Assembly (NCBI RefSeq): GCF_024055665.1
Contig: NZ_JAMXMC010000003.1
Span: 284,814 to 348,813 of the forward strand
DNA: 64,000 nt
From: Ideonella oryzae
GTDB lineage: Bacteria; Pseudomonadota; Gammaproteobacteria; Burkholderiales; Burkholderiaceae_C
Direction of reading: 5' to 3'
Shown here in pieces: positions 1 to 64,000 of this stretch. A model generated the notes under the pieces. The model was given only the letters and a program-made list of their open reading frames with translations. It searched no databases and was not told the origin of the DNA. Made by a program: the position numbers and the translations under genes. Numbering within the stretch: position 1 is the first letter of the stretch; the number at the start of each line of letters is the position of its first letter.

Positions 1-141
1 TTCGTGCCCCTGGCCGTGGCCCAGTACATGGCCGACCACCTGCCCCAGGCCGAACTGCGGCTGCTGGACGCGCAAGGGCACCTGCCCCACCTGACCTCGC
101 CGGCCCAGGTGGCCGATGCTCTGCACCCCTTCCTGCAATGA
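1..141 (+). CDS. Alpha/beta-hydrolase, C-terminal fragment (cut by window edge)
   Basis: The reading frame is open from the first base and ends in TGA, leaving 46 residues of a larger protein. The fragment carries a GHLPHLTSP motif: the His of the alpha/beta-hydrolase catalytic triad followed by the usual Pro-His-Leu-x-x-Pro context, as in RsbQ-like and 3-oxoadipate-lactonase-like hydrolases. Substrate cannot be judged because the nucleophile elbow and acid residue lie outside the window. It is the only plus-strand gene before a convergent small gene. The call rests on the short C-terminal signature only. Confidence 0.6.
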   Translation, partial: FVPLAVAQYMADHLPQAELRLLDAQGHLPHLTSPAQVADALHPFLQ

Positions 142-175
142 CCCACGGCCGCCACGGAGGGGCGGCACGGCAGGG

Positions 176-430
176 TCACCAGCAGGTGTCGATCACCTCG
201 ACCAGTCCCTCGCGGGCCATCTCCATCTGGCTCTTGATGTTCACCAGCACATCGGTAGAGGCCGGCGGAAACACGGCCAGGTCATGGTCCAGCGTGTCGA
301 TCCAGGCGCGCACCGCCCGGCGGGCGGACGAGGGGTCCAGCCCCATGTGAAAGAGTTCCTCCACCGGGTAGCCGTCCAGGGCCTGGTGCAGGTGTTCAGG
401 GAGCAGGTGCAACTGCGCAATACCGTTCAT
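176..430 (-). CDS. Small hypothetical protein, 84 residues
   Basis: I do not recognise this protein. The ATG at 430 is preceded by a good GGGAGG ribosome-binding site about 6 bases upstream, so I prefer it to a longer form starting at 463. The product is acidic to neutral, soluble and largely helical, rich in Leu, His and Asp, with no signal peptide or membrane segment. It converges on the hydrolase fragment and is transcribed away from the PH-domain gene at 557. It could be a stand-alone regulator or adaptor; no function is implied by its neighbours. Confidence 0.55.
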   Translation of the reverse strand: MNGIAQLHLLPEHLHQALDGYPVEELFHMGLDPSSARRAVRAWIDTLDHDLAVFPPASTDVLVNIKSQMEMAREGLVEVIDTCW

Positions 431-556
431 CTCGAACCTCCCACGGCACAGTAGACAGCGCACGGGTGGGCCCGTCCCTGCTTCGGATCAAGACAAGGAC
501 GGTATTGGCGGCCGCAACCGTGGCCTCTGCCCGGCCTGGGTTACCCTGCAAGCACC

Positions 557-1114
557 ATGTCCTCGCCCACCCCCGGTCTGCCCTGCCGCGCCGCCTTCAA
601 CCCACTTCTGCGGCCCTACTTCGTGGTCTATGGGGCCGGCCTGCTGGCCATCACCGTCGTCGGCATCCCGCTGGCCTTGATCTGGCTGTGCGGTGTGGGC
701 GCCTGGTGGGCACGCCATTACTTCGACCGGCTGGAGTGCGAGCTGGGCGAGACCGCGCTGCGCTTTCGCAAGGGCATCCTGGTGCAGGTCGAGAAGACCA
801 TTCCGCTGGAGAACATCCAGGACGTGACCTTCATCGAAGGCCCGCTGCTGCGCCGTTTCAACCTGAGCGTGCTGCGCTTCGAGACGGCCGGCCAGAGCGC
901 CAACCAAGGCAACGAGATGAAGCTGGTGGGGGTGATCGACGCCGCGCAGCTGCGCCAGCGCATCCTGGCCCAGCGGGACGCGCTGCGTCAGCGCCACGCC
1001 CAGGTCGGCACCGGCAGCGCCGCGCCGCAGGACGAACAGCTGGCCCTGATGCGGGCCATGCTGGCCCGGCTGGACGAGATCGCCGCCAGCCTGCGCCCGC
1101 CCCGGCAGGACTGA
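557..1114 (+). CDS. PH-domain (bPH2/YdbS-like) membrane protein
   Basis: A 185-residue protein with two closely spaced hydrophobic segments near residues 20-50 (rich in Val, Ile, Leu, Trp), followed by a bacterial pleckstrin-homology fold. The latter shows the typical YdbS/DUF304 pattern: an aromatic-basic stretch after the membrane, then ETALRFRKG and TIPLENIQDVT, in which the strand with I-P-x-x-x-I-Q-D is the family signature. The C-terminal 45 residues are a charged helix. Family members sit in the inner membrane with the PH domain in the cytoplasm; their ligand is generally unknown. It is a single gene, convergent with the DUF2894 gene 19 bases downstream. Confidence 0.75.
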   Translation: MSSPTPGLPCRAAFNPLLRPYFVVYGAGLLAITVVGIPLALIWLCGVGAWWARHYFDRLECELGETALRFRKGILVQVEKTIPLENIQDVTFIEGPLLRRFNLSVLRFETAGQSANQGNEMKLVGVIDAAQLRQRILAQRDALRQRHAQVGTGSAAPQDEQLALMRAMLARLDEIAASLRPPRQD

Positions 1115-1133
1115 GTCGAGCGGCCCGAGCCGC

Positions 1134-1766
1134 TCAGCGCCGGGGGCGTCCGCTGGCCGGCTCGCGCGGCGCGGCCTCGCCCAGGGCCTGCTCCAGCCAC
1201 ATCAGTCCATCCACCTGGGCGACAAAGCGCTCGAAGTAGGCCGGCGAGAGCTGGCGCATCTGCTGCAGCGCCTTGTGCAGCAGGTGCTGGGAGTTCAGCG
1301 GCCCGGCGTTCTGCGGCAGAGCCGCACGCGACTGGGCCAGACGCTGCTCGGCATTCAGCCGCTTCCAGGCCTGGCGGAAGTGGCGCACGGATTTCAGCTC
1401 GGCAGGAGCCGCCGGGGCGGACACGGAAAGGGTCGCAGCCTGCGACCGGCCCGGGACGACCGGGGCCGCTGTGGCGGCAGCGTCCGCGGCGGACAGGGGA
1501 CTCAACCGGGCCAGCAGGCCCGCCAGTGCACCGGCCTGGGCGGGTGCGGGCACCGGCGCCTCGGCCGCGCGCTGGGCGCAGGCGGCGCGCAGCGCGGCGG
1601 CGGCCTGTTGCAGCCGCTCGGCCAGCAGGGCCTGGGCCCGCGCGGGTTGGGCGGGCAGGCGCCGGGCCAGGGCCTGCAGGTAGGCAAAGCGCACGGGGTC
1701 GGCACGGTCCAGGCCCTCGGCCCGCAGCGCCGCCAGCTCGGCCTCGGGCGACCAGGGCTCAGCCAT
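1134..1766 (-). CDS. DUF2894 family protein, last gene of a motor-like operon
   Basis: A 210-residue protein starting at the ATG at 1766, which lies inside the end of the OmpA-like gene (8-base overlap), implying translational coupling. An upstream extension of the frame exists but is Pro/Arg low-complexity shadow of the neighbouring gene. The first 100 residues are helical and Ala-rich; the C-terminal 75 residues (SVRHFRQAWKRLNAEQRL and onward) are more conserved-looking, with basic and aromatic residues, matching my recollection of DUF2894. There is no signal peptide or membrane segment, so it is probably cytoplasmic. In Burkholderiales such genes commonly accompany DUF3348, DUF802 and OmpA-like genes, as here. 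The function is unknown. Confidence 0.7.
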   Translation of the reverse strand: MAEPWSPEAELAALRAEGLDRADPVRFAYLQALARRLPAQPARAQALLAERLQQAAAALRAACAQRAAEAPVPAPAQAGALAGLLARLSPLSAADAAATAAPVVPGRSQAATLSVSAPAAPAELKSVRHFRQAWKRLNAEQRLAQSRAALPQNAGPLNSQHLLHKALQQMRQLSPAYFERFVAQVDGLMWLEQALGEAAPREPASGRPRR

Positions 1767-2523
1767 GGCTGGCGGCAGCCTCGGGCGCGGCGGGCGGCGC
1801 GGAGGCGGCGGGCGGCGCGGAGGCGGCGGCCGTGTTGCCGCGGGCCGGTCGCGCCATCGGCGCCATCTCCACCCGGCGGTTGCGGGCCCGGCCCTCGGCA
1901 TCGGCGTTGGAGGCCACCGGCTGCTGCGCGCCAAAGGCGGCGGCAAAGACATTGGCTGCCGGCACGCCCTCCTCGATCAGCGCCCGCGTGACGGTGAGCG
2001 CCCGCTGGGCGGACAGCTCCCAGTTGTCGGCAAAGGGCCGCGGCTCCGCGGCGCCTTTGGCGGCCCCCTTGGCCGCAGGCTTGGCGCCGGCACGCACCGT
2101 GCGGTCGTCGGTGAAGCCGCTGACCATCAGCACCTCGTCGCGGGCCTTCAGGTAGGCGCCCAGCGGCGCGGCCAGGCTCTTGAGCAGCTGGCGCCCCTCG
2201 GGCTGCAGATCGGCCGAGTTGAAGGCGAACAGCACGCTGCCGGCGATGCCGATGCGGCCGTGGTCCAGCGTCACCCGCCCGGCGGCCAGCGGGCCGGCCA
2301 GGGCCTGCTCCAGGGCCTGGCGGCGCTGGGCTTCGAGCTGACGCTGCTGCACCTCACGGTCCAGCCGGCTGCTCAGCTCGTACTGGGCGCCCAGCACGCA
2401 CAGCAGGATGAGCACCAGCGCGCCCACCAGGCCGGACATCAGGTCGGCGAACACCGGCCAGACCGGCGCGGTGGCCTCCAGATCGGCCTCGGCGACGTCG
2501 CCGTGCTGGGCCTCGCCCATCAT
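1759..2523 (-). CDS. OmpA/MotB-like peptidoglycan-binding stator-type protein
   Basis: A 254-residue protein with one N-terminal membrane helix (about residues 22-46) and a periplasmic OmpA/MotB domain (about 95-222). The helix begins WPVFADLMSGL and places an Asp at residue 27, matching the single proton-binding Asp that MotB and ZorB carry at the start of their only membrane helix. The periplasmic part has GFTDDR (136-141), NWELSAQRA (167-175) and NRRVE (215-219), the peptidoglycan-binding signature of the family. A low-complexity Lys/Ala insert splits the domain near 145-160. The tail is Ala/Pro-rich. The start overlaps the DUF802 stop. The MotB-like role as an anchored ion-conducting partner is inference from the Asp plus OmpA combination. 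Confidence 0.85.
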   Translation of the reverse strand: MMGEAQHGDVAEADLEATAPVWPVFADLMSGLVGALVLILLCVLGAQYELSSRLDREVQQRQLEAQRRQALEQALAGPLAAGRVTLDHGRIGIAGSVLFAFNSADLQPEGRQLLKSLAAPLGAYLKARDEVLMVSGFTDDRTVRAGAKPAAKGAAKGAAEPRPFADNWELSAQRALTVTRALIEEGVPAANVFAAAFGAQQPVASNADAEGRARNRRVEMAPMARPARGNTAAASAPPAASAPPAAPEAAASHG

Positions 2524-4823
2524 GCGGCGGCCCCTTCCACCCGCTCGGCGGCCTGGGTGGAGCGCTCGGCGATGCGCTGCAGGTCATCCAGGATCTGCTT
2601 CTGCGACAGGATGCTGAGGTCGATGACCTCGCGCGCCTGGGCCACGTAATAGGCCAGCTGCTCGTCGCTGCGCGCCAGGGACTGGCCCAGGGCGGCCTCG
2701 ATGCGCTCCAGCTGCCCGGCGAGCTGCCCGCTGGACTGGGTGAAGAGCTGCACCGACTGGCCAAAGGCCTCGCCCAGGCTGGCCACTTCCACCGCGCCAG
2801 TGCTCAGCTGGGCGGCCACCTCGCCCAGCGGATGGGCCTGGGCGGCCAGGGTCTCGCTGAAGCGGGTGATGGCGGTTTCCAGCGTCTGGGCCGACGAGGC
2901 CACCAGGGCGTCGATGGCGCCACGCTGTTCCTGCGCGGCCTGGGTCACGGCGCCCAGCAGGGTGTCCAGGGTTTGCAGCAGGCGGGCCCGCTCGTCGAGC
3001 TGGGCGTTGTCGCGCGCCATGCTGGCCGAGAGCTGCTGGCGCAGCTCGGCGATCACCTCGGCGGCGGCGCGCGGGGCCTGGGCCGCGGTGTCCACCAGGC
3101 GGGCCACCTCGCCCACCGTGCTGCGGGCATGGGCCTCGGCCTGGGCGCTGATCTCCTGGGCGGTGCGGGCCAGGGTCTCGCAGATCTGCTGCTGCTGGGC
3201 CAGGTTCTGCGCACCGGCCTCGGTCCAGTGCTGCCGCAACTGCACGGACACGCCGTCCAGCGCCTGGGTGATGGCGGCCAGGCGGGCGGCGTCGCGCTCG
3301 CCGGCGGCCGTCTCCAGCGCGGCCTGGGCCTGCTGGATGCCGGCCACCAGGGTGGCGGCGTGCGCCTCGAAACGGGTGGAGGCGCCTTCCAGTGCCTGGC
3401 CCACCTGCTGCTGCTGGGCCAGAGCCTGCTGGCCGGCTTCGGTCCAGGTGCTGTGCAGGCGCTCGCTCAGGGTTTGCAGGCTGCGCTGCACCTCGGCCAG
3501 CTGGGCGGCGTCGCGCTGGCGGGCCTCGTCGGCCAGCGTGGCCTGGGCCTGGGCCAGGCGCTCCACCAGCGCGGCGGCCTGCTGCTCGAAGCGCTGGGCC
3601 GCGGCCTGCTGGGCCTCGCGGGCCTGGTCCATCTGGGCCTGCCACTGGGCCAGTTGGCCGGCCTGGCCCTGCTGCTGCTGCGCGGCCAAGGTGCTGACCA
3701 GGGCCTCGGCCCGGGCCTCGAACTGCTGGCTGAAGCCTTGCAGGGTCTGACCCAGGGTCTCGGCCTGGGCCTGGTGGGCGCGGGCCTGCTCGGCCAGCGC
3801 GGCCTGCCAGCCCTCGGTCACCCGGGCCTGGCTGGCCTCGAAGCCCTGGCCCAGCTGGGCCAGCTGGGTCTGCACGGCACCCGCCAGCGTCTGCTGCAGG
3901 GCCTGGGCCTCGCGGGCGATGCCGCCCAGGGTGCTCTCCACCACCGGGGCCAGGGTGGCGCTGGTGGCGCGGGCGCTTTCGGCCAGCGCGCGGTCCAGGC
4001 TCTGCTGCAGGGATTGTTCGACGGAGCGTGCCAGGCCGGTGTAGGCGGCCTCGGCCCGGGCGTGGAATTCGGCCTGGCCGGCCTGCAGCTGGGTCTGCTG
4101 TTCCTGGCTGCGGCGGTCCAGCCCCTCCACCAGGGCCTGCAGGCGCTCCACCAGGGCCGGCATCAGCGCGGTCTGCTGCTGCATCAGCTGCAGCGAGGTC
4201 TCGCGCTGGGCCGCCGCCGAGAAGCCGTGCAGCGGGCCGACGATGGCGGCGTCCAGCCGCTGCACCGCCGTCAGACGCTCGCGTCGCAACAGGGCCGAAA
4301 GCAGGCCCAGCGCGGCCGAGCCGGCCACGCCAGCGATGGAGGTGCCGAAGGCCAGGCCCAGGCCCTTGACCGGGGTGACCAGGGCGTCGCGCACCGCGCT
4401 CAGGTCGGTGGACAGCTCCAGCAGGGCGCCGGTGCCGCGCAGGGTCAGCACCATGCCCAGGAAAGTGCCCAGCATCCCCAGCAGCACCAAGAGGCCCGCC
4501 AGCGAGGGTGCCAGTGCCGGGCCCGGCAGGGCCGCGGGCACGCCTTCCACCCGGCGGCGCACCGCGCTGCGCAGGCTGGCGGGCAGGCCGTCCAGCCAGG
4601 GGGCCAGGGTGGCCGGCGTGCTGTCCAGGGCCGCCACGGCCTGGTCCAGCGCGGCGGTGTCGCGGGCGAAGCGGCGCAGCTCCAGCGCGCCGGTGGCGTA
4701 GAGCGCGGCGATCAGCGCCGTCACCGCCAGGGCCAGGACATTGGTGCCCAGGTAGCCGGCGCCCACCCAGGCGATGCCCGCCAGGCCGGCGAGGAAGACA
4801 AGCAGTTGCAGCGTGCGGTTCAT
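2520..4823 (-). CDS. DUF802 protein: MotA/TolQ/ZorA-like membrane head with long coiled-coil tail
   Basis: A 767-residue protein. Two membrane helices lie at about 5-46, a cytoplasmic loop at 50-104, and two further helices at about 105-127 and 146-178. The last pair reads LLGMLGTFLGM and GLGLAFGTSIAGVAG, closely resembling the pore helices of the MotA/TolQ/ExbB family. After residue 200 the protein is almost pure Ala/Gln/Glu helix to the end, roughly 550 residues of predicted coiled coil, including two adjacent 73-residue repeats. A MotA-like head plus a very long cytoplasmic coiled coil is the layout of ZorA in Zorya anti-phage systems. The gene overlaps the following OmpA/MotB-like gene by 4 bases. 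I assign DUF802 from memory of the family; the motor role is inferred. Confidence 0.85.
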   Translation of the reverse strand: MNRTLQLLVFLAGLAGIAWVGAGYLGTNVLALAVTALIAALYATGALELRRFARDTAALDQAVAALDSTPATLAPWLDGLPASLRSAVRRRVEGVPAALPGPALAPSLAGLLVLLGMLGTFLGMVLTLRGTGALLELSTDLSAVRDALVTPVKGLGLAFGTSIAGVAGSAALGLLSALLRRERLTAVQRLDAAIVGPLHGFSAAAQRETSLQLMQQQTALMPALVERLQALVEGLDRRSQEQQTQLQAGQAEFHARAEAAYTGLARSVEQSLQQSLDRALAESARATSATLAPVVESTLGGIAREAQALQQTLAGAVQTQLAQLGQGFEASQARVTEGWQAALAEQARAHQAQAETLGQTLQGFSQQFEARAEALVSTLAAQQQQGQAGQLAQWQAQMDQAREAQQAAAQRFEQQAAALVERLAQAQATLADEARQRDAAQLAEVQRSLQTLSERLHSTWTEAGQQALAQQQQVGQALEGASTRFEAHAATLVAGIQQAQAALETAAGERDAARLAAITQALDGVSVQLRQHWTEAGAQNLAQQQQICETLARTAQEISAQAEAHARSTVGEVARLVDTAAQAPRAAAEVIAELRQQLSASMARDNAQLDERARLLQTLDTLLGAVTQAAQEQRGAIDALVASSAQTLETAITRFSETLAAQAHPLGEVAAQLSTGAVEVASLGEAFGQSVQLFTQSSGQLAGQLERIEAALGQSLARSDEQLAYYVAQAREVIDLSILSQKQILDDLQRIAERSTQAAERVEGAAA
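3156..3593 (-). repeat. Tandem 73-codon repeat in the DUF802 coiled-coil tail
   Basis: Residues 411-483 (3375-3593) and 484-556 (3156-3374) of the DUF802 protein are two adjacent units of exactly 73 residues with no gap. Shared landmarks at the same offsets are RFE at the start, AQA near 16, RDAA at 27-30, W-TEAG at 50-54 and LAQQQQ at 58-63. A partial third copy of the first 20 positions begins near residue 367 (QFEARAEALV). The coiled-coil tail therefore grew at least partly by duplication. Confidence 0.85.
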
Positions 4824-4842
4824 CGGTTCCTTGTCGATCAGA

Positions 4843-5616
4843 TCAGTGCGTGGCGGCCTGGCGCAAGGCGTCCAGCAGGCCCTCCACGGGATGCAGGCGG
4901 AAGTCCAGCTCGGCTTCCAGCAGTTGTTGCAGCTCGCGCTGGAAGCGCGGGTTCAGGTGCTCGGCGTCCTCGGCCTGCAGGCGCTCGTAGCGCAGGGCCA
5001 GCAGGCCGGGCAGCTGGGCCAGCAGGGCCCGCTCGCGGCCGCCCACCACGTCCTCCATCACCACGTCCAGCGTGGCCAGGTGGGCCAGCGCGGGCGTGGC
5101 CGCGGCCACCGCGTCACGCACCCGCTGGCGCAGCGCGCCGATGGCGTTGTCCATGGCCTTGTGCACGGCCAGGCAACGCTGGCGGTGGGGGGCGAAGCCC
5201 TCGTCGCCCAGCTGTTCGGCTGCCAGCCGGGCCTGGACGCGGGGCGACACCGCCACCCGCGCGGCCGGGCGGCTACGGGCACCGGCCGGCTCGCCGCGGA
5301 TGTGGCCCAGCAGCTGCTGACGCACCCGGGTCAGCTCCCGCGTTTCCACCGCCAGGCGCTCGGCCGCCGTCAGCAGGCCGGCGGGCACCGGCTCGGCCGG
5401 GCCGCCCAGGGCGCCGGACAGGGCGATGGCGTCCGTCCAGCTGAACCACTCGGACAGGCGCTGGCCGAAGGCAGCGGCCGCCCCCGCCCCGCCGGCGGGC
5501 GCTGCCAGGCCCCAGGCGGCCAGCAGGCGCAGGAAGTCCGAGCCGGCCAGGGCACTGGTCGCGGTGGCGACGGAGGAGGACGCGGGGCGCGCAGAACGCG
5601 CCGTCGGGGTGTTCAC
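4843..5616 (-). CDS. DUF3348 family protein, first gene of the motor-like operon
   Basis: A 257-residue cytoplasmic-looking protein. There is no ATG in a suitable position, so I use the GTG at 5616 (reading VNTPTARSA). The family core begins at about SDFLRLLAAWG, followed by QRLSEWFSWTDAIALSGAL, a pattern I associate with DUF3348. The rest is helical and Leu/Ala/Arg-rich with no membrane segment. It ends 19 bases before the DUF802 start and is first in the four-gene operon, with a TAAAAT -10 element about 26 bases upstream. The open frame upstream to 8205 is antisense to the MFS and TauE genes and is not coding. The function is unknown; by position it may act on the membrane motor pair downstream. 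Confidence 0.75.
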   Translation of the reverse strand: MNTPTARSARPASSSVATATSALAGSDFLRLLAAWGLAAPAGGAGAAAAFGQRLSEWFSWTDAIALSGALGGPAEPVPAGLLTAAERLAVETRELTRVRQQLLGHIRGEPAGARSRPAARVAVSPRVQARLAAEQLGDEGFAPHRQRCLAVHKAMDNAIGALRQRVRDAVAAATPALAHLATLDVVMEDVVGGRERALLAQLPGLLALRYERLQAEDAEHLNPRFQRELQQLLEAELDFRLHPVEGLLDALRQAATH

Positions 5617-5641
5617 GGAAAGCAGACGGAAAAAACCGACG

Positions 5642-5647
5642 ATTTTA
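5642..5647 (-). promoter_or_regulatory. -10 element of the DUF3348-DUF802-OmpA-DUF2894 operon
   Basis: On the minus strand this reads TAAAAT within CCCGTAAAATCG, about 26 bases before the GTG start at 5616. No good -35 box is visible. The same 12-base context occurs before fkpB (47961-47966), which supports a real promoter type in this genome. Confidence 0.45.
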
Positions 5648-5754
5648 CGGGGCCGCGCTGGCGGGAGCCGGTGGTGCCCCTGGGGAACTGGGGAAGGCCA
5701 TCCGTCCGGCCGCCGGCTACCATCCGCGCCTTCACAGCTGTCCCTGGATGCACC

Positions 5755-7041
5755 ATGGTCCCCGACACCACCGCCCAGCCCCCGCACGCCAGCACCTCGG
5801 CCCCGCCCTGGATCTTCATGGTGCTGATCGTGCCCTTCGGGCTGGTGGGCGGCTTCCTGGGCGTGGCCCTGGCCTATGAGCTCAAGCAGGCCGGCATCTC
5901 GGCCGCCGCCATCGCCGGCCTGATCGCGCTGAGCTATGTGCCCAACACCTGGAAGTTCCTGTGGGCCCCGCTGGTGGACCTGAGCTGGACGCGGCGGCAC
6001 TGGTACCTGGCCTCCACCCTGGTGACCGGTCTGGGCATGGTGGCCATGGCCTGGTTCTCGCGCGATGCGCTGCACTGGGGCGCGCTGACGGTGGTGATGC
6101 TGATCACCAATGTCACCAGCACCGTCTCCGGCATGTCGGTGGACAGCCTGATGGCCCACAGCACCGCCGACGAGGAAAAGGGCCGGGCGGCCGGCTGGTT
6201 CCAGGCCGGCAACCTGGGCGGCGGGGCGCTGGGCGGTGGCCTGGCCCTGTGGCTGGTGCAGGACTGGCAGGTCTCGGTGCTGGCCTCGGGCTGGGTGATG
6301 GCCGCGCTGTGCGTGCTGAGCTGCGTGCCGCTGCTGTTTCTGCCGGAGCCGGCCAAGACGCCGCATGAATCCCGCGCGGCCCACGCCAGCGTGCTGGCCC
6401 GCCTCAAGGGCGTGCTCTGGGGGCTGTGGGGCGATCTGTGGTCGGTCATCGCCTCGCGCTCGGGCCTGCTGGCCTTGATCGTCTGTTTCCTGCCCATCGG
6501 CAGCGGCGCGGTGTCCAACCTGTGGTCGGTGATGGCGGGCGACTGGCATGCCAGCGCCAACACGGTGGCCCTGGTCAACGGCGGTCTGGGCGGGCTGGCC
6601 TCGGCCGCGGGCTGCCTGCTGGGCGGCTGGGTCTGCGACCGGCTGGAGCGCAAGACGGCCTACTGCCTGTTCGGCCTGCTGCAGGTGGTGCTGGCCGTGG
6701 TGATGGCCCTGGCGCCCAAGAGCGAGATGAGCTTCATCGTGCTGGCCAGCGCCTACAACGTGGCGGTGGGCATGGCCTATGCCGGCTTCTCGGCCCTGGT
6801 GCTGGAGGTCATCGGCCGCGGCGCGGCAGCCACCAAGTACAACATCATGGCCTCGCTGTCGAACGTGCCCATCGGCTACGTGACATGGATCGACGGCCAG
6901 GCCTACGACCGCTGGGGCATGGCCACCATGCTGAATGTGGAAGCGGGCATCGGGGTCTTGGGCCTGCTGGTCTTCGGCCTGGCGCTGCTTGTCGTACGCT
7001 CGCGCAGCCAAGCCAAGGCCCTGGGTGCGACCGCGGCCTGA
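5755..7041 (+). CDS. MFS transporter, AmpG/PAT1-like
   Basis: A 428-residue major-facilitator protein with about 12 hydrophobic segments. The N-terminal half shows GFLGVALAYELKQAGIS, YVPNTWKFLWAPLVD and MSVDSLMAHS, typical of the AmpG/acetyl-CoA-transporter-like branch, in which a W-K-F-x-W-A-P-L-x-D loop follows the second helix. AmpG imports anhydro-muropeptides for wall recycling in other bacteria, but related carriers take siderophores or other solutes, so substrate is open. No beta-lactamase or recycling gene is adjacent. The ATG at 5755 is the first in frame after the divergent promoter region shared with the DUF3348 operon; the 137-base gap holds no other gene. Confidence 0.8.
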   Translation: MVPDTTAQPPHASTSAPPWIFMVLIVPFGLVGGFLGVALAYELKQAGISAAAIAGLIALSYVPNTWKFLWAPLVDLSWTRRHWYLASTLVTGLGMVAMAWFSRDALHWGALTVVMLITNVTSTVSGMSVDSLMAHSTADEEKGRAAGWFQAGNLGGGALGGGLALWLVQDWQVSVLASGWVMAALCVLSCVPLLFLPEPAKTPHESRAAHASVLARLKGVLWGLWGDLWSVIASRSGLLALIVCFLPIGSGAVSNLWSVMAGDWHASANTVALVNGGLGGLASAAGCLLGGWVCDRLERKTAYCLFGLLQVVLAVVMALAPKSEMSFIVLASAYNVAVGMAYAGFSALVLEVIGRGAAATKYNIMASLSNVPIGYVTWIDGQAYDRWGMATMLNVEAGIGVLGLLVFGLALLVVRSRSQAKALGATAA

Positions 7042-7073
7042 GGGCCGGCACGCCCCAACCGCCAGGACCGCCC

Positions 7074-7406
7074 ATGAGTTCCCCCTTTCCCACCCGCCGC
7101 GCACTGCTGCGCGCCCTGCCCGCCGTCTGCCTGCCCACGGCCGGCCTGATGCCGCCGTCCGCCCGGGCGCAGTCCCTGCCTCTGCTGCAGGAGGACAACC
7201 CGGCGGCCCGGCAACTGGGCTATGTGGCCGACGCCCAGCGGGTGGACCGCACACGCTTTGCCCAGTACGCCGCCGGCCAGACCTGCCGCAACTGCGACCT
7301 GTACGGCGGCGAGGCTGCCGACAGCCAGGGCGGCTGCCAGCTGTTCTACGGGGTCGAGGTGAAGGCCGCGGGCTGGTGCTCGGCCTGGAAGCCCAAGGCG
7401 CCCTGA
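7074..7406 (+). CDS. High-potential iron-sulfur protein (HiPIP)
   Basis: A 110-residue secreted electron carrier. The N-terminus has a twin-arginine-like TRRALLRALP followed by a hydrophobic stretch and an AxA cleavage site near residue 34 (ARAQS), consistent with Tat export of a folded [4Fe-4S] protein. The mature part carries the four-cysteine pattern C-x2-C, then C about 15 residues on, then WC near the C-terminus, which is diagnostic for HiPIPs. These periplasmic proteins carry electrons to photosynthetic reaction centres or terminal oxidases and are common in Rubrivivax-type betaproteobacteria. It starts 32 bases after the MFS gene and may be cotranscribed. Confidence 0.9.
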   Translation: MSSPFPTRRALLRALPAVCLPTAGLMPPSARAQSLPLLQEDNPAARQLGYVADAQRVDRTRFAQYAAGQTCRNCDLYGGEAADSQGGCQLFYGVEVKAAGWCSAWKPKAP

Positions 7407-7440
7407 CCCTCTCCCATCCATCCCCTTTTCGGAATCTTCG

Positions 7441-8175
7441 ATGCTGTTGATCGTCCTGGCCGCCGGCCTGTGGGCCGGCCTTCAAAACGCCCTCGCGGGC
7501 GGCGGCTCCTTCGTCACCCTGCCGGCCCTGATGCTGACCGGCATGTCGCCGCTGGCGGCCAACATCACCTCTACCGTGGCCCTGTTCCCGGGCCAGGTCA
7601 GCTCCGGCCTGGCCGGGCGCAAGATGGTCAGCGGCTGCGGCCCCCTGCCCTTCAAGGCCCTGTTCATCCTGAGCCTGGCCGGCGGCGCGCTGGGCGGCCT
7701 GCTGCTGCTGAACACACCGTCCTCGATCTTTGCCCGGCTGGTGCCCTGGCTGGTGCTGTTCGCCACCACGGTGTTCGCCTGGGGCAGCTTCTTCCGCAAG
7801 CCCGGGGCCGACGGAGCCCATCTGGGCCCGGTGGGCGCGGGCGTGGCGCAATTCCTGATCGCGATCTACGGTGGCTACTTCGGCGGCGGCATCGGCTTTC
7901 TGATGCTGGCGGCGCTGACCATGGCCGGCATGGCCACCCGCAACGCCGGTGCCACCAAGAACGCCCTGGCGGGCGTGATGAACGCCTCGGCGGTGGCGCT
8001 GTTCGTGCTGTCGCCCCAGGTGCACTGGCTGCAGGCCCTGGTGCTGGGGGCAGGCGCGCTGGTGGGCGGCCTGGCGGGGGCCTGGGCCCTGCACCGGGTC
8101 AACGAGCGGGTGCTGCGCATGGCCATTGTGGCCCTGGGCATCGCCCTGACGATCGGGCTGTTCCTGAAGGCCTGA
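7441..8175 (+). CDS. TauE/SafE-family sulfite/anion exporter
   Basis: A 244-residue membrane protein with about eight hydrophobic segments. It has the two-fold TauE/SafE layout: GGGSFVTLPALMLTGMSPLAAN in the first half (here cited by key residues Gly-Gly-Gly and T-G-M-S-P) and an internally similar YGGYFGGGIGFLMLAAL in the second half. Family members move sulfite, sulfoacetate or other organic anions across the inner membrane; the substrate is not evident here. The gene begins 34 bases after the HiPIP gene and ends convergent to the diguanylate cyclase gene. Confidence 0.85.
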   Translation: MLLIVLAAGLWAGLQNALAGGGSFVTLPALMLTGMSPLAANITSTVALFPGQVSSGLAGRKMVSGCGPLPFKALFILSLAGGALGGLLLLNTPSSIFARLVPWLVLFATTVFAWGSFFRKPGADGAHLGPVGAGVAQFLIAIYGGYFGGGIGFLMLAALTMAGMATRNAGATKNALAGVMNASAVALFVLSPQVHWLQALVLGAGALVGGLAGAWALHRVNERVLRMAIVALGIALTIGLFLKA

Positions 8176-8217
8176 AGGGAAGGCCTGACGGCGGCCTGAA
8201 CGCAATCCGCGGGCCGC

Positions 8218-10290
8218 TCAGCCCGGCAGGGCCTCGCCGACCGGCTCGGCAGCGCTGGCCTGCACATTGGCCCGGCCGGCGCGCTTGGCCTCGTAGCAGG
8301 CCAGGTCGGCCTGGTGGGTCCAGGACGCGACGCTGCCCAGGCGGTCTTCCCACATCGCCAGGCCGATGCTGGCGCTGACCTGCAGCTGCCGACCGTTCCA
8401 GGGTACCTGGACGGCCTGGACCCTCTCCAGCAGCTTGTGCGCCAGGCGCTGGGCCCACTGAGGGGGGCAACCTTCCAGCAGCACCGCAAATTCGTCGCCA
8501 CCCAGCCGCCCCACGGCATCGCTGACGCGCACGCCGTCATTCAGCGCCCCCGCCACGGCCTGCAGCATGGCGTCACCGGCCTGGTGGCCTTCGCTGTCGT
8601 TGATCGGCTTGAAGTGGTCCAGGTCGATGACCAACAGGGCCGTCGGGCGGCGCAAGCGGCCCTCAATGAAGCGCTCCATCCGCTCCTGGAAGCCGCGGCG
8701 GTTGAGCAGGCCGGTCAGCGCATCGTGGGTGGCGGACCACTCCAGCTGGTGGCGCGACTGCACCTGGGCGGTGATGTCGCTGAGCGTCCAGACCATGCCG
8801 GCTTCGGGCTGCCCCGGCCGCACCTCGCTGGCGTGCAACTGCCCCCAGAAGGTGTTGCCCTGCTGGCGCAGGAAGCTGTGCTCGCCGACATAGGCCCGCC
8901 CTTCGCGCAAGGCGGCCTGGATGGCCCCGAGCATCCGGTCGGCATCGCCGACGTCTGCCAGCAGCAGGCGGGCCGGCAGACCGCGCAGTTCGCTCGGGGC
9001 ATAGCCCAACAGGCGGGCCAGCTCGGCGTTGACCAGCGTCAGCCGGTCCTCGCGCAGGAAGGCCAGGCCCAGCGGCGCGGCAGCCATCACGCTTTCCAGC
9101 CGCTCCAGCAGCTGGTGGTTCTCGTGGTCCTTGTGTGCCAGGGCCAGTGCTACGCTGTGCAAGGTGGCGCTGAGCGCGCCGATCTCGCCGCGCGCCACGG
9201 GCCAGCCGTCCTGCGGGGCCTGATCCCCGTCGAGCAACGCCACCACGCGCCGTTCCAGCTGGGCCAGCGGGCTGAGCTGCCAGCCCAGGTAGAGCAGGAG
9301 CACCAGGGACAGGCCCGCCCAGGTGCCCAGCGCCCAGCGCAGCGAACGCACGCGCAGCGCGTCCAGCGGCGCCATCATGGCGGCGCGGGAATAGGCCCGC
9401 CAGATCACCCAGTCCGGCCCCGGAATGCCCGCGGCCACGACGATCTGATCGCCATCCGACCAGACCAGTCCATCGGACTCCACCGGGCTGCCCTGGTCCC
9501 GCCACTGGCGCATGGCCACGGACAGCCAGACGGAAGGGGCCGCTTGCGTGGTACCGGTCGCCAACGCCCCATCCACGAGGCGGCGGCCCTGGTTGTCGGT
9601 GATGGCCAGCAGCTGGGAGATGGCTCCCTCCCCAAAGTCGGGGCCTGGCTCGACCACATCGCTCATCAGCCCCGTCCGGCGCAACCAGATGATGCCGACC
9701 AGCACGGCCTGGACACGGCCATCGCGCAGCACCGGCTGCGTGAAGACCGTCGCCAAAGGGGCGGTTGCGGCCCCGGACCTCGGGACCGAGGTGGTATCCC
9801 GCGGGAGCACCCAGACCATGGGCCGGGACGCCTGAACCGTGGTCAGGAAGCCGGGCTGCCGAGGCAACAGGGCCTGGAGAGGCCGGTCCTCGGCCCGGGC
9901 ACTGAACAGCTGCCCCTGCGGGTCGGCCACGACGACCTCGTCAAACAGGACGGCAAGGCCCGGGTGGGCACCGCTGGAAGCGTCCCAGCGGGCCGGTTCG
10001 GGCAGGGTCTGCGCGGCAACCCACAAGCTCCGCTGCCGCTCCATCAGGCGCCGCGACAGGGCGGCCGCACTGTGCACGGCGTCCTGCAGCACGACCTGGC
10101 GCGCACGGGCTTCGGTCTCTCGCTCGGCGTCGCGGACCAGCAGGCCCGAGATCAAGGCCGTGGCCAGAACCCCGGCGAGCAGCGCGCCCACGGTGATTCG
10201 CAACAGCAGAGACCCCCGCCAGCGCGCAGGCATCCAGCCACGCCACCAGGGTGGGGCAGACAGGGAGGATGGCGAGAGCGAGAAAGGCAT
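8218..10290 (-). CDS. Membrane diguanylate cyclase: periplasmic sensor, PAS, GGDEF
   Basis: A 690-residue inner-membrane protein. Membrane helices at about 25-52 and 330-350 flank a roughly 275-residue periplasmic sensor region of Cache-like character. A short HAMP-like linker, a PAS domain (about 400-525) and a GGDEF domain (about 530-690) follow. The catalytic motif is intact (GRLGGDEFAVLL near 595-605), with DLDHFKPIND upstream, so c-di-GMP synthesis is expected. I see no clear RxxD inhibitory site directly before the motif. The gene lies 102 bases downstream of a response-regulator gene and is the last of a seven-gene minus-strand signalling run. Confidence 0.9.
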   Translation of the reverse strand: MPFSLSPSSLSAPPWWRGWMPARWRGSLLLRITVGALLAGVLATALISGLLVRDAERETEARARQVVLQDAVHSAAALSRRLMERQRSLWVAAQTLPEPARWDASSGAHPGLAVLFDEVVVADPQGQLFSARAEDRPLQALLPRQPGFLTTVQASRPMVWVLPRDTTSVPRSGAATAPLATVFTQPVLRDGRVQAVLVGIIWLRRTGLMSDVVEPGPDFGEGAISQLLAITDNQGRRLVDGALATGTTQAAPSVWLSVAMRQWRDQGSPVESDGLVWSDGDQIVVAAGIPGPDWVIWRAYSRAAMMAPLDALRVRSLRWALGTWAGLSLVLLLYLGWQLSPLAQLERRVVALLDGDQAPQDGWPVARGEIGALSATLHSVALALAHKDHENHQLLERLESVMAAAPLGLAFLREDRLTLVNAELARLLGYAPSELRGLPARLLLADVGDADRMLGAIQAALREGRAYVGEHSFLRQQGNTFWGQLHASEVRPGQPEAGMVWTLSDITAQVQSRHQLEWSATHDALTGLLNRRGFQERMERFIEGRLRRPTALLVIDLDHFKPINDSEGHQAGDAMLQAVAGALNDGVRVSDAVGRLGGDEFAVLLEGCPPQWAQRLAHKLLERVQAVQVPWNGRQLQVSASIGLAMWEDRLGSVASWTHQADLACYEAKRAGRANVQASAAEPVGEALPG

Positions 10291-10392
10291 GGGCAGGGAC
10301 GCGGCAGATCAACGCATCGTCTTCAGCCGCTGTTCGACATATCGGCACCGCCGCCCCCGACTTGACCCGGATGTGCGGCCCCATCCGAGGTG

Positions 10393-10950
10393 TTATCGAG
10401 GCATCGAGGGCAGATGGGCATCCAGCGCCGGCATCAGCACGGCCCCGTCGTCGGCCCATTCCACATGGGTCAGGCCGGGCTCCTCACGCTCAAGCCGCAG
10501 GCGCTCGAGTTCCTGCGGGCTCAGCACACCCTGTTCAGCCTGCCAGGCGGCCGCCTGGGTCTGCTGGGTGACGCGGTGCTGGAACTCGGCCAGGGCCGCA
10601 CAGACATGGGCGCGCAGCAGCTCGGGCTCCCAGGGCTTGGTGAGGTAGCGGAAGATGCCGGTCTCATTCAAGGCACGCTGCGCGGTGGCGAAATCGGCCA
10701 CTCCGGTCAGCAGCATGGGCACAGCCAGGGGTTGCCAACGGGCGGCCTGGCCGAGCAAGGTCAGCCCGTCCATCCCGGGCATGCGCAGGTCAGCGAGGAT
10801 GGCGTCGTGGGCACGCGCACGCAGATGGGTCAGCGCCTCCTCGCCGCCCAGCGCCAGGTCCATGTGCAGGTCGGGGCACAGACCGCGCAGGGTGCGCTGC
10901 AGGGCCTTGAGTTGGGAGGGCTCGTCGTCCACCAGCAGCAGTCGGGGCAT
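10393..10950 (-). CDS. Response regulator, REC domain with helical C-terminus
   Basis: A 185-residue protein starting at ATG 10950, with a GGAGA ribosome-binding site upstream. The receiver domain (residues 1-120) has the acidic pair in LLLVDDEPS, the phosphoacceptor Asp in ILADLRMPGMDG, and the conserved Lys in YLTKPWEPE. There is no DNA-binding or enzymatic output; residues 125-185 are a short helical tail. It resembles the receivers of RpfG-type HD-GYP regulators and probably passes phosphate or binds a partner. It follows the HDOD gene by 37 bases. Confidence 0.85.
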   Translation of the reverse strand: MPRLLLVDDEPSQLKALQRTLRGLCPDLHMDLALGGEEALTHLRARAHDAILADLRMPGMDGLTLLGQAARWQPLAVPMLLTGVADFATAQRALNETGIFRYLTKPWEPELLRAHVCAALAEFQHRVTQQTQAAAWQAEQGVLSPQELERLRLEREEPGLTHVEWADDGAVLMPALDAHLPSMPR

Positions 10951-10987
10951 GGTCGTCTCCAGAGTCAATCGGTCATGACGGGATGCG

Positions 10988-11845
10988 TCACAGGGCAAGC
11001 GCGCTGCACATGTCCTCGACGCCGCGCTCCACTTCGGCCAGCAGGGTCAAGGCTGCACTGTCGCTCAGGTCCAGCCGCAGCCAGAGGGCCGGATCCAGCG
11101 ACGGCACCACCTCCTGCGCCTCATCGGCCAGGTCCAACGCATGGGCGATGGCATTGGCCACCTGCAGCAACTCGGCGAGGCTGCGCGCAGCCGGGTCGCC
11201 GCCCTCCCAGGGCTGTGCGTGGTACTCCACCGCCTGCACCACCCGGGCCGGAAAGCGCCAGTGGCGGACCAGCACGGCGCCGATCTGGGCATGCGTCAGC
11301 CCCAGGGTGGCCCGTTCGGCCTCCACGTCCGGAACATCGGCGCTGCGCGCCAGGGCCAGGGCCTGGGCCCCCTCGGCCGGGAAGTGCGCCGCAAGCACCA
11401 GCTTGCCGATGTCATGCAGCAGGCCAGCCACGAAACCCTCGTCGGGATCCAGGCGCAGCCGTGGCGCCAGCAGGCGGGCGGCCATGGCCGCGGCCATGCT
11501 GTGCCGCCAGTAGCCGCGAAAGTTGAAGCCGGCGCAGCGCGAGGTGTCCAGGCCATTGCTGTAGGACACGGCCAGCAGCACACCGGACACGGCCCGCAGA
11601 CCCAGCAGGGTGACCGCATCGCCGATGCGGCCCACCCGGCCGGACATGCCGTAGAAGGCCGAGTTGGCCACCCTCAGCGTGCGCGCGGCCAGGGCCTGGT
11701 CCTGCTCGATCAGATGGACGCTGCGCTCGACGGAGACGTCATCGCGCTGCAGCGCCTGCATGACCTCGCGCACGGCCTGCGGCAGGGCCGGCAGGGTCTC
11801 GACGCAGGACTGGATGCGCTCCAGCGAAAGGGGGGAGCCGGTCAT
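10988..11845 (-). CDS. HDOD-domain signalling protein
   Basis: A 285-residue protein made of one HDOD domain: LPALPQAVREVMQAL at the start, then ARTLRVANSAFYG, GLLHDIGKLVLA and THAQIGAVLVRHWRFP. HDOD proteins are non-catalytic relatives of HD phosphohydrolases that act in c-di-GMP, chemotaxis and two-component signalling. Here the HD pair is present in LLHDIGKL, so residual hydrolase activity cannot be excluded. Its ATG overlaps the stop of the 59-residue gene upstream (ATGA), showing translational coupling within the operon. Confidence 0.85.
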   Translation of the reverse strand: MTGSPLSLERIQSCVETLPALPQAVREVMQALQRDDVSVERSVHLIEQDQALAARTLRVANSAFYGMSGRVGRIGDAVTLLGLRAVSGVLLAVSYSNGLDTSRCAGFNFRGYWRHSMAAAMAARLLAPRLRLDPDEGFVAGLLHDIGKLVLAAHFPAEGAQALALARSADVPDVEAERATLGLTHAQIGAVLVRHWRFPARVVQAVEYHAQPWEGGDPAARSLAELLQVANAIAHALDLADEAQEVVPSLDPALWLRLDLSDSAALTLLAEVERGVEDMCSALAL

Positions 11846-12021
11846 GGGAGACGATCCTCCTGCCGGTACCGGCGCAACAGCGGATAGAGCGGGTGGAGCC
11901 GCCCTTCGCGCAGGCTGTGGCGAAACAGATGGGCCAGGCGCTCATCGGCCGGCGTGCGCGCGGACGCGGCCGAGGTCGACTCGCCCGGGGGCGCCAAGGG
12001 CGCCTCTTCAAGCGGATTCAT
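11842..12021 (-). CDS. Unannotated 59-residue protein between EAL-REC and HDOD genes
   Basis: I do not recognise this protein. It starts at ATG 12021, preceded by a perfect AGGAGG about 7 bases upstream, and its stop overlaps the HDOD ATG (ATGA). Its start lies 14 bases inside the end of the upstream EAL gene. The N-terminal half is disordered-looking (Pro, Ala, Ser, Thr); the C-terminal 35 residues form a basic amphipathic stretch (DERLAHLFRHSLREG, then LYPLLRRYRQED). This suggests a small docking or adaptor protein for the signalling complex. The strong ribosome-binding site and coupling at both ends argue that it is expressed. Confidence 0.7.
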   Translation of the reverse strand: MNPLEEAPLAPPGESTSAASARTPADERLAHLFRHSLREGRLHPLYPLLRRYRQEDRLP

Positions 12022-14962
12022 GACAGACCTCCTGCGACAGCGGAAGACAGATCAGCACATCACCCCGCCAGGGGCCGGAGCCGGCGCCAAGCCGGTAGCG
12101 CCAGACGCGACAGTGGCAACCCTGCACCAGGCAGCGCGCCTCACCGTCCGCCGGTGCCAGACCGTCCACCCCGGCCTGGGTGGGCACGCCCAGCGCCAAG
12201 GCCTCGGGCGGGAACAGCCGGTGGGCCGCCTCGTTGGCATAGACGAGCAGGCCGTCGGGATCCACCCCGATCACGGCCAGGGGCAGGCTGTCGAGGATCT
12301 CCCGCACGCCGCCCACGCTGGCCTGCAGCAGCAGGCCCTGCTCGCGCTGGCGCTCCAGGGCCGCACTGAGCTGGCTGTTCACATGGGCCAGCAGGGCATT
12401 GGTGGTCTCAACCTCGGCGCTCAGGCGCCGGTTCTCGTCGGCCATGCCCTTGCGCCGGAAGGCTTCGGCCACATGGGCACGCAGCCGGTCGTCGTCCCAG
12501 GGTTTGGTGAGGAACTTGTAGACCGCGCCCTCGTTGACGGCGTCGATGATCGACTGCAGATCCGTGAAGCCCGACAGGGTCATGCGCACGGTGTCGGGAT
12601 ACAGGGCGGCGGCGCGGTGCAGGAACTCCACCCCGGTCATGCCGGGCATGCGCTGGTCGCTCAAAATCACGTCCACCGGATGCTCCGCCAGGCAACGCAG
12701 GGCCTCGTCACCGTTGCGGGCGGTCAGGATCTCGTAGCCATCGCGGCGCAGCAGGCGCCGCAGCGCAGCCAGGATGTTGTCCTCGTCATCCACCAGCAGC
12801 AAGGTGCGCTGGCTGTTGTCACGCGAGAGGTGCTGGGCGGCCAGACGCCAACCCTCGGACAACCGTTCGGACAGGGCCTGGGGCGCCACCGGCGGGCTGA
12901 ACCAGTAACCCTGGATCAGATCGCATCCCTTGGCCCTCAGCAGGTTGAGCTGGTCCTCGCGCTCCACGCCCTCGGCCAGCACCTGCATGCCCAGGCCATG
13001 GGCCATGGTCAGGATGGCGCGGGTCAGGGCCATGCTCTCGGGGGCCGTGTCCACATCGCTCACAAAGCTGCGGTCGAGCTTGACCACATCGATGGGCAGG
13101 CTGCGCAGGCAGGCCAGGCTGGAATAGCCGGTGCCGAAGTCGTCCAGCGCCACCTCGACGCCCAGGGCGCGGAGCTCGCTGAGCGCCTGGCCCGCCCGCG
13201 CCGGGTCGTCCATCACGGCGCTCTCGGTCAGCTCGATGCCCAGGCCGCGGGGGTCCATGCCGGTGTCCAGCAGCACGCGCTGAACCTTCAGGGCCAGATC
13301 GCCCCGGCGCAACTGATGGGGCGACACGTTCACCGCGACGCGGGGAACGCTCAGCCCGGCGGTGCGCCAGGCCACCCATTGGCGGCAGGCGGTCTCCAGC
13401 ACCCAGTGGCCCAGTTCGCCGATCATGCCGGTCCGCTCGGCCACAGCGATGAACTCGGTGGGGGGAACTTCGCCCCAGCGCGGCGAATTCCAACGCGCCA
13501 GCGCTTCCACGCCGACGATGGCGCCGGAGGTCAGCGACACCTGGGGCTGGTAGACCAGCCGCAGCTCCTGGCGTTCCAGCGCGTGGCGCAGCGCGCTGGC
13601 CACCTGCATCTCGCGCAGGGCATGCGCGTGCGCCTCGGCACGGGCAAAGGCCACGCCGCCGGCCTCGTCGGCCAGGGCGCAGGCCTTCTCCGCCGCTTCC
13701 AGCAGCGTCTCGCCGTCCTGCCCATCGCCCGGAAACATCGCCAGGCCGATGCGGCAGCGCGGCAGCACCTCGGCCGCGCCGACCAGCATCGGGGCCTGCA
13801 GGACGCGGCGAAGCTGCCGGGCCTGCTCGTGCACGGCATCGGGCAGCAATTCGACCTCTGCCCGGCCCATCAGGGCCAGATCCTGGCCACTGACCCGGGC
13901 GACCAATTCCTGTTCGCGGGCCTGCTGCTGCAGGCGAGATGCCAGCGTGCGCAGCACCGTCTGGGCCGCCTCGTGGCCCAAGGTGACCCGCAGCTCCTGC
14001 AGCTGCGGCAGCTCCACCACCATCAGCAGGAAGGCGCTGCGGTCCCACCGGGCAATCTGCATGCGCGATGCCAGCTGCTGGATGAAATGGGCCCGGTTGG
14101 GCAGGCCGGTGAGGACGTCGTACTGGGCCAGGGTCTGCACCCTCTGCTCGGCCTCGTGCTGGCGGCTGATGTCCTGCACCAGGCCGATGCCCTGCAGCGC
14201 GTCGGCCTGCGACACCTTCTGCAGCATGCCGCGGTGCACCACCTGCAGCCACTGGCCCTGGGCCCCCAGGGCCCGGTGCTGCAGCTGGAACGGCTCGTCC
14301 GGCCGGGCCTCCCGCCAGGCCTGCATCACCCGAGCGCGGTCCTCCGGGGCCACCCAGGCCCAGGCCGCCTCCGGATCGGCGGCACCGGCATCGGCCAGCG
14401 TGCCCACCAACTGCCTCAGCCCGGCCGAGGGTCGCAGCCGGCCCTCGGGCCAGCCGAGTACATAGGAGCCCGAACGGGACAGATGCTCGCTGTGGTCCAG
14501 CAGGTCGGCATTCCACTGGGCCTGGCGCAACGCCTCGCGGGTCTCGCTGACGTCGAACAGCGTCACCAGATCGGCCGGGTGACCGTCTACCAGGACCGGC
14601 TGGCCGTACAGCCTCACATCGAAACGGCTCCCGTCGCGGCGCAGCCCCTGCACTTCCCAGAACTGGCCGGGCTCGCCGGCCAGGCGACGCCGCAGTTGCT
14701 CGGCAATCAGCGGCCGGTCCTCGGGCGCCACCCAGTCCGTGAGCTGGTGGTTCACCAGCGGCGTGTCGCCCCAGGCCAGCAGGCGGCGCGCCGCCGGGTT
14801 GGCATAACGCACGCCCTGGGCCTGAACCAGCACCAGCGCCACCTCGGTGAGTTCCAGCACAGCGGTGATCCACTGGCTGTGAACGCCCGGCGGCGCCAGC
14901 AGCGCCGTCACATCCACGGGCCGGTCTGCCGGCCGCTCCAAGGGGGCATGTTCCGCGCTCAT
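12008..14962 (-). CDS. PAS-PAS-GGDEF(degenerate)-EAL-REC-PAS signalling protein
   Basis: A 984-residue cytoplasmic protein. Order: PAS (about 30-155), PAS (about 160-290), GGDEF-like domain (about 300-455), EAL phosphodiesterase (about 465-705), receiver (about 718-835), coiled linker, PAS (about 870-984). The GGDEF signature is replaced by SGQDL, so cyclase activity is unlikely. The EAL domain keeps VEALARW, the DDFGTGYSSL loop and KLDRSFV, so c-di-GMP hydrolysis is expected. The receiver has VDDEDN, the Asp in LSDQRMPG and the Lys in LTKPW. ATG 14962 overlaps the kinase stop (ATGA). The open frame continuing upstream to 15925 is shadow of the kinase. A receiver placed after EAL, capped by PAS, is an unusual order. 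Confidence 0.9.
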   Translation of the reverse strand: MSAEHAPLERPADRPVDVTALLAPPGVHSQWITAVLELTEVALVLVQAQGVRYANPAARRLLAWGDTPLVNHQLTDWVAPEDRPLIAEQLRRRLAGEPGQFWEVQGLRRDGSRFDVRLYGQPVLVDGHPADLVTLFDVSETREALRQAQWNADLLDHSEHLSRSGSYVLGWPEGRLRPSAGLRQLVGTLADAGAADPEAAWAWVAPEDRARVMQAWREARPDEPFQLQHRALGAQGQWLQVVHRGMLQKVSQADALQGIGLVQDISRQHEAEQRVQTLAQYDVLTGLPNRAHFIQQLASRMQIARWDRSAFLLMVVELPQLQELRVTLGHEAAQTVLRTLASRLQQQAREQELVARVSGQDLALMGRAEVELLPDAVHEQARQLRRVLQAPMLVGAAEVLPRCRIGLAMFPGDGQDGETLLEAAEKACALADEAGGVAFARAEAHAHALREMQVASALRHALERQELRLVYQPQVSLTSGAIVGVEALARWNSPRWGEVPPTEFIAVAERTGMIGELGHWVLETACRQWVAWRTAGLSVPRVAVNVSPHQLRRGDLALKVQRVLLDTGMDPRGLGIELTESAVMDDPARAGQALSELRALGVEVALDDFGTGYSSLACLRSLPIDVVKLDRSFVSDVDTAPESMALTRAILTMAHGLGMQVLAEGVEREDQLNLLRAKGCDLIQGYWFSPPVAPQALSERLSEGWRLAAQHLSRDNSQRTLLLVDDEDNILAALRRLLRRDGYEILTARNGDEALRCLAEHPVDVILSDQRMPGMTGVEFLHRAAALYPDTVRMTLSGFTDLQSIIDAVNEGAVYKFLTKPWDDDRLRAHVAEAFRRKGMADENRRLSAEVETTNALLAHVNSQLSAALERQREQGLLLQASVGGVREILDSLPLAVIGVDPDGLLVYANEAAHRLFPPEALALGVPTQAGVDGLAPADGEARCLVQGCHCRVWRYRLGAGSGPWRGDVLICLPLSQEVCHESA

Positions 14963-17136
14963 GCCGCCCCCTGCACGGCCGCAGCCGACCGGTCCACCCA
15001 GGGCAGCTCGGGCGGCGTGCTCGGCTTGTCCTCCAGCGCCGGCCCGGCCACTGGCACCCAGACGCGAAAGACGCTGCCCTGCCCCGGCACCGAATGCACG
15101 CGGATGACACCCCCGTGCTTCTGCACGATGGAGAAGGACAGCGACAGGCCCAGCCCGGTGCCGCTGCCCACCGGCTTGGTGGTGAAGAAGGGCTCGAAGA
15201 TGCGACGCTGCACCTCGGCGCTCATGCCGCAGCCCGTGTCGGCGACCTCGATCCAGACCCAGCCATCCTGGTGGCCGCTGGCCAGCGTGATGACGCCATG
15301 GCCATGGATGGCGTGGGAGGCATTGACGATGAGATTCATGAAGACCTGGTTGAGCTGGGCGGCCAGGCAGCGCACCAGCGGCAGAGGGCTCAGCTGCTTG
15401 CGCACCTCGGCCTTGTATTTCACTTCGTGGCGCACGACGTTGAGGGTGGACTCCAGCCCGGCGTTGAGGTCGGCCTCCTGCCACTCCGATTGATCCAGGC
15501 GCGAGAAGTCCTTGAGGTCCTGCACGATCTTCTTGACCCGGGCCAGTCCGTCCTCGCTCTCGCTCATCAGGGCCGGCAGGTCCTCGCGCAGGTAGTCGAT
15601 CTCGGCCTCCGTGCGGGCCCGGGCCACGGCGGCCCGGCTGTCTGGACCGGGCTGGGCGTCCGCCGCCTCGTAGGCCAGGATCAGCGCCAGCAGCTGCTCG
15701 ACATAGCCCTTGAGCGTGTGCAGGTTGGAACTGACGAAGCCGATGGGGTTGTTGATCTCGTGCGCCACGCCCGCGGCCAACTGGCCGATGGAGGCCATCT
15801 TCTCGGACTGCAGCAGCTGGTTCTGCGCATCCTCGAGCTTGCGCAGGGTCTGCTTGAGCTGGTCGTAATTCGACCGGAGCTCGTCCTGCGCCAGCCGGAC
15901 CTCGGTGTGGTCCTCCAGCAGCCACCAGGCCCCGCTCTCAATGTGTTCGACATCGGCCGGGTAGGCGATGAGCTGCACCCAGAGTTGGCGGCCATCGCGG
16001 TGCCGCAGCCACATCTCGTGCCGCCAGGCCTGGCCAGTCCGCAGCACCGGTGTGGAGCACTCGCGCACCCACGCGAAGTCCTCTGGAGCGCAGAAGAGTT
16101 CGCCGGTGTCCTGCGGCGGGCGCCCATCGGTCCAGCCGAGGATCTCCGCCATCTTGCGGTTGTGGTGCTCGATGCGCGCGCCGCGGGTGCGCGCCACCCC
16201 CACCGGGGCGTTCTGCATGAAGGCTTCGAGCTGATGCAAGGTGCCGCGCAGCTCGGCCGAGCGCTCCTGCACGAGCTGTTCGAGCTCGTTGCGATGCCGC
16301 CGCAACTCCTCTTCGGCCTGACGCCGCTGGGTCACGTCCTGCAGGGTCTCGATGGCGCCGACGATGCGGCCATTGGCATCCCGCAGCGGCACCGCGGTGA
16401 AGTACAACCAGCGGCCTTCGCTGCCCAGCCGCGGATAGAAGTCCTCGACCTCCCAGGCGCCCTCCCCCGCATCGGCGGCCGGCTGCCCCAGGCCCCGATA
16501 GGCCGCGCGAAGGGTCTCTTCGGAGGCGCCATCGACGATCAGATCCGCCAGCACGGGCCGCTCCGCAGCGAAGAAGGCCCGCCAGGCGTCAGTGCTGCCC
16601 CGCATCTCGCCAGCGCTGCGCCCCGTGAGGCGTTCGCAAGCCCGGTTCCAGTGGATCACCCGGTGATCCACCCCGATGACGAAGGTGGCCACCGGCCCCC
16701 CTTCGACGATCTGATGCAGCATCTGGCTGAGCTGCTGCAGGCTGTCCTGCACGAACTGCATGTCGCTGAGGTCCTGGCAGGTCACGACCACGGTGTCCCG
16801 CCCGTCGATGGCACAGCGGCGCGACATCCACTCCACCCGCCGCTGCACACCGTGGCGGGAGCACAGGGTGACGGTTTGTGCCGGAGGGTCGCCAGCGCCG
16901 GGGCTCAGGCAGGCGCGGGCATTGGTCTGCAGGCCGGCGCGGTCTTCTTCGGCCACCACGGCATCGAAGGCCAGCTCGCCCACCTCGTCGAGCCCGCAGG
17001 CCAGCAGACACAGCATGGCCGGGTTGGCGTGCAAGATCTGTTCGCCTCGGTGCAGCAGCACGGGAACGGCGATGGCGTCATAGACGGCCAGATCGGCCGC
17101 TGGCCGCTGCACAGGGGAAGCGCCGCCATCAGGCAT
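14959..17136 (-). CDS. Soluble multi-PAS sensor histidine kinase
   Basis: A 725-residue kinase without membrane segments. PAS domains lie at about 15-125, 140-272 and 305-415, joined by a coiled coil (275-305). The dimerisation domain carries the phosphoacceptor His459 in GVAHEINNPIGF, the form seen in kinases that lack the ELRTP variant. The ATPase domain has VFMNLIVNASHAI (N box), DTGCGMS (G1) and GSGTGLGLSLS (G2). Its stop overlaps the start of the EAL-REC gene and its start overlaps the HD-GYP gene, so it very probably phosphorylates the receivers of one or both. Signal unknown; PAS domains may bind haem, flavin or a small ligand. Confidence 0.9.
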   Translation of the reverse strand: MPDGGASPVQRPAADLAVYDAIAVPVLLHRGEQILHANPAMLCLLACGLDEVGELAFDAVVAEEDRAGLQTNARACLSPGAGDPPAQTVTLCSRHGVQRRVEWMSRRCAIDGRDTVVVTCQDLSDMQFVQDSLQQLSQMLHQIVEGGPVATFVIGVDHRVIHWNRACERLTGRSAGEMRGSTDAWRAFFAAERPVLADLIVDGASEETLRAAYRGLGQPAADAGEGAWEVEDFYPRLGSEGRWLYFTAVPLRDANGRIVGAIETLQDVTQRRQAEEELRRHRNELEQLVQERSAELRGTLHQLEAFMQNAPVGVARTRGARIEHHNRKMAEILGWTDGRPPQDTGELFCAPEDFAWVRECSTPVLRTGQAWRHEMWLRHRDGRQLWVQLIAYPADVEHIESGAWWLLEDHTEVRLAQDELRSNYDQLKQTLRKLEDAQNQLLQSEKMASIGQLAAGVAHEINNPIGFVSSNLHTLKGYVEQLLALILAYEAADAQPGPDSRAAVARARTEAEIDYLREDLPALMSESEDGLARVKKIVQDLKDFSRLDQSEWQEADLNAGLESTLNVVRHEVKYKAEVRKQLSPLPLVRCLAAQLNQVFMNLIVNASHAIHGHGVITLASGHQDGWVWIEVADTGCGMSAEVQRRIFEPFFTTKPVGSGTGLGLSLSFSIVQKHGGVIRVHSVPGQGSVFRVWVPVAGPALEDKPSTPPELPWVDRSAAAVQGAA

Positions 17137-18580
17137 GGTGATGCTCGCCGGAAAGTGCCGTCTGTGGCAGCGGCGGGGGGGTCAGGCGGGGCGCCTCCAT
17201 TTGCGGGCGCCGCACATGCAACGTCAGCCTCAGCCCTTCTCCGGCCACGAACTCGCGGATCTGGCGGATCACCCGTTCCTCGAACACATAGCCGGCGGCC
17301 AGCAGCAGCGCCCCCTTGGAGGACAGCAGGTCCCGCGCCAGCACCATGCCGGGCCGCAGCTGGGTGGCCTCGATGCAAAGATCGTCCTGGGCCTCGGGAT
17401 CCGGCTCGGCCAGCACCGCTTCCAATGCCGCCACCATGCGACCGTCGTAATGGGTGCCCACGCCGCCGCGGATCGCCTGCAGGGCCTGGTGGCGGGAATG
17501 GGGCTGCTCCGACATGGCCCCGTGGGTCAGGTCGTCGTAGTCGCTGGCCACCGCGACGATGCGGGCGCCCAGGGCAATGGCCTCGCCCTCCAGACCGTCC
17601 GGAAAGCCCTTGCCATCCACCCGCTCGTGGTGCTGCCGCACGATGCGCCCCACGCCATGCAGCCGGGCCAGCGGCATCAGCGCGGCCTCGCCATCCTTGG
17701 GGTGGTGGCGGTAGCGGGCCAGGTCTTCCGGCACCAGCACCGACAACGGCCGGCCCAGCATGCGGTCCGGGAAGCCGATGGTGCCGATGTCATGCAGCAG
17801 CGCGCCCAGGTAGACCTCCTGCTGCGCGCGCTCGTCGAGCTGGAGGTGCGGCGCCATGCGCTTGACCAGGGCCGCCACCCGGCGCGCATGGCCGGCCACG
17901 GCGCCTTCGCGCATCTCCAACAGGCCGGAGAACACGGTGACGGCCACCATGAAGTTCTCGTTGAGCTCCTCGTAGGCCTTCTCGAGCATGTCGTTGATCT
18001 GCTCGATCTCGGCCGTGCGGGCCTTGACCCGCTGCTCCAGCCCCTGGTTGAGCTCGGCCAGCGCCTGGTTCTGGGCCTGCACCTGGGCCAGCAGCTGCTG
18101 GTTCTCCAGCTCCAGCTGGCGCCGGCGCAGCGCCTCCTGCACGGTCAGCAGCAGGTCGGGGTCGTTCCAGGGCTTGGCGATGTAGCGGTGGATCTCACCC
18201 TGGTTGATGGCCGCAATGGTGGAGCCGATGTCCGCGTAGCCGGTGAGCAGCAGGCGCACGGCCTGCGGATGGCGCTGGCGCACCTGGGCCAGGAACTGGG
18301 CGCCGTCCATCTCGGGCATGCGCATGTCCGACAGCACCAGATCGACCGGCTGCTGGGCCAGGATCTGCAACCCTTCGGCACCGCTGGACGCCAGCAGCAC
18401 CGTGTAGCCCTGGCCGCGGAACAGGCGGCGCAGGGCGTTGAGCACGCCCGATTCGTCGTCCACGAGCAGCAAGGTCGCCCCTTCAAAAGGGGCGCGGGAC
18501 GCCAGGGCGGGGGCGGTCGTGTCGCTCGTCATCTTGGGAAGCCAATCGAAGCTCGGGTCGGGATGACGCGCAAACGTCAT
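17129..18580 (-). CDS. RpfG-like response regulator with HD-GYP-type domain
   Basis: A 483-residue protein: receiver (about 34-150, acceptor Asp85 in VLSDMRMPEMDG, Lys in IAKPWND), a coiled-coil linker (150-210) and an HD-GYP-type domain (about 215-370) followed by a C-terminal extension. Metal ligands are visible in LLHDIGTIGF (HD at 263-264) and HHERVDGKGFP (317-327); the motif reads GFP rather than GYP. Such proteins hydrolyse c-di-GMP to GMP or pGpG. I use the ATG at 18580 because AGGAAAGG precedes it; the ATG at 18532 is an alternative that still keeps the whole receiver. The gene heads the coupled signalling operon and overlaps the kinase gene by 8 bases. Confidence 0.9.
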   Translation of the reverse strand: MTFARHPDPSFDWLPKMTSDTTAPALASRAPFEGATLLLVDDESGVLNALRRLFRGQGYTVLLASSGAEGLQILAQQPVDLVLSDMRMPEMDGAQFLAQVRQRHPQAVRLLLTGYADIGSTIAAINQGEIHRYIAKPWNDPDLLLTVQEALRRRQLELENQQLLAQVQAQNQALAELNQGLEQRVKARTAEIEQINDMLEKAYEELNENFMVAVTVFSGLLEMREGAVAGHARRVAALVKRMAPHLQLDERAQQEVYLGALLHDIGTIGFPDRMLGRPLSVLVPEDLARYRHHPKDGEAALMPLARLHGVGRIVRQHHERVDGKGFPDGLEGEAIALGARIVAVASDYDDLTHGAMSEQPHSRHQALQAIRGGVGTHYDGRMVAALEAVLAEPDPEAQDDLCIEATQLRPGMVLARDLLSSKGALLLAAGYVFEERVIRQIREFVAGEGLRLTLHVRRPQMEAPRLTPPPLPQTALSGEHHHA

Positions 18581-18607
18581 CCTTTCCTGACATTTCGTCC
18601 CAGACTT

Positions 18608-18624
18608 CCCCGAGTGAATCGGGG
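18608..18624 (-). terminator. Possible terminator hairpin after aroQ
   Basis: CCCCGA and TCGGGG form a perfect 6-base stem around a GTGAA loop, 11 bases beyond the aroQ stop. There is no T tract, so it may be a weak terminator or part of the leader of the signalling operon that follows. Confidence 0.35.
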
Positions 18625-18634
18625 TAAACCCGCT

Positions 18635-19090
18635 TCAGTGTGACGCAGCAGACAGCGCGGCCAGGCGCCGCGCCAGAAAGCGCAGGGCCGCGCTGTAGCC
18701 CTCGGTGCCCAGGCCGGCGATCACGCCCTCGGCGATGCCGGAAATGAACGAGTGGTGGCGGAATTCCTCACGCCGGTGCACGTTGCTGATATGCACCTCC
18801 ACCACTGGCAGGGCCACGCCGGCAAAGGCGTCGCGCAGGGCCACGCTGGTGTGGGTCAGGCCGCCCGGGTTGACGATGAAAGCGCGCGTGCCATCCAGCC
18901 GGGCGGCATGGATGCGGTCGATCAGCGCGCCCTCGTGGTTGCTCTGGAAGCACTGCAGCGGCAGACCCAGGGCCTGCGCCTCCTGCACCAGTCGGGACTC
19001 CACATCGGCCAGGGTCTCGGCCCCGTAGATCTCAGGCTCACGGGTGCCGAGCAGGTTCAGGTTGGGGCCGTTGAGCACGAGGATGGACAT
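18635..19090 (-). CDS. aroQ: 3-dehydroquinate dehydratase, type II
   Basis: A 151-residue enzyme of the shikimate pathway that dehydrates 3-dehydroquinate to 3-dehydroshikimate in the cytoplasm. The N-terminus [20 protein letters not shown] is the type II signature, with catalytic Tyr22 just after it in [33 protein letters not shown] and [14 protein letters not shown] contain the remaining active-site Asn, Glu, His and Arg residues. Length is standard. It is monocistronic, sits upstream of the signalling operon on the same strand and is divergent from the glutamine-synthetase-like gene. Confidence 0.95.
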
Positions 19091-19220
19091 GGCAGCAAGG
19101 CAGGGTGATGCGGAGTGCCCGATTGTCACCTGCCGGCCCAGGATGGGGGAACCCCGGCTGGAGCCCACACTTCAGATCACATGGATCATGAATTTCGCCT
19201 TGGATGCCATTTCAACAGCA

Positions 19221-19236
19221 GTTTGTGATCACAAAC
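19221..19236. promoter_or_regulatory. Perfect 16-base palindrome, probable GntR operator
   Basis: GTTTGTGATCACAAAC is a perfect inverted repeat. It lies just upstream of a possible -10 element (TGCTAGGAT, TAGGAT at 19249-19254) of the glutamine-synthetase-like gene, where a repressor would block transcription. The gene cluster encodes a GntR/FCD regulator (22059-22754), the obvious candidate to bind here. The binding partner is inference. Confidence 0.6.
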
Positions 19237-19282
19237 AGTGGATCCTGCTAGGATGCGATCCATCGCGACTCCCGCCCTGCCC

Positions 19283-20617
19283 ATGGCCTCCCTGCTCGAC
19301 AGCTTCCTCGCCCAGCACCGCATCCACGAGGTGGAGTGCGTGATCCCCGACATGACCGGCATCGCCCGCGGCAAGATCCTGCCGCGCGACCTGTTCCAGG
19401 CCGCCGGTGAGATGCGCCTGCCCAAGAGCGTGCTGCTGAACACGGTCAACGGCCAACAGCCGGACAACGGCCCCTTCGTCGGCGACACCGACCCGGACAT
19501 GGTCTGCGTGCCCGACGCCGCCACCGTGCGCCTGGTGCCCTGGGCCGCCGAGCCGGTGGCAGTGGTCATCCACGACTGCCAGGAGTGGGACGGCTCGCCG
19601 GTGGCGCTGTCGCCGCGCGGCGTGCTGCGCCGGGTGTTGAAGCTGTATGCCGACCGCGGCTGGAAGCCCATCGTCGCGCCGGAGATGGAGTTCTACCTGG
19701 TGGCCCGCCAGCAGAACCCGCACGAGCCGCTGCAGCCGCCGCTGGGCCGCACCGGCAAGCCCGAGGCCGGGCGCCAGAGCTACTCCATCGACGCGGTCAA
19801 CGACTTCGACCCCTTCTTCATGGAGCTTTCCAACTTCTGCGAGCTGCACCAGCTGGGCGTCGAAACCTTGATCCACGAGGCCGGCCCGGGCCAGATGGAG
19901 ATCAACTTCAGCCACGGCGAGCCGCTGGAGCTGGCCGACCGGGTCTTCCTGTTCAAGCGCACCGTGCGCGAGACGGCGCTGCGCCACGGCATCTTCGCCA
20001 CCTTCATGGCCAAGCCGATGGAGGCCGAGCCCGGCAGTGCGATGCACATCCACCAGAGCATCCACGACGAGCAGGAACACAACATCTTCAGCCTGCCCGA
20101 CGGCAGCGCCAGCCCGCTGTTCGCCCACTACATCGCCGGGCTGCAGACCTACATCCCGCAGCTGATGCCCATGTTCGCGCCCTACGTGAACTCGTACCGG
20201 CGGCTGGCGCCCTTCATGTCGGCGCCGATCAACGTGCGCTGGGGCTACGACAACCGCACCTGCGGCATCCGGGTGCCCAAGTCCGGCCCGGCCGCGCGCC
20301 GGGTGGAGAACCGCGTGCCCGGCGTGGACGTGAACCCCTACCTGGCCATGGCCGCCACCCTGGCCTGCGGCTACCTGGGCATGGTCGAGCAGCTCAGCCC
20401 TTCGGAGCCCACCACCGACAGCGCCTGGAACGTGGCCCACGAACTGCCCCGTCACCTGGAGGACGCGATCGAGCGCATGCGCGCCTGCACCCCCATGCGC
20501 GAGGTGCTGGGCGACAGCTTCGTCGACGCCTTCTGCGCCGTGAAGGAGCTGGAGTACGCCACCTACAACCGGGTGATCAGCTCCTGGGAGCGCGAGCACC
20601 TGCTGCTGCTGGTCTGA
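19283..20617 (+). CDS. Glutamine-synthetase-family ligase (gamma-glutamylamine synthetase-like)
   Basis: A 444-residue protein of the GlnA/PuuA family. I choose ATG 19283, giving MASLLDSFLAQHRIHEVEC, which matches relatives and sits downstream of the -10 element; earlier in-frame starts at 19238 (GTG) and 19253 fall inside the promoter. ATP- and metal-site motifs are visible: PEMEFYL, GQMEINF, MHIHQS, and NPYLAMAATLA. Compared with true GlnA it lacks the adenylylation-loop Tyr region and is shorter, as in PuuA, which joins glutamate to putrescine or other amines. With an aminotransferase, GntR regulator and glutaminase directly downstream, a role in amine catabolism is likely. The amine is unknown. 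Confidence 0.85.
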   Translation: MASLLDSFLAQHRIHEVECVIPDMTGIARGKILPRDLFQAAGEMRLPKSVLLNTVNGQQPDNGPFVGDTDPDMVCVPDAATVRLVPWAAEPVAVVIHDCQEWDGSPVALSPRGVLRRVLKLYADRGWKPIVAPEMEFYLVARQQNPHEPLQPPLGRTGKPEAGRQSYSIDAVNDFDPFFMELSNFCELHQLGVETLIHEAGPGQMEINFSHGEPLELADRVFLFKRTVRETALRHGIFATFMAKPMEAEPGSAMHIHQSIHDEQEHNIFSLPDGSASPLFAHYIAGLQTYIPQLMPMFAPYVNSYRRLAPFMSAPINVRWGYDNRTCGIRVPKSGPAARRVENRVPGVDVNPYLAMAATLACGYLGMVEQLSPSEPTTDSAWNVAHELPRHLEDAIERMRACTPMREVLGDSFVDAFCAVKELEYATYNRVISSWEREHLLLLV

Positions 20618-20645
20618 GGCCCGAGACACCCTGACACCCATCGAC

Positions 20646-22022
20646 ATGAACACTGCCCCGACCCTGCGCGCCGGCCTGGACCCGGCCCGCCTGTCCGCCC
20701 TGCAGCAGCGCGAGCGCGCCGCCTATGCCGCCGCCCGCCCCCGCAGCCAGGCCCTGGCCCAACGCGCCGCCCGACACCTGATGTTCGGCGTGCCGCTGCA
20801 CTGGATGAACGACTGGTCCACCCCCTTCCCGCTGCATGTGGCCAGCGCCCAGGGCGCGCGGCTGCAGGACGTGGACGGCCACGCCTACACCGACTTCTGC
20901 CTGGGCGACACCGGCGCCATGTTCGGCCACAGCCCGGCGCCGGTGGCCGCCGCCCTGGCGCGTCAGGCGGCCCAGGGCATCACCGCCATGCTGCCCGGCG
21001 AGGATGCGGTCTGGGTGGGCGAGGAACTGGCCCGGCGCTTCGGCCTGCCGGTCTGGCAGTTCGCGCTCAGCGCCTCGGACGCCAACCGCTTCGCCATCCG
21101 CTGGGCCCGTGCCCTCACGGGCCGCGACCAGGTGCTGATCTTCAACGGCTGCTACCACGGCACCGTGGACGATGTGTTCGTCGACCTGGTGGACGGCCAG
21201 CCCCGCACCCGCGACAGCCTGCTGGGCCAGGTGGTGGACATCACCCGCACCACCCGCAGCGTCGAGTTCAACGACCTGGCCGCGCTGGAGGCCGCGCTGG
21301 CCGACGGCCAGGTGGCCTGCCTGCTGGCCGAGCCGGCCATGACCAACATCGGCATGGTGCTGCCCGAGCCCGGTTTCTGGGAGGCCGCCCAGGCCCTGTG
21401 CCGGCGCCACGGCACCCTGCTGCTGATCGACGAGACCCACACCATCAGCACCGGCCCCGGCGGCTACACCCGGGCCCACGGCCTGCAGCCGGACCTGCTG
21501 GTGCTGGGCAAACCGGTGGCCGGCGGCGTGCCCTGCGCGGTTTACGGCTTCTCGGCCGAGGCGGCCCGCCGCGCCGAACAGGCCAAGCGCGAGGCCCCGC
21601 CGGGCCACAGCGGCATCGGCACCACGCTGACGGCCAATCTGCTGGCCCTGGCCGCGATGCGCGCCAACCTGGCCGAGGTGATGACCGAGGTCGCCTATGC
21701 GCGGATGTTCACGCTGGCCGAACGCCTGGCCGACGGCCTGCGCGCGGTCATCGCCCGCCATGGCCTGCCCTGGTGCGTGACCCAGATCGGCGCCCGCACC
21801 GAGTTCCAGTTCACGCCCACCCCGCCGCGCAACGGCAGCCAGGCCGATGCCATCCTCGACCCCGCCCTGGAGCAGATCGTGCACCTGTACCTGCTCAACC
21901 GCGGGCTGCTGATCACGCCCTTCCACAACATGATGCTGGTCTGCCCCGACACCACGGCGGCCGATGTGGACCGCCTGGTGGCCACCTTCGACGCCTTCGT
22001 CGGCGAGACCCGGCCGGGCTGA
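20646..22022 (+). CDS. Class III (PLP) aminotransferase, glutamate-1-semialdehyde-aminotransferase-like
   Basis: A 458-residue PLP enzyme. The cofactor Lys is about residue 291 in LVLGKPVAGGVP; the preceding LLIDETHT holds the Asp that binds the pyridine nitrogen, and FNGCYHGTVDD gives the substrate/cofactor contacts. The closest recognisable group is the HemL-like branch of class III transaminases, but a biosynthetic HemL role is unlikely in this catabolic setting. It starts 28 bases after the ligase gene. It probably transaminates an amine or amino acid made or used by that ligase; the substrate cannot be read from the sequence. Confidence 0.85.
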   Translation: MNTAPTLRAGLDPARLSALQQRERAAYAAARPRSQALAQRAARHLMFGVPLHWMNDWSTPFPLHVASAQGARLQDVDGHAYTDFCLGDTGAMFGHSPAPVAAALARQAAQGITAMLPGEDAVWVGEELARRFGLPVWQFALSASDANRFAIRWARALTGRDQVLIFNGCYHGTVDDVFVDLVDGQPRTRDSLLGQVVDITRTTRSVEFNDLAALEAALADGQVACLLAEPAMTNIGMVLPEPGFWEAAQALCRRHGTLLLIDETHTISTGPGGYTRAHGLQPDLLVLGKPVAGGVPCAVYGFSAEAARRAEQAKREAPPGHSGIGTTLTANLLALAAMRANLAEVMTEVAYARMFTLAERLADGLRAVIARHGLPWCVTQIGARTEFQFTPTPPRNGSQADAILDPALEQIVHLYLLNRGLLITPFHNMMLVCPDTTAADVDRLVATFDAFVGETRPG

Positions 22023-22058
22023 GCCCTACACTGCGCGTCCCCGCCCTGCCCCGCTGAC

Positions 22059-22754
22059 ATGCCCACCGCCGCCGACAACGACACCCCCGCCCCGCCGGCG
22101 GCCGCCACCCACCAGGACGCGATCTACGCCACGCTGCGGCAGTGGGTCACCGTGGGCCGCTTCCTGCCTGGCGAGCGGCTGAAGATCCGCACCGTGGCGG
22201 CCCAGCTGGGCGTGGGCCAGATGCCGGTGCGCGCCGCCCTGCAACGCCTGGCCGCCGAGGGCGCGGTGGTCAACGTACCCAACGCCGGGGTGGCGGTGCC
22301 CCGGCTCTCGGTGCCCGAGTTCGACGACCTGCTGCAGATGCGCATGCTGCTCGAAGGCGAGGCCGCCGAGCGCGGCGCGCTGCGGTTGGACGCCGAGGGA
22401 CAGGCCCGGCTGCAGGCGCTGAGCCAACGCATGGCGCAGGCCCTGGCCCGTGGCAATGGCGACGACTACCTGGCCGCCAACGAGGACTTCCATGTGCTGC
22501 TCTACAAGGCCACCGGCTCGCCCACGCTGTTCGGTCTGATCGACACGCTGTGGCTCAAGGCCGGCCCCATCTCCAACCGGCTCTTCGACACGCCCGAGGC
22601 CGGCGCCGTGCTCAATGACGCCCATGAAGACCTGGTGAAGGCCCTGGCGCGCGGCGACAGCGCGGGGGCGCGGCGCGCGGTGGAGAAGGACATCTTCGTG
22701 GCCGGGCAGTTTCTGCGCCGCACGCTGGGCGCGCCCGGCAAGGCGCGGCGCTAG
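22059..22754 (+). CDS. GntR-family transcriptional regulator with FCD domain
   Basis: A 231-residue regulator. The N-terminal winged helix-turn-helix (about 25-90) reads PGERLKIRTVAAQLGVGQMPVRAAL at its core (key residues Pro-Gly-Glu-x-Leu and V-R-A-A-L). The C-terminal domain (95-225) is all-helical FCD type, with the metal/ligand-binding pattern spread over EFDDLLQMRMLLEGEAAE, NEDFHVLLY and AHEDLVKAL. FCD regulators bind organic acids or amino acids. It lies third in the cluster, 36 bases after the aminotransferase, and probably controls it through the palindrome at 19221-19236. Confidence 0.9.
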   Translation: MPTAADNDTPAPPAAATHQDAIYATLRQWVTVGRFLPGERLKIRTVAAQLGVGQMPVRAALQRLAAEGAVVNVPNAGVAVPRLSVPEFDDLLQMRMLLEGEAAERGALRLDAEGQARLQALSQRMAQALARGNGDDYLAANEDFHVLLYKATGSPTLFGLIDTLWLKAGPISNRLFDTPEAGAVLNDAHEDLVKALARGDSAGARRAVEKDIFVAGQFLRRTLGAPGKARR

Positions 22755-22767
22755 ACTGGGGCGCACC

Positions 22768-23703
22768 ATGAGCCAGAGCGCCCCCGACCACGACTACCCG
22801 ACCGTCCTCGCCCAGATTCGCACCGAGATCCAGCCCCTGCTGGGCCAGGGCCGGGTGGCCAGCTACATCCCCGAGCTGGCCAAGGTGCGGGGCGACCAGT
22901 TCGGCATGGCCGTGGTGACCCTGGATGGCGAGGTCTGCACCTGCGGCGACGCCCGGGTGCCCTTCTCGATCCAGTCGGTCTCCAAGCTGTTCGCGCTGAC
23001 CCTGGCCTACCAGTGCGTGGGCGACGCGCTGTGGCAGCGGGTCGGCCGGGAGCCTTCGGGCAACCCCTTCAACTCGCTGGTGCAGCTCGAATCCGAGCAG
23101 GGCAAGCCGCGCAACCCCTTCATCAACGCCGGCGCGCTGGTGGTGACCGATGTGCTGTGCACCCGCTTCGTCAACCCGGAAACGGCGCTGGTGGAGTTCG
23201 TGCGGCGGCTGTCGGGCCACGCCACGCTGCAGTACGACGACCGGGTGGCCCGCAGCGAGATGGCCACGGCCGAACGCAACCGCGCCATGGGTCACTTCAT
23301 GCGCAGCTTTGGCAACCTGCACAACCCGGTGGACGAGGTGATCGCCGCCTACTGCCGGCACTGCGCCATCCGCATGGACGCGGTGGACCTGGCGCGGGCG
23401 GTGGCCTTCCTGGCCCACGGCGGGGTGAACCCCTGGAACGGTGAGCGGGTGGTCAGCGCCAGCACCGCCAAGCGGCTCTCGGCCCTGATGCTGACCTGCG
23501 GCACCTACGACGCGGCCGGGGACTTCGCCTTCCGCGTGGGCATTCCGGCCAAGAGCGGCGTGGGCGGCGGCATCGTGGGCCACATCCCGGGCCAGCTGGG
23601 GGTGTGCGTCTGGTCGCCCGAGCTGGAGCCCTCGGGCAACTCGCTGGCCGGCAGCTACGCGCTGGAGCGCTTCACCACCCTGACGGGGCAGTCGCTGTTC
23701 TGA
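22768..23703 (+). CDS. glsA: Glutaminase (GlsA/YneH type)
   Basis: A 311-residue glutaminase, the standard length. It hydrolyses glutamine to glutamate and ammonia and belongs to the serine-dependent beta-lactamase-like fold: FSIQSVSKLFAL contains the SxxK pair (Ser70, Lys73). NPFNSLVQLE, NPFINAGALVVTD and SGVGGGIVGHIPG are further family blocks. The start is 14 bases after the GntR stop, so it is in the same operon. In context it could recycle glutamine or support glutamate supply to the gamma-glutamylation step. Confidence 0.95.
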   Translation: MSQSAPDHDYPTVLAQIRTEIQPLLGQGRVASYIPELAKVRGDQFGMAVVTLDGEVCTCGDARVPFSIQSVSKLFALTLAYQCVGDALWQRVGREPSGNPFNSLVQLESEQGKPRNPFINAGALVVTDVLCTRFVNPETALVEFVRRLSGHATLQYDDRVARSEMATAERNRAMGHFMRSFGNLHNPVDEVIAAYCRHCAIRMDAVDLARAVAFLAHGGVNPWNGERVVSASTAKRLSALMLTCGTYDAAGDFAFRVGIPAKSGVGGGIVGHIPGQLGVCVWSPELEPSGNSLAGSYALERFTTLTGQSLF

Positions 23704-23721
23704 GCCGACTGCCAGGTGGGT

Positions 23722-24522
23722 TCAGCGCTCGATGCGCGCCCAGGCCGAGTGGTTGTGGATGGACTCGAAGTTCTCGACATCCACCCGGTAGTGGCCGATG
23801 CGGGCATCGGCGTTCAGGCGCAGGGCCACGTCGCGCACCAGGTCCTCGACGAACTTGGGGTTCTCGTAGGCGCGCTCGGTCACCCACTTCTCGTCGGCCC
23901 GCTTGAGCATGGGCCAGATCTCGCTGGAGGCGGACTCTTCGGCAAAGCGCACCAGCTCCTTCCACTCGATGGCACCGGCCACCGGGTCCTTCAGCTCGAC
24001 GCGGATGGTCACCAGCGAGCGCTGGTTGTGCGCACCGTAGTCGGAGATCTCCTTGGAGCAGGGGCACAGGCTCTTGACCGGCACGCCCACCTCGGCCCAG
24101 ATGGCGGTCTGGCCATTCTTGCGCTCGGCGATGAAGGCCCCGGCGTAGTCCAGCAGGCTCTGCAGGCCCGAGACCGGTGCCTTCTTGCGGATGAAGAAGG
24201 AGAAGCGCGCCTCGATGCGGCCATCGCTGGCGCCCAGCTTGTCCAGCATCACATCCAGTTCACGTGCCAGGCCGGCCGCGTCCAGCGGCTCGCTCTGGGC
24301 GTCCAGCCAGGCGACGAAGCGGGACATGTGGGTGCCCTTCTTCTCGGCCGGCAGGGCCACGTCCAGGTTCCACAGCGCCGCAGTGGACTGAACCACACCG
24401 GCCACCCGCAGGTTCAGCGGATAGCGCACGTCCTTGACCCCGACGCGCTGGATCGCGAGGTGGCGCTCGTCGCGCTCGCTCTGGGTGTCGGGGATGTGCA
24501 GGGCGTCGGTCAGGGTATTCAT
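23722..24522 (-). CDS. folE2: GTP cyclohydrolase FolE2 (type IB)
   Basis: A 266-residue enzyme converting GTP to 7,8-dihydroneopterin triphosphate for folate and related pterins. It is of the COG1469/FolE2 type, which is unrelated in sequence to zinc-dependent FolE and can use other metals. The catalytic cysteine region is SLCPCSKEIS (Cys153, Cys155), followed by the family-typical AHNQRS. KKGTHMSRFV and the C-terminal NFESIHNHSAWA also match. It is convergent with glsA (18 bases apart) and separated from dxs by 119 bases, so probably transcribed alone. No Zur site is evident. Confidence 0.95.
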   Translation of the reverse strand: MNTLTDALHIPDTQSERDERHLAIQRVGVKDVRYPLNLRVAGVVQSTAALWNLDVALPAEKKGTHMSRFVAWLDAQSEPLDAAGLARELDVMLDKLGASDGRIEARFSFFIRKKAPVSGLQSLLDYAGAFIAERKNGQTAIWAEVGVPVKSLCPCSKEISDYGAHNQRSLVTIRVELKDPVAGAIEWKELVRFAEESASSEIWPMLKRADEKWVTERAYENPKFVEDLVRDVALRLNADARIGHYRVDVENFESIHNHSAWARIER

Positions 24523-24641
24523 GGGAACGTCAAGGGATTCAGGCTGTCAATGTGACAGCGAACCGGCAACCCCGCTGACGCAGGGTTGATGCCGGCCACC
24601 CTCGATTGTGCTATGAGTGCGAAAAGTCCGTCGGTGGCCGC

Positions 24642-26537
24642 TCAGGCCGCGGCCGGCTTCACCAGGGCCAGCGGGGCCCCGAAACGGCGGCGCACCGCGG
24701 CCTCGATGCCGGCGGCATCCAGCCCGCACAGCGCCAGCAGCTTGCCGTGGTCGCCATGCTCGATGAACTCGTCGGGCAGGCCCAGCTGCAGCACCGGCAC
24801 GGTGACGCCGGCCTCGGCCAGCGCCTCCATCACCGCACTGCCGGCCCCGCCAGCAATGCAGCCTTCCTCGATCGTCACCAGACCTTCGTGGCGACGGGCC
24901 AGGTCCAGCACCAGAGCCTTGTCCAGCGGCTTGGCAAAGCGCATGTTTGCCACGGTGGCGTCCAGCTTCTCGCCGGCCTGCAGGGCCGGGTAGAGCAGTG
25001 TGCCGAAGGCCAGAATGGCCACGCCCCGCCCTTCGCGGCGGATCTCGCCCTGGCCCCAGGGCAGTTCGTCCAGCTCAGCGGCCGGCACGGTGCCGGCCCC
25101 GGCGCCGCGCGGGTAGCGCACCGCCACCGGATGGTCCTGGCGGTAGGCCGTGGTCAGGGCGCGCCGGCACTCGGCCTCGTCGGCCGGCGTCAGCACGCTC
25201 ATGTTCGGAATGCAGCGCAGGAAGGCGATGTCGTAGGCCCCGGCGTGCGTGGCGCCGTCGGCACCGACCAGGCCCGCCCGGTCCAGCGCGAAGACCACCG
25301 GCAGGTTCTGCAATGCCACGTCGTGGATCAGCTGATCGTAGGCGCGCTGCAGGAAGGTGCTGTAGATGGCCACGACCGGCTTGAGCCCTTCGCAGGCCAG
25401 CCCGCCGGCAAAGGTCACGGCATGCTGCTCGGCGATGCCCACGTCGTGGTAGCGGGTCGGGAAGCGCCGCTCGAACTCGACCATGCCCGAGCCCTCTCGC
25501 ATGGCCGGCGTGATGCCCACCAGGCGGTCGTCGGCCGCGGCCATGTCGCACAGCCATTGGCCAAAGACCTGGGTGAAGGTCTGGGCCGACGGGGTGGCCG
25601 GCTTGACCAGCCCGATGGACGGGTCGAACTTGCCCGGGCCGTGGTACTTGACCGGGTCTTCCTCGGCCGGGCTGTAGCCACAGCCCTTGCGGGTGACCAC
25701 ATGCAGGAACTGCGGGCCCTTGGCCTGGCGCAGATTCTCCAGCGTGGGGATGAGGGCGTCGAGGTCGTGGCCATCGATCGGACCGACGTAGTTGAAGCCG
25801 AACTCCTCGAAGATCGTGCCCTCGGGCACCACCATGGCCTTGGTGTGCTCCTCGAAGCGCTTGGCCAGCCCATACAGCGGCGTGTTCTTCAGCACCGACT
25901 TGGCGCCCTCGCGGGCCGCCGAGTAGAAGCGGCCGCTCATCAGCCGGGCCAGGTAGCGGTTGAGCGCCCCCACCGGCGGCGAGATCGACATGTCGTTGTC
26001 GTTCAGGATCACCAGCATGTCGGGCAGGCCCGCCGCGCTCTGGAAGCCGCCGTGGTTCAGGGCCTCGAAGGCCATGCCGCCGGTCAGCGCGCCGTCGCCG
26101 ATGATGGCCACCGCCTTGCGGCTCTCACCCTTCAGGCGGGCGGCATGGGCCATGCCCAGCGCCGCCGAGATGGAGGTGGACGAGTGCCCGGTCCCGAAGG
26201 TGTCGTATTCGCTCTCGGCCCGGCGCGGAAAGCCGCTGATGCCGCCCAACTGCTTGAGCGTGGCCATGGCCTCGCGCCGGCCCGTCAGGATCTTGTGCGG
26301 GTAGGACTGGTGGCCCACGTCCCAGACCAGCCGGTCCTGCGGCGTGTTGTAGACCGCATGCAGGGCGATCGTCAGTTCCACCGTGCCCAGGTTGGACGAC
26401 AGGTGTCCGCCCGTGCTGCTGACCGACTGCAGGAGGAACTGCCGCAGTTCATCGGCCAGCTGCTTGAGCTGAGGCCGGGAGAGCTTGCGCAGATCTTCCG
26501 GACTGTGGATGTTCTCCAGCAAGGAGGGCTTGCTCAT
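24642..26537 (-). CDS. dxs: 1-deoxy-D-xylulose-5-phosphate synthase
   Basis: A 631-residue thiamine-diphosphate enzyme joining pyruvate and glyceraldehyde 3-phosphate, the first step of the MEP isoprenoid pathway. The N-terminal domain has the ThDP/Mg site [16 protein letters not shown] (147-162) and the substrate His in [11 protein letters not shown]. The transketolase pyrimidine domain has [12 protein letters not shown] and [10 protein letters not shown]; the C-terminal domain is complete. Start at ATG 26537 gives [10 protein letters not shown], the usual N-terminus; a longer frame to 26732 is shadow of ispA. It follows ispA by 52 bases in the order xseB-ispA-dxs. Confidence 0.97.
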
Positions 26538-26589
26538 CAGGGGTTGCTCCGGAACCGGCACAAGGGATCGACCATCCATGGTGCCGCGT

Positions 26590-27474
26590 TCAGTATTGTC
26601 GGTCCACCACACGCCCGGCCAGCCAGGCCAGGCAGCCCACGGACAAGCCTGAACGGTCCAGGGCCTGCATGGCTTCGGTGTAGAGGCGCTGGGCGTACTG
26701 GTTGGCGGCTTCCAGGCCCAGTGCGGAGACATAGGTCGGCTTGTTGGCGTCTTCGTCCTTGCCAGCGGTCTTGCCCAGCACGGCGGACTCCTGGGTGCAG
26801 TCCAGGATGTCGTCCACCACCTGGAACGCCAGGCCGATGGCGGCGCCGTAATCGCTCAGGGCCTGCCAGCCGACCTCCCCGGCATCGCCGCAGGCGGCGC
26901 CCATCAGCACGCTGCATTGCAGCAGCGCACCGGTCTTGCGGCGGTGCATGTCGCGCAGCGCAGTCTCGGTCAGGGGCTTGCCCACGCTGGCCAGGTCGAT
27001 GGCCTGGCCGCCGGCCATGCCTTCCTGCCCCGCGGCGCGGGCCAGCAGACGCACGAGACGCGCCTGCAGCTCGGGAGGCACGCCGGTCTCTGGCGTCAGC
27101 ACCTCGAAGGCCAGGGCCTGCATCGCATCGCCGGCCAGCATGGCCTGGGCCTCGCCGAACTGCACATGCACCGTGGGCTTGCCACGCCGGAGCATGTCGT
27201 TGTCCATGCAGGGCATGTCATCGTGCACCAGCGAATAGGCGTGGATCAATTCGACCGCGACCGCAGCCCGCAGGGCCGCCTCGCGATGCCCCTGCACCGC
27301 CTCGCAGGCGGCCAGCACGAGCACCGGGCGCAGACGCTTGCCGCCGCCCAGCACCGCGTAGCGCATGGCATCGCCCAGGCCCGCAGGGGCGTCGGCAGGC
27401 ACGAAACGGTCCAGGGCCTCTTCAACTTCCGAGAGGCGCTTCTGAACCCAACTCTCCCATTGGTTCACTGTCAT
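26590..27474 (-). CDS. ispA: Polyprenyl (farnesyl) diphosphate synthase
   Basis: A 294-residue short-chain prenyltransferase making farnesyl diphosphate from IPP and dimethylallyl/geranyl diphosphate. The first Asp-rich motif is DDMPCMD (85-91) with the two-residue insertion typical of bacterial FPP synthases; the second is QVVDDILD near 217-224. GGGKRLRP (43-50) is the IPP site. The start overlaps the xseB stop by 4 bases, and dxs follows downstream, so the three genes form the conserved isoprenoid operon. Confidence 0.97.
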
Positions 27475-27710
27475 TCACTTGTCCAGGGCTTGAGCTGCCC
27501 TTCTTCGAGGACCTGGATCTGGTCCTCCACAGCCTTCAGGCGGCCACGGCAAAACGTCAGCAACTGACTGCCCCGCTGGTAGCTCTCCAGGAGCCGATCC
27601 AGGGGCAGCTGCCCACCTTCCATGGCCTGCAGCAACTGATCCAGTTCGGCGAGCGCCTCCTCATAACTGGCGGGCTCGCTGGTGGCTTTGGCGGGGACGG
27701 AACGTGGCAT
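27471..27710 (-). CDS. xseB: Exodeoxyribonuclease VII small subunit
   Basis: A 79-residue protein, the usual length for XseB, which pairs with XseA to degrade single-stranded DNA. The family pattern is clear: [32 protein letters not shown] and FCRGRL. Start at ATG 27710 gives the normal N-terminus, and a TACAAT -10 element lies about 26 bases upstream. Longer in-frame starts to 27896 run through the promoter region. It is first in the operon with ispA and dxs; xseA is not in the window. Confidence 0.93.
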
Positions 27711-27735
27711 TGCAATGACGCGGTGTTGTTTCCCA

Positions 27736-27741
27736 ATTGTA
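27736..27741 (-). promoter_or_regulatory. -10 element of the xseB-ispA-dxs operon
   Basis: TACAAT on the minus strand, about 26 bases before the xseB ATG. A convincing -35 box at 16-18 bases is not visible. Confidence 0.45.
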
Positions 27742-27847
27742 GTCAGCCCGCCCCCTGCCCCTCGGGCAAGCCCTGATGCGACCGAAGGGGCGTCGGCAAA
27801 AAAGACACGCCAACGTGATTCCATCACCTTGACACCCATCAAACCCG

Positions 27848-27881
27848 AATTCAAGTCCATCTGGTTTGAATTGGTTAGAAT
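27848..27881 (+). promoter_or_regulatory. Promoter and inverted repeat upstream of the Rieske oxygenase gene
   Basis: TAGAAT at 27876-27881 is a good -10 element. Just upstream, AATTCAA (27848-27854) and TTGAATT (27866-27872) form a perfect 7-base inverted repeat with an 11-base spacer, spanning the -35 zone where a regulator could bind. No consensus -35 box is seen, which fits an activator-dependent promoter. The inferred transcript would start near 27888 and enter the hairpin at 27890. Confidence 0.45.
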
Positions 27882-27889
27882 GTGATCTG

Positions 27890-27916
27890 CCCTCACCCTG
27901 CCGGTGGGGGTTTTTT
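27890..27916 (+). terminator. Terminator-like hairpin in the leader of the Rieske gene
   Basis: CCCTCACC pairs with GGTGGGGG (8 bases, one G-U pair) around a CTGCC loop and is followed directly by TTTTTT, the form of an intrinsic terminator. It sits only a few bases after the predicted promoter and 67 bases before the ATG. A second stem, CCACCCG/CGGGTGG, follows at about 27922-27945. The arrangement suggests attenuation rather than simple termination. Confidence 0.6.
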
Positions 27917-27982
27917 CATTCCCACCCGCGGGGCCACCGGGTGGGGGGTTTCAAGACATGTTTTTTGGAGATCCTGGGGATC

Positions 27983-29104
27983 ATGTCGAACCTGAGCATC
28001 ACGCTGGAAGCTCTGGAGCGCACGCGCTCTCAACTCTCCGTCAGCACTTATTTCGACGAGGACCTGTTTCGCCGCGAGCAGGAACTCATCTTTCAACACG
28101 GACCGCGCTATCTGGCGCATGAATTGTCCGTCCCGCAGGTGGGCGATTACTACGCCCTGCCGCAGGAAGGCGAAGGTCGCGCGCTGGTTCGCACCAGCAA
28201 GGGCGTGGAACTCGTCTCCAACGTCTGCCGCCACCGCCAGGCCGTCATGCTGCGCGGGCGCGGCAACACGCGGTCGAACATCGTCTGCCCGCTGCACCGC
28301 TGGACCTACGAGCTGGGTGGCCAATTGGTGGGCGCCCCGCACTTCGACCACGACCCCTGCCTGCACCTGAACAACTACAAGGTGCGCACCTGGAACGGCA
28401 TGGTGTTCGAGGACAACGGCCGGGACATTGCCGCCGACCTGGCCGGCCTGGGCCCGCGTGCCGACCTGGATTTCTCCGGCTACGTGCTCGACCACGTCGA
28501 GATGCACGAGTGCCACTACAACTGGAAGACCTTCATCGAGGTCTACCTGGAGGATTACCACGTCGGCCCCTTCCACCCCGGCCTGGGCAACTTCGTCACC
28601 TGCGACGACCTGCGCTGGGAGTTCGGCAAGCACCACTCGGTGCAGACGGTGGGCGTGCTGGACGGGCTGCGCAAGGTGGGCTCGCCGGTCTACCAGAACT
28701 GGCGCGACCAGGTGCTGAAGGCCCACGACGGCCAACCGCCCAAACAAGGCGCCATCTGGCTGACCTACTACCCGAACATCATGATCGAGTGGTACCCGAA
28801 GGTGCTGACGGTCTCGACGCTGTACCCGGTCAGCACACAGAAGACGCTCAACGTGGTGGAGTTCTACTACCCCGAGGAGATCGTCGCCTTCGAGCCGGAG
28901 TTCTGCCAGGCCCAGCGGGCCGCCTACATGGAGACCTGCATCGAGGACGACGAAATCGGCGAGCGCATGGACCTGGGCCGCAAGGCCCTGTTCGAGCGCG
29001 GCGACGACGAGGTGGGGCCCTACCAGAGCCCGATGGAGGACGGCATGCAGCACTTCCACGAGTGGTACCGCCACGTCATGGGCATGGGCCGCGCCTCCTG
29101 GTAA
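27983..29104 (+). CDS. Rieske non-haem iron oxygenase, alpha subunit
   Basis: A 373-residue oxygenase component. The Rieske [2Fe-2S] ligands are Cys82-x-His84 and Cys102-x2-His105. The catalytic domain has the mononuclear-iron pattern in LEDYHVGPFHPG (His193, His198) preceded by NWKTFIEVY; a downstream Asp ligand lies in the C-terminal third. Enzymes of this family hydroxylate aromatics, carnitine/choline-type amines or sterols using electrons from a separate reductase. No reductase gene is next to it, so the partner is elsewhere. The N-terminal half resembles the choline monooxygenase/GbcA branch, but I cannot fix the substrate. Start ATG 27983 follows a structured leader. Confidence 0.88.
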   Translation: MSNLSITLEALERTRSQLSVSTYFDEDLFRREQELIFQHGPRYLAHELSVPQVGDYYALPQEGEGRALVRTSKGVELVSNVCRHRQAVMLRGRGNTRSNIVCPLHRWTYELGGQLVGAPHFDHDPCLHLNNYKVRTWNGMVFEDNGRDIAADLAGLGPRADLDFSGYVLDHVEMHECHYNWKTFIEVYLEDYHVGPFHPGLGNFVTCDDLRWEFGKHHSVQTVGVLDGLRKVGSPVYQNWRDQVLKAHDGQPPKQGAIWLTYYPNIMIEWYPKVLTVSTLYPVSTQKTLNVVEFYYPEEIVAFEPEFCQAQRAAYMETCIEDDEIGERMDLGRKALFERGDDEVGPYQSPMEDGMQHFHEWYRHVMGMGRASW

Positions 29105-29142
29105 GCCGCCGGCTTGCCTCGGTCGGCCGCCCCGCCGGCCAC

Positions 29143-29177
29143 CGCATCGGGCGACCTTCGGGTCGCCCGATGCGTTT
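29143..29177 (+). terminator. Strong terminator after the Rieske gene
   Basis: A perfect 14-base stem (29143-29156 with 29161-29174) closed by a stable TTCG tetraloop and followed by TTT. It lies 38 bases beyond the Rieske stop and separates that gene from the acetyltransferase gene. Confidence 0.85.
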
Positions 29178-29255
29178 CGGGTGATCCCTGCCGGGCCACT
29201 TGATCAAGGGCAATCCTGCCCTTCTTTCTCCGCCCTCAAACGGGTGGCGCATCGT

Positions 29256-32000
29256 ATGCTGCGGCCATCCCAGAACCTGCCGCGCACGCGGACCCTGCCC
29301 GTGGACAAGCACTTTCTGACCTCCCTGTTCACCCCGCGGTCCCTGGTGGTCTTCGCGGGCAACCCGGCTCAGCCGGATTCCGCCACGCCCCTGGGGCGGG
29401 TGCTGCTGCAGTCGCTGGAAGAAGGCGGCTTCCCCGGCCCGGTCACACGCCTGGACATCGAGGGCGAAATCACCGCCAAGCTGTCCGAGCTGGCCCAGAC
29501 CCGGGCCGACCTGGCCATCATCGCGCTGCCGGACGACCAAATCGAGGCGGCCCTGGAGATCGCCGGACGCATCCGCTGCCGTGCGGCCATGGTGCTGTCC
29601 TCCGGACTGCCCCAGACCACCTGCGCCGCGCTGCACGCGGTGGCCCGGCGCCACCACATGCCGCTGCTGGGGCCCAACAGCCTGGGCTTCCAGCGCCCCT
29701 CGGCCCACCTGAACGCGGGCGCCACCGGCCCGCTCGCCCACCAGGGCCCGCTGGCCCTGGTGTCGCAGTCGGGTGCGCTGACCACCTCCATCCTCGACTG
29801 GGCACGCCACAACGGCGTGGGCTTCTCCACCGTGGTGTCGCTGGGGGCCAACAGCTCGCTGGGCCTGGCGGAAGTGCTCGACTATCTGGCCAATGACAGC
29901 GCCACCCACAGCATCCTGATCTACATGGAAGGCATCCGCAACGCGCGGCGCTTCATGAGCGCGCTGCGGGCGGCCGCCTCGATCAAGCCGGTGGTGGTGA
30001 TGAAGGCCGGGCGCAAGCCGGCCGGCTCCCATGCCGCGCTGACCCACTCGGCCGCCATCGTCGGCTCGGACGACGTGTTTGAAGCCGCCCTGCGCCGCGC
30101 TGGCGTGGTGCGCGTGCGCGCCTTCACGCAGTTGTTCTCCGCGGCCAAGTGCCTGGCCTCGCGCTACCGGCCGGTGGGCAACCGCCTGGCCATCATCACC
30201 AATGGCGGTGGGCCGGCCGTGCTGGCCGCTGACTGGGCCAACGACCTGGGTCTGGAAGTGGCGCGACTGGGCGACGCCAGCCGCGTCGGCCTGGCCCCCC
30301 TGCTGGGCAGTCAGGCCTCGCTGGGCCAGGTGATCGACCTGGGGGAGGAAGCCACCGGCGCCCAGTACGCGGCCGCCTTGAAGGTGGCCAGCGCCGACGC
30401 CGGGGTGGATGGCGCTCTGGTGATCTACTCGCCCAAGCCGGGCGGCCTGCCGGGCACCGAGCCCGACACCGTGGCCACCGCGGTGACCGAGGTGGCCCAT
30501 CTGCAGGGCAAGCCGGTGGTGGCCTGCTGGATGGGCGACGAGACGGTGCGGGGCTCCCGCAGCCTGCTGGCCCAGCATGCGGTGGCGAACTTCCGCACGC
30601 CGGAGGCGGCCGTGGAGGCCTTCGGCAACCTGGCCAGCTTCTACCAGAACCAGCAGCTGCTGCAGCAGACCCCGCCGCCGATGACCGCGCTGGACAGCCC
30701 GGATGCCGAGGGCGCGCGCCTGCTGATCGAAAGCGTGTTGGCCGAACGACGCCATGTGCTGACCGAGATGGAGTCCAAGGCCCTGCTGGCGGCCTTCCAC
30801 ATTCCGGTCACGCGCACCATGCTGGCCCGCAGCGCCAGCGAGGCCATGCTGATCGCCAGCCAGCTGGGTTACCCGGTGGCGCTGAAGATCGATTCGCCCG
30901 ACATCAGCCACAAGAGCGATGTCCGTGGCGTGGCACTCAATGTGATGACCGCCACCCAGGTGCGCGACACCTACAACGACATGCTGGCCGCGGTGGCCAA
31001 GGTGCTGCCCCAGGCCCGCATCAACGGCGTCACCATCCAGCCCATGAGTGGCAAGCCGCGCGGGCGGGAGCTCTACATTGGCATGACCACCGACGACCCC
31101 TTCGGTCCGGTGATCACCTTTGGTGCGGGCGGCACGATGATCGAGCTGATCGCCGACCGGGCGATGGAGCTGCCGCCACTCAACCAGTTCCTGGCCCACC
31201 GCCTGATCGAGCGCGCCCGCGTGGCCGAAACCCTGGGCAGCTGGCGCGGCGCCCCACCGGTGGATGTGGACGCGCTGGAACAGGTGCTGCTGCGGGTCTC
31301 GGAAATGGTCTGCGCACTGCCCCAGCTGCGGGAGATGGACATCAACCCCATCATCCTGGACGAGACCGGTGCGGTGGCGGTGGATGCCCGTATCGTGGTG
31401 GAGCCGTCCGGCTCATCATCGAGCCTGCCCTACCAGCACCTGGCCATCCTGCCCTACCCCGCCGGCCTGGCGCGCGAATGGCCGCTCAAGGGTGGCGGGC
31501 TGTGCACCATCCGGCCCATCCAGCCCGACGACGCCGACATGCTGCAGGCCCTGGTGCGCGGCCTGTCGCCAGAAAGCCGCTACTTCCGCTTCGTCAGTGC
31601 GATGCAGGAAATGCCGGCCCGCATGCTGGCGCGTTACACGCTGATCGACTACGACCGCGAGATGGCCCTGGTGGCCGTGCGGCACCACCGCCAGGCGAAC
31701 GAGGACGGCAGCTTCAGCGACCGCGAGGAGATCATCGGCGTCTCGCGCTACATCACCAACCCGGACCAGACCACCTGCGAGTTTTCGCTGGTGGTGTCCG
31801 ACAGCGTGTCCGGCCAGGGACTGGGCTCGCGGCTGATGCTGTCCATCATCGACGTGGCCCGCGCCAAGGGCCTGAGCGAGATCCAGGGCTTGGTGCTGAC
31901 CCACAACGACAGCATGCTTCGCCTGATGCGCAGCCTGCATTTCGAGGTCAAACCCTATCCGGAAGACCCCGACTTCCGCCTGTGCACCTACCTCCTGTAA
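29256..32000 (+). CDS. Pat-type protein lysine acetyltransferase (acyl-CoA synthetase-like + GNAT)
   Basis: A 914-residue protein with the PatZ/YfiQ architecture. An NDP-forming acyl-CoA-synthetase-like region (about 30-715) contains the CoA-binding and ligase blocks (VSQSGALTTSILDWA, and the ATP-grasp part with YPVALKIDSPDISHKSDVRGV, both truncated here to key residues). A GNAT acetyltransferase domain (about 745-910) ends the protein with SDSVSGQGLGSRLM, the acetyl-CoA-binding loop. In Enterobacteria, Pat acetylates and silences acetyl-CoA synthetase; the same role is inferred here. I use ATG 29256; a GTG at 29301, giving VDKHFLTSLF, resembles the start of many homologues and is an alternative. 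Confidence 0.88.
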   Translation: MLRPSQNLPRTRTLPVDKHFLTSLFTPRSLVVFAGNPAQPDSATPLGRVLLQSLEEGGFPGPVTRLDIEGEITAKLSELAQTRADLAIIALPDDQIEAALEIAGRIRCRAAMVLSSGLPQTTCAALHAVARRHHMPLLGPNSLGFQRPSAHLNAGATGPLAHQGPLALVSQSGALTTSILDWARHNGVGFSTVVSLGANSSLGLAEVLDYLANDSATHSILIYMEGIRNARRFMSALRAAASIKPVVVMKAGRKPAGSHAALTHSAAIVGSDDVFEAALRRAGVVRVRAFTQLFSAAKCLASRYRPVGNRLAIITNGGGPAVLAADWANDLGLEVARLGDASRVGLAPLLGSQASLGQVIDLGEEATGAQYAAALKVASADAGVDGALVIYSPKPGGLPGTEPDTVATAVTEVAHLQGKPVVACWMGDETVRGSRSLLAQHAVANFRTPEAAVEAFGNLASFYQNQQLLQQTPPPMTALDSPDAEGARLLIESVLAERRHVLTEMESKALLAAFHIPVTRTMLARSASEAMLIASQLGYPVALKIDSPDISHKSDVRGVALNVMTATQVRDTYNDMLAAVAKVLPQARINGVTIQPMSGKPRGRELYIGMTTDDPFGPVITFGAGGTMIELIADRAMELPPLNQFLAHRLIERARVAETLGSWRGAPPVDVDALEQVLLRVSEMVCALPQLREMDINPIILDETGAVAVDARIVVEPSGSSSSLPYQHLAILPYPAGLAREWPLKGGGLCTIRPIQPDDADMLQALVRGLSPESRYFRFVSAMQEMPARMLARYTLIDYDREMALVAVRHHRQANEDGSFSDREEIIGVSRYITNPDQTTCEFSLVVSDSVSGQGLGSRLMLSIIDVARAKGLSEIQGLVLTHNDSMLRLMRSLHFEVKPYPEDPDFRLCTYLL

Positions 32001-32036
32001 GGTCGAAGCTCTGACTGGTTGCGGCTGCCGGTCTTC

Positions 32037-32042
32037 TACAAT
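32037..32042 (+). promoter_or_regulatory. -10 element before the small membrane-protein gene
   Basis: TACAAT, 34 bases before the ATG at 32076 and about 37 bases after the acetyltransferase stop. The -35 box is not clear. Confidence 0.4.
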
Positions 32043-32075
32043 GGCCGCTCACCCGCCACCAATGCGGAGGTCACC

Positions 32076-32270
32076 ATGCTCGAAGACCTGGAAGTAGGCT
32101 CAAGAATGGGGATCTGGGCGGCTTGCATCGTCCTGATGCTGGTCCTGGCGGGTGTCGCGGGCGGCCTGTGGGTCCGCCAGTGGCGGGCAGAACATGCGGC
32201 ACGTGCGGCCAGTTCCGCACCGCCCCCCGGCCCCGGCTGGACAACCGCCCGCGCCACGAACACCCCCTGA
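32076..32270 (+). CDS. Small single-pass membrane protein, 64 residues
   Basis: I do not recognise this protein. ATG 32076 has an excellent GGAGG ribosome-binding site 5 bases upstream, and a TACAAT -10 element precedes it, so it is likely expressed. A short acidic N-terminus (MLEDLEVGSRMG) is followed by one hydrophobic helix (about residues 13-31, VLMLVLAGVAGGLWV) and a basic Ala-rich then Pro/Gly-rich tail, giving an N-out or N-in bitopic protein. An in-frame ATG at 32019 lies before the promoter and lacks a ribosome-binding site. No function is suggested by the neighbours. Confidence 0.6.
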   Translation: MLEDLEVGSRMGIWAACIVLMLVLAGVAGGLWVRQWRAEHAARAASSAPPPGPGWTTARATNTP

Positions 32271-32340
32271 GCCCCGCCAGCCGGCCTGTCTGCATCGGAC
32301 GCCACCTGGACGGTGGCCTTTCTGCATGCATGACGAGGCC

Positions 32341-32766
32341 ATGGCTGGCATCCACATTTCCGATCTTGAATCCGCCATCAACTGGTGGCGCGAACGCTCA
32401 CCCTCGGCCGACGGGGTGACCGCCTGCCCCGAGGTGGTGGCTCTGGGCGAACCCTACGCGCTGCTGGTCTACCGGCAGGCCAGCGAAATGGATGAGGCCG
32501 CCCTCAGTCCCGCCGCCCTGGCGGCCTGGCTGGCCTGGTACGACAGCACCCCCGATGCGCCCTGCATCGCCATCTGTTCCACCGCCCAGGGCGACCCCAC
32601 TTGCAAAGGTTGTGGCCGCACCGAGGACGAGGTCCAGAACTGGCCCATGCTGAGCCCGGCCGAGAAGCGCCAGGTCTGGCACCGCATCACACTGGAAGGC
32701 ACAGCCTGGCGCTTCAACCGCTACGCCGAGCGCGCTGGCGCCACGGACCAGGGAACGGCCCGATGA
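32341..32766 (+). CDS. DUF3717-DUF1289 two-domain protein
   Basis: A 141-residue cytoplasmic protein made of two small families. Residues 1-60 (IHISDLESAINWWRERSP, PEVVALGEPYALLVYRQ) match DUF3717; residues 70-125 (CIAICSTAQGDPTCKGCGRT, then WPMLSPAEKRQVW) match the Cys-rich DUF1289, whose four cysteines probably bind a metal. ATG 32341 is chosen; ATG 32326 adds five residues. The stop overlaps the MATE gene start (ATGA), so the two are coupled. Neither family has a firm function; a regulatory or Fe-S related role is possible. Confidence 0.75.
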   Translation: MAGIHISDLESAINWWRERSPSADGVTACPEVVALGEPYALLVYRQASEMDEAALSPAALAAWLAWYDSTPDAPCIAICSTAQGDPTCKGCGRTEDEVQNWPMLSPAEKRQVWHRITLEGTAWRFNRYAERAGATDQGTAR

Positions 32767-34145
32767 GCGACCGGAGCTGGCTGGCCAGCGCGCGCCGCAT
32801 CGCCCACCTGGCCTGGCCGGTCTACATCGGCCAGCTGGCGGTGCTCGCCTTCAACACCGTGGACACCGTGGTGGTGGCCCGCCACTCGCCGCTGGACCTG
32901 GCGGCGTTTGCCGTGGGCACGGCGGCCTACATCACCATCATCATCGGCTTCATGGGGGTGGTGCTGGCTCTCTCGCCCGTGGTCGGCCAATTGCATGGCG
33001 CCGGGCGACACGAAGCCGCAGGCGATCAATTCCATCAGGGCCTGTGGCTGGCCCTCGGGCTGTCCGCCCTGGGTGCGCTGTTCCTGTGGTGGCCCGAGCC
33101 CTTCCTGTGGATGGCCAAGGCGGGCCCGGAGGTGGCGCAGCGCACCCGCAGCTACCTGCGTGCCCTGACCCTGGCCCTGCCAGCGGCCCTGCTGTTCACG
33201 GTGTTCCGCTCTTTCACCACCGCCGTGTCACGGCCCAAGCCGGTGATGCTGCTGCAGTTGGGTGGGCTCTCGCTCAAGATCCCGCTGACCATCGCCCTGG
33301 TCAACGGCTGGCCGGCCATCGGCCTGCCGTCGCTGGGCGTGGCCGGCTGCGCCTGGGCCACGGTCGTCGTGCTGTGGACCCAGACCGCCGGGGCCTGGCT
33401 GTGGCTGAACCGGGATGCGTTCTACGCGCGCTTCCTGCTCTTCGAGCGCGGCCTGCGCCGCCCCCACGCCCCGGCGCTGTGGGACCTGCTGCGCCTGGGC
33501 GTGCCCATGGGCGCCGGGTTTTTGATCGAGGTGACCGGCTTCAGCTTCATGGCCCTGTTCATCGCCCGCCTGGGCACCACGCCCGTGGCCGGCCACCAGA
33601 TCGCGATGAACCTGATCTCGCTGATGTTCATGCTGCCCATGTCGGTGGGCAATGCCACCAGCACGCTGGTGGCCCAGCGCATCGGCGCCCACGCCCTGGG
33701 CGACGCGCGCCGGCTGGGCTGGCATGGACTGTGGCTGGGGACCGGATTGGCGGCCCTGGTCGGCAGCAGCGTCTACCTGGCCCGCACACCGGTGCTGGAG
33801 CTCTACACCCGCGATGCGGCGGTGGTGGCCGCCACCCTGCCCCTGCTGGCCTGGCTGGCCGTCTTCCACGTGGCCGATGCGGTGCAGACAGTGGTGGCCT
33901 TCACGCTGCGGGCCTGGCGCATCGCCACGGCCCCGATGGTGGTGTACGCGGTCTCGCTCTGGGGCGTGGGCCTGGGCGGTGGCTACCTGCTGGCCTTCAA
34001 TGTGACCGGCACAGTGCCCCAGACGCTGCAGGGCGCCCCGGGCTTCTGGACCGCCGCCACCTTGGGCTTGCTGGCCGCCGGCACCGGACTCACCGCCCTG
34101 CAGGGCTGGGTGCTGCGACGGCGCGCTCAGGCCCCCGGCGGCTGA
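32763..34145 (+). CDS. MATE-family multidrug/toxin exporter
   Basis: A 460-residue inner-membrane protein with about 12 hydrophobic segments in two similar halves, as in NorM. The N-terminal block reads LAWPVYIGQLAVLAFNTVDT and GVVLALSPVVGQLHGAG, with the matching second-half block GVPMGAGFLIEVTGFSFM and GNATSTLVAQRIGA. MATE proteins expel cationic drugs in exchange for Na+ or H+. It overlaps the DUF3717-DUF1289 gene by 4 bases and its last 19 bases overlap the end of the convergent kinase gene. Confidence 0.93.
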   Translation: MSDRSWLASARRIAHLAWPVYIGQLAVLAFNTVDTVVVARHSPLDLAAFAVGTAAYITIIIGFMGVVLALSPVVGQLHGAGRHEAAGDQFHQGLWLALGLSALGALFLWWPEPFLWMAKAGPEVAQRTRSYLRALTLALPAALLFTVFRSFTTAVSRPKPVMLLQLGGLSLKIPLTIALVNGWPAIGLPSLGVAGCAWATVVVLWTQTAGAWLWLNRDAFYARFLLFERGLRRPHAPALWDLLRLGVPMGAGFLIEVTGFSFMALFIARLGTTPVAGHQIAMNLISLMFMLPMSVGNATSTLVAQRIGAHALGDARRLGWHGLWLGTGLAALVGSSVYLARTPVLELYTRDAAVVAATLPLLAWLAVFHVADAVQTVVAFTLRAWRIATAPMVVYAVSLWGVGLGGGYLLAFNVTGTVPQTLQGAPGFWTAATLGLLAAGTGLTALQGWVLRRRAQAPGG

Positions 34146-35587
34146 AGCAGACGAGCCGCCGGCAGGGTCAGCACGAAGCAGCTGCCGCCCCCCTCCCGGA
34201 GTTCGCAGTGCACCCGGCCTTGGTGGCGCAGGGCGATCTGGCGGACCAGCGCCAGCCCCAGGCCCACGCCGCCCTCGCGCTCGGCATGCCCGGCCATGCG
34301 GTAGAAAGGCTCGAAGATGCGTTCACGTTCAGCCTCGGGCACACCCGGGCCGCGGTCGCAAACCCGCAGTTGGACCTCGCCAGAGGGCTGCAGCGCCAGT
34401 TCGGCCTGGACATCCTGCCCGCCATAGCGACGGGCGTTCTCCAGCAGGTTGCGCACGGCACGGCGCAGCAAGCGCTCGCTGCCCCGCAGCATCAGCGGCG
34501 GTCCCTCGACCTGGGCATCCACCCGGCTGGCCTCCTCGGCCATCACGGCCAGGGCATCCACCGGATCATCCAGATCCACGGCCACACCGGCCTCCAGCCG
34601 GCTGGAGAGCAGCACTTCTTCGACCAGGGCATCCAGCTCGCGGATGTTGACCTCGATCTCCTTGCGCAGAGCAGCCCGCTGCGCCGGCGCAGCGTCGTCG
34701 ATCATGGACAAGGCCATCTTCAGTCGCGCCAGGGGCGAGCGCAGTTCATGGCTGGCGTTGGCGAGCAGACTCTGGTTGGACTGCACCAGGGACTGGATGC
34801 GCTGCGCGGCGCGGTTGAAGCTCGCCGCCAGGGTGGCCACCTCGTCCTTGCCTTCTTCCTGCACCCGCTGGGCCAGGGCGCCGGCCCCGAAAGCTTCGAC
34901 GCCATGCTTGAGCCGCTCCAGGCGGCCGGTGATGCTGCGCACCACCGGATAGGCACCGGCCGCCACGGCCATGAACAACATGGCCAGCAGCACGACCAGG
35001 CCCAGGCTGGCCGGCCACTCGCCCCCGGGCCCGAGCAGGAAGCCCGGGGGAGGCAGCTGTGGTCGATCCCCGCCGGGGCCACCAGGCCCGCGATCCGCCC
35101 CCGGCAGTCCCGGTGGCAGGCGGTCCTCGGGGAAGGCCATTGGTTCACCACGCTGAGGACCCGACGCCTCGACCTCCGGAGGCAGACGTCGCAGCGGCAA
35201 CATCCGCAGATCCGGCCGCATGATCAGAAGCTGACGCCCGTCTTCCAGCGGCACAGTCAGCGGCCGCCCATGGCCCTCCGCCTCGAGGTCCAGATAGCGC
35301 CGTGACGCTGCGATGCGCTGCCCCTTGGCATCCAGCAGGGCCAAGGGCGTGTGCATGCGATGCGCCCAGTCCTCCAGCGCGTTGGACTGAGCGGCCAGCG
35401 TGGCCGTGCTGGGCGGCAAAGAACTCTGGATCAGCGGCCCCCAGCTGGCCAGGCGCTCCGACAACAGGGCATCGGCCCGCGCCCGTTCCTGGGACAGATG
35501 CCGTTCCAGCAGCCATCCCGAGGCCAGCGCGAACAGCGCCAGCGCCGCAATGACGGTCAGCCAGATCCGGATGTAGAGGGATCTCAA
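34127..35587 (-). CDS. Membrane sensor histidine kinase (CpxA/RstB-like)
   Basis: A 486-residue kinase with two membrane helices (about 6-28 and 192-214) around a 160-residue periplasmic domain that contains a Pro/Gly-rich insert (about 158-190). A HAMP domain (about 215-265) leads to His280 in ASHELRSPLARLK. ATP-binding boxes follow: LLRRAVRNLLENA, DRGPGVPE and GVGLGLALVRQI. The start overlaps the regulator stop by 4 bases, forming one unit with the regulator and the Spy-like gene. The likely signal is envelope damage or metal, inferred from the Spy-like partner. Confidence 0.92.
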   Translation of the reverse strand: MRSLYIRIWLTVIAALALFALASGWLLERHLSQERARADALLSERLASWGPLIQSSLPPSTATLAAQSNALEDWAHRMHTPLALLDAKGQRIAASRRYLDLEAEGHGRPLTVPLEDGRQLLIMRPDLRMLPLRRLPPEVEASGPQRGEPMAFPEDRLPPGLPGADRGPGGPGGDRPQLPPPGFLLGPGGEWPASLGLVVLLAMLFMAVAAGAYPVVRSITGRLERLKHGVEAFGAGALAQRVQEEGKDEVATLAASFNRAAQRIQSLVQSNQSLLANASHELRSPLARLKMALSMIDDAAPAQRAALRKEIEVNIRELDALVEEVLLSSRLEAGVAVDLDDPVDALAVMAEEASRVDAQVEGPPLMLRGSERLLRRAVRNLLENARRYGGQDVQAELALQPSGEVQLRVCDRGPGVPEAERERIFEPFYRMAGHAEREGGVGLGLALVRQIALRHQGRVHCELREGGGSCFVLTLPAARLLQPPGA

Positions 35588-36291
35588 TCCGCGTCCTGGC
35601 GCCGCGCGAACACGTAGCCCGTTCCCCGCACGGTCAGCACCCGCTTGGGATTCTTCGGATCGTCCTCGATCACCGCCCGGATGCGCGAGACATGCACATC
35701 GATCGATCGGTCAAAGGCCTCGAGCGGATGCCCCTTGAGGGCGTCCATGATCTGGTCGCGGCTGAGCACCCGGCCCGGGCTCTGGGCCAGCACGGCAAGC
35801 AGATCGAACTGGTGGCTGGTCAGATCGCAACGCTTGCCGTCCAGGCGGGCCTCGCGGGCACCCAGGTCCACCTCCAGACGGCCGAATTCGAGCACATCGT
35901 CGACCTCCGGCTCCGGCGTGGCCCGGCGCAGCAGGGCCTTGATCCGCGCCAGCAGTTCGCGCGGCTCGAAGGGCTTGGGCAGGTAATCGTCCGCCCCCAG
36001 TTCCAGGCCGACGATGCGGTCCATGGGCTCGCCGCGCGCCGTCAGCATCAGCAAGGGCAGGCGCTTGAGGCGGGCATCGTTGCGCAACTCGCGGGTCAGG
36101 TCGAGACCATCACCGTCAGGCAGCATCAGGTCCAACACCAGGGCGTCATACGCCCCCACCTGCAGGCGGGAACGCCCCTCGCCCAGCGAACCGGCGCTCT
36201 CTACGTCGTAGCCGTGACCGCGCAGGTAGTCGCCCACCATCGCGGTCAGGCGGGAATCGTCGTCAATCAGCAGGATCTTGGCAGCCGTCAT
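35584..36291 (-). CDS. OmpR-family response regulator
   Basis: A 235-residue regulator starting at ATG 36291 (MTAAKILLIDDD). The receiver (4-118) has acidic residues in LIDDD, the acceptor Asp in LVLDLMLPDGDG and Lys in YLPKPFEP. The C-terminal winged helix (about 135-230) shows LTSHQFDLLAVLAQSPG, RSIDVHVSRIRAVIEDDP and VRGTGYVF, the OmpR/PhoB signature. An upstream ATG at 36351 would add 20 residues, less likely. It pairs with the kinase downstream and probably activates the Spy-like gene just upstream. Confidence 0.94.
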   Translation of the reverse strand: MTAAKILLIDDDSRLTAMVGDYLRGHGYDVESAGSLGEGRSRLQVGAYDALVLDLMLPDGDGLDLTRELRNDARLKRLPLLMLTARGEPMDRIVGLELGADDYLPKPFEPRELLARIKALLRRATPEPEVDDVLEFGRLEVDLGAREARLDGKRCDLTSHQFDLLAVLAQSPGRVLSRDQIMDALKGHPLEAFDRSIDVHVSRIRAVIEDDPKNPKRVLTVRGTGYVFARRQDAD

Positions 36292-36375
36292 CTCGACCTT
36301 CGGGTCGGACGCCAACAGCGGCGCCCGCTGGGAAGACTGGAACGTCAGCATGGTAACTCCCTCTCCTTTGAATGA

Positions 36376-36945
36376 TCACGGGACAAGATGCGGGGGCGGC
36401 GGCATGCTGGGAGGGTCCGGCCAGGGGCCCTCCCCAAGGTCGCCGTGCCCCCCATCAGCCGCGGGCGCCTTCGACAGCAAAACCAGCTGAGCGCGCTGGG
36501 CGGGTGTCAACACCTCGGCCGCGTCCAGCGTGGCCTTGAGCAGCCGGCGGCTCATCTTGTCGTGGGCCTGTTCCATCTGGGCACGCAAGGCCTCCGCGGC
36601 CTGCGCGTCGACCGTCTGTGCAGCCAGCAAGGTGGCCCACCGGTCCGCCAACGCCCGGTCGGCCTCGCGCTGCTGCACCTGGTCCGCATGCAGGCCTTCG
36701 GCGATGGCCTGCAACTGCCCCTGCTGGGCAGCGGTGAGCGCCAGCTCCGGCGGCAGGCGATCACAGTGCAACAGCCCCCCCAGGACCGGCGCGCCAGGCC
36801 CGGGCATGGGCATTGCGCGAGGGCCCGGGGGCGGCAGCCCCTGCGCCGAAGCCAGGGCGACCATGCCCAACCCGCCCAACAGCACGAGCAGCAACCCTGC
36901 GCAGGCGATGCGAGCCTGAGATCCTCCCCACGTCGAACGCTTCAT
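36376..36945 (-). CDS. Spy/CpxP-like periplasmic stress protein
   Basis: A 189-residue exported protein starting at ATG 36945, with AAGGA upstream. The signal peptide runs through LLLVLLGGLGMVALASAQG (cleavage near residue 35). The mature protein is helical with two LTxxQ-type motifs (LTAAQQGQLQ and LTPAQRAQLVLL), the mark of the Spy/CpxP family, and a Pro-rich C-terminus. Family members chaperone periplasmic proteins or inhibit a CpxA-type kinase. Next to an OmpR-type regulator and kinase, feedback on that kinase is likely. A single Cys follows the signal region (LLHCDRL). Confidence 0.8.
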   Translation of the reverse strand: MKRSTWGGSQARIACAGLLLVLLGGLGMVALASAQGLPPPGPRAMPMPGPGAPVLGGLLHCDRLPPELALTAAQQGQLQAIAEGLHADQVQQREADRALADRWATLLAAQTVDAQAAEALRAQMEQAHDKMSRRLLKATLDAAEVLTPAQRAQLVLLSKAPAADGGHGDLGEGPWPDPPSMPPPPHLVP

Positions 36946-37040
36946 CGCGGCATCCTTTTCCTGTCCGTTCGGGCAATGGCAGGATGCTGACCGGCACGCG
37001 TTAGCCCGCGTTGGCCGCCCCGTAAAGATGGGTAAATCCG

Positions 37041-37700
37041 TCAGCCGGCGATGGCCGCCTGGCACCCCAGACGATGGCGCAGCGATGCGAGTGCGGCCTG
37101 GGTGGCGCATTCGATGAGACCCTGCTGTGCAGCGCGGGACTCGTTGGCTCGCGCCAGGAGCAACATCTGCGTGCCCAGGATCTGGCTGAGCACCTGGTCC
37201 CGGCAGACATCCAGCAGGGCCTCCTCCTGACCAGCCTGTCCCGATAAGGGTCGCAGCAACAGATCCAGTTGGACGCGCTGGGCCCCGAACCAGGGCGGAT
37301 ACCCCCGTCCGTCCGTCTCGGCCTGCCAGGCCGCCAGGATCTCGCGCAGATGGTCGGGATGGTCCATCCAATAGGAGAGAAAGCCCTGCAGGCAAGCGTC
37401 CAGACGGCTCCAATCGCAGGGCGACTCCGCCCCTGCGAGCTCTCCCTGAGCACAAGCCAGGCGCAGCATGTCGGCCCAGATGTGGTGCATCAGATGGGCC
37501 TTCGTGGGGAAGTAGGTGTACAGCGCCATCGTGGAGATGCCCAGCTGCCTGGCCAGCGCCCGCATCGACACGGCACGCTCCCCGCCCTGGTGGAACAGGG
37601 CCATCGAGGCTTCCACGATTTGCGCCCGCATGGCCTCCCTCGCAGCTTTGCTGCGCCGGCAAACGCGCACAGTAACTGACGGACGGAAAGGACGAGCCAT
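37041..37700 (-). CDS. TetR-family transcriptional regulator
   Basis: A 219-residue regulator. The N-terminal helix-turn-helix (about 25-72) reads MRALARQLGISTMALYTYFPTK at its core; the remainder is an all-helical ligand domain with several Trp and Leu clusters. The N-terminus is Arg-rich. It is divergent from the multi-PAS kinase gene, with a 236-base gap containing a perfect 12-base palindrome (37847-37858) that may be its operator. The target and ligand are unknown. Confidence 0.9.
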   Translation of the reverse strand: MARPFRPSVTVRVCRRSKAAREAMRAQIVEASMALFHQGGERAVSMRALARQLGISTMALYTYFPTKAHLMHHIWADMLRLACAQGELAGAESPCDWSRLDACLQGFLSYWMDHPDHLREILAAWQAETDGRGYPPWFGAQRVQLDLLLRPLSGQAGQEEALLDVCRDQVLSQILGTQMLLLARANESRAAQQGLIECATQAALASLRHRLGCQAAIAG

Positions 37701-37846
37701 CAGAAGGTCTCGGACATCGGGAAGAGATGGGCGGATTCTTCCCGAGGCCGGCAGATGCCCGGATCAGCCGGACAGGAGGGCCCAGATCCCACAGGGCCTT
37801 TGCACCCCATGAACTAGGGAGTTCCATGGTGTGACAAAAGTAACAC

Positions 37847-37858
37847 CGTACGCGTACG
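37847..37858. promoter_or_regulatory. Perfect 12-base palindrome, possible TetR operator
   Basis: CGTACGCGTACG lies between the divergent TetR and multi-PAS kinase genes, 146 bases from the former and 79 from the latter. A second, smaller inverted repeat (GAACT-AGGG-AGTTC) is at 37811-37824. Binding by the TetR protein is inferred from position. Confidence 0.45.
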
Positions 37859-37936
37859 CTCTCACAACGCGACGACCACCGCCCCCCATCACCAGGCATC
37901 CACCGATGCACCGCACGGAGATGCACGCGCCTTTTC

Positions 37937-40486
37937 ATGACGCACGACCACCGAGACTCCGATGCCGGCTTCCCCACCCAAGCGCTTGTCGATGCCCTGG
38001 ACAGTGCCATCAGCCTGCTGGCACTGAGCGAACTGTCGCCCCAGCGCATTCCCAGCCTGGTGAAACATCTGCAGAGCCTGGGGCACTGGCTGGCCCAGCA
38101 TGGGGGGGCCGCCTGGGAACAGGCTGGACGGACCCTGGCATCACGCTCCCCGGGTTTGCTTGAAGGCGAGAGCCAAGCCGTGCGTTCGGTACTGCTGGAC
38201 GAACTCGGCCAATGGCGGCGGCGGCTGCAGGAACCCGATGCCCCGCCCAATCACCCCGCGGACGAACGGAAGCGGCTGGCGGCCGTCCCTGCGCAGGCAG
38301 AGCGGCTGGCCCTGGACGAGCATGCGATCCTCAGCGTGACCGATCGCCAGGGGGTGATCACCGACGTCAACGAGCGCTTCTGCCTGATCAGCGGCTACCG
38401 GCGCGAGGAACTGATCGGCAGCACCCATGGCCTGCTGCGCTCCGGCCGGCATCCCGACAGCGTGTATCGAGAGATGTGGGGCACGATCACCCGGGGAACG
38501 GTCTGGCAGGGCGTCCTGTGCAACCGCAGCAAGGACGGCAACTACTACTGGGTGCAGTCGACCATCGTGCCCATCCGAGGGGATCAGGGCGAGATCACGG
38601 AGTTCGTGTCCATCCGCACCGACATCACAGCGCTCAAGGAAATCGAAGAGCGCCTGCGTCTGCTGGAGAGAGCGACCCACGGCAGCCGCACCGGCATCCT
38701 GATCGTCGACCGGTGCCATCCCGACATGCCGGTGGTGTGGGCGAATCATGCGGCCGCCCGGCTCGCCGGCGTGCCGCCGACGCAGTTGCTGGGCACCCCC
38801 TGCCAGGCCGGCGTCCCCCAGGACGACCCCGAACTCGGGACCCTGTGCGCGCACATCGGAACCCATGAAGCCAGCGAGGGTCCGGTGCACATTCGCATCC
38901 GGCCCGACCAGGTCATCGAACTGCGCTGCTCGCCGATCCATGACAGCGAAGGCATCCACACCCACGGGCTGGTGCTGATGGAGGACGTCACCGTGGCCGA
39001 GCGCCAGAGCCAGGCGCTGGCGCAGGCCCAGGCCCGCCTGCTGCAGGCCCAGCACACAGCCCAACTGGCGCACTGGGTGTATGACGCCCACTGCCAGCAG
39101 CTCACGGGCAGTGACCTGCTGAATGACCTGCTCGGTGTTGAAGATCGCGCACGGAGCCGCGCAGCACTGCCGGTGCTCTTCGGCAATGTCGTGCCCGAGG
39201 ACCGGGTGGCCGTGCTGCGTGCGCTGGCAACGCTCAGACGCAGCGCCAGCACCCAGCTCAGCGTCCAGTTCCAGCACCCGCAGCGCGGGATCCGCCATCT
39301 GGCGATCACGGGGACCCTGGAAAGCCTGCCCGGCCAGCCCCGGCGCTGGATCGGCACAGTGCAGGATGTCAGCAGGCTCCGACAGGCGGAAGAGCGCGCG
39401 CAGAAGCTCACACAGGTGTTCGATCACACCGACCAGTGCATCTGCATCACCGAAACCGATGGCCGCCTGCGGCATGCCAACCGGGCGGCCCGCCAGTTAC
39501 TGGGACTGAGCGCCACCCGCCATTCAGAGCAGCGCCTGCACGACCTCGTCCTGCCCTCGGATCGGGAGGAAGCCCTTTGGCAGATTCAGCAGCTGAGCCG
39601 ACAGGGCGGTCGATGGAGCGGACTGCTGCGCCTGGAGCTTGCCGATGGCCGCTTGCTGAGCGTGCGCCACGAAACGGGTGTGATCATCGGCCGGCCGGGG
39701 CATGCGCGGTACTTCTACCACCTGTTCCAGGACTGCGCGAAGGATCTGCGCCACCACGAGGAGCTCCTGGAGGCCAAGCTCAGCGCCGAGCGCGCCAACG
39801 AAGCCAAGACGGCCTTTCTCTCCCGCATGAGCCATGAACTGCGCACGCCTCTGAATGCCATCCTCGGCTTCGCCCAGCTGATGGAACTGGACCGGCCCGC
39901 CGACACCCGGCACGCCAGCTACGTCCACGAGATCCTCAGGGCGGGAAGACACCTGCTGACCCTGATCAACGACGTGCTCGACCTGTCGGCCATCGAGTCG
40001 GGCCGGGTTGCCGTGGACTGTCGGCCACTGGCCATGGACGAACTGCTGAGCGAGTGCGCCAGCCTGATGAAACCGCTGGCCGACGCCCGAGAGATCAGGC
40101 TGAGCACGAGGGTTGATCCCGCCGTGATGGTGCTGGCAGACCGCATCCGGCTCAAACAGGTGCTGCTGAACCTGATGTCCAACGCCGTGAAGTACAACCG
40201 GGACGCTGGCCAGGTGTGGGTGACAGTCCAGACCGCCTCGGCACGAGTACACGTCACCGTCAGCGACACGGGCCCCGGGATCCCTCCCGAGTACCGGGCC
40301 CGCCTCTTCCAACCCTTCTCGCGCCTGCGCCTGGAAAAGCAGACCGTCGAAGGCCATGGCATGGGGCTGGCCGTGTCCCAGCGGCTGGTGGAAGCCATGC
40401 AAGGACAGATCGGCCTGACGGACACGCCGCCCGGCCAAGGCTGTGAATTCTGGATCGATTTGCCGCCGCCCCCCTGCCCGGATTGA
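37937..40486 (+). CDS. Multi-PAS soluble histidine kinase
   Basis: An 849-residue kinase with no membrane segment. A helical N-terminal region (1-120) is followed by four PAS-type domains: about 125-240 (with NERFCLISGYRREELIG and KDGNYYWV), 245-360, 370-485 and 490-605. A coiled linker leads to His633 in SHELRTPLNAILGF and an ATPase domain with VLLNLMSNAVKYN, DTGPGIPPE and GHGMGLAVSQRLVE. There is no receiver domain, so a separate regulator is needed; none is adjacent. The convergent tRNA terminator lies 28 bases downstream. Confidence 0.92.
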   Translation: MTHDHRDSDAGFPTQALVDALDSAISLLALSELSPQRIPSLVKHLQSLGHWLAQHGGAAWEQAGRTLASRSPGLLEGESQAVRSVLLDELGQWRRRLQEPDAPPNHPADERKRLAAVPAQAERLALDEHAILSVTDRQGVITDVNERFCLISGYRREELIGSTHGLLRSGRHPDSVYREMWGTITRGTVWQGVLCNRSKDGNYYWVQSTIVPIRGDQGEITEFVSIRTDITALKEIEERLRLLERATHGSRTGILIVDRCHPDMPVVWANHAAARLAGVPPTQLLGTPCQAGVPQDDPELGTLCAHIGTHEASEGPVHIRIRPDQVIELRCSPIHDSEGIHTHGLVLMEDVTVAERQSQALAQAQARLLQAQHTAQLAHWVYDAHCQQLTGSDLLNDLLGVEDRARSRAALPVLFGNVVPEDRVAVLRALATLRRSASTQLSVQFQHPQRGIRHLAITGTLESLPGQPRRWIGTVQDVSRLRQAEERAQKLTQVFDHTDQCICITETDGRLRHANRAARQLLGLSATRHSEQRLHDLVLPSDREEALWQIQQLSRQGGRWSGLLRLELADGRLLSVRHETGVIIGRPGHARYFYHLFQDCAKDLRHHEELLEAKLSAERANEAKTAFLSRMSHELRTPLNAILGFAQLMELDRPADTRHASYVHEILRAGRHLLTLINDVLDLSAIESGRVAVDCRPLAMDELLSECASLMKPLADAREIRLSTRVDPAVMVLADRIRLKQVLLNLMSNAVKYNRDAGQVWVTVQTASARVHVTVSDTGPGIPPEYRARLFQPFSRLRLEKQTVEGHGMGLAVSQRLVEAMQGQIGLTDTPPGQGCEFWIDLPPPPCPD

Positions 40487-40514
40487 GGCCGCGCAGCGGC
40501 CCCTGTCCGGACGC

Positions 40515-40536
40515 AAAAAAGCCCCGACTGGCGGGG
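40515..40536 (-). terminator. Intrinsic terminator of the tRNA-Ser gene
   Basis: On the minus strand GCCCCG pairs with CGGGGC around a five-base loop and is followed by six Ts. It lies about 13 bases after the tRNA 3' end. Confidence 0.85.
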
Positions 40537-40549
40537 CCTTATGCTGTTT

Positions 40550-40640
<91 letters not shown>

Positions 40641-40723
40641 TGAAAGCGGCGTTTTCGGGGCGCCTTCAAAGGCGTTCCTGAAAACTTTCACCCTGGGGTG
40701 GTCACCACCAAGTGAAGCTGTGC

Positions 40724-40753
40724 ATTCTAGCGCAGGCTTTCAAAGTTCAGCAA
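40724..40753 (-). promoter_or_regulatory. Promoter of the tRNA-Ser gene
   Basis: On the minus strand, TTGCTG (40753-40748) and TAGAAT (40729-40724) are spaced by 18 bases, about 84 bases before the tRNA start. The intervening leader can form hairpins, as expected for a tRNA precursor. Confidence 0.6.
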
Positions 40754-40784
40754 GCGGCTCGCGTGGGAATCTCACCCGCCCTGT

Positions 40785-43700
40785 TCATTGCTGGTCATCG
40801 GGCCAGGCCTGCTCTCGCATCAGCGCGATGAGCTCCTCGCCCGACGGCAGCCCTCCCCCCTCCTCGCCCGCCAACAGCAGGTCCGCCAGTTCGCGCTTGT
40901 CGCGGTGCAGGGTCAGGATCTTCTCTTCCAACGTGCCTTCGGTGACCAGGCGGTAGACCGTCACCGGCCGCTGCTGGCCGATGCGGTGGGCCCGGCCGCT
41001 GGCCTGGTCCTCCACCGCCGGGTTCCACCAGGGGTCGGCAATCACCACGTAGTCGGCCACCGTCAGGTTCAGGCCGAAACCGCCGGCCTTCAGGCTGATC
41101 AGGAACAGGTCGCCCACGCCGGCCTGGAAGGCATCGACGCGCTGCATGCGCTCGGCCGCCGGCGTGCTGCCATCCAGGTACTGGTAGGCGATGCCGGCCG
41201 CGTCCAGCGGCGCCTTCAGCAGGGACAGGAAGTCAACGAACTGGCTGAAGACCAGGGCCTTGTGGCCGTTGGCCACCAGCTCGGCGGCCAGCTCGCCAAA
41301 GGCCTGCACCTTGGCACCCACCAGGCTCAGCGAGGGCGTGACCAGGCGCGGGTCACAGGCGGCGCGGCGCAGCCGGGTCAGGCCCGCCAGGATGTTGAAC
41401 TGGGCCTGGCCCGGCGCATCGCCCGTCAGACTGCGCTCGGCGGCCACCAGGGCGTCGCGCCGCAGGGCCTCGTAGTGGGCCTGCTCGGCGGCGTCGGGCT
41501 GCACCTTGAGCACCAGCTCGGTCCGCGGCGGCAGGTCGTCCAGCACCTGGGCCTTGGTGCGGCGCAGGATGAAGGGCGCGATCAGGCGGCTGAGTTGCCG
41601 GCGCGCAGCCTTGTCGCGCTGGCGCTCGATGGGGCCGGCAAAGCGCTCGTTGAAGCGGGTCAGCGTACCCAGCAGCCCGGGGTTGCAGGCCTGCATGACC
41701 GACCAGAGCTCGCCCAGCCGGTTCTCGATGGGCGTGCCCGACAGCGCCAGGCGGAAGCCCGCCTGCAGGCCGAACACCGCCTGGGTGCGCTTGGCCGCCG
41801 CGTTCTTGATGGCCTGGGCCTCGTCCAGCACCAGCGTGGTCCAGGGGCGCTCGGCAAAAGCCTCGGCCTCGGGCTGCAGCAGGGCGTAGGACACCAGCAG
41901 GATCTGGCCCGGCCGGTCAAGCGCGCGCTGAGCGGCCCGGTCGGCGCCAGGTTCACCATAGATCTGCACATCCAGCGAGGGCGCAAAGCGCCGGGCCTCG
42001 GCCCGCCAGTTACCGACCAATGAAGTGGGCGCCACCACCAGGGCCGGTCCCTGGGCGGCACGGGCCAGCAACACGGCCAGGGCTTGCAGCGTCTTGCCCA
42101 GGCCCATGTCGTCGGCCAGGCAGGCGCCCAGGCCGGCATGGGCCAGACGCATGGCCCATTCGAAGCCTTCTTCCTGGTAAGGCCGCAGCGTGGCCTGCAG
42201 GGTTTTGGGCAGAACCGGCACCCAGGCCCGCGCCTCGTCCAGGCGGGCGAGTTGCCGGGCAAACGCCTCGTCCACCTGCACGTTCAGGTCTTCGGTCAGC
42301 TGTTGCAGCCAGGGCGCGGCCAGCTTGGGAATGCGCAGCGTGGCCAGGTCGTCCTTGCCCGCCCGCAGCCCGGCCACCGTGGCCAGGGCGTCCAGCCGCT
42401 CCTTGAGCTCCTGGGTCAGGGCCAGGTAGCGGCCTTCGCCCAGCGGCACGAAACGGCTCTTGCGGCCTTGCTGCAGGGCCACCAGCTGCTGCAGGCCCAG
42501 CACCAGCGCTTCGTCCACCGCCAGCTCGCCCTCCAGCGCCAGCCATTCCTGGCGGGTGTGCACGCGCAGGGTCAGCGCGGCGGTGCCGCGGCTGTCCACC
42601 CGCAGGGCCTGGCCCTGGGGCCAGTCCAGGGCCTGCAGGGCGTTGAGCGGCCCCAGGCGCTCCACCACGGCCAGGGCCTGTTCGGGCTCGTCCAGCGACC
42701 ATTCGCAGGGCGCGCCTTCGGGTGCGTCGGCCAGCCAGGGGCAGGCCTGCAGCACCGCGTCCAGATGGGCGCGCTCGGCCGCCAGGTCGCGCTGCACGCC
42801 CAGCGATTCACCACCCAGCGTGGCCACCAGGCGGGCGCGGCCATTGCCGGGCACCAGGCGGGGGCCCTCGGTCGCAAAGTCCGGCCCGAAAGGCGCGGCC
42901 ACCAGGCGCAGCTGCAGCCCCTCGCCCACCGGCACCAGCTCGGCGCGCAGCCGGGCATCGGCCGGCAGCTCGCGCTCGGCCTGGGCGGTCTGGGCGTCGT
43001 CGCTGTGGATGCGGAAATGGGCGCCCAGGCCAGTCAGCACCTGCTGCAATTGCCCCGCGCCCTGGGGCGGGATGTCCAGCCCCTCGGGGCCCAGCAGCTG
43101 AGCCACCCGCTTCTGGGCCGGGGTGAGGCGCACCAGCCGAGCCCGCCGCGGGCTATCGCGCACCACGCAGATCAGGCGCAGCGCCTCCAGCTGCTTCTGC
43201 TCGGCCGGGCTGCCGCCCCAGCGGGCCTGGGCCTCGTCGGCGGCCACCTGCATGGGTGGCCACAGGCGCACCCGCAGGCGCTCGCCCTCGCGCAGCACCT
43301 CCAGTTCGGCACTGGCCTCCTGCAGTTCGATGGGCTGATCCGGGTCTTCGGACAGGGCGACGGACGGGTGCCCCACCAGGGCCACCACAGCCGCGGGCAG
43401 ATCGAAACGCACATCGCGGCCGTAGCGCTCCTGCTGCAGGGTGCGGGCCACCGCGGCATCGGCCGGCGGCAGGGCCTCGGCCCCGCGCTGCAGGCGCGAC
43501 AGCGGCACCTCCTTGAGCTTGCCCCAGCCCCGCACGCCCTGGCGTTGCTCCAGGGCCTGCAGGTCCAGCACCGCGCCGCGGGCGTCCAGCTCCAGCACCC
43601 AGCGCAGCCGGGTCTCGATGGCAGCCACCGGCTCAGCTGGCGTCGGGGCCACGATGCCGCGCAAAGCCTCAAGCGCCTGTTGCCACTGCTCGCGCGGCCC

Positions 43701-45068
43701 AGCGATGAAGAAGCCTGGCGGAGGGACTTCGCCCTGCAGAACGCACAGCGCGGCATCCAGCTGCTTCGCCGCCACGGTCTGACCGGACGCGAGCAGACGC
43801 TGCCGCAGCTGCCCGGCCGCCTCCAGTTCCGGCAGGGACAGGGCCTCCGGCACGGCCCCTTCCTTGAGCCAGGCCCGCATCAGCCAGCGCCACAGGTCCA
43901 GCGGCGAGACCTGCACCCGCCCGCCCAGCGTGTAGGGCCGGAAGCTGCCCAGCTCGCGCCGGGCCTCACCCTGCCGCATCTGGATGGCGAGCGCCATGAA
44001 GCCGAAGGGGCTGTCCAGCACCGGCTCGCGCTTGCCGCCCTCGCCCAGGCAGAACTTGAGCGCCGTGGCCAGGTCGGCCGCCGTGCCGCGGGCCAGCAGG
44101 GCCAGTACATAGGCGGTGCCGGCCTGCTGGGGGAGCAGCCGCGTGCGCCGGCCGGTGAGCTTGCGCAGATCGGCCAGGGCCTGCTCGGCCCGGGCGATGC
44201 AGGCCTCCCAACGCCCGGCCTGAGCGTCGAGAACAGACAGCATGGCGCCGTGCAAGGCCATTCGCCCTGGCAGGGCGGCATCGTCGGGCGTGCCGCCAGC
44301 CTGCAGGGACGGGGCCACGCAGGCTTCCAGCCCATCACCCCGGCCTTGGGCGCACAACCATTCGGCCTGGGTCCAGCGCAGCAGGCCCAGTTCGGCGGGT
44401 TCACCCGGGCCGCCGCGGGCCAGCAGGCCGGTGACGGCAGCGTTCAGGTCCAGCCCCTCGGGTGCAGGCAGCAGATTCAGGCAGCCGGCCACCGCGTCCT
44501 GCAGGGTGATGGCGGCGACTTCGGGCGCCAGCCAGGGCAGGGTGTCGTCGCCCAGCACCGGGCCGATGGCCAGCGGCAGCACTTGGTCCAGGCGGTCGCA
44601 GCCCCAGGGCAGGCGTGGCTCCAGGCCCTTCAAGTCGAGCAGCGAGGCACCGGTCAGGGCTTCCAGCCGGATGCGTGCCACGGCGGCATCCACCGAGGGC
44701 AGGCGAATGTCGCCGTGGCGGCTGAACGCCAGCAGCGGGTAGCCGTCGCAACGCGCCAGGGTGTCGCGCAGGGTTTCGGCGGAAGCGGTGTCCAGCAGGC
44801 CCTGCCAGGCCGGTGCCACCGCGGCCGGCTGGAGCGACCAGAAGCCGGTGCGGCGCAGGTCTTGCACCACCCAGCCTCCCTGCGACAGCCCATGCAGGGC
44901 TTCGCGGACGTGCTCCTGTGTGGGGCGGCGCTCGCCGGTCTCGCGCAGCGCCGGCTCGGCCAGGGCCTCGAAGACCCAGCTGCGCGGACGCGCCACCGCG
45001 CCCAGCGCCAACGCGCCCAGTACCGCGCGCGCCAGGGGCGGCAGCGCGGCGTGGGTCGGGGTCGTCAC
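40785..45068 (-). CDS. Large SNF2-family helicase/ATPase
   Basis: A 1427-residue protein. The C-terminal third (about 940-1427) is a full SNF2 engine: LADDMGLGKTLQALAVL (Walker A, about 980), VLDEAQAIKN (Walker B), SGTPIENRLGELWSVM (motif III), LISLKAGGFGLNLT and HRIGQQRPVTVYRLV (motifs V and VI). The first 940 residues are Leu/Ala/Arg-rich, with no zinc ligands or SWIM motif that I can see, and could be a substrate-binding or protein-interaction region. Members of this group are chromosomal DNA translocases of unclear role. It follows serS by 28 bases, convergent on nothing; the tRNA gene lies beyond. Confidence 0.9.
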   Translation of the reverse strand: MTTPTHAALPPLARAVLGALALGAVARPRSWVFEALAEPALRETGERRPTQEHVREALHGLSQGGWVVQDLRRTGFWSLQPAAVAPAWQGLLDTASAETLRDTLARCDGYPLLAFSRHGDIRLPSVDAAVARIRLEALTGASLLDLKGLEPRLPWGCDRLDQVLPLAIGPVLGDDTLPWLAPEVAAITLQDAVAGCLNLLPAPEGLDLNAAVTGLLARGGPGEPAELGLLRWTQAEWLCAQGRGDGLEACVAPSLQAGGTPDDAALPGRMALHGAMLSVLDAQAGRWEACIARAEQALADLRKLTGRRTRLLPQQAGTAYVLALLARGTAADLATALKFCLGEGGKREPVLDSPFGFMALAIQMRQGEARRELGSFRPYTLGGRVQVSPLDLWRWLMRAWLKEGAVPEALSLPELEAAGQLRQRLLASGQTVAAKQLDAALCVLQGEVPPPGFFIAGPREQWQQALEALRGIVAPTPAEPVAAIETRLRWVLELDARGAVLDLQALEQRQGVRGWGKLKEVPLSRLQRGAEALPPADAAVARTLQQERYGRDVRFDLPAAVVALVGHPSVALSEDPDQPIELQEASAELEVLREGERLRVRLWPPMQVAADEAQARWGGSPAEQKQLEALRLICVVRDSPRRARLVRLTPAQKRVAQLLGPEGLDIPPQGAGQLQQVLTGLGAHFRIHSDDAQTAQAERELPADARLRAELVPVGEGLQLRLVAAPFGPDFATEGPRLVPGNGRARLVATLGGESLGVQRDLAAERAHLDAVLQACPWLADAPEGAPCEWSLDEPEQALAVVERLGPLNALQALDWPQGQALRVDSRGTAALTLRVHTRQEWLALEGELAVDEALVLGLQQLVALQQGRKSRFVPLGEGRYLALTQELKERLDALATVAGLRAGKDDLATLRIPKLAAPWLQQLTEDLNVQVDEAFARQLARLDEARAWVPVLPKTLQATLRPYQEEGFEWAMRLAHAGLGACLADDMGLGKTLQALAVLLARAAQGPALVVAPTSLVGNWRAEARRFAPSLDVQIYGEPGADRAAQRALDRPGQILLVSYALLQPEAEAFAERPWTTLVLDEAQAIKNAAAKRTQAVFGLQAGFRLALSGTPIENRLGELWSVMQACNPGLLGTLTRFNERFAGPIERQRDKAARRQLSRLIAPFILRRTKAQVLDDLPPRTELVLKVQPDAAEQAHYEALRRDALVAAERSLTGDAPGQAQFNILAGLTRLRRAACDPRLVTPSLSLVGAKVQAFGELAAELVANGHKALVFSQFVDFLSLLKAPLDAAGIAYQYLDGSTPAAERMQRVDAFQAGVGDLFLISLKAGGFGLNLTVADYVVIADPWWNPAVEDQASGRAHRIGQQRPVTVYRLVTEGTLEEKILTLHRDKRELADLLLAGEEGGGLPSGEELIALMREQAWPDDQQ

Positions 45069-45096
45069 ACCGGTCAGGATGAAACGCCCGCCAGGC

Positions 45097-46506
<1,410 letters not shown>

Positions 46507-47484
46507 TCAGGATCGCGAGGCGGCGAACTCGGCCATGGACTTGTCGCCCAGCCCCTTGGGCAGCGGGAACTCGGTCGTCTCCTTGACACCGGGCATGTGC
46601 CGCACCGACACCGAGCCCAGTGCCTTGAGCCTCGCGATCACGGCCTGCACCAGCACGTCGGGCGCGGAGGCGCCAGCGGTCAGGCCCACGCGGGGCCGGT
46701 CGGCCAGCCACTGCGCCTTCAGGTCCTCGGCCGAATCGACCATGTAGGCCGGCGTGCCCAGGCGCTCGGCCAGCTCGCGCAGGCGGTTGCTGTTGGAGCT
46801 GGTGGGGCTGCCCACCACGATGACCACGTCCACCGCCGGCGCCAGCACCTTGACCGCGTCCTGGCGGTTCTGGGTGGCGTAGCAGATGTCCTGCTTCTTG
46901 GGCTCGCGCACCAGGGGGAAGCGCTCCTTCACCGCGGCCAGAATCTCGGCTGCGTCGTCCACACTCAGCGTGGTTTGGGTGACCACGGCCAGCTTGTCGG
47001 GGCGGGTCACCGGCACGGTGGCCACGTCCTCGGCATCTTCCACCAGGAAGATGCCCTCGTGCAGCTGGCCCATGGTGCCTTCCACCTCGGGGTGGCCCTT
47101 GTGGCCGATCATGATGAACTGGTAGCCTTCCTTGGAGAGCTTGGCCACTTCCACATGCACCTTGGTGACCAGCGGGCAGGTGGCGTCAAAGACACGGAAG
47201 CCTCGCGCCGCCGCCTCGGTCTCCACGGCCTTGGGCACGCCGTGGGCCGAGAACACCAGGGTTGCGCCGGCCGGCACATCGGCCAGATCCTCGATAAAGA
47301 TGGCGCCCTTGGCCTTGAGGTCGTTGACCACATAGGTGTTGTGCACGATCTCGTGGCGCACATAGATGGGCGCACCGTGGATCTTGAGGGCGCGCTCGAC
47401 GATCTCGATGGCCCGGTCCACGCCGGCGCAGAAGCCGCGCGGCTCAGCCAGGAGGATGTCACCGGGTTGTGCCGTCGCTGTCAT
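46507..47484 (-). CDS. ispH: 4-hydroxy-3-methylbut-2-enyl diphosphate reductase
   Basis: A 325-residue [4Fe-4S] enzyme, last step of the MEP pathway, giving IPP and dimethylallyl diphosphate. The three cluster cysteines are visible in [22 protein letters not shown] and [17 protein letters not shown] and the TTLSV loop hold substrate-contact residues, and [10 protein letters not shown] is the diphosphate loop. It starts one base after the fkpB stop, a common pairing. With dxs and ispA in the window it marks the MEP route in this organism. Confidence 0.97.
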
Positions 47485-47485
47485 C

Positions 47486-47929
47486 TCAGAGCACCCCGAT
47501 GACCTGGACCTCGAAGGTCACGGCCTGGCCCGCCAGGGGGTGGTTGAAGTCGAACACCGCGCTGTCGCCGGCCAGCTCGCGCAGCACGCCGGCAAAACGG
47601 CCCTGGCCGTCCGGCGTGGGGAACTCGACCACGTCGCCGACGTTGTACTCGGCCTCCGGGTCGCCGTGCTCGCGCAGGAGAGCCAGGCTGACGCGCTGGA
47701 CCATCTCGGGGTTGCGCTCGCCGAAGGCCTCGCCCGGCGCCAAGGTGAAGCTGGCGCGCGCGCCCTCCTCCAGCCCCAGCAGTTTGGCCTCGAAGGCGGG
47801 GGCCAGTTGGCCGGCGCCCAGTGTCAGGGTGGCTGGCTGGTCGTTGAAGGTGGTGACCACATCCGCACCGTCTGGCCCGGCGAGACGGTAGTGCAAGGTG
47901 AGGAAGGATCCCGGCTGGATGGTATTCAC
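47486..47929 (-). CDS. fkpB: FKBP-type peptidyl-prolyl isomerase, SlpA/FkpB type
   Basis: A 147-residue cytoplasmic prolyl isomerase with the SlyD-like insert-in-flap domain. The FKBP part starts [13 protein letters not shown] and continues [22 protein letters not shown]; the inserted domain follows ([15 protein letters not shown]). No ATG is available; the GTG at 47929 (VNTIQPG) gives the right N-terminus. A TAAAAT -10 element is about 32 bases upstream. It is directly upstream of ispH. Divergent from radC. Confidence 0.9.
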
Positions 47930-47960
47930 AGGGTGTCGCTCGCGCTGATAGTCTGGCCCG

Positions 47961-47966
47961 ATTTTA
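47961..47966 (-). promoter_or_regulatory. -10 element of fkpB-ispH
   Basis: TAAAAT on the minus strand inside CCCGTAAAATCG, identical over 12 bases to the element before the DUF3348 operon at 5642-5647. It lies about 32 bases before the fkpB GTG. Confidence 0.45.
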
Positions 47967-48031
47967 CGGGGCAGCCCGTGGCGCCTGGGGCACACCGGGC
48001 ACACGGTCTTTCCAAGTCCAGGGAGCCATGG

Positions 48032-48706
48032 ATGTCATTGAAGGATCTGCCTGCGGCCCTGCGCCCGCGGGAAAAGCTGCTGGCCCAGGGGCCGGCGGCA
48101 CTGGCGGATGCAGAGTTGCTGGCCCTGCTGCTGCGCACCGGCCTGAAGGGCAAGGGCGTGCTGATGCTGGCCGACGAACTGCTGGGCCACTTTGCCGGCT
48201 TTGGCGGCCTGCTGCAGGCCCAGGCGGAAGACTTCCGCCGCATCAAGGGCCTGGGGCCGGCCAAGCGGGCTGAGCTGGCCGCGGTGATGGAAATGGCCCG
48301 CCGCGCCCTGCGCCAGCCGCTGGAGCGCGGCCCGGTGTTCGATTCGCCCCGCACCGTGAAGGACTACGTCAGCCTGCACCTGGCCCGGCGCGAGAAGGAA
48401 GTCTTCGGCGTGCTGTTCCTGGACAGCCAGCACCGCCTGATCGAATGGCGCGAGCTGTTCACTGGCACCCTCACCCAGACCAGCGTTTACCCCCGAGAAG
48501 TGCTGCGCCAAGCCATGGACCTGAACGCCGGCGCGGTGATCCTGGCCCACAACCACCCTTCGGGCCTGGCCGAGCCGTCCAAGGCCGACGAGTTCCTGAC
48601 CCAGTCCCTCAAGACGGCGCTGCAGATGGTGGACGTGCGGGTGCTGGACCACCTGGTGGTGGGAGCAGGCGAGGTGGTGAGCTTCGCGGAGCGCGGGCTG
48701 CTCTGA
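48032..48706 (+). CDS. radC: RadC/JAMM-domain protein
   Basis: A 224-residue protein. An N-terminal helix-hairpin-helix-like part (about 10-95, [17 protein letters not shown]) is followed by a JAMM metalloprotease-like domain with the metal pattern HNHPSG (His173, His175) and the later Asp in KADEFLTQ. The biochemical role of RadC is unsettled despite the historical link to DNA repair. Start ATG 48032 has GGGAG 6-11 bases upstream; it is divergent from fkpB. A shifted ATG at 48028 is out of frame. Confidence 0.95.
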
Positions 48707-48781
48707 ATCTGGCGAGGCCCTGCGCGCAGGTCATGTCCCTCGCCTGTTGTAGGCTAGCGGCTTGCCAGAGGAAGACCAGCG

Positions 48782-49447
48782 ATGAAGGGACACGGACTGC
48801 AGGACCTGGGCCGCTTGCGCGCCGAGCTGCGCCGTGCCCAGGCTGAAGCGCAGGCCGAGCAGGCCCGCCAGGCTGCCGAGCAGGCCCGGGCCGAGGCGGA
48901 ACGCCATCTGTTCAGCCGGGCCGTGGGCGCGGTGCAAGCCTTGAAGCGAGCCGACCGCGCGGTGGCCAGCCGACCGCTGCCCGAGCCGATTCCCCGGCAG
49001 CGTGAGCTGGACGAGCAGGCGGCGCTGAAGGCCGCGCTCTCGGACGAGGTGGACGTCGAATCCCTGCTGCTGACCGACGATGGCCTGAGCTTTCGTCGGC
49101 CGGACATCGGCCCGGATGTGGTGAGCAAGCTGCGCCGCGGCCACTGGAGCATCCAGGGCGAACTGGACCTGCACGGCCTGCGGCGCGACGAAGCCCGCGA
49201 GGCCCTGGCCGGCTTCATCCGCCAGGCCCACCAGCACAGCCGCCGCTGCCTGCGGGTGGTGCACGGCAAGGGCCTGGGCTCGCCCGGGCGCGAGCCGGTG
49301 CTCAAAGCCAAGGTGCAGCGCTGGCTGGCTCAGCGCCAGGAGGTGATCGCCTTCGCGCAGGCCTCGGGTCCCCAAGGCGGCGCGGGCGCGCTGATCGTGC
49401 TGCTGGGTAGCCGGCGCCACGGCGCGCCGGCATCGCCTGGCGGCTGA
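48782..49447 (+). CDS. Smr-domain protein
   Basis: A 221-residue protein. Residues 5-60 form a charged Ala/Glu/Arg coiled coil. The C-terminal Smr domain (about 125-205) has the signature LDLHGLRRDEAREAL and the loop VVHGKGLGSPG, which is the catalytic-like H-G-K-G-x-x-S/G motif of the MutS2-type nuclease domain. Stand-alone Smr proteins are DNA or RNA endonucleases; in gammaproteobacteria SmrB acts in ribosome rescue. It is a single gene 75 bases after radC, and is convergent with the haemoglobin gene. Confidence 0.9.
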   Translation: MKGHGLQDLGRLRAELRRAQAEAQAEQARQAAEQARAEAERHLFSRAVGAVQALKRADRAVASRPLPEPIPRQRELDEQAALKAALSDEVDVESLLLTDDGLSFRRPDIGPDVVSKLRRGHWSIQGELDLHGLRRDEAREALAGFIRQAHQHSRRCLRVVHGKGLGSPGREPVLKAKVQRWLAQRQEVIAFAQASGPQGGAGALIVLLGSRRHGAPASPGG

Positions 49448-49450
49448 GGC

Positions 49451-49870
49451 TCAGCTCGGCCGGTTGCGCATCCAGTCGGCGGTCTCGAACAGCGAGTGTT
49501 CCAGCCGGGTGCGCAGCGCCGGCTCGATGCCCTGCTCATCCATGGACTGGAACATGCAAGCCAGCCACTGGTTGCGCTCCTCCACGCCGATGGAAAACGG
49601 CAGATGCCGCGCCCGCAGCCGCGGATGGCCAAAGCGGTCGATGAAATGGTTGGGCCCACCCAGCCAGCCGCAGAGGAACCAGAACAGCTTGTCCCGCGCG
49701 TCGTCCAGCGTGCTGCCGTGCACCGAACGCAGCAGCGCGTAGCGCGGCTCCAGATCCATCAGGTCGTAGAAACGGTCCACCAGAGCCCGGATGGCGGACT
49801 CGCCACCCAGCTGTTCAAAGGGCGTGGGACCGGGGGTGGGGGTCTCGTTCTCGGGGTCGTCGGTGCTCAT
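49451..49870 (-). CDS. Truncated haemoglobin, group II-like
   Basis: A 139-residue globin starting at ATG 49870. The family core is visible in GGESAIRALVDRFYDLM, LFWFLCGWLGGPN and HPRLRARHLPFSIG, where the His in R-H-x-P-F (about residue 89) is the proximal haem ligand, and the Trp of QWLACMFQ is the group II G8 Trp. Such proteins bind O2 or NO in the cytoplasm. The ATG shares a base with the stop of the MinD-like gene (TGATG), so it is translated from the same transcript, an unusual pairing. Confidence 0.93.
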   Translation of the reverse strand: MSTDDPENETPTPGPTPFEQLGGESAIRALVDRFYDLMDLEPRYALLRSVHGSTLDDARDKLFWFLCGWLGGPNHFIDRFGHPRLRARHLPFSIGVEERNQWLACMFQSMDEQGIEPALRTRLEHSLFETADWMRNRPS

Positions 49871-50670
49871 CAGGCGCTCAGGCGGGTGGCAGCAGCCACC
49901 ATCGCCTGTGCGGCCGGGCTGCCGGGGTAGCATTCCAGCAGCAATTGTCGGCGAGTCACGGCCTCCCGGACAGCCGGGTCGGAGGGAATCTCACCCAGGA
50001 ACTCCAGCTTGACCGGCGCATCCAGGCCGGGTGTGACATAGCGGTCCACCACCTGCTGCAGCTGGCCACGGATGGTTCGCCCCTCGCCAGGCCGATTGAC
50101 CTGGTTGATCAGCAGGCGCAGGTCGCGCCGGCCGTGGCTGGTGGCCAGCACCTTGATCGTGGCGTAGGCGTCGGTCAGCGAGGTCGGCTCGGGCGTGCTG
50201 ACGATCAGCACCTCGTCGGCCAGCGACACGGTGTAGAGCACCACATCGGAAATACCCGCACCGGTGTCCAACAGGATGCGGTCGAAGTGGGGACGCATCT
50301 GGCGGATGACATCCAGCAGCTTCTCGCGCACGTCGGGCGTGAGGCGGGAATATTCCACCATGCCGGAGCCGGCCAGCAGCACCGAGAAGCCGCCGGGCGC
50401 CGGCATCACCGCTTCATCAAGGGAATGCTTGCCGGTGAAGACGTCGTGCAGCGTGATCTTGGGATAGAGGTTGAGCACCACATCCAGGTTGGCCAGCCCC
50501 AGGTCGGCATCCAGCACCAGGACGCGCAGGCCCTGGCGCGCCAGGGCGGCAGCGAGGTTGGCCGAGGAGAAGGTCTTGCCCACCCCGCCCTTGCCGCTGG
50601 TGATGGCGGTGATGCGGGCCTGCCGCGTGGAGCCCGCCGGAGGCACGGACAGATTCGGAAGAGAGGTCAT
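49870..50670 (-). CDS. MinD/FlhG-like P-loop ATPase
   Basis: A 266-residue ATPase. The deviant Walker A motif is SGKGGVGKT (25-33), followed by DADLGLANLDVVLNL and LLDTGAGISDVVLYT, the pattern of the MinD/ParA/FlhG family; the FlhG branch shares ADLGLANLDV. It has no N-terminal FlhF-type activator helix that I can identify and no obvious C-terminal membrane-targeting helix beyond AAQAMVAAATRL. FlhG counts polar flagella; with cheR-cheD-cheB close by, a motility role is plausible, but the usual flhF neighbour is absent. Overlaps the GGDEF gene stop by 4 bases. Confidence 0.85.
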   Translation of the reverse strand: MTSLPNLSVPPAGSTRQARITAITSGKGGVGKTFSSANLAAALARQGLRVLVLDADLGLANLDVVLNLYPKITLHDVFTGKHSLDEAVMPAPGGFSVLLAGSGMVEYSRLTPDVREKLLDVIRQMRPHFDRILLDTGAGISDVVLYTVSLADEVLIVSTPEPTSLTDAYATIKVLATSHGRRDLRLLINQVNRPGEGRTIRGQLQQVVDRYVTPGLDAPVKLEFLGEIPSDPAVREAVTRRQLLLECYPGSPAAQAMVAAATRLSA

Positions 50671-51398
50671 GCGTCGTTGTCCTCCGGCACGACACCGCCG
50701 AAGAGCAGGCCCTTTTCCTCGGCGCTGACCGTGGAGACGGGCGTGGGTTCCAGACAGGTGCGGTTGCGGCCCTCGGACTTGGCCCGGTAGAGCTGCAGGT
50801 CGGCACGTTCGATCCACAGGGAAGCGGTCGAGCGCACCCACTGGGGTGCGAAGGCGCCCCCGATGCTGACCGTGACACCCAAGGCTTGAGAGGGGCTGAT
50901 CTCGATGATGCGGTTCTCGATTCGGGTGCGCAGACGCTCTGCCACGGTCTGGGCAAAGGCGGGCGCGCAGTTGGGCAGGATGACGGCGAACTCCTCGCCG
51001 CCGATGCGGGCCGGCAGGTCCATCGGCCGCACGCATTCCTGCAGCGTTTCGGCCACGGCCGTGATCACCAGATCCCCCACCCGATGGCCGTAGCTGTCGT
51101 TGACCCGTTTGAAGTGGTCGATGTCCAGGATGAGCAACAAGGCGGGTTCACCGGAGCGCGCCACCCGGTCGATCTCGCGCAGCAGGGCGGCCTCGAAGGC
51201 TCGGCGGTTGGCCAGGCCGGACAAGGCATCCCGACTGGAGAGATCGCACAGGGCGTCGATCAGCCCTTGCAGCCAGGCCACGCTGCCCGGCGCGCCACAG
51301 AGTTCGTCCTGGCCGGACTGCTGCAGCAACTGCATCGCATGGTCCAGCCGCAGAGTGCCTGGATCGGCCAGCGCGCGGTGATTGGTGATGGTGTTCAC
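50667..51398 (-). CDS. Diguanylate cyclase, soluble single-domain
   Basis: A 243-residue protein with a 50-residue helical N-terminus and one GGDEF domain (about 55-220). The active-site motif is GGEEF (133-137), which is competent in the family, with LDIDHFKRVNDSYGH upstream. No sensory domain is attached. The start is a GTG at 51398 (VNTITNHRAL); a direct repeat TTCACAGA-TTCACAGA and inverted arms TTCACA/TGTGAA overlap that start (51394-51418) and might be a regulatory site. It heads the GGDEF, MinD-like, globin unit and is divergent from cheR. Confidence 0.9.
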   Translation of the reverse strand: MNTITNHRALADPGTLRLDHAMQLLQQSGQDELCGAPGSVAWLQGLIDALCDLSSRDALSGLANRRAFEAALLREIDRVARSGEPALLLILDIDHFKRVNDSYGHRVGDLVITAVAETLQECVRPMDLPARIGGEEFAVILPNCAPAFAQTVAERLRTRIENRIIEISPSQALGVTVSIGGAFAPQWVRSTASLWIERADLQLYRAKSEGRNRTCLEPTPVSTVSAEEKGLLFGGVVPEDNDA

Positions 51399-51456
51399 AG
51401 ATTCACAGAGTGTGTGAAAAGACGGATATCTGTGCAGGTTCGAAGCAGTCTAGCAG

Positions 51457-51484
51457 TGAAGAACTGGCGACCAGATGCCGAAAT
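51457..51484 (+). promoter_or_regulatory. Possible sigma-28 type promoter before cheR
   Basis: TGAAGAAC at 51457-51464 and GCCGAAAT at 51477-51484, spaced by 12 bases, resemble the FliA consensus TAAAGTTT-N11-GCCGATAA. The position, about 150 bases before cheR, and the chemotaxis genes downstream make this worth listing, but the match is imperfect. Confidence 0.3.
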
Positions 51485-51637
51485 AGCGTGGTGAACGCCC
51501 TTCAACTTCTCCCCTCATGACGACGTGGACTTCGCAACATTGCAAACACCGAAAACCCGGGCAGACCGGGGCGCTTGCCGCCAGCCTGCTCGCTCTGCGT
51601 CCTCCACGTCGGCCCGTCCGCCAGCCCTGATTCCCTC

Positions 51638-52510
51638 ATGACTGCATCCCTTGACGCCACGCGCGCACTTGCCCCGGTCTCCGACGACGACGCGATCGAC
51701 CATGAGTTCAGCTTCGGCCCGGCCGATTTTGAACGGGTGCGCAAGCTCATCTACCAGCGTGCCGGCATCAGCCTGCATGACGGCAAGCGGGCCATGGTCT
51801 ACAGCCGGCTGTCGCGCCGACTGCGCGAGACCGGCCACCGCAGCTTCAAGGACTACCTGCAGTGGCTCGAAGGGGTCAGCGGCCCGGCCGGCGAGCAGGA
51901 ATGGCAGCAGTTCGTCAACAGCCTCACCACCAACCTGACCTCCTTCTTCCGCGAGGAACACCATTTCCAGGCGCTGGCCGAGGCGCTCAAGGGCTTCAAG
52001 GGCAAGCCGCCACGCATCTGGTGCGCTGCGTCCTCGACGGGCGAAGAGCCCTACTCCATCGCCATGGTGCTGGCAGAAGTGCTGGGCGAGCATTGCGGCG
52101 CCCGGCTGGTGGCCAGCGACATTGACACCAAGGTGCTGTCCACCGCCCGCCGCGGGGTGTATTCCACCGATGCACGGGGTTTGTCGCCCGAGCGTCTCAA
52201 GCGCCACTTCCTGCGCGGCACCGGGGCCAATGCCGGCTTCATCCGCATCAAGCCGGAACTGGCCAAGATGGTGGACTTCCGTCCCTTCAACCTGATGACC
52301 CCCCACTGGTCGATGGGCGAGCCCTTCGACATGGTGTTCTGTCGCAACGTGATGATCTATTTCGATCACGACACCCAGCGCTCCGTGCTGCATCGCATCC
52401 ACGGGGTGATGCGTCCGGGTGGCCTGCTCTTCGTCGGCCACTCCGAGAACTTCACCGATGCCCGGGACTGGTTTGTCCTGCGCGGCAAGACCATCTACCA
52501 GCGCGTCTGA
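51638..52510 (+). CDS. cheR: Chemotaxis methyltransferase CheR
   Basis: A 290-residue SAM-dependent methyltransferase that methylates Glu residues of chemoreceptors. An N-terminal helical domain (about 20-90, FERVRKLIYQRAGISL) binds receptors; the C-terminal domain carries the SAM site in IWCAASSTGEEPYSIAM and the later FCRNVMIYF. The family-typical TNLTSFFRE is present. ATG 51638 is the first true ATG in frame; an upstream TTG at 51575 is unlikely. It starts the cheR-cheD-cheB set; no receptor or cheA gene lies in the window. Confidence 0.96.
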   Translation: MTASLDATRALAPVSDDDAIDHEFSFGPADFERVRKLIYQRAGISLHDGKRAMVYSRLSRRLRETGHRSFKDYLQWLEGVSGPAGEQEWQQFVNSLTTNLTSFFREEHHFQALAEALKGFKGKPPRIWCAASSTGEEPYSIAMVLAEVLGEHCGARLVASDIDTKVLSTARRGVYSTDARGLSPERLKRHFLRGTGANAGFIRIKPELAKMVDFRPFNLMTPHWSMGEPFDMVFCRNVMIYFDHDTQRSVLHRIHGVMRPGGLLFVGHSENFTDARDWFVLRGKTIYQRV

Positions 52511-52521
52511 ACGGAGCCCCC

Positions 52522-53208
52522 ATGGCCACCCTGCCCACCCCCTCCCTGCGAACGGCAGCCCCCCCCATGCCCAACCCGGCGGCGCTGCCCAACCGCACGG
52601 CCCGTCTGGAACGCCTGAAGGCCCAGCCCCGCAAACCGGGCGAGGCGTCCTTTTTCTTCTACGACGCGCACTTCAAGAATGAGGCGGTGAAGGTGCTGCC
52701 CGGCGAGTACTACGTGGACAACGAGGACATCCTCGTCATGACCACGCTGGGCTCCTGCATCGCCGCCTGCCTGTGGGACCGCAATGCCCGCGTCGGCGGC
52801 ATGAACCACTTCATGCTGCCGGAGGGAACGGGCGACTCGGGCCGCTACGGCAGCTATGCGATGGAACTGCTGATCAACGAGATGATGAAGCGCGGGGCCT
52901 CGCGGATGACGATGGAAGCCAAGATCTTCGGCGGCGGCGCCGTGATCAGCGGCATGAACACGATCAACGTGGGCGAGCGCAACACCAAGTTCGTCACCGA
53001 CTTCCTGGCCACGGAGCGCATTCCCATCGTGTCCAAGGATGTGCTGGACATCTACCCCCGCAAGGTCTGCTTCCTGCCAGCCAGTGGCAAGGCCATGGTC
53101 AAGCGCCTGGCCCCCGCCAGCGCCGACGCCTTGGTCGCCCAGGACCGCCTGGCGGCCCAACGCGCCGCTCCCGCCACCACCGGCGGCGGCTCGATCGACC
53201 TGTTCTGA
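52522..53208 (+). CDS. cheD: Chemoreceptor glutamine deamidase CheD
   Basis: A 228-residue deamidase that converts receptor Gln to Glu. The catalytic Cys lies in [13 protein letters not shown] and the His in [22 protein letters not shown] and FGGGAVI are further signatures. The N-terminal 50 residues and the Ala/Thr-rich C-terminus exceed the short CheD form. It starts 11 bases after cheR, and cheB follows by 35 bases, so the three act as an adaptation module. Confidence 0.95.
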
Positions 53209-53243
53209 ACCCCACACCGACAAGACTCCGGAGGACCGACAAG

Positions 53244-54383
53244 ATGGCCAAGACACGCGTGGTGGTGGTGGACGATTCCGCTCTGGTGCGCAGCCTGCTG
53301 AGCGAAATCATCAACCACCAGCCGGACATGGAGTGCATCGGCGCGGCGGCAGATCCCTTCGCCGCGCGGGAGATGATCCGCAACCTCAATCCCGACGTGA
53401 TCACGCTGGACGTGGAGATGCCGCGCATGGACGGCATCGACTTCCTGTCCAAGCTGATGCGCCTGCGCCCGATGCCGGTGGTGATGGTCTCCACCCTGAC
53501 CGAGCGGGGCGCCGAAGTCACGCTCAAGGCCCTGGAGCTGGGCGCCATCGACTTTGTGGCCAAGCCCAAGATCGGCATCGCCGACGGGCTCAAGCAGCTC
53601 GGCGAGGAGATCACCGACAAGGTCCGCATCGCGGCCAAGGCCCACATCAAGCGACTGGCCCAGCCGGCACCTGCCCGGCCCGCCGCGCCAGGCGGTGCCG
53701 TGGCGGCGGTCTCGGCGGTCGCATCTCCTGCCGTGGCAGGTGGCGCAGCACGCCCGGCACCCAGCTCTGGACTGGGACGGATCTCCACCGAGAAGATCAT
53801 CTTCATCGGGGCCTCCACCGGCGGCACCGAAGCGACCAAGGAAGTGCTGCTGGGCCTGCCACCCGATGCGCCGGCCGTGGTCATCACCCAGCACATGCCG
53901 CCGGGCTTCACCCGCAGCTACGCCGCCCGGCTGGATGGCCTGTGCCGCATCCGGGTCAAGGAGGCCGTGGACGGCGAACGGATCCTGCCGGGCCATGCCT
54001 ACATCGCTCCGGGTGGCCTGCACCTGAGCGTGGAACGCTCGGGGGCCAACTACATCGCCCGCGTGCGCGACGGCGAACCGGTGAACCGACACAAGCCTTC
54101 AGTGGAGGTGCTGTTCGAATCTGCCGCGCGGGTGGCGGGCCCCAACGCCTTCGGCATCATGCTGACCGGCATGGGTGCGGATGGCGCCAAGGCCATGCGG
54201 ATGATGCGCGATGCCGGGGCCTACAACTACTGCCAGGACGAGGCCAGCTGTGTGGTGTTCGGCATGCCGCGCGAAGCCATCGAAGCCGGTGCGGCCCATG
54301 AGGTACTGCCGCTCACCCAGATCGCCCCGCACCTGATGGACAAGCTGCGCCAGACCCACGGCGCCCTGCTGCACCGGGTGTGA
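53244..54383 (+). CDS. cheB: Chemotaxis methylesterase CheB
   Basis: A 379-residue two-domain enzyme. The receiver (1-120) has the acceptor Asp56 in [12 protein letters not shown] and Lys in FVAKPKIG; an Ala/Pro-rich linker (135-180) follows. The methylesterase domain (about 185-375) carries the Ser-His-Asp triad: [17 protein letters not shown] and [10 protein letters not shown]. It removes receptor methyl groups and, with CheR and CheD, resets sensitivity. A GGAG site precedes ATG 53244. A palindromic hairpin lies right after the stop. Confidence 0.97.
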
Positions 54384-54385
54384 GC

Positions 54386-54406
54386 CCAGGGGGCGGTGCC
54401 CCCTGG
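54386..54406. terminator. Bidirectional hairpin between cheB and the sulfotransferase gene
   Basis: CCAGGGGGC pairs perfectly with GCCCCCTGG (9 bases) around GGT, just after the cheB stop and before the convergent sulfotransferase stop. There is no long T tract, so efficiency is uncertain. Confidence 0.55.
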
Positions 54407-54409
54407 AAC

Positions 54410-55177
54410 TCAGTCTGGCGTGAAGCGGGGCACAGCTTCCAGGGCCCGGGCCAGTTCGGCCCGGCCGGCGAACTCCTGGTACTTGTGCCGCGTGCCCTGG
54501 TTGCCCTTGCCCACCACGTCCTGGGCCAGGGCCATCGCGTCCCCGACGCCGCCTTGCCAGCCCAGGTAGGCAAACAGCGCCGTCAATCGCTCCGCAGCCA
54601 CGGCCAGGCTTGGCGCCTGGTACAGGTCCTCGAAAGCCAGGGCCTGCGACGAGGCCCCCAGTTCCCTCAGAAGGTGCCAGACGCTGCCGAGTTCGCTGGC
54701 GCAGCGGCGTTCGTGCGCCACTAGGCTGTCAACCGGCAACACCGACGCCTGCAATGCCGCATCCGAAGGCTGCTTCCCCGGCCCCCAGACCCCGGTCACC
54801 TTGGCGAAATGCAGCGACAGCAGGCGATCCAGCGGATCACGGCGGTACAGGAAGAAGTGTTTGAAGCCGGCCTGCACGCTGGCCCGCGCCAGGGCCAGGT
54901 TCACGGCCGAAGGCACGTTTTCCACACAGTGCTTGATGACTGTCGGCCGGGCACAGATCTCGCGCAGGGACGTGGCCAGAGCGGCCTCGTCACGGTCCCG
55001 CTGCCAGTTCTGCGCCACATAGCCCCAGTTCCGGTCACCGTTGAAAGGCTCATGCGGCACCGAAGGAAGACCCGAGCGCTGCACCAGATGGGCCGTGAGG
55101 TTGGTGCCACCGGTGCGTTGCAGCGTCCAGATGATCAGGGGGGCATTGGGAGCCGGGGCGGTTACTGCCGAAGTCAT
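54410..55177 (-). CDS. Sulfotransferase-family protein
   Basis: A 255-residue protein starting at ATG 55177. It begins with the PAPS-binding P-loop in IIWTLQRTGGTNLT (QRTGGTNL at 20-27), the form used by Stf0-like and carbohydrate/glycolipid sulfotransferases. FFLYRRDPLDRLLSLH supplies the Arg/Ser of the 3'-phosphate-binding loop. No membrane segment. It lies 69 bases downstream of the second glutamine-synthetase-like gene on the same strand. The substrate is not evident. This pairing is not one I know from the rest of the conserved cluster. Confidence 0.8.
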   Translation of the reverse strand: MTSAVTAPAPNAPLIIWTLQRTGGTNLTAHLVQRSGLPSVPHEPFNGDRNWGYVAQNWQRDRDEAALATSLREICARPTVIKHCVENVPSAVNLALARASVQAGFKHFFLYRRDPLDRLLSLHFAKVTGVWGPGKQPSDAALQASVLPVDSLVAHERRCASELGSVWHLLRELGASSQALAFEDLYQAPSLAVAAERLTALFAYLGWQGGVGDAMALAQDVVGKGNQGTRHKYQEFAGRAELARALEAVPRFTPD

Positions 55178-55246
55178 GGTGCCTCGCAAAACTGAGTCAA
55201 TTTGTGATGGTCTGTCACCACCTGAGCTTACACAAGCGGGATGGCC

Positions 55247-56599
55247 TCAGGCCTGTCCCACGAGATAACGACGCTCCCAGGCGGTGATTTCGGCTTGGTA
55301 GTGATCGTGCTCAAGCTGTTTGACGGCAAGGTAGGCGCGGATGAAATCCGGCCCCAGCAGCTCCTGCGCGTGGAGGCTCCCCGCCAGACGTTCGTGCGCG
55401 GCCATGAACGTCTGGGGCAGTTCATGAGTCTGCTGGTAACCATCGCCGACCAGGGCGGCGGTCGGCGCGCACTGCGTCTGCATTCCCGCCAGACCGGCTG
55501 CCAGCGAGGCAGCAATGGCCAGATAAGGGTTGGCATCCGCTCCGGCCAGGCGGTTCTCCACCCGTCGGGCCGCTGGGGCGCTGAGGGGTACACGCAGGCC
55601 GGCGGTGCGATTGTCCTCGCCCCATTGCAGATTGATGGGCGCCTGGCTGCCGGTGACATAGCGCCGGTAGGAATTGACGAAGGGTGCGAACACCAGCACC
55701 AGATCGGGCAGATAGGTCTGGAGTCCGCCGATGTAGTGCGCAAAGGCCGGCGTGGCCTGGCCCGCTTCGTCGCTGAAGATGTTGCGCCCATGGGCGTCCA
55801 CCACGCTCTGGTGCAGATGCATGCTGCTGCCCGCCTCGCCCGCGATGGGCTTGGCCATGAACACCGCGTTCATGCCATGGCGCAGCGCAATCTCCTTGGC
55901 CGCGTACTTGAAGAGAAAGGCCTGGTCCGCCAGCTGCAACGCGTCGCCGTGCAGCAGGTTGATCTCGTACTGGCTGCAGCCGACCTCGTGGATCCAGGTG
56001 TCGGCGGCAATGCCCAGCGTGTCCAGCGCGGCCTGGAATTCGTCCCAGAAGGGTGCCAGGGCGTTGAGCAGGTTCATGCTGAAGGCCGACTGCCCCACCT
56101 CCCCCTGCCCGGCACGCCCCTTGGGTGGCCGCAGGGCCTGGGCAGGATCGGTGCAGACCTCGGTCAGATAGAACTCGATCTCCGGCGCCACGACCGGAGA
56201 CAGGCCCAGGGCGGCGTAGCGCGCCAGCACGTTCTTCAGCACCGAACGCGGGGCGAAGGCGCAGAGCTCGCCATCGAGTTCCACGCAGTCGTGCACGGCC
56301 AGATAGCGCGGCACGCTGGCCCAAGGTGAGCGCCGCAGCGTGGCCAGATCGGGCACCAGGCGCACGTCCGGGTCCTCGTCCGGGAAGATCGGATCGTAGG
56401 AGTACTCCCCCGTGACGCACTGCATCGGGATGGCCTGGGCCATGCGCAGCTCCTGTCCCCGAGCAAAGGACGCCGCCGGCATCAGCTTGCCGCGCGGATA
56501 ACCCGAGACATCGGGAAACAGGCACTCCACGTCCCGCACACCCTCCTGGCTAAAGCGTTGCAGAAGATCGGCGGCGGTGGGGAGGTGGCTCATCGTCAT
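55247..56599 (-). CDS. Second glutamine-synthetase-family ligase (PuuA-like)
   Basis: A 450-residue paralogue of the ligase at 19283-20617, sharing PEIEFYL, the ligand set in SQYEINLLHG, MHLHQS, NRTAGLR and NPYLAIAASLAAG. As in PuuA it is about 450 residues and lacks the GlnA adenylylation region. It starts 14 bases after hemW on the same strand; MTMSHLP could also start at the second Met. Likely role is gamma-glutamylation of an amine; the amine is unknown. It is the only apparent insertion between the conserved kinase-phosphatase-rph-rdgB-hemW set and the chemotaxis genes. Confidence 0.85.
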   Translation of the reverse strand: MTMSHLPTAADLLQRFSQEGVRDVECLFPDVSGYPRGKLMPAASFARGQELRMAQAIPMQCVTGEYSYDPIFPDEDPDVRLVPDLATLRRSPWASVPRYLAVHDCVELDGELCAFAPRSVLKNVLARYAALGLSPVVAPEIEFYLTEVCTDPAQALRPPKGRAGQGEVGQSAFSMNLLNALAPFWDEFQAALDTLGIAADTWIHEVGCSQYEINLLHGDALQLADQAFLFKYAAKEIALRHGMNAVFMAKPIAGEAGSSMHLHQSVVDAHGRNIFSDEAGQATPAFAHYIGGLQTYLPDLVLVFAPFVNSYRRYVTGSQAPINLQWGEDNRTAGLRVPLSAPAARRVENRLAGADANPYLAIAASLAAGLAGMQTQCAPTAALVGDGYQQTHELPQTFMAAHERLAGSLHAQELLGPDFIRAYLAVKQLEHDHYQAEITAWERRYLVGQA

Positions 56600-56613
56600 G
56601 ACCGGCTCGGGCC

Positions 56614-57867
56614 TCAGAGAAAGAGTTCTTGCAGATCGCTCAGGAAATCGAAGCCCCGGGCGGTGGGCCGCAGCACGGGGCCCTGCGGCGTCTCCAGACG
56701 CTCAAGCAGCCCACGTGCCACAGCCTGATCGACAGGCGCGGTCAGCGCCGAGGGGGGCAGGCCTGTCCGCTCACCGAACAGACCGAGTTCGAAGCCCTCG
56801 CGCAGGCGCAGGGCGTTGAGCATGAACTCGAAGGGCAGCGCCTTGCGGGCCACCTCCTGCTCATTGGACACGGCCTGCCCGGCCAGGGCCTCGCGCATGT
56901 AGGCCGCCGGCTCGCGCCACTTCACCTGACGCAGCACCCGGTGCGGGAAGCTCAGCTTGCCATGCGCCCCGGCCCCCAGGCCCAGGTAGTCGCCGAACTG
57001 CCAGTAATTCAGGTTGTGGGTGCAACGGTGGCCCGGCCGCGCATAGGCGGAGACTTCGTAGCGCTCCAGTCCAGCCGCCGCAGTGAGTTCGACCAGACGG
57101 TCCAGCATCTCCGCGCTGATGTCCTCGTCGGGCAGCACCGGGGGCTTGAGCGCAAACGCAGTGTTGGGCTCCAGCGTCAGGTGGTAAAGCGACAGGTGGG
57201 GCGGCGCGAAGGACAGCGCGGTCCGCAGGTCGGTCTCCAGACCCGCCATGTCCTGCCCCGGCAGGGCGTACATCAGGTCCAGGTTGAAGGTGTCGAACAC
57301 CTCGGCGGCCAGTTCGGCCGCGGCCAGGGCCTGCCGCCGGTCGTGCACACGCCCCAGGGCCTTGAGCTTGGCATCGTCGAAGCTTTGCACGCCGATCGAC
57401 AGGCGGGTCACGCCAGCCTCGCGGAAGGCCCGGAACCGGGCCGCCTCGAAGGTGCCCGGATTCGCCTCCAGCGTCACCTCGCAGCCCGGTTGCAGCGGCA
57501 GCAGGGTGCGCAGCTCGCTCAGCAGACGGGCAATGCCCTCCGGCGAGAACAGGCTGGGCGTGCCGCCGCCCAGGAACACGCTGTGCACGCCGCGCCCCCA
57601 GACCAGCGGCAGACTGGCCTCCAGATCGGCGCGCAGCGCGTCCAGGTAGCGGGCCTCGGGCAGTTCGCCGGGGGTGACCGCATGCGAGTTGAAGTCGCAG
57701 TAAGGGCACTTCTGCAGACACCAGGGCAGATGCACATAGACCGACAGGGGGGGCGGTGCGCCCAGCTGCAGGGTGCCTGGGCGCAAATAGCGGTCAGGCA
57801 GCGCCAACACGCTGCGTTCCGCGAGGGTGCCGGGGGGCGGGGTGTCCGTCATGCAGCCAGAGACCAT
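56614..57867 (-). CDS. hemW: Radical SAM coproporphyrinogen-oxidase-like haem chaperone HemW
   Basis: A 417-residue radical SAM protein. The [4Fe-4S] cluster cysteines are in VHLPWCLQKCPYCDF, the C-x3-C-x2-C motif of the HemN/HemW family; the region upstream lacks the extra N-terminal residues of HemN proper. SVFLGGGTPSLF and LSIGVQSFDDAKLKALGRVHD are SAM-site blocks, and the C-terminal HemN_C domain is present. I choose ATG 57867, which shares a base with the rdgB stop (TGATG); ATG 57852 (MTDTPP) is equally possible. The function is haem trafficking, not coproporphyrinogen oxidation. Confidence 0.92.
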   Translation of the reverse strand: MVSGCMTDTPPPGTLAERSVLALPDRYLRPGTLQLGAPPPLSVYVHLPWCLQKCPYCDFNSHAVTPGELPEARYLDALRADLEASLPLVWGRGVHSVFLGGGTPSLFSPEGIARLLSELRTLLPLQPGCEVTLEANPGTFEAARFRAFREAGVTRLSIGVQSFDDAKLKALGRVHDRRQALAAAELAAEVFDTFNLDLMYALPGQDMAGLETDLRTALSFAPPHLSLYHLTLEPNTAFALKPPVLPDEDISAEMLDRLVELTAAAGLERYEVSAYARPGHRCTHNLNYWQFGDYLGLGAGAHGKLSFPHRVLRQVKWREPAAYMREALAGQAVSNEQEVARKALPFEFMLNALRLREGFELGLFGERTGLPPSALTAPVDQAVARGLLERLETPQGPVLRPTARGFDFLSDLQELFL

Positions 57868-58511
57868 CAGGCCAGGTGCCAGTCGCCACGCAGGCGCTCG
57901 ACCATCTGCGCCGCGGCCAAGGCGCGGTGGCTGTGGGCGTTCTTGGTCTCGGCGGGCAGCTCGGCCACCGTGCAGCCGAAGGCGGGAATGAACATCAGCG
58001 GGTCGTAGCCAAAGCCGCCCTGCCCTTGCGGGGCCGCGAGGATCTCGCCGCCCCAGCGACCGAAGGCGATCAGCGGCTCGGGATCGGCCGCCGAACGCAC
58101 CGCCACCAGCGTGCAGACAAAGGCGGCACGGCGGTCGCTGACACTGTGCAGACGCTGCAGCAGCAAGGTGTTGTTGGCCTGGTCCTGCCATCGACGCAAG
58201 GCTTCACGATCCAGACTGGGGTTGGCCTCAACGGGGGCGAACACGGCGCTCTGCACGCCCGGCGCACCGCCCAGTGCGTCCACGCACAGACCGGAATCGT
58301 CGGCGATCGCCGGGAGACCCGTGGCCTGAGCCGCATGCCGCGCCTTGGCCAGCGCGTTCTCGATGAACGTGATGTGCGGCTCCTCGGCCTCGCTCACGCC
58401 CAGCGAGCCCTGGGTCACCAGTTCGATGGGCAGGGGGCCGAACAGGGCGCCCAGCTCCTTGAGCTTCTTGGCGTTGTTGGAGGCCAGCACCAGACGCAGC
58501 GGCGCGCTCAT
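57867..58511 (-). CDS. rdgB: dITP/XTP pyrophosphatase (Ham1/RdgB)
   Basis: A 214-residue enzyme that removes non-canonical purine nucleoside triphosphates. SNNAKKLKEL at the N-terminus, IADDSGLCVDALGGAPGV (active-site Asp) and GGFGYDPLMFIP, NAHSHRALA at the C-terminus are the Ham1 signature. The loop after PGVQSA, usually RYAG in other bacteria, is longer and reads VFAPVEANPS. It starts 11 bases after rph; hemW follows with a one-base overlap. Confidence 0.95.
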   Translation of the reverse strand: MSAPLRLVLASNNAKKLKELGALFGPLPIELVTQGSLGVSEAEEPHITFIENALAKARHAAQATGLPAIADDSGLCVDALGGAPGVQSAVFAPVEANPSLDREALRRWQDQANNTLLLQRLHSVSDRRAAFVCTLVAVRSAADPEPLIAFGRWGGEILAAPQGQGGFGYDPLMFIPAFGCTVAELPAETKNAHSHRALAAAQMVERLRGDWHLA

Positions 58512-58521
58512 GCCTACCCCC

Positions 58522-59265
58522 TCAATCCGCCTGGGACAGCGGCTGGGCCAGCGCCACCTGCTGCAGGCCCACCAGCTCGGTGATGCCGGCGGTCGCCAGG
58601 GCCATGAGTTGGTCCATTTCGCCTCGGGTGAAGGGCACGCCTTCGGCGGTGCCCTGGATCTCGACGAAGCCACCGGCACCGGTCATCACCACGTTCATGT
58701 CGGTGTCGCAGGCCGAGTCCTCGACATACTCCAGGTCCAGCAGCGGCGTGCCTTCGACGATGCCGACCGAGATGGCTGCCACATGGTCACGGATGGGCGA
58801 AGCCTTCAGCAGGCCCTGGTCCAGCAGCCGTTGCACCGCATCCTGCGCCGCCACGAAGGCGCCGGTGATGGCCGCCGTGCGGGTGCCACCATCGGCCTGC
58901 AGTACATCGCAGTCCAGCGTGATGGTGCGCTCGCCCAGCGCGGCCAGGTCGAACACCGCGCGCAGCGAGCGGCCGATCAGGCGCTGGATCTCCTGGGTGC
59001 GGCCCGTCTGCTTGCCCTTGGCGGCCTCGCGGGCGCTGCGGGTGTGGGTGGCACGCGGCAGCATGCCGTACTCGGCCGTCACCCAGCCCTCACCGCTGCC
59101 CTTCTTGTGGGGCGGCACCTTCTCCTCGACCGAGGCGGTGCACAGCACACGGGTCTGGCCGAATTCGATCAGCACCGAGCCCTCTGCGTGGCGGGTGAAG
59201 CCGCGGGTGATGCGCACCGGGCGCAGGGCATGGGCCGCACGGCCCTGGGTTCGTTCGTAGCTCAT
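58522..59265 (-). CDS. rph: Ribonuclease PH
   Basis: A 247-residue phosphorolytic exoribonuclease that trims tRNA 3' ends, standard length. It starts [24 protein letters not shown], the family signature (Arg residues cited), and has [14 protein letters not shown] and the phosphate-site block [13 protein letters not shown]. It lies between the PP2C phosphatase gene (72 bases upstream) and rdgB, in the conserved order rph-rdgB-hemW. Confidence 0.97.
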
Positions 59266-59337
59266 CGGAGGTGCATTGCTTTCAAGAACAACGGCCGCCT
59301 GCGGGCGAGGCGGCCGTGAAGGAATCGGGAGGGCCGG

Positions 59338-60252
59338 TCAGTTGCCAGGCTTGCGCGGTGAACGGCGGATGGCCTCGTTGATCTCGCGGATCGAGCGTTC
59401 GATCTCGGCCTCGTCCAGATCAGCCGCCCCGCTGTCGCTCATCGAGGCCTGGATGGTCGAGGCGAAGACGTCTTCACCCAGGGTACGGGTGGAGATGCCC
59501 ACGGTGGAGTCGGCATCTTCGACCGCCTCCCACTCGACGCCCAGCAGCGTCACGTTGTCAGAATGCGGACCGCCGTTGCGCAGCGCTTCCTCGACCAGAT
59601 CGGGCACCGCGTCCTGCAGTGGCCGGTCGCTGAGCATCTCGACGATGACCTCGTCGGACACGCTGCTCCACAGGCCGTCGGAGCAGACGACGAGGCGATC
59701 GCCCGGCAGCAGAGGCACCGGGCCGACCGTGTCAATCACCGGCTTGCCGGGGCTGCCCATGCAGGTGAAGAGCACCGAGCGGTTGAAGCGCGCGTCGATG
59801 GGCACGACATGGGCCAGACTCTCCTGCAGCTCGATGTAGGAGTGGTCCCGTGTGCGGGCATGCAGCTGCCCCTTGCGCACCAGGTACAGGCGCGAATCGC
59901 CGCAGTGCGCCCAGTAGGCCGACTTGCCCTGCAGCACGCAGGCCACGACGGTGGTGCGCGGCGTGTCCACCAGGGCCCGTTCGGTCGCGTAGCGGAGCAG
60001 CTGATGGTGGCCGGCCAGGATGGCGTCCTGAAGAAAGCGGATCGGATTCTTCAGCGCGGGCTTGGCCTCGCGCTGGAAGGCGGCCGCCAGGGTCTGCAGC
60101 GCGAGCTGCGAGGCCACCTCGCCTTCGGGGTGACCGCCCATGCCATCGGCCAGGGCGAACAGGCCGGACTCCCGCGTGTAGCAGTAGCCCATCCGGTCCT
60201 CGTTCTTCTCGCGGCCGCCCTTGCGGCTGATCTGGTAGACGGAAAACCTCAT
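59338..60252 (-). CDS. PP2C-family Ser/Thr protein phosphatase
   Basis: A 304-residue metal-dependent phosphatase. The Asp ligands lie in GREKNEDRMG and ALADGMGGHPEG near the N-terminus, then AHCGDSRLYLVRKG, CSDGLWSSVSDE and HSDNVTLL, the PP2C motif series. An acidic C-terminal tail (about 255-304) is extra. ATG 60252 is used; the codon before it is GTG. It follows the Ser/Thr kinase gene by 31 bases, so the pair are likely to work on the same targets, as in other Burkholderiales. Confidence 0.93.
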   Translation of the reverse strand: MRFSVYQISRKGGREKNEDRMGYCYTRESGLFALADGMGGHPEGEVASQLALQTLAAAFQREAKPALKNPIRFLQDAILAGHHQLLRYATERALVDTPRTTVVACVLQGKSAYWAHCGDSRLYLVRKGQLHARTRDHSYIELQESLAHVVPIDARFNRSVLFTCMGSPGKPVIDTVGPVPLLPGDRLVVCSDGLWSSVSDEVIVEMLSDRPLQDAVPDLVEEALRNGGPHSDNVTLLGVEWEAVEDADSTVGISTRTLGEDVFASTIQASMSDSGAADLDEAEIERSIREINEAIRRSPRKPGN

Positions 60253-60283
60253 CACGGGACCTGTGCTCTGAAGATGGCAGCGC

Positions 60284-61252
60284 TCAGGCGCGGCTGCCGG
60301 ACTTGAGGTTCTCGATCTGCAGCTTCAACCGTTCGGTGAAGCCCAGCGAGGTGTAGCGCCGCTCGGTCTCGCGCGAAAGCTCCTTCTGCAGCGCGAACAC
60401 ACTTTGCGGACGGGACAGCGGATCAAGCGACATGCACCATTCGGTGACCTCGATCAGGTTGTCGGAATAGACGTTGCGCATGCGCGAAAGCGACAGTTGC
60501 AGGCGGTCCTTCTCGATGCGCTGTGGCGCGTCATTGGGCGGGTAGCCCTGCATGCAGGCATAGATGCAGGCGCCGATGGCGTAGATGTCGGTCCAGGGCC
60601 CCAGCGAGCCGTCACGCCGGTACATCTCGGGCGCGGCAAAGCCCGGCGTGTACATCGGCCGGATGAAGTTGCCTTCCTTGCTCAGCACCTCGCGCGCCGC
60701 GCCGAAATCCAGCAGCACCGCCTTGTTGTCGTTGGTGATGAAGATGTTGGCCGGCTTGATGTCCAAGTGCAGCATCTTGTGCTGGTGGACGATGCGCAGC
60801 CCGCGCAAGATCTCATCGAACAGCGAACGGATGGTCGATTCGCGGAAAACCTTGTCGCGCTTGAGGTCGCGGGCAGTGACGATGAAGTCCTGCAGGGTGT
60901 CGCCCTGCAGGTAGTTCATCACCATGTAGACGGTCTCGTTCTCGCGGAAGAAGTTCAGCACCGAGACGACGCTGGGGTGGCTGATCTGCGCCAGCGAGCG
61001 GCCCTCCTCGAAGAAGCTCTTGAGGCCCAGCCGGTACAGCGGCTGCTTCTCTGGCTTGACGCGGGGGATCAGTTCGCCGGGGGCTCGTTCAGCCAGCGAA
61101 GCCGGGAGGTATTCCTTGAGCGCCACGAGGTGGCGGCTCTCGTCCTCGGCGAGGTAGACCACGCCAAAACCGCCGGCGGCCAGTTTCTTGACGATCTGGT
61201 AGCCACCGACCACGGTGCCCGCGGGCAACGGGGCGGGTTTCGGCTTTGACAT
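60284..61252 (-). CDS. Eukaryotic-type Ser/Thr protein kinase
   Basis: A 322-residue soluble kinase. The glycine loop is LAAGGFGVVYLAE (24-36), the ATP-anchoring Lys is in LVALKEYLP (about 46), the catalytic loop is HLDIKPANIF (about 160-169, Leu where most have Arg, so non-RD), and the metal-binding loop is LLDFGAARE. There is no membrane segment, PASTA repeat or C-terminal sensor, so it is a minimal cytoplasmic kinase. It starts 30 bases from the divergent yicC and is followed by its cognate phosphatase. Confidence 0.93.
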   Translation of the reverse strand: MSKPKPAPLPAGTVVGGYQIVKKLAAGGFGVVYLAEDESRHLVALKEYLPASLAERAPGELIPRVKPEKQPLYRLGLKSFFEEGRSLAQISHPSVVSVLNFFRENETVYMVMNYLQGDTLQDFIVTARDLKRDKVFRESTIRSLFDEILRGLRIVHQHKMLHLDIKPANIFITNDNKAVLLDFGAAREVLSKEGNFIRPMYTPGFAAPEMYRRDGSLGPWTDIYAIGACIYACMQGYPPNDAPQRIEKDRLQLSLSRMRNVYSDNLIEVTEWCMSLDPLSRPQSVFALQKELSRETERRYTSLGFTERLKLQIENLKSGSRA

Positions 61253-61282
61253 AATTGGGGTTTTGCTTCCTGCAAAAGCTTC

Positions 61283-62197
61283 ATGCCAGTTTACAGCATG
61301 ACCGGCTTCGCCAGCGCCAGCGCGGCACCGGTTACAGACTCCGACACCACCGCGCCTGGCGTGACTGTGGAAGTCCGCACGGTCAACAGCCGTTTCCTCG
61401 ACATCGCCTTCCGTCTGCCCGACGAATTGCGCCAGGCCGAGCCCGCATTGCGCGAGCTGCTGACCGGCGCCCTGCGCCGCGGCAAGGTGGAGTTGCGCGC
61501 CGCGGTGGGGCGCGCTGCCGATGACGCCCTGCCCCAGCCCACGCCCGAACAGCTCAACCGGCTGTCCCGGCTGGAGAGCACGGTTCAGGGCTGGTTGCCC
61601 AAGGCCCCGCCCTTGTCGGTGCACGAGGCGCTGCAATGGTGCCGAGGTGGCAGCGCCGGCGCGGTGCCCGCAGCCCTGGATGAGCTGGTGCACCAGGCCG
61701 CCAAAGCCGCCATCGACAGCCTGAAGCAGGCCCGCGCCCGCGAGGGCAAGCGCCTGGCGGCCATGCTGCTGGACCGCATCGGGACGCTGCGCACGCTGGC
61801 GGCTCAGGCCGAGCCCCTGGTGCCGGCCGTGGTCCAGAAGCAGCAGCAGCGCTTCCTGGAACGCTGGCAGGAGGCCCTGGCCAGCGCCGGCGACAGCGGC
61901 AACGGCGTCTCCGCCGAGGCCGCCCGCGACCGTGCGCTGGGCGAGGCGGCGGCCTTCGCCATCCGCATCGACGTGGCCGAGGAACTGACCCGCCTGAGCG
62001 CCCACCTCGACGAGATCGAGCGCCTGCTCAAGGCCGGCGGCGAGTTGGGCAAGCGCCTGGACTTCCTGATCCAGGAACTGCACCGGGAAGCCAACACCCT
62101 GGGCTCCAAGTCGGCGGCCTTGGAGCTGACCGGCATTTCCGTGGACATGAAGGTCTTGATCGAGCAGATGCGCGAACAGGTCCAGAACATCGAATGA
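61283..62197 (+). CDS. yicC: YicC-family endoribonuclease
   Basis: A 304-residue protein of the YicC/YloC family, recently characterised as an endoribonuclease that acts with RNase E or PNPase on small RNAs. The N-terminus [29 protein letters not shown], and C-terminal DUF1732 block [22 protein letters not shown] are diagnostic. It overlaps the gmk ATG by 4 bases. The gap to the divergent kinase gene is only 30 bases; CATAAT at 61250-61255 may be its -10 element. Confidence 0.95.
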
Positions 62198-62829
62198 GCA
62201 CGCCCCCGATGGAAACCCCCGGCAATCTCTTCGTCGTGGCCGCCCCCAGCGGGGCCGGCAAGTCCAGCTTGGTCAAGGCCCTGCTGGAGCTCGACTCGCA
62301 CCTGCAGGTCTCCGTCTCGCACACCACGCGGGCCCCGCGTGGGCAGGAGCAGCATGGCCGTGAATACTGGTTCGTCAGCCCAGATGAATTCCAGGCCATG
62401 GTCCACCGCGGCGAGTTCTTCGAATGGGCCGAGGTGCATGGCAACCGCTACGGCACCTCTCGCGTGGGCATCGAGCAGCGGCTGATGGCCGGTGATGACG
62501 TGGTGTTGGAGATCGACTACCAGGGCGCACTGCAGATCAAGCAGTTGTTCGCGCACGCGGTCCTGATTTTCATCCTGCCGCCGAGTTGGCAGGAGTTGGA
62601 ACAGCGCCTGCGCCGACGGGGCGAAGACCATGCGGACGTGATTGCCCAGCGCATGGGCAATGCCCGCCACGAGGTGGCCCAGGCCCGCCATTTCGACTAC
62701 GTTATAATCAACGGCTTGTTCGAGACAGCGCTTTTCGATCTGAAAACCGTCGTCCATTCGCAGCGTCTCAAGTATGTGACGCAGCGGCGCGCCAAATCCA
62801 CCGTCTTCACCGCTTTGGATCTGGCCTGA
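62194..62829 (+). CDS. gmk: Guanylate kinase
   Basis: A 211-residue enzyme converting GMP to GDP. The P-loop is [13 protein letters not shown] (18-30); the GMP-binding block is [19 protein letters not shown] (Arg and Tyr cited), followed by GNRYGTSR and the lid LRRRGEDH. It is coupled to yicC through an ATGA overlap, and rpoZ follows by 46 bases: the conserved gmk-rpoZ-spoT order that links guanine nucleotides to ppGpp control. Confidence 0.97.
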
Positions 62830-62875
62830 TTGCCGCAATTTCTCTTGAAGAATTCACCCGTCAGGAATTCACGCC

Positions 62876-63079
62876 ATGGCCCGCATCACCGTTGAAGACT
62901 GCCTGAAGAAGATCCCGAACCGCTTCCAGCTGGTGCTGGCCGCGACCTACCGGGCCCGCATGCTGAGCCAAGGCCATGCGCCGAAGATCGACTCGAAGAA
63001 CAAGCCGGGCGTCACCGCGCTGCGCGAAATCGCCTCGGGCGACGTCGGCGTGGAGATGCTGCGCAAGGTGCCGACCTGA
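62876..63079 (+). CDS. rpoZ: RNA polymerase omega subunit
   Basis: A 67-residue subunit, standard for betaproteobacteria. [20 protein letters not shown] at the N-terminus is the omega signature, followed by ATYRARML and the C-terminal [14 protein letters not shown]. It binds the beta-prime subunit and helps form one ppGpp site. It sits between gmk and spoT; a hairpin at 63111-63136 follows. Confidence 0.97.
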
Positions 63080-63110
63080 TCGCAGGCATCGCACGGGGAA
63101 ACCCGGAGTC

Positions 63111-63136
63111 AACGGGCGCCTGAGGGCGCCCGTTTC
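63111..63136 (+). terminator. Terminator hairpin after rpoZ
   Basis: AACGGGCGCC and GGCGCCCGTT pair over 10 bases around TGAG, 31 bases after the rpoZ stop, with a weak T-containing tail. It separates gmk-rpoZ from spoT, which may then have its own promoter (a TAAATT-like -10 inside GGGCTAAATTCAGCCC at 63189-63204). Confidence 0.65.
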
Positions 63137-63204
63137 CATTTCAGGCGCCTCTTCCAAGTAGACCCAGACCGCCGTGGGTGCGGGTTATGGGCTAAATTCA
63201 GCCC

Positions 63205-64000
63205 ATGGGTATTCGTTCCTTCGCCGCCGATTTGCTGCCTGCTGCCTTGCAGGGACGGCCCCGCCAACTGCCGGCCATGGCCCCTGCCGTGGGCACCGCA
63301 CCGACCGAGGTCGCCTCTTTTGCGGAGCTGGCAGACAAGCTGGGCTACCTGGGCAAGGCCGATCTCAAGAAGGTGCGCGACGCCTACAAGTTCGCTGACG
63401 AAGCCCACCTGGGCCAGTTCCGCGCCAGCGGGCAACCCTACATCACCCACCCCATCGCGGTGGCCGGTCTGGTGGCCGACTGGAAGCTGGACGCCCAGGC
63501 CATCATGGCCGCGCTGATGCACGACGCCATGGAGGACTGCGGCGTCACCAAGGTCGAACTGATCGAGCGCTTCGGCGCCCCCACCGCCGAGTTGGTGGAC
63601 GGCCTCACCAAACTGGACAAGCTGCAGTTCTCGACCCGCGAGGAAAGCCAGGCCGAGTCCTTCCGCAAGATGCTGCTGGCGATGTCGCGCGATGTGCGCG
63701 TCATCCTGATCAAGCTCTGCGACCGCCTGCACAACATGCGCACGATGGAGGCGATGGCCCCGCACAAGCGGGCCCGCATCGCCCGCGAGACGCTGGACAT
63801 CTACGCCCCCATCGCGCACCGGCTGGGCCTGAACCAGACCTACCGCGAGCTGCAGGAGCTGTCCTTCTCCTTCATCCACCCCTGGCGCTTCGGCGCGCTG
63901 CAGAAAGCGGTGCTGCGCGCGCGCGGCTACCGGCGCGACATCGTCTCGCGTGTGCACGACGACGTGGTGGCCGCCTTCAACGAGGCGAAGATGAAGGTCG
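63205..64000 (+). CDS. spoT: Bifunctional (p)ppGpp synthetase/hydrolase, N-terminal part
   Basis: The first 265 residues of a RelA/SpoT homologue, cut by the window edge. After a short Ala/Pro-rich N-terminus, the HD hydrolase domain has the metal-binding residues in GQPYITHPIAVAG, ALMHDAMEDCGVT and KLCDRLHNMRTM. All key His and Asp residues appear present, so this is the bifunctional SpoT/Rel type and not a hydrolase-dead RelA. The synthetase domain begins near the end (VHDDVVAAFNEAK). ATG 63205 starts MGIRSFAADL. Confidence 0.95.
   Translation, partial: MGIRSFAADLLPAALQGRPRQLPAMAPAVGTAPTEVASFAELADKLGYLGKADLKKVRDAYKFADEAHLGQFRASGQPYITHPIAVAGLVADWKLDAQAIMAALMHDAMEDCGVTKVELIERFGAPTAELVDGLTKLDKLQFSTREESQAESFRKMLLAMSRDVRVILIKLCDRLHNMRTMEAMAPHKRARIARETLDIYAPIAHRLGLNQTYRELQELSFSFIHPWRFGALQKAVLRARGYRRDIVSRVHDDVVAAFNEAKMKV

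Follow-up and report, generated by a model that had tools for sequence, protein, structure and literature searches.

Zorya systems of type I comprise ZorABCD and those of type II comprise ZorABE, ZorD being a predicted helicase and ZorE, the effector of type II, a nickase. In both types the aspartate of ZorB, the binding of peptidoglycan, and the tail of ZorA are reported to be required for defense. A third type, whose defining extra genes encode a DUF3348 and a DUF2894 protein (PMC8565338; see also Mariano et al. 2025), was named by Payne et al. (2021), who counted 6,401 loci of this architecture (PMC8565338); its published host range takes in Burkholderia, Ralstonia, Stenotrophomonas, and their relatives. 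When cloned in Escherichia coli, a type III system from Stenotrophomonas reduced plating for one phage or more and shielded cultures from PVP-SE1 when the multiplicity of infection was below 0.1 (PMC8565338). The same authors proposed that the DUF3348 and DUF2894 proteins regulate ZorAB (PMC8565338). The two proteins carry swapped names, DUF3348 being ZorF in the papers and ZorG3 in PADLOC, and DUF2894 being ZorG in the papers and ZorF3 in PADLOC; we refer to them here by their DUF numbers. Our account of earlier work draws on PMC8565338, PMC11890865, PMC11953036, PMC12584637, and PMC13064858.

A Zorya Type III Operon in Ideonella oryzae

The DNA under study, which we call the window, is a stretch of 64,000 nucleotides from Ideonella oryzae. 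Its minus strand carries, from position 5616 down to 1134, a tightly packed operon that encodes a DUF3348 protein, a ZorA-like protein, a ZorB-like protein, and a DUF2894 protein in that order (Table 1). PADLOC models for type III match all four proteins, and the locus is almost certainly a complete Zorya type III operon. Zorya type III has already been described, and the locus is another copy of the published system: it has the same four components as the loci of Payne et al. (2021), and we found no feature that distinguishes it from them. A sequence-only reading of this stretch had held that the DUF3348 and DUF2894 proteins resemble nothing known from Zorya and that the operon could be a new defense system. 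The former view fails on the fact that both proteins define published type III (PMC8565338), and the latter is ruled out because all four genes are those of the published set. The system had thus been correctly sensed but not recognized as known.

The gene order was kept in all 80 relatives that we fetched, which are the best 80 of 571 ZorA matches and so form a close set; in two of them (L058 and L079) the contig ends where the DUF2894 gene was to be looked for, and the gene was not seen. Because the order is kept throughout this set, the four-gene arrangement is not the product of chance. The ZorA protein is 96% identical to that of Ideonella sp. B508-1.

The end of the DUF3348 gene is separated from the ZorA gene by 19 bases, and the ZorB start and the ZorA stop share 4 bases. 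The program-called open reading frame for DUF2894 starts at position 1952, but the PADLOC match begins only at residue 62 of that reading, and the true start is therefore likely to be the ATG at 1766, which would overlap the ZorB stop by 8 bases. Both DUF proteins match their Pfam families (PF11828 and PF11445) above the gathering score. A scan of the locus for promoters and terminators found none. Next to the operon and convergent with it (window positions 557–1114) lies a gene for a protein with a bacterial PH domain (PF03703), which we encountered in three of 16 genomes of the host's genus, each time adjoining Zorya type III.

Table 1. Coordinates of the Zorya type III genes and their parts in the window
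Feature	Position	Strand	Evidence
DUF3348 protein, 257 aa, GTG start	5616-4843	-	PF11828, E 1.9e-49; PADLOC PDLC00658, E 1.1e-59
ZorA type III, 767 aa: MotA/TolQ/ExbB-like membrane head and long coiled-coil tail	4823-2520	-	PADLOC PDLC00647 ZorA3, E 7.6e-271, residues 1-761
ZorA pore segment, residues 107-181 (T120; GTS at 160-162)	4281..4505	-	matches 8vvn_C, E 3.1e-6
ZorA tail, conserved far end, residues 561-760	2544..3143	-	per-block conservation, 79 rows
ZorB type III, 254 aa: single membrane helix and periplasmic OmpA-like domain	2523-1759	-	PADLOC PDLC00651 ZorB3, E 1.2e-101
ZorB Asp27 codon, ion-site aspartate	2443..2445	-	invariant in 52/52 rows
ZorB OmpA-like peptidoglycan-binding domain, residues 98-216	1876..2232	-	PF00691, E 1.9e-19; D139 and R174 invariant
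DUF2894 protein, 210 aa from ATG 1766 (likely start)	1134..1766	-	PF11445, E 4.1e-44; PADLOC PDLC00652, E 3.2e-57

The ZorAB Motor

A hydropathy analysis revealed a single hydrophobic stretch in ZorB (residues 19–54), with an aspartate at residue 27, and four in ZorA (residues 3–27, 20–49, 97–131, and 157–180). Asp27, together with D139 and R174, is invariant in all 52 rows of an alignment composed of the window protein and 51 of 73 references, near-copies and fragments having been thinned out. A profile of ZorB matched MotB chains (the best being 3khn_A, with an E-value of 5.7e-19) as well as PomB chains, and, over helix and domain together, the chains 8vvn_B (7.3e-8, along the whole protein) and 8qyd_F (2.6e-6). 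A profile of the ZorA head built from 20 rows, in which T120 and S162 are invariant and T161 is present in 90% or more, matched one chain, 8vvn_C. Both motor proteins thus find counterparts in 8VVN, the solved ZorAB of type I from Shewanella sp. ANA-3. PADLOC models for the other types matched as well, with E-values of 3.9e-16 for ZorB1, 1.1e-7 for ZorA1 (over ZorA residues 108–194), and 1.6e-5 for ZorA2.

These matches uphold what the sequence-only reading had seen here, namely a motor pair of the MotAB or ZorAB kind with a long cytoplasmic tail, an aspartate where the ZorB helix begins, and a pore region at about residues 100–180 of ZorA that belongs with the ZorA family. Its coordinates and main claims stand, with two corrections: the DUF2894 start discussed above, and the extent of DUF802 (PF05650), which covers only ZorA residues 325–376, in the coiled-coil tail and not in the membrane part.

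A search with the single ZorA sequence matched no ZorA chain, and the protein scores 26.3 bits with the NCBIfam model antiphage_ZorA_2, below the cut-off of 100; as judged by these searches, the relationship of type III ZorA to the ZorA proteins of types I and II is a distant one. In place of ZorC, ZorD, or ZorE the operon has the DUF3348 and DUF2894 genes, and models for ZorC, the ZorD helicase, and the ZorE nickase were absent from the matches of the four proteins and of ten scanned neighbors. The resemblance to flagellar MotAB and PomAB extends to the ion-site aspartate where the helix of ZorB begins, whereas a long tail on ZorA and a pair of partner genes take the place of the flagellar rotor. 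No flagellar genes were found among the ten neighbors scanned, and no Pfam family of the MotA/ExbB kind reached the match list for ZorA, which the ZorA models match from end to end.

The ZorA Tail

The tail of ZorA is some 540–570 residues long, longer than the modeled rods of type I (residues 237–696) and type II (residues 110–378) as given in the literature cited above. Members of type III differ in the length of this tail, ZorA ranging from 673 to 876 residues across 79 references. Tandem in-frame duplications in the middle of the tail, with a unit length that differs by lineage, explain part of this difference: in a check that took in 14 of the 79 references, we found 38 of 40 residues identical at an offset of 40 (L121), 36 of 40 at an offset of 87 (L067), and 36 of 40 at an offset of 33 (L115). 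The best self-match of the window protein was 22 of 40 at an offset of 73, as compared with 13–18 in 20 shuffles.

Conservation is distributed unevenly along the tail. In an alignment of 79 rows the mean frequency of the top residue was 0.73–0.83 per 40-residue block at the far end (residues 561–760) and 0.13–0.21 over residues 401–480, which are absent from most rows (occupancies of 0.45 and 0.22). Conservation alone would favor the tip of the tail as a docking site for the DUF proteins, and we also examined partial distance correlations, which did not single it out: the values for DUF3348 were 0.24 with the tip, 0.12 with the middle of the tail, and 0.33 with the membrane part, and those for DUF2894 were 0.03, 0.31, and −0.04, respectively.

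The DUF3348 and DUF2894 Proteins

AlphaFold2 models consisted solely of helices for DUF3348 (pLDDT 83.2, pTM 0.75) and were helical for DUF2894 (pLDDT 79.6), the latter being uncertain as judged by its pTM of 0.42. Foldseek returned no match to the PDB at an E-value of 0.001 or lower for either model, the best being 0.4 for DUF3348 and 4.3 for DUF2894. A search for sequence relatives in the PDB yielded none for DUF3348 (one match at an E-value of 1.7), and for DUF2894 the best was PscE (0.0075 over about 60 helical residues), followed by matches of 0.28 and worse; we judged the PscE match to be compositional. Pfam searches for nuclease and helicase families turned up none on these proteins, whose sole Pfam matches were to their DUF families, a DUF1525 match at an E-value of 5.6 being the one exception, and their matches to BrxC and HamB in PADLOC were weak (0.0054 and 0.039). 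Nor are the two proteins related to each other (hhalign probability 0.5%, E-value 0.12).

Both proteins diverge faster than the motor, with a mean identity over 79 rows of 0.50 for DUF3348 and 0.48 for DUF2894, as compared with 0.75 for ZorB. In alignments that, after thinning out of near-copies and fragments, held 64 of 76 references for DUF3348 and 65 of 78 for DUF2894, the invariant residues were mostly hydrophobic or structural and formed no obvious catalytic cluster. Both genes are nonetheless kept in the operon of relatives down to about 30% identity. By these profile and model searches, type III is without a recognizable attacking enzyme, unlike the systems with ZorD or ZorE. We infer that the two proteins have a regulatory or adaptor role, a view consistent with what Payne et al. 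suggested (PMC8565338).

Weak DUF3348-like matches (19.8–26.7 bits) were also seen in long frames of other families (G295, G023, G148, and G402); they may come from distant relatives that do not belong to Zorya, or may be fortuitous.

Distribution and Inheritance

Of 16 genomes from the host's genus, 11 contain DUF3348, as do 61 of 200 from its family and 29 of 399 across the order. Its frequency is far higher in Paraburkholderia, which belongs to another family than the host's (109 of 117 genomes; SMODS, a marker for CBASS, was present in 15 of 117 in the same draw), and in a second genus of that family, the one represented by genome G303 (g100; 48 of 55). All 20 of the Paraburkholderia loci that we fetched hold the four genes. 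Near-fixation of this kind is unusual for a defense system. A literature search, thin on subscription journals, found no paper on genus-level near-fixation of type III; a survey from 2026 cites Zorya type III among its examples of systems that are highly conserved in Ralstonia solanacearum (PMC13064858), which puts near-fixation on record for one species.

Across 20 genomes the distances among Zor proteins followed those of gyrB (Spearman coefficients of 0.55–0.68, reached by none of 1,000 permutations). The nearest neighbor by ZorA was the nearest by gyrB in eight of the 20, and the label for the genomic site requires at least two changes on the ZorA tree as against one on the gyrB tree, so that purely vertical inheritance in Paraburkholderia is not fully supported. 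The sites in that genus fall into two groups (of nine and seven) and four single loci, as judged by a crude count of shared stop-to-stop open reading frames, antisense frames included. Carriage by phages or plasmids was considered and rejected: a search with ZorB of 50,697 phage records gave no match at an E-value of 1e-20 or lower, and, whereas ZorA matched 27 plasmid records, the 20 listed are replicons of 0.7–3.5 Mb.

The site is shared by three close relatives of the host (G004, G005, and L042), in which the MFS, TauE, and GGDEF genes again adjoin the operon. Three further genomes (G008, G009, and G014, with one side of the locus covered in G008 and G014) have the Zor genes, and of the tested neighbors they show weak matches to the histidine kinase at most.

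To the left of the window, on the same contig, a stretch (L162) carries genes for a tyrosine integrase (L162:11902-13203), a NERD/UvrD-like protein (7325-8986), and a PDC-S37-like protein of 1,589 residues with DUF4011, MTES_1575, and DUF3320 (L162:1834-6600; PADLOC E-value 0, 1980 bits), which is helicase-nuclease-like, as well as a tRNA-Thr (L162:1127-1202). The integrase, PDC-S37-like, and NERD/UvrD-like genes together look like a small integrated defense island. A search of 19.9 kb past the corresponding site in G004 and G005 met none of the three, and a separate island therefore appears to have landed beside Zorya in this strain.

Discussion

To the four components, their order, the membrane topology signals, the ion-site aspartate, and the residues of the peptidoglycan-binding domain observed at this locus, work on types I and II adds a plausible course of events. 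A ZorA5ZorB2 complex would lie idle in the inner membrane until an entering phage damages or presses on the cell wall, whereupon the OmpA domains of ZorB would grip the peptidoglycan. Ions would then pass by way of Asp27 of ZorB and the Thr/Ser ring of ZorA, and the ZorA pentamer with its long tail would rotate or change shape and so relay a signal inward. The step peculiar to type III would be carried out by DUF3348 and DUF2894, acting with the ZorA tail as helical, non-enzymatic, cytoplasmic regulators or adaptors. If they are non-enzymatic partners, then the step that stops the phage would fall to a recruited host factor or to the flow of ions itself. We consider an anti-phage motor of Zorya type III with helical DUF partners to be the probable explanation of the locus as a whole and think it likely that the operon defends its host against some phage; on the narrower point of DUF3348 and DUF2894 being non-enzymatic partners of the ZorA tail, we put the chances at about even.

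What counts against a role in defense is the near-fixation in some genera and a CRISPRi screen in Burkholderia cenocepacia with phage Bcep176, which gave no effect for any predicted defense gene, Zorya III included (PMC12584637). Its authors caution that the systems may not act on Bcep176, and transcription did shift in the leading one or two genes of the Zorya I and Zorya III operons (PMC12584637). The operon could instead be mainly an envelope machine of these beta- and gammaproteobacteria that senses or relieves wall stress, phage protection being a side effect; a housekeeping machine of the envelope was the other option raised by the sequence-only reading. In its favor are the two genera in which DUF3348 is nearly fixed and, in the first of them, SMODS is not; the correspondence of Zor distances with gyrB, the shared site in the three close relatives, and the negative screen with its one phage fit as well. 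Yet the gene is patchy in the host's own genus, family, and order, the nearest neighbors by ZorA and gyrB disagree in most of the 20 genomes and the ZorA tree calls for an additional change of site, more distant members of the genus carry the operon with none of the tested neighbors adjoining, and protection against phage by type III has been measured in E. coli (PMC8565338). We regard an envelope machine as unlikely.

The remaining alternatives concern how an infection would be stopped. ZorAB might itself be the weapon, an ion channel that phage entry unlocks, leading to depolarization and arrest or death of the cell, with DUF3348 and DUF2894 keeping the channel shut beforehand. That reading suits four genes without a recognized attacking enzyme and the regulatory role proposed by Payne et al. 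(PMC8565338), but Zorya is not known to end in ion flow by itself, the type II effector being the ZorE nickase, and the retention of both DUF genes down to low identity fits an active role at least equally; it seems to us improbable. Less probable still, to the point of being very doubtful, is that DUF3348 or DUF2894 is an unrecognized enzyme or nucleic-acid binder that attacks DNA as ZorD or ZorE would. The helical models without a fold match in the PDB and the lack of an obvious catalytic cluster among the invariant residues argue against an enzyme, even though both proteins diverge rapidly, as can happen to effectors or sensors caught up in an arms race, and the uncertain model of DUF2894 leaves room for a new fold with catalytic activity.

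Returning to the anti-phage motor, we note one bolder version that we hold to be rather unlikely: the type III system fixed in Paraburkholderia, and perhaps in its sister genus, would be a nuclease-free, wall-sensing ion motor that is mostly inherited with the chromosome set and contributes to envelope physiology in addition to defense, or even more than to defense, DUF3348 and DUF2894 being helical clutches for the tail. Among the Zorya types, type III is understood least, with no recognizable helicase or nuclease and with two extra proteins that match no known fold. Its near-fixation across a genus makes it testable whether the motor serves solely in immunity or also in the normal upkeep of the envelope.
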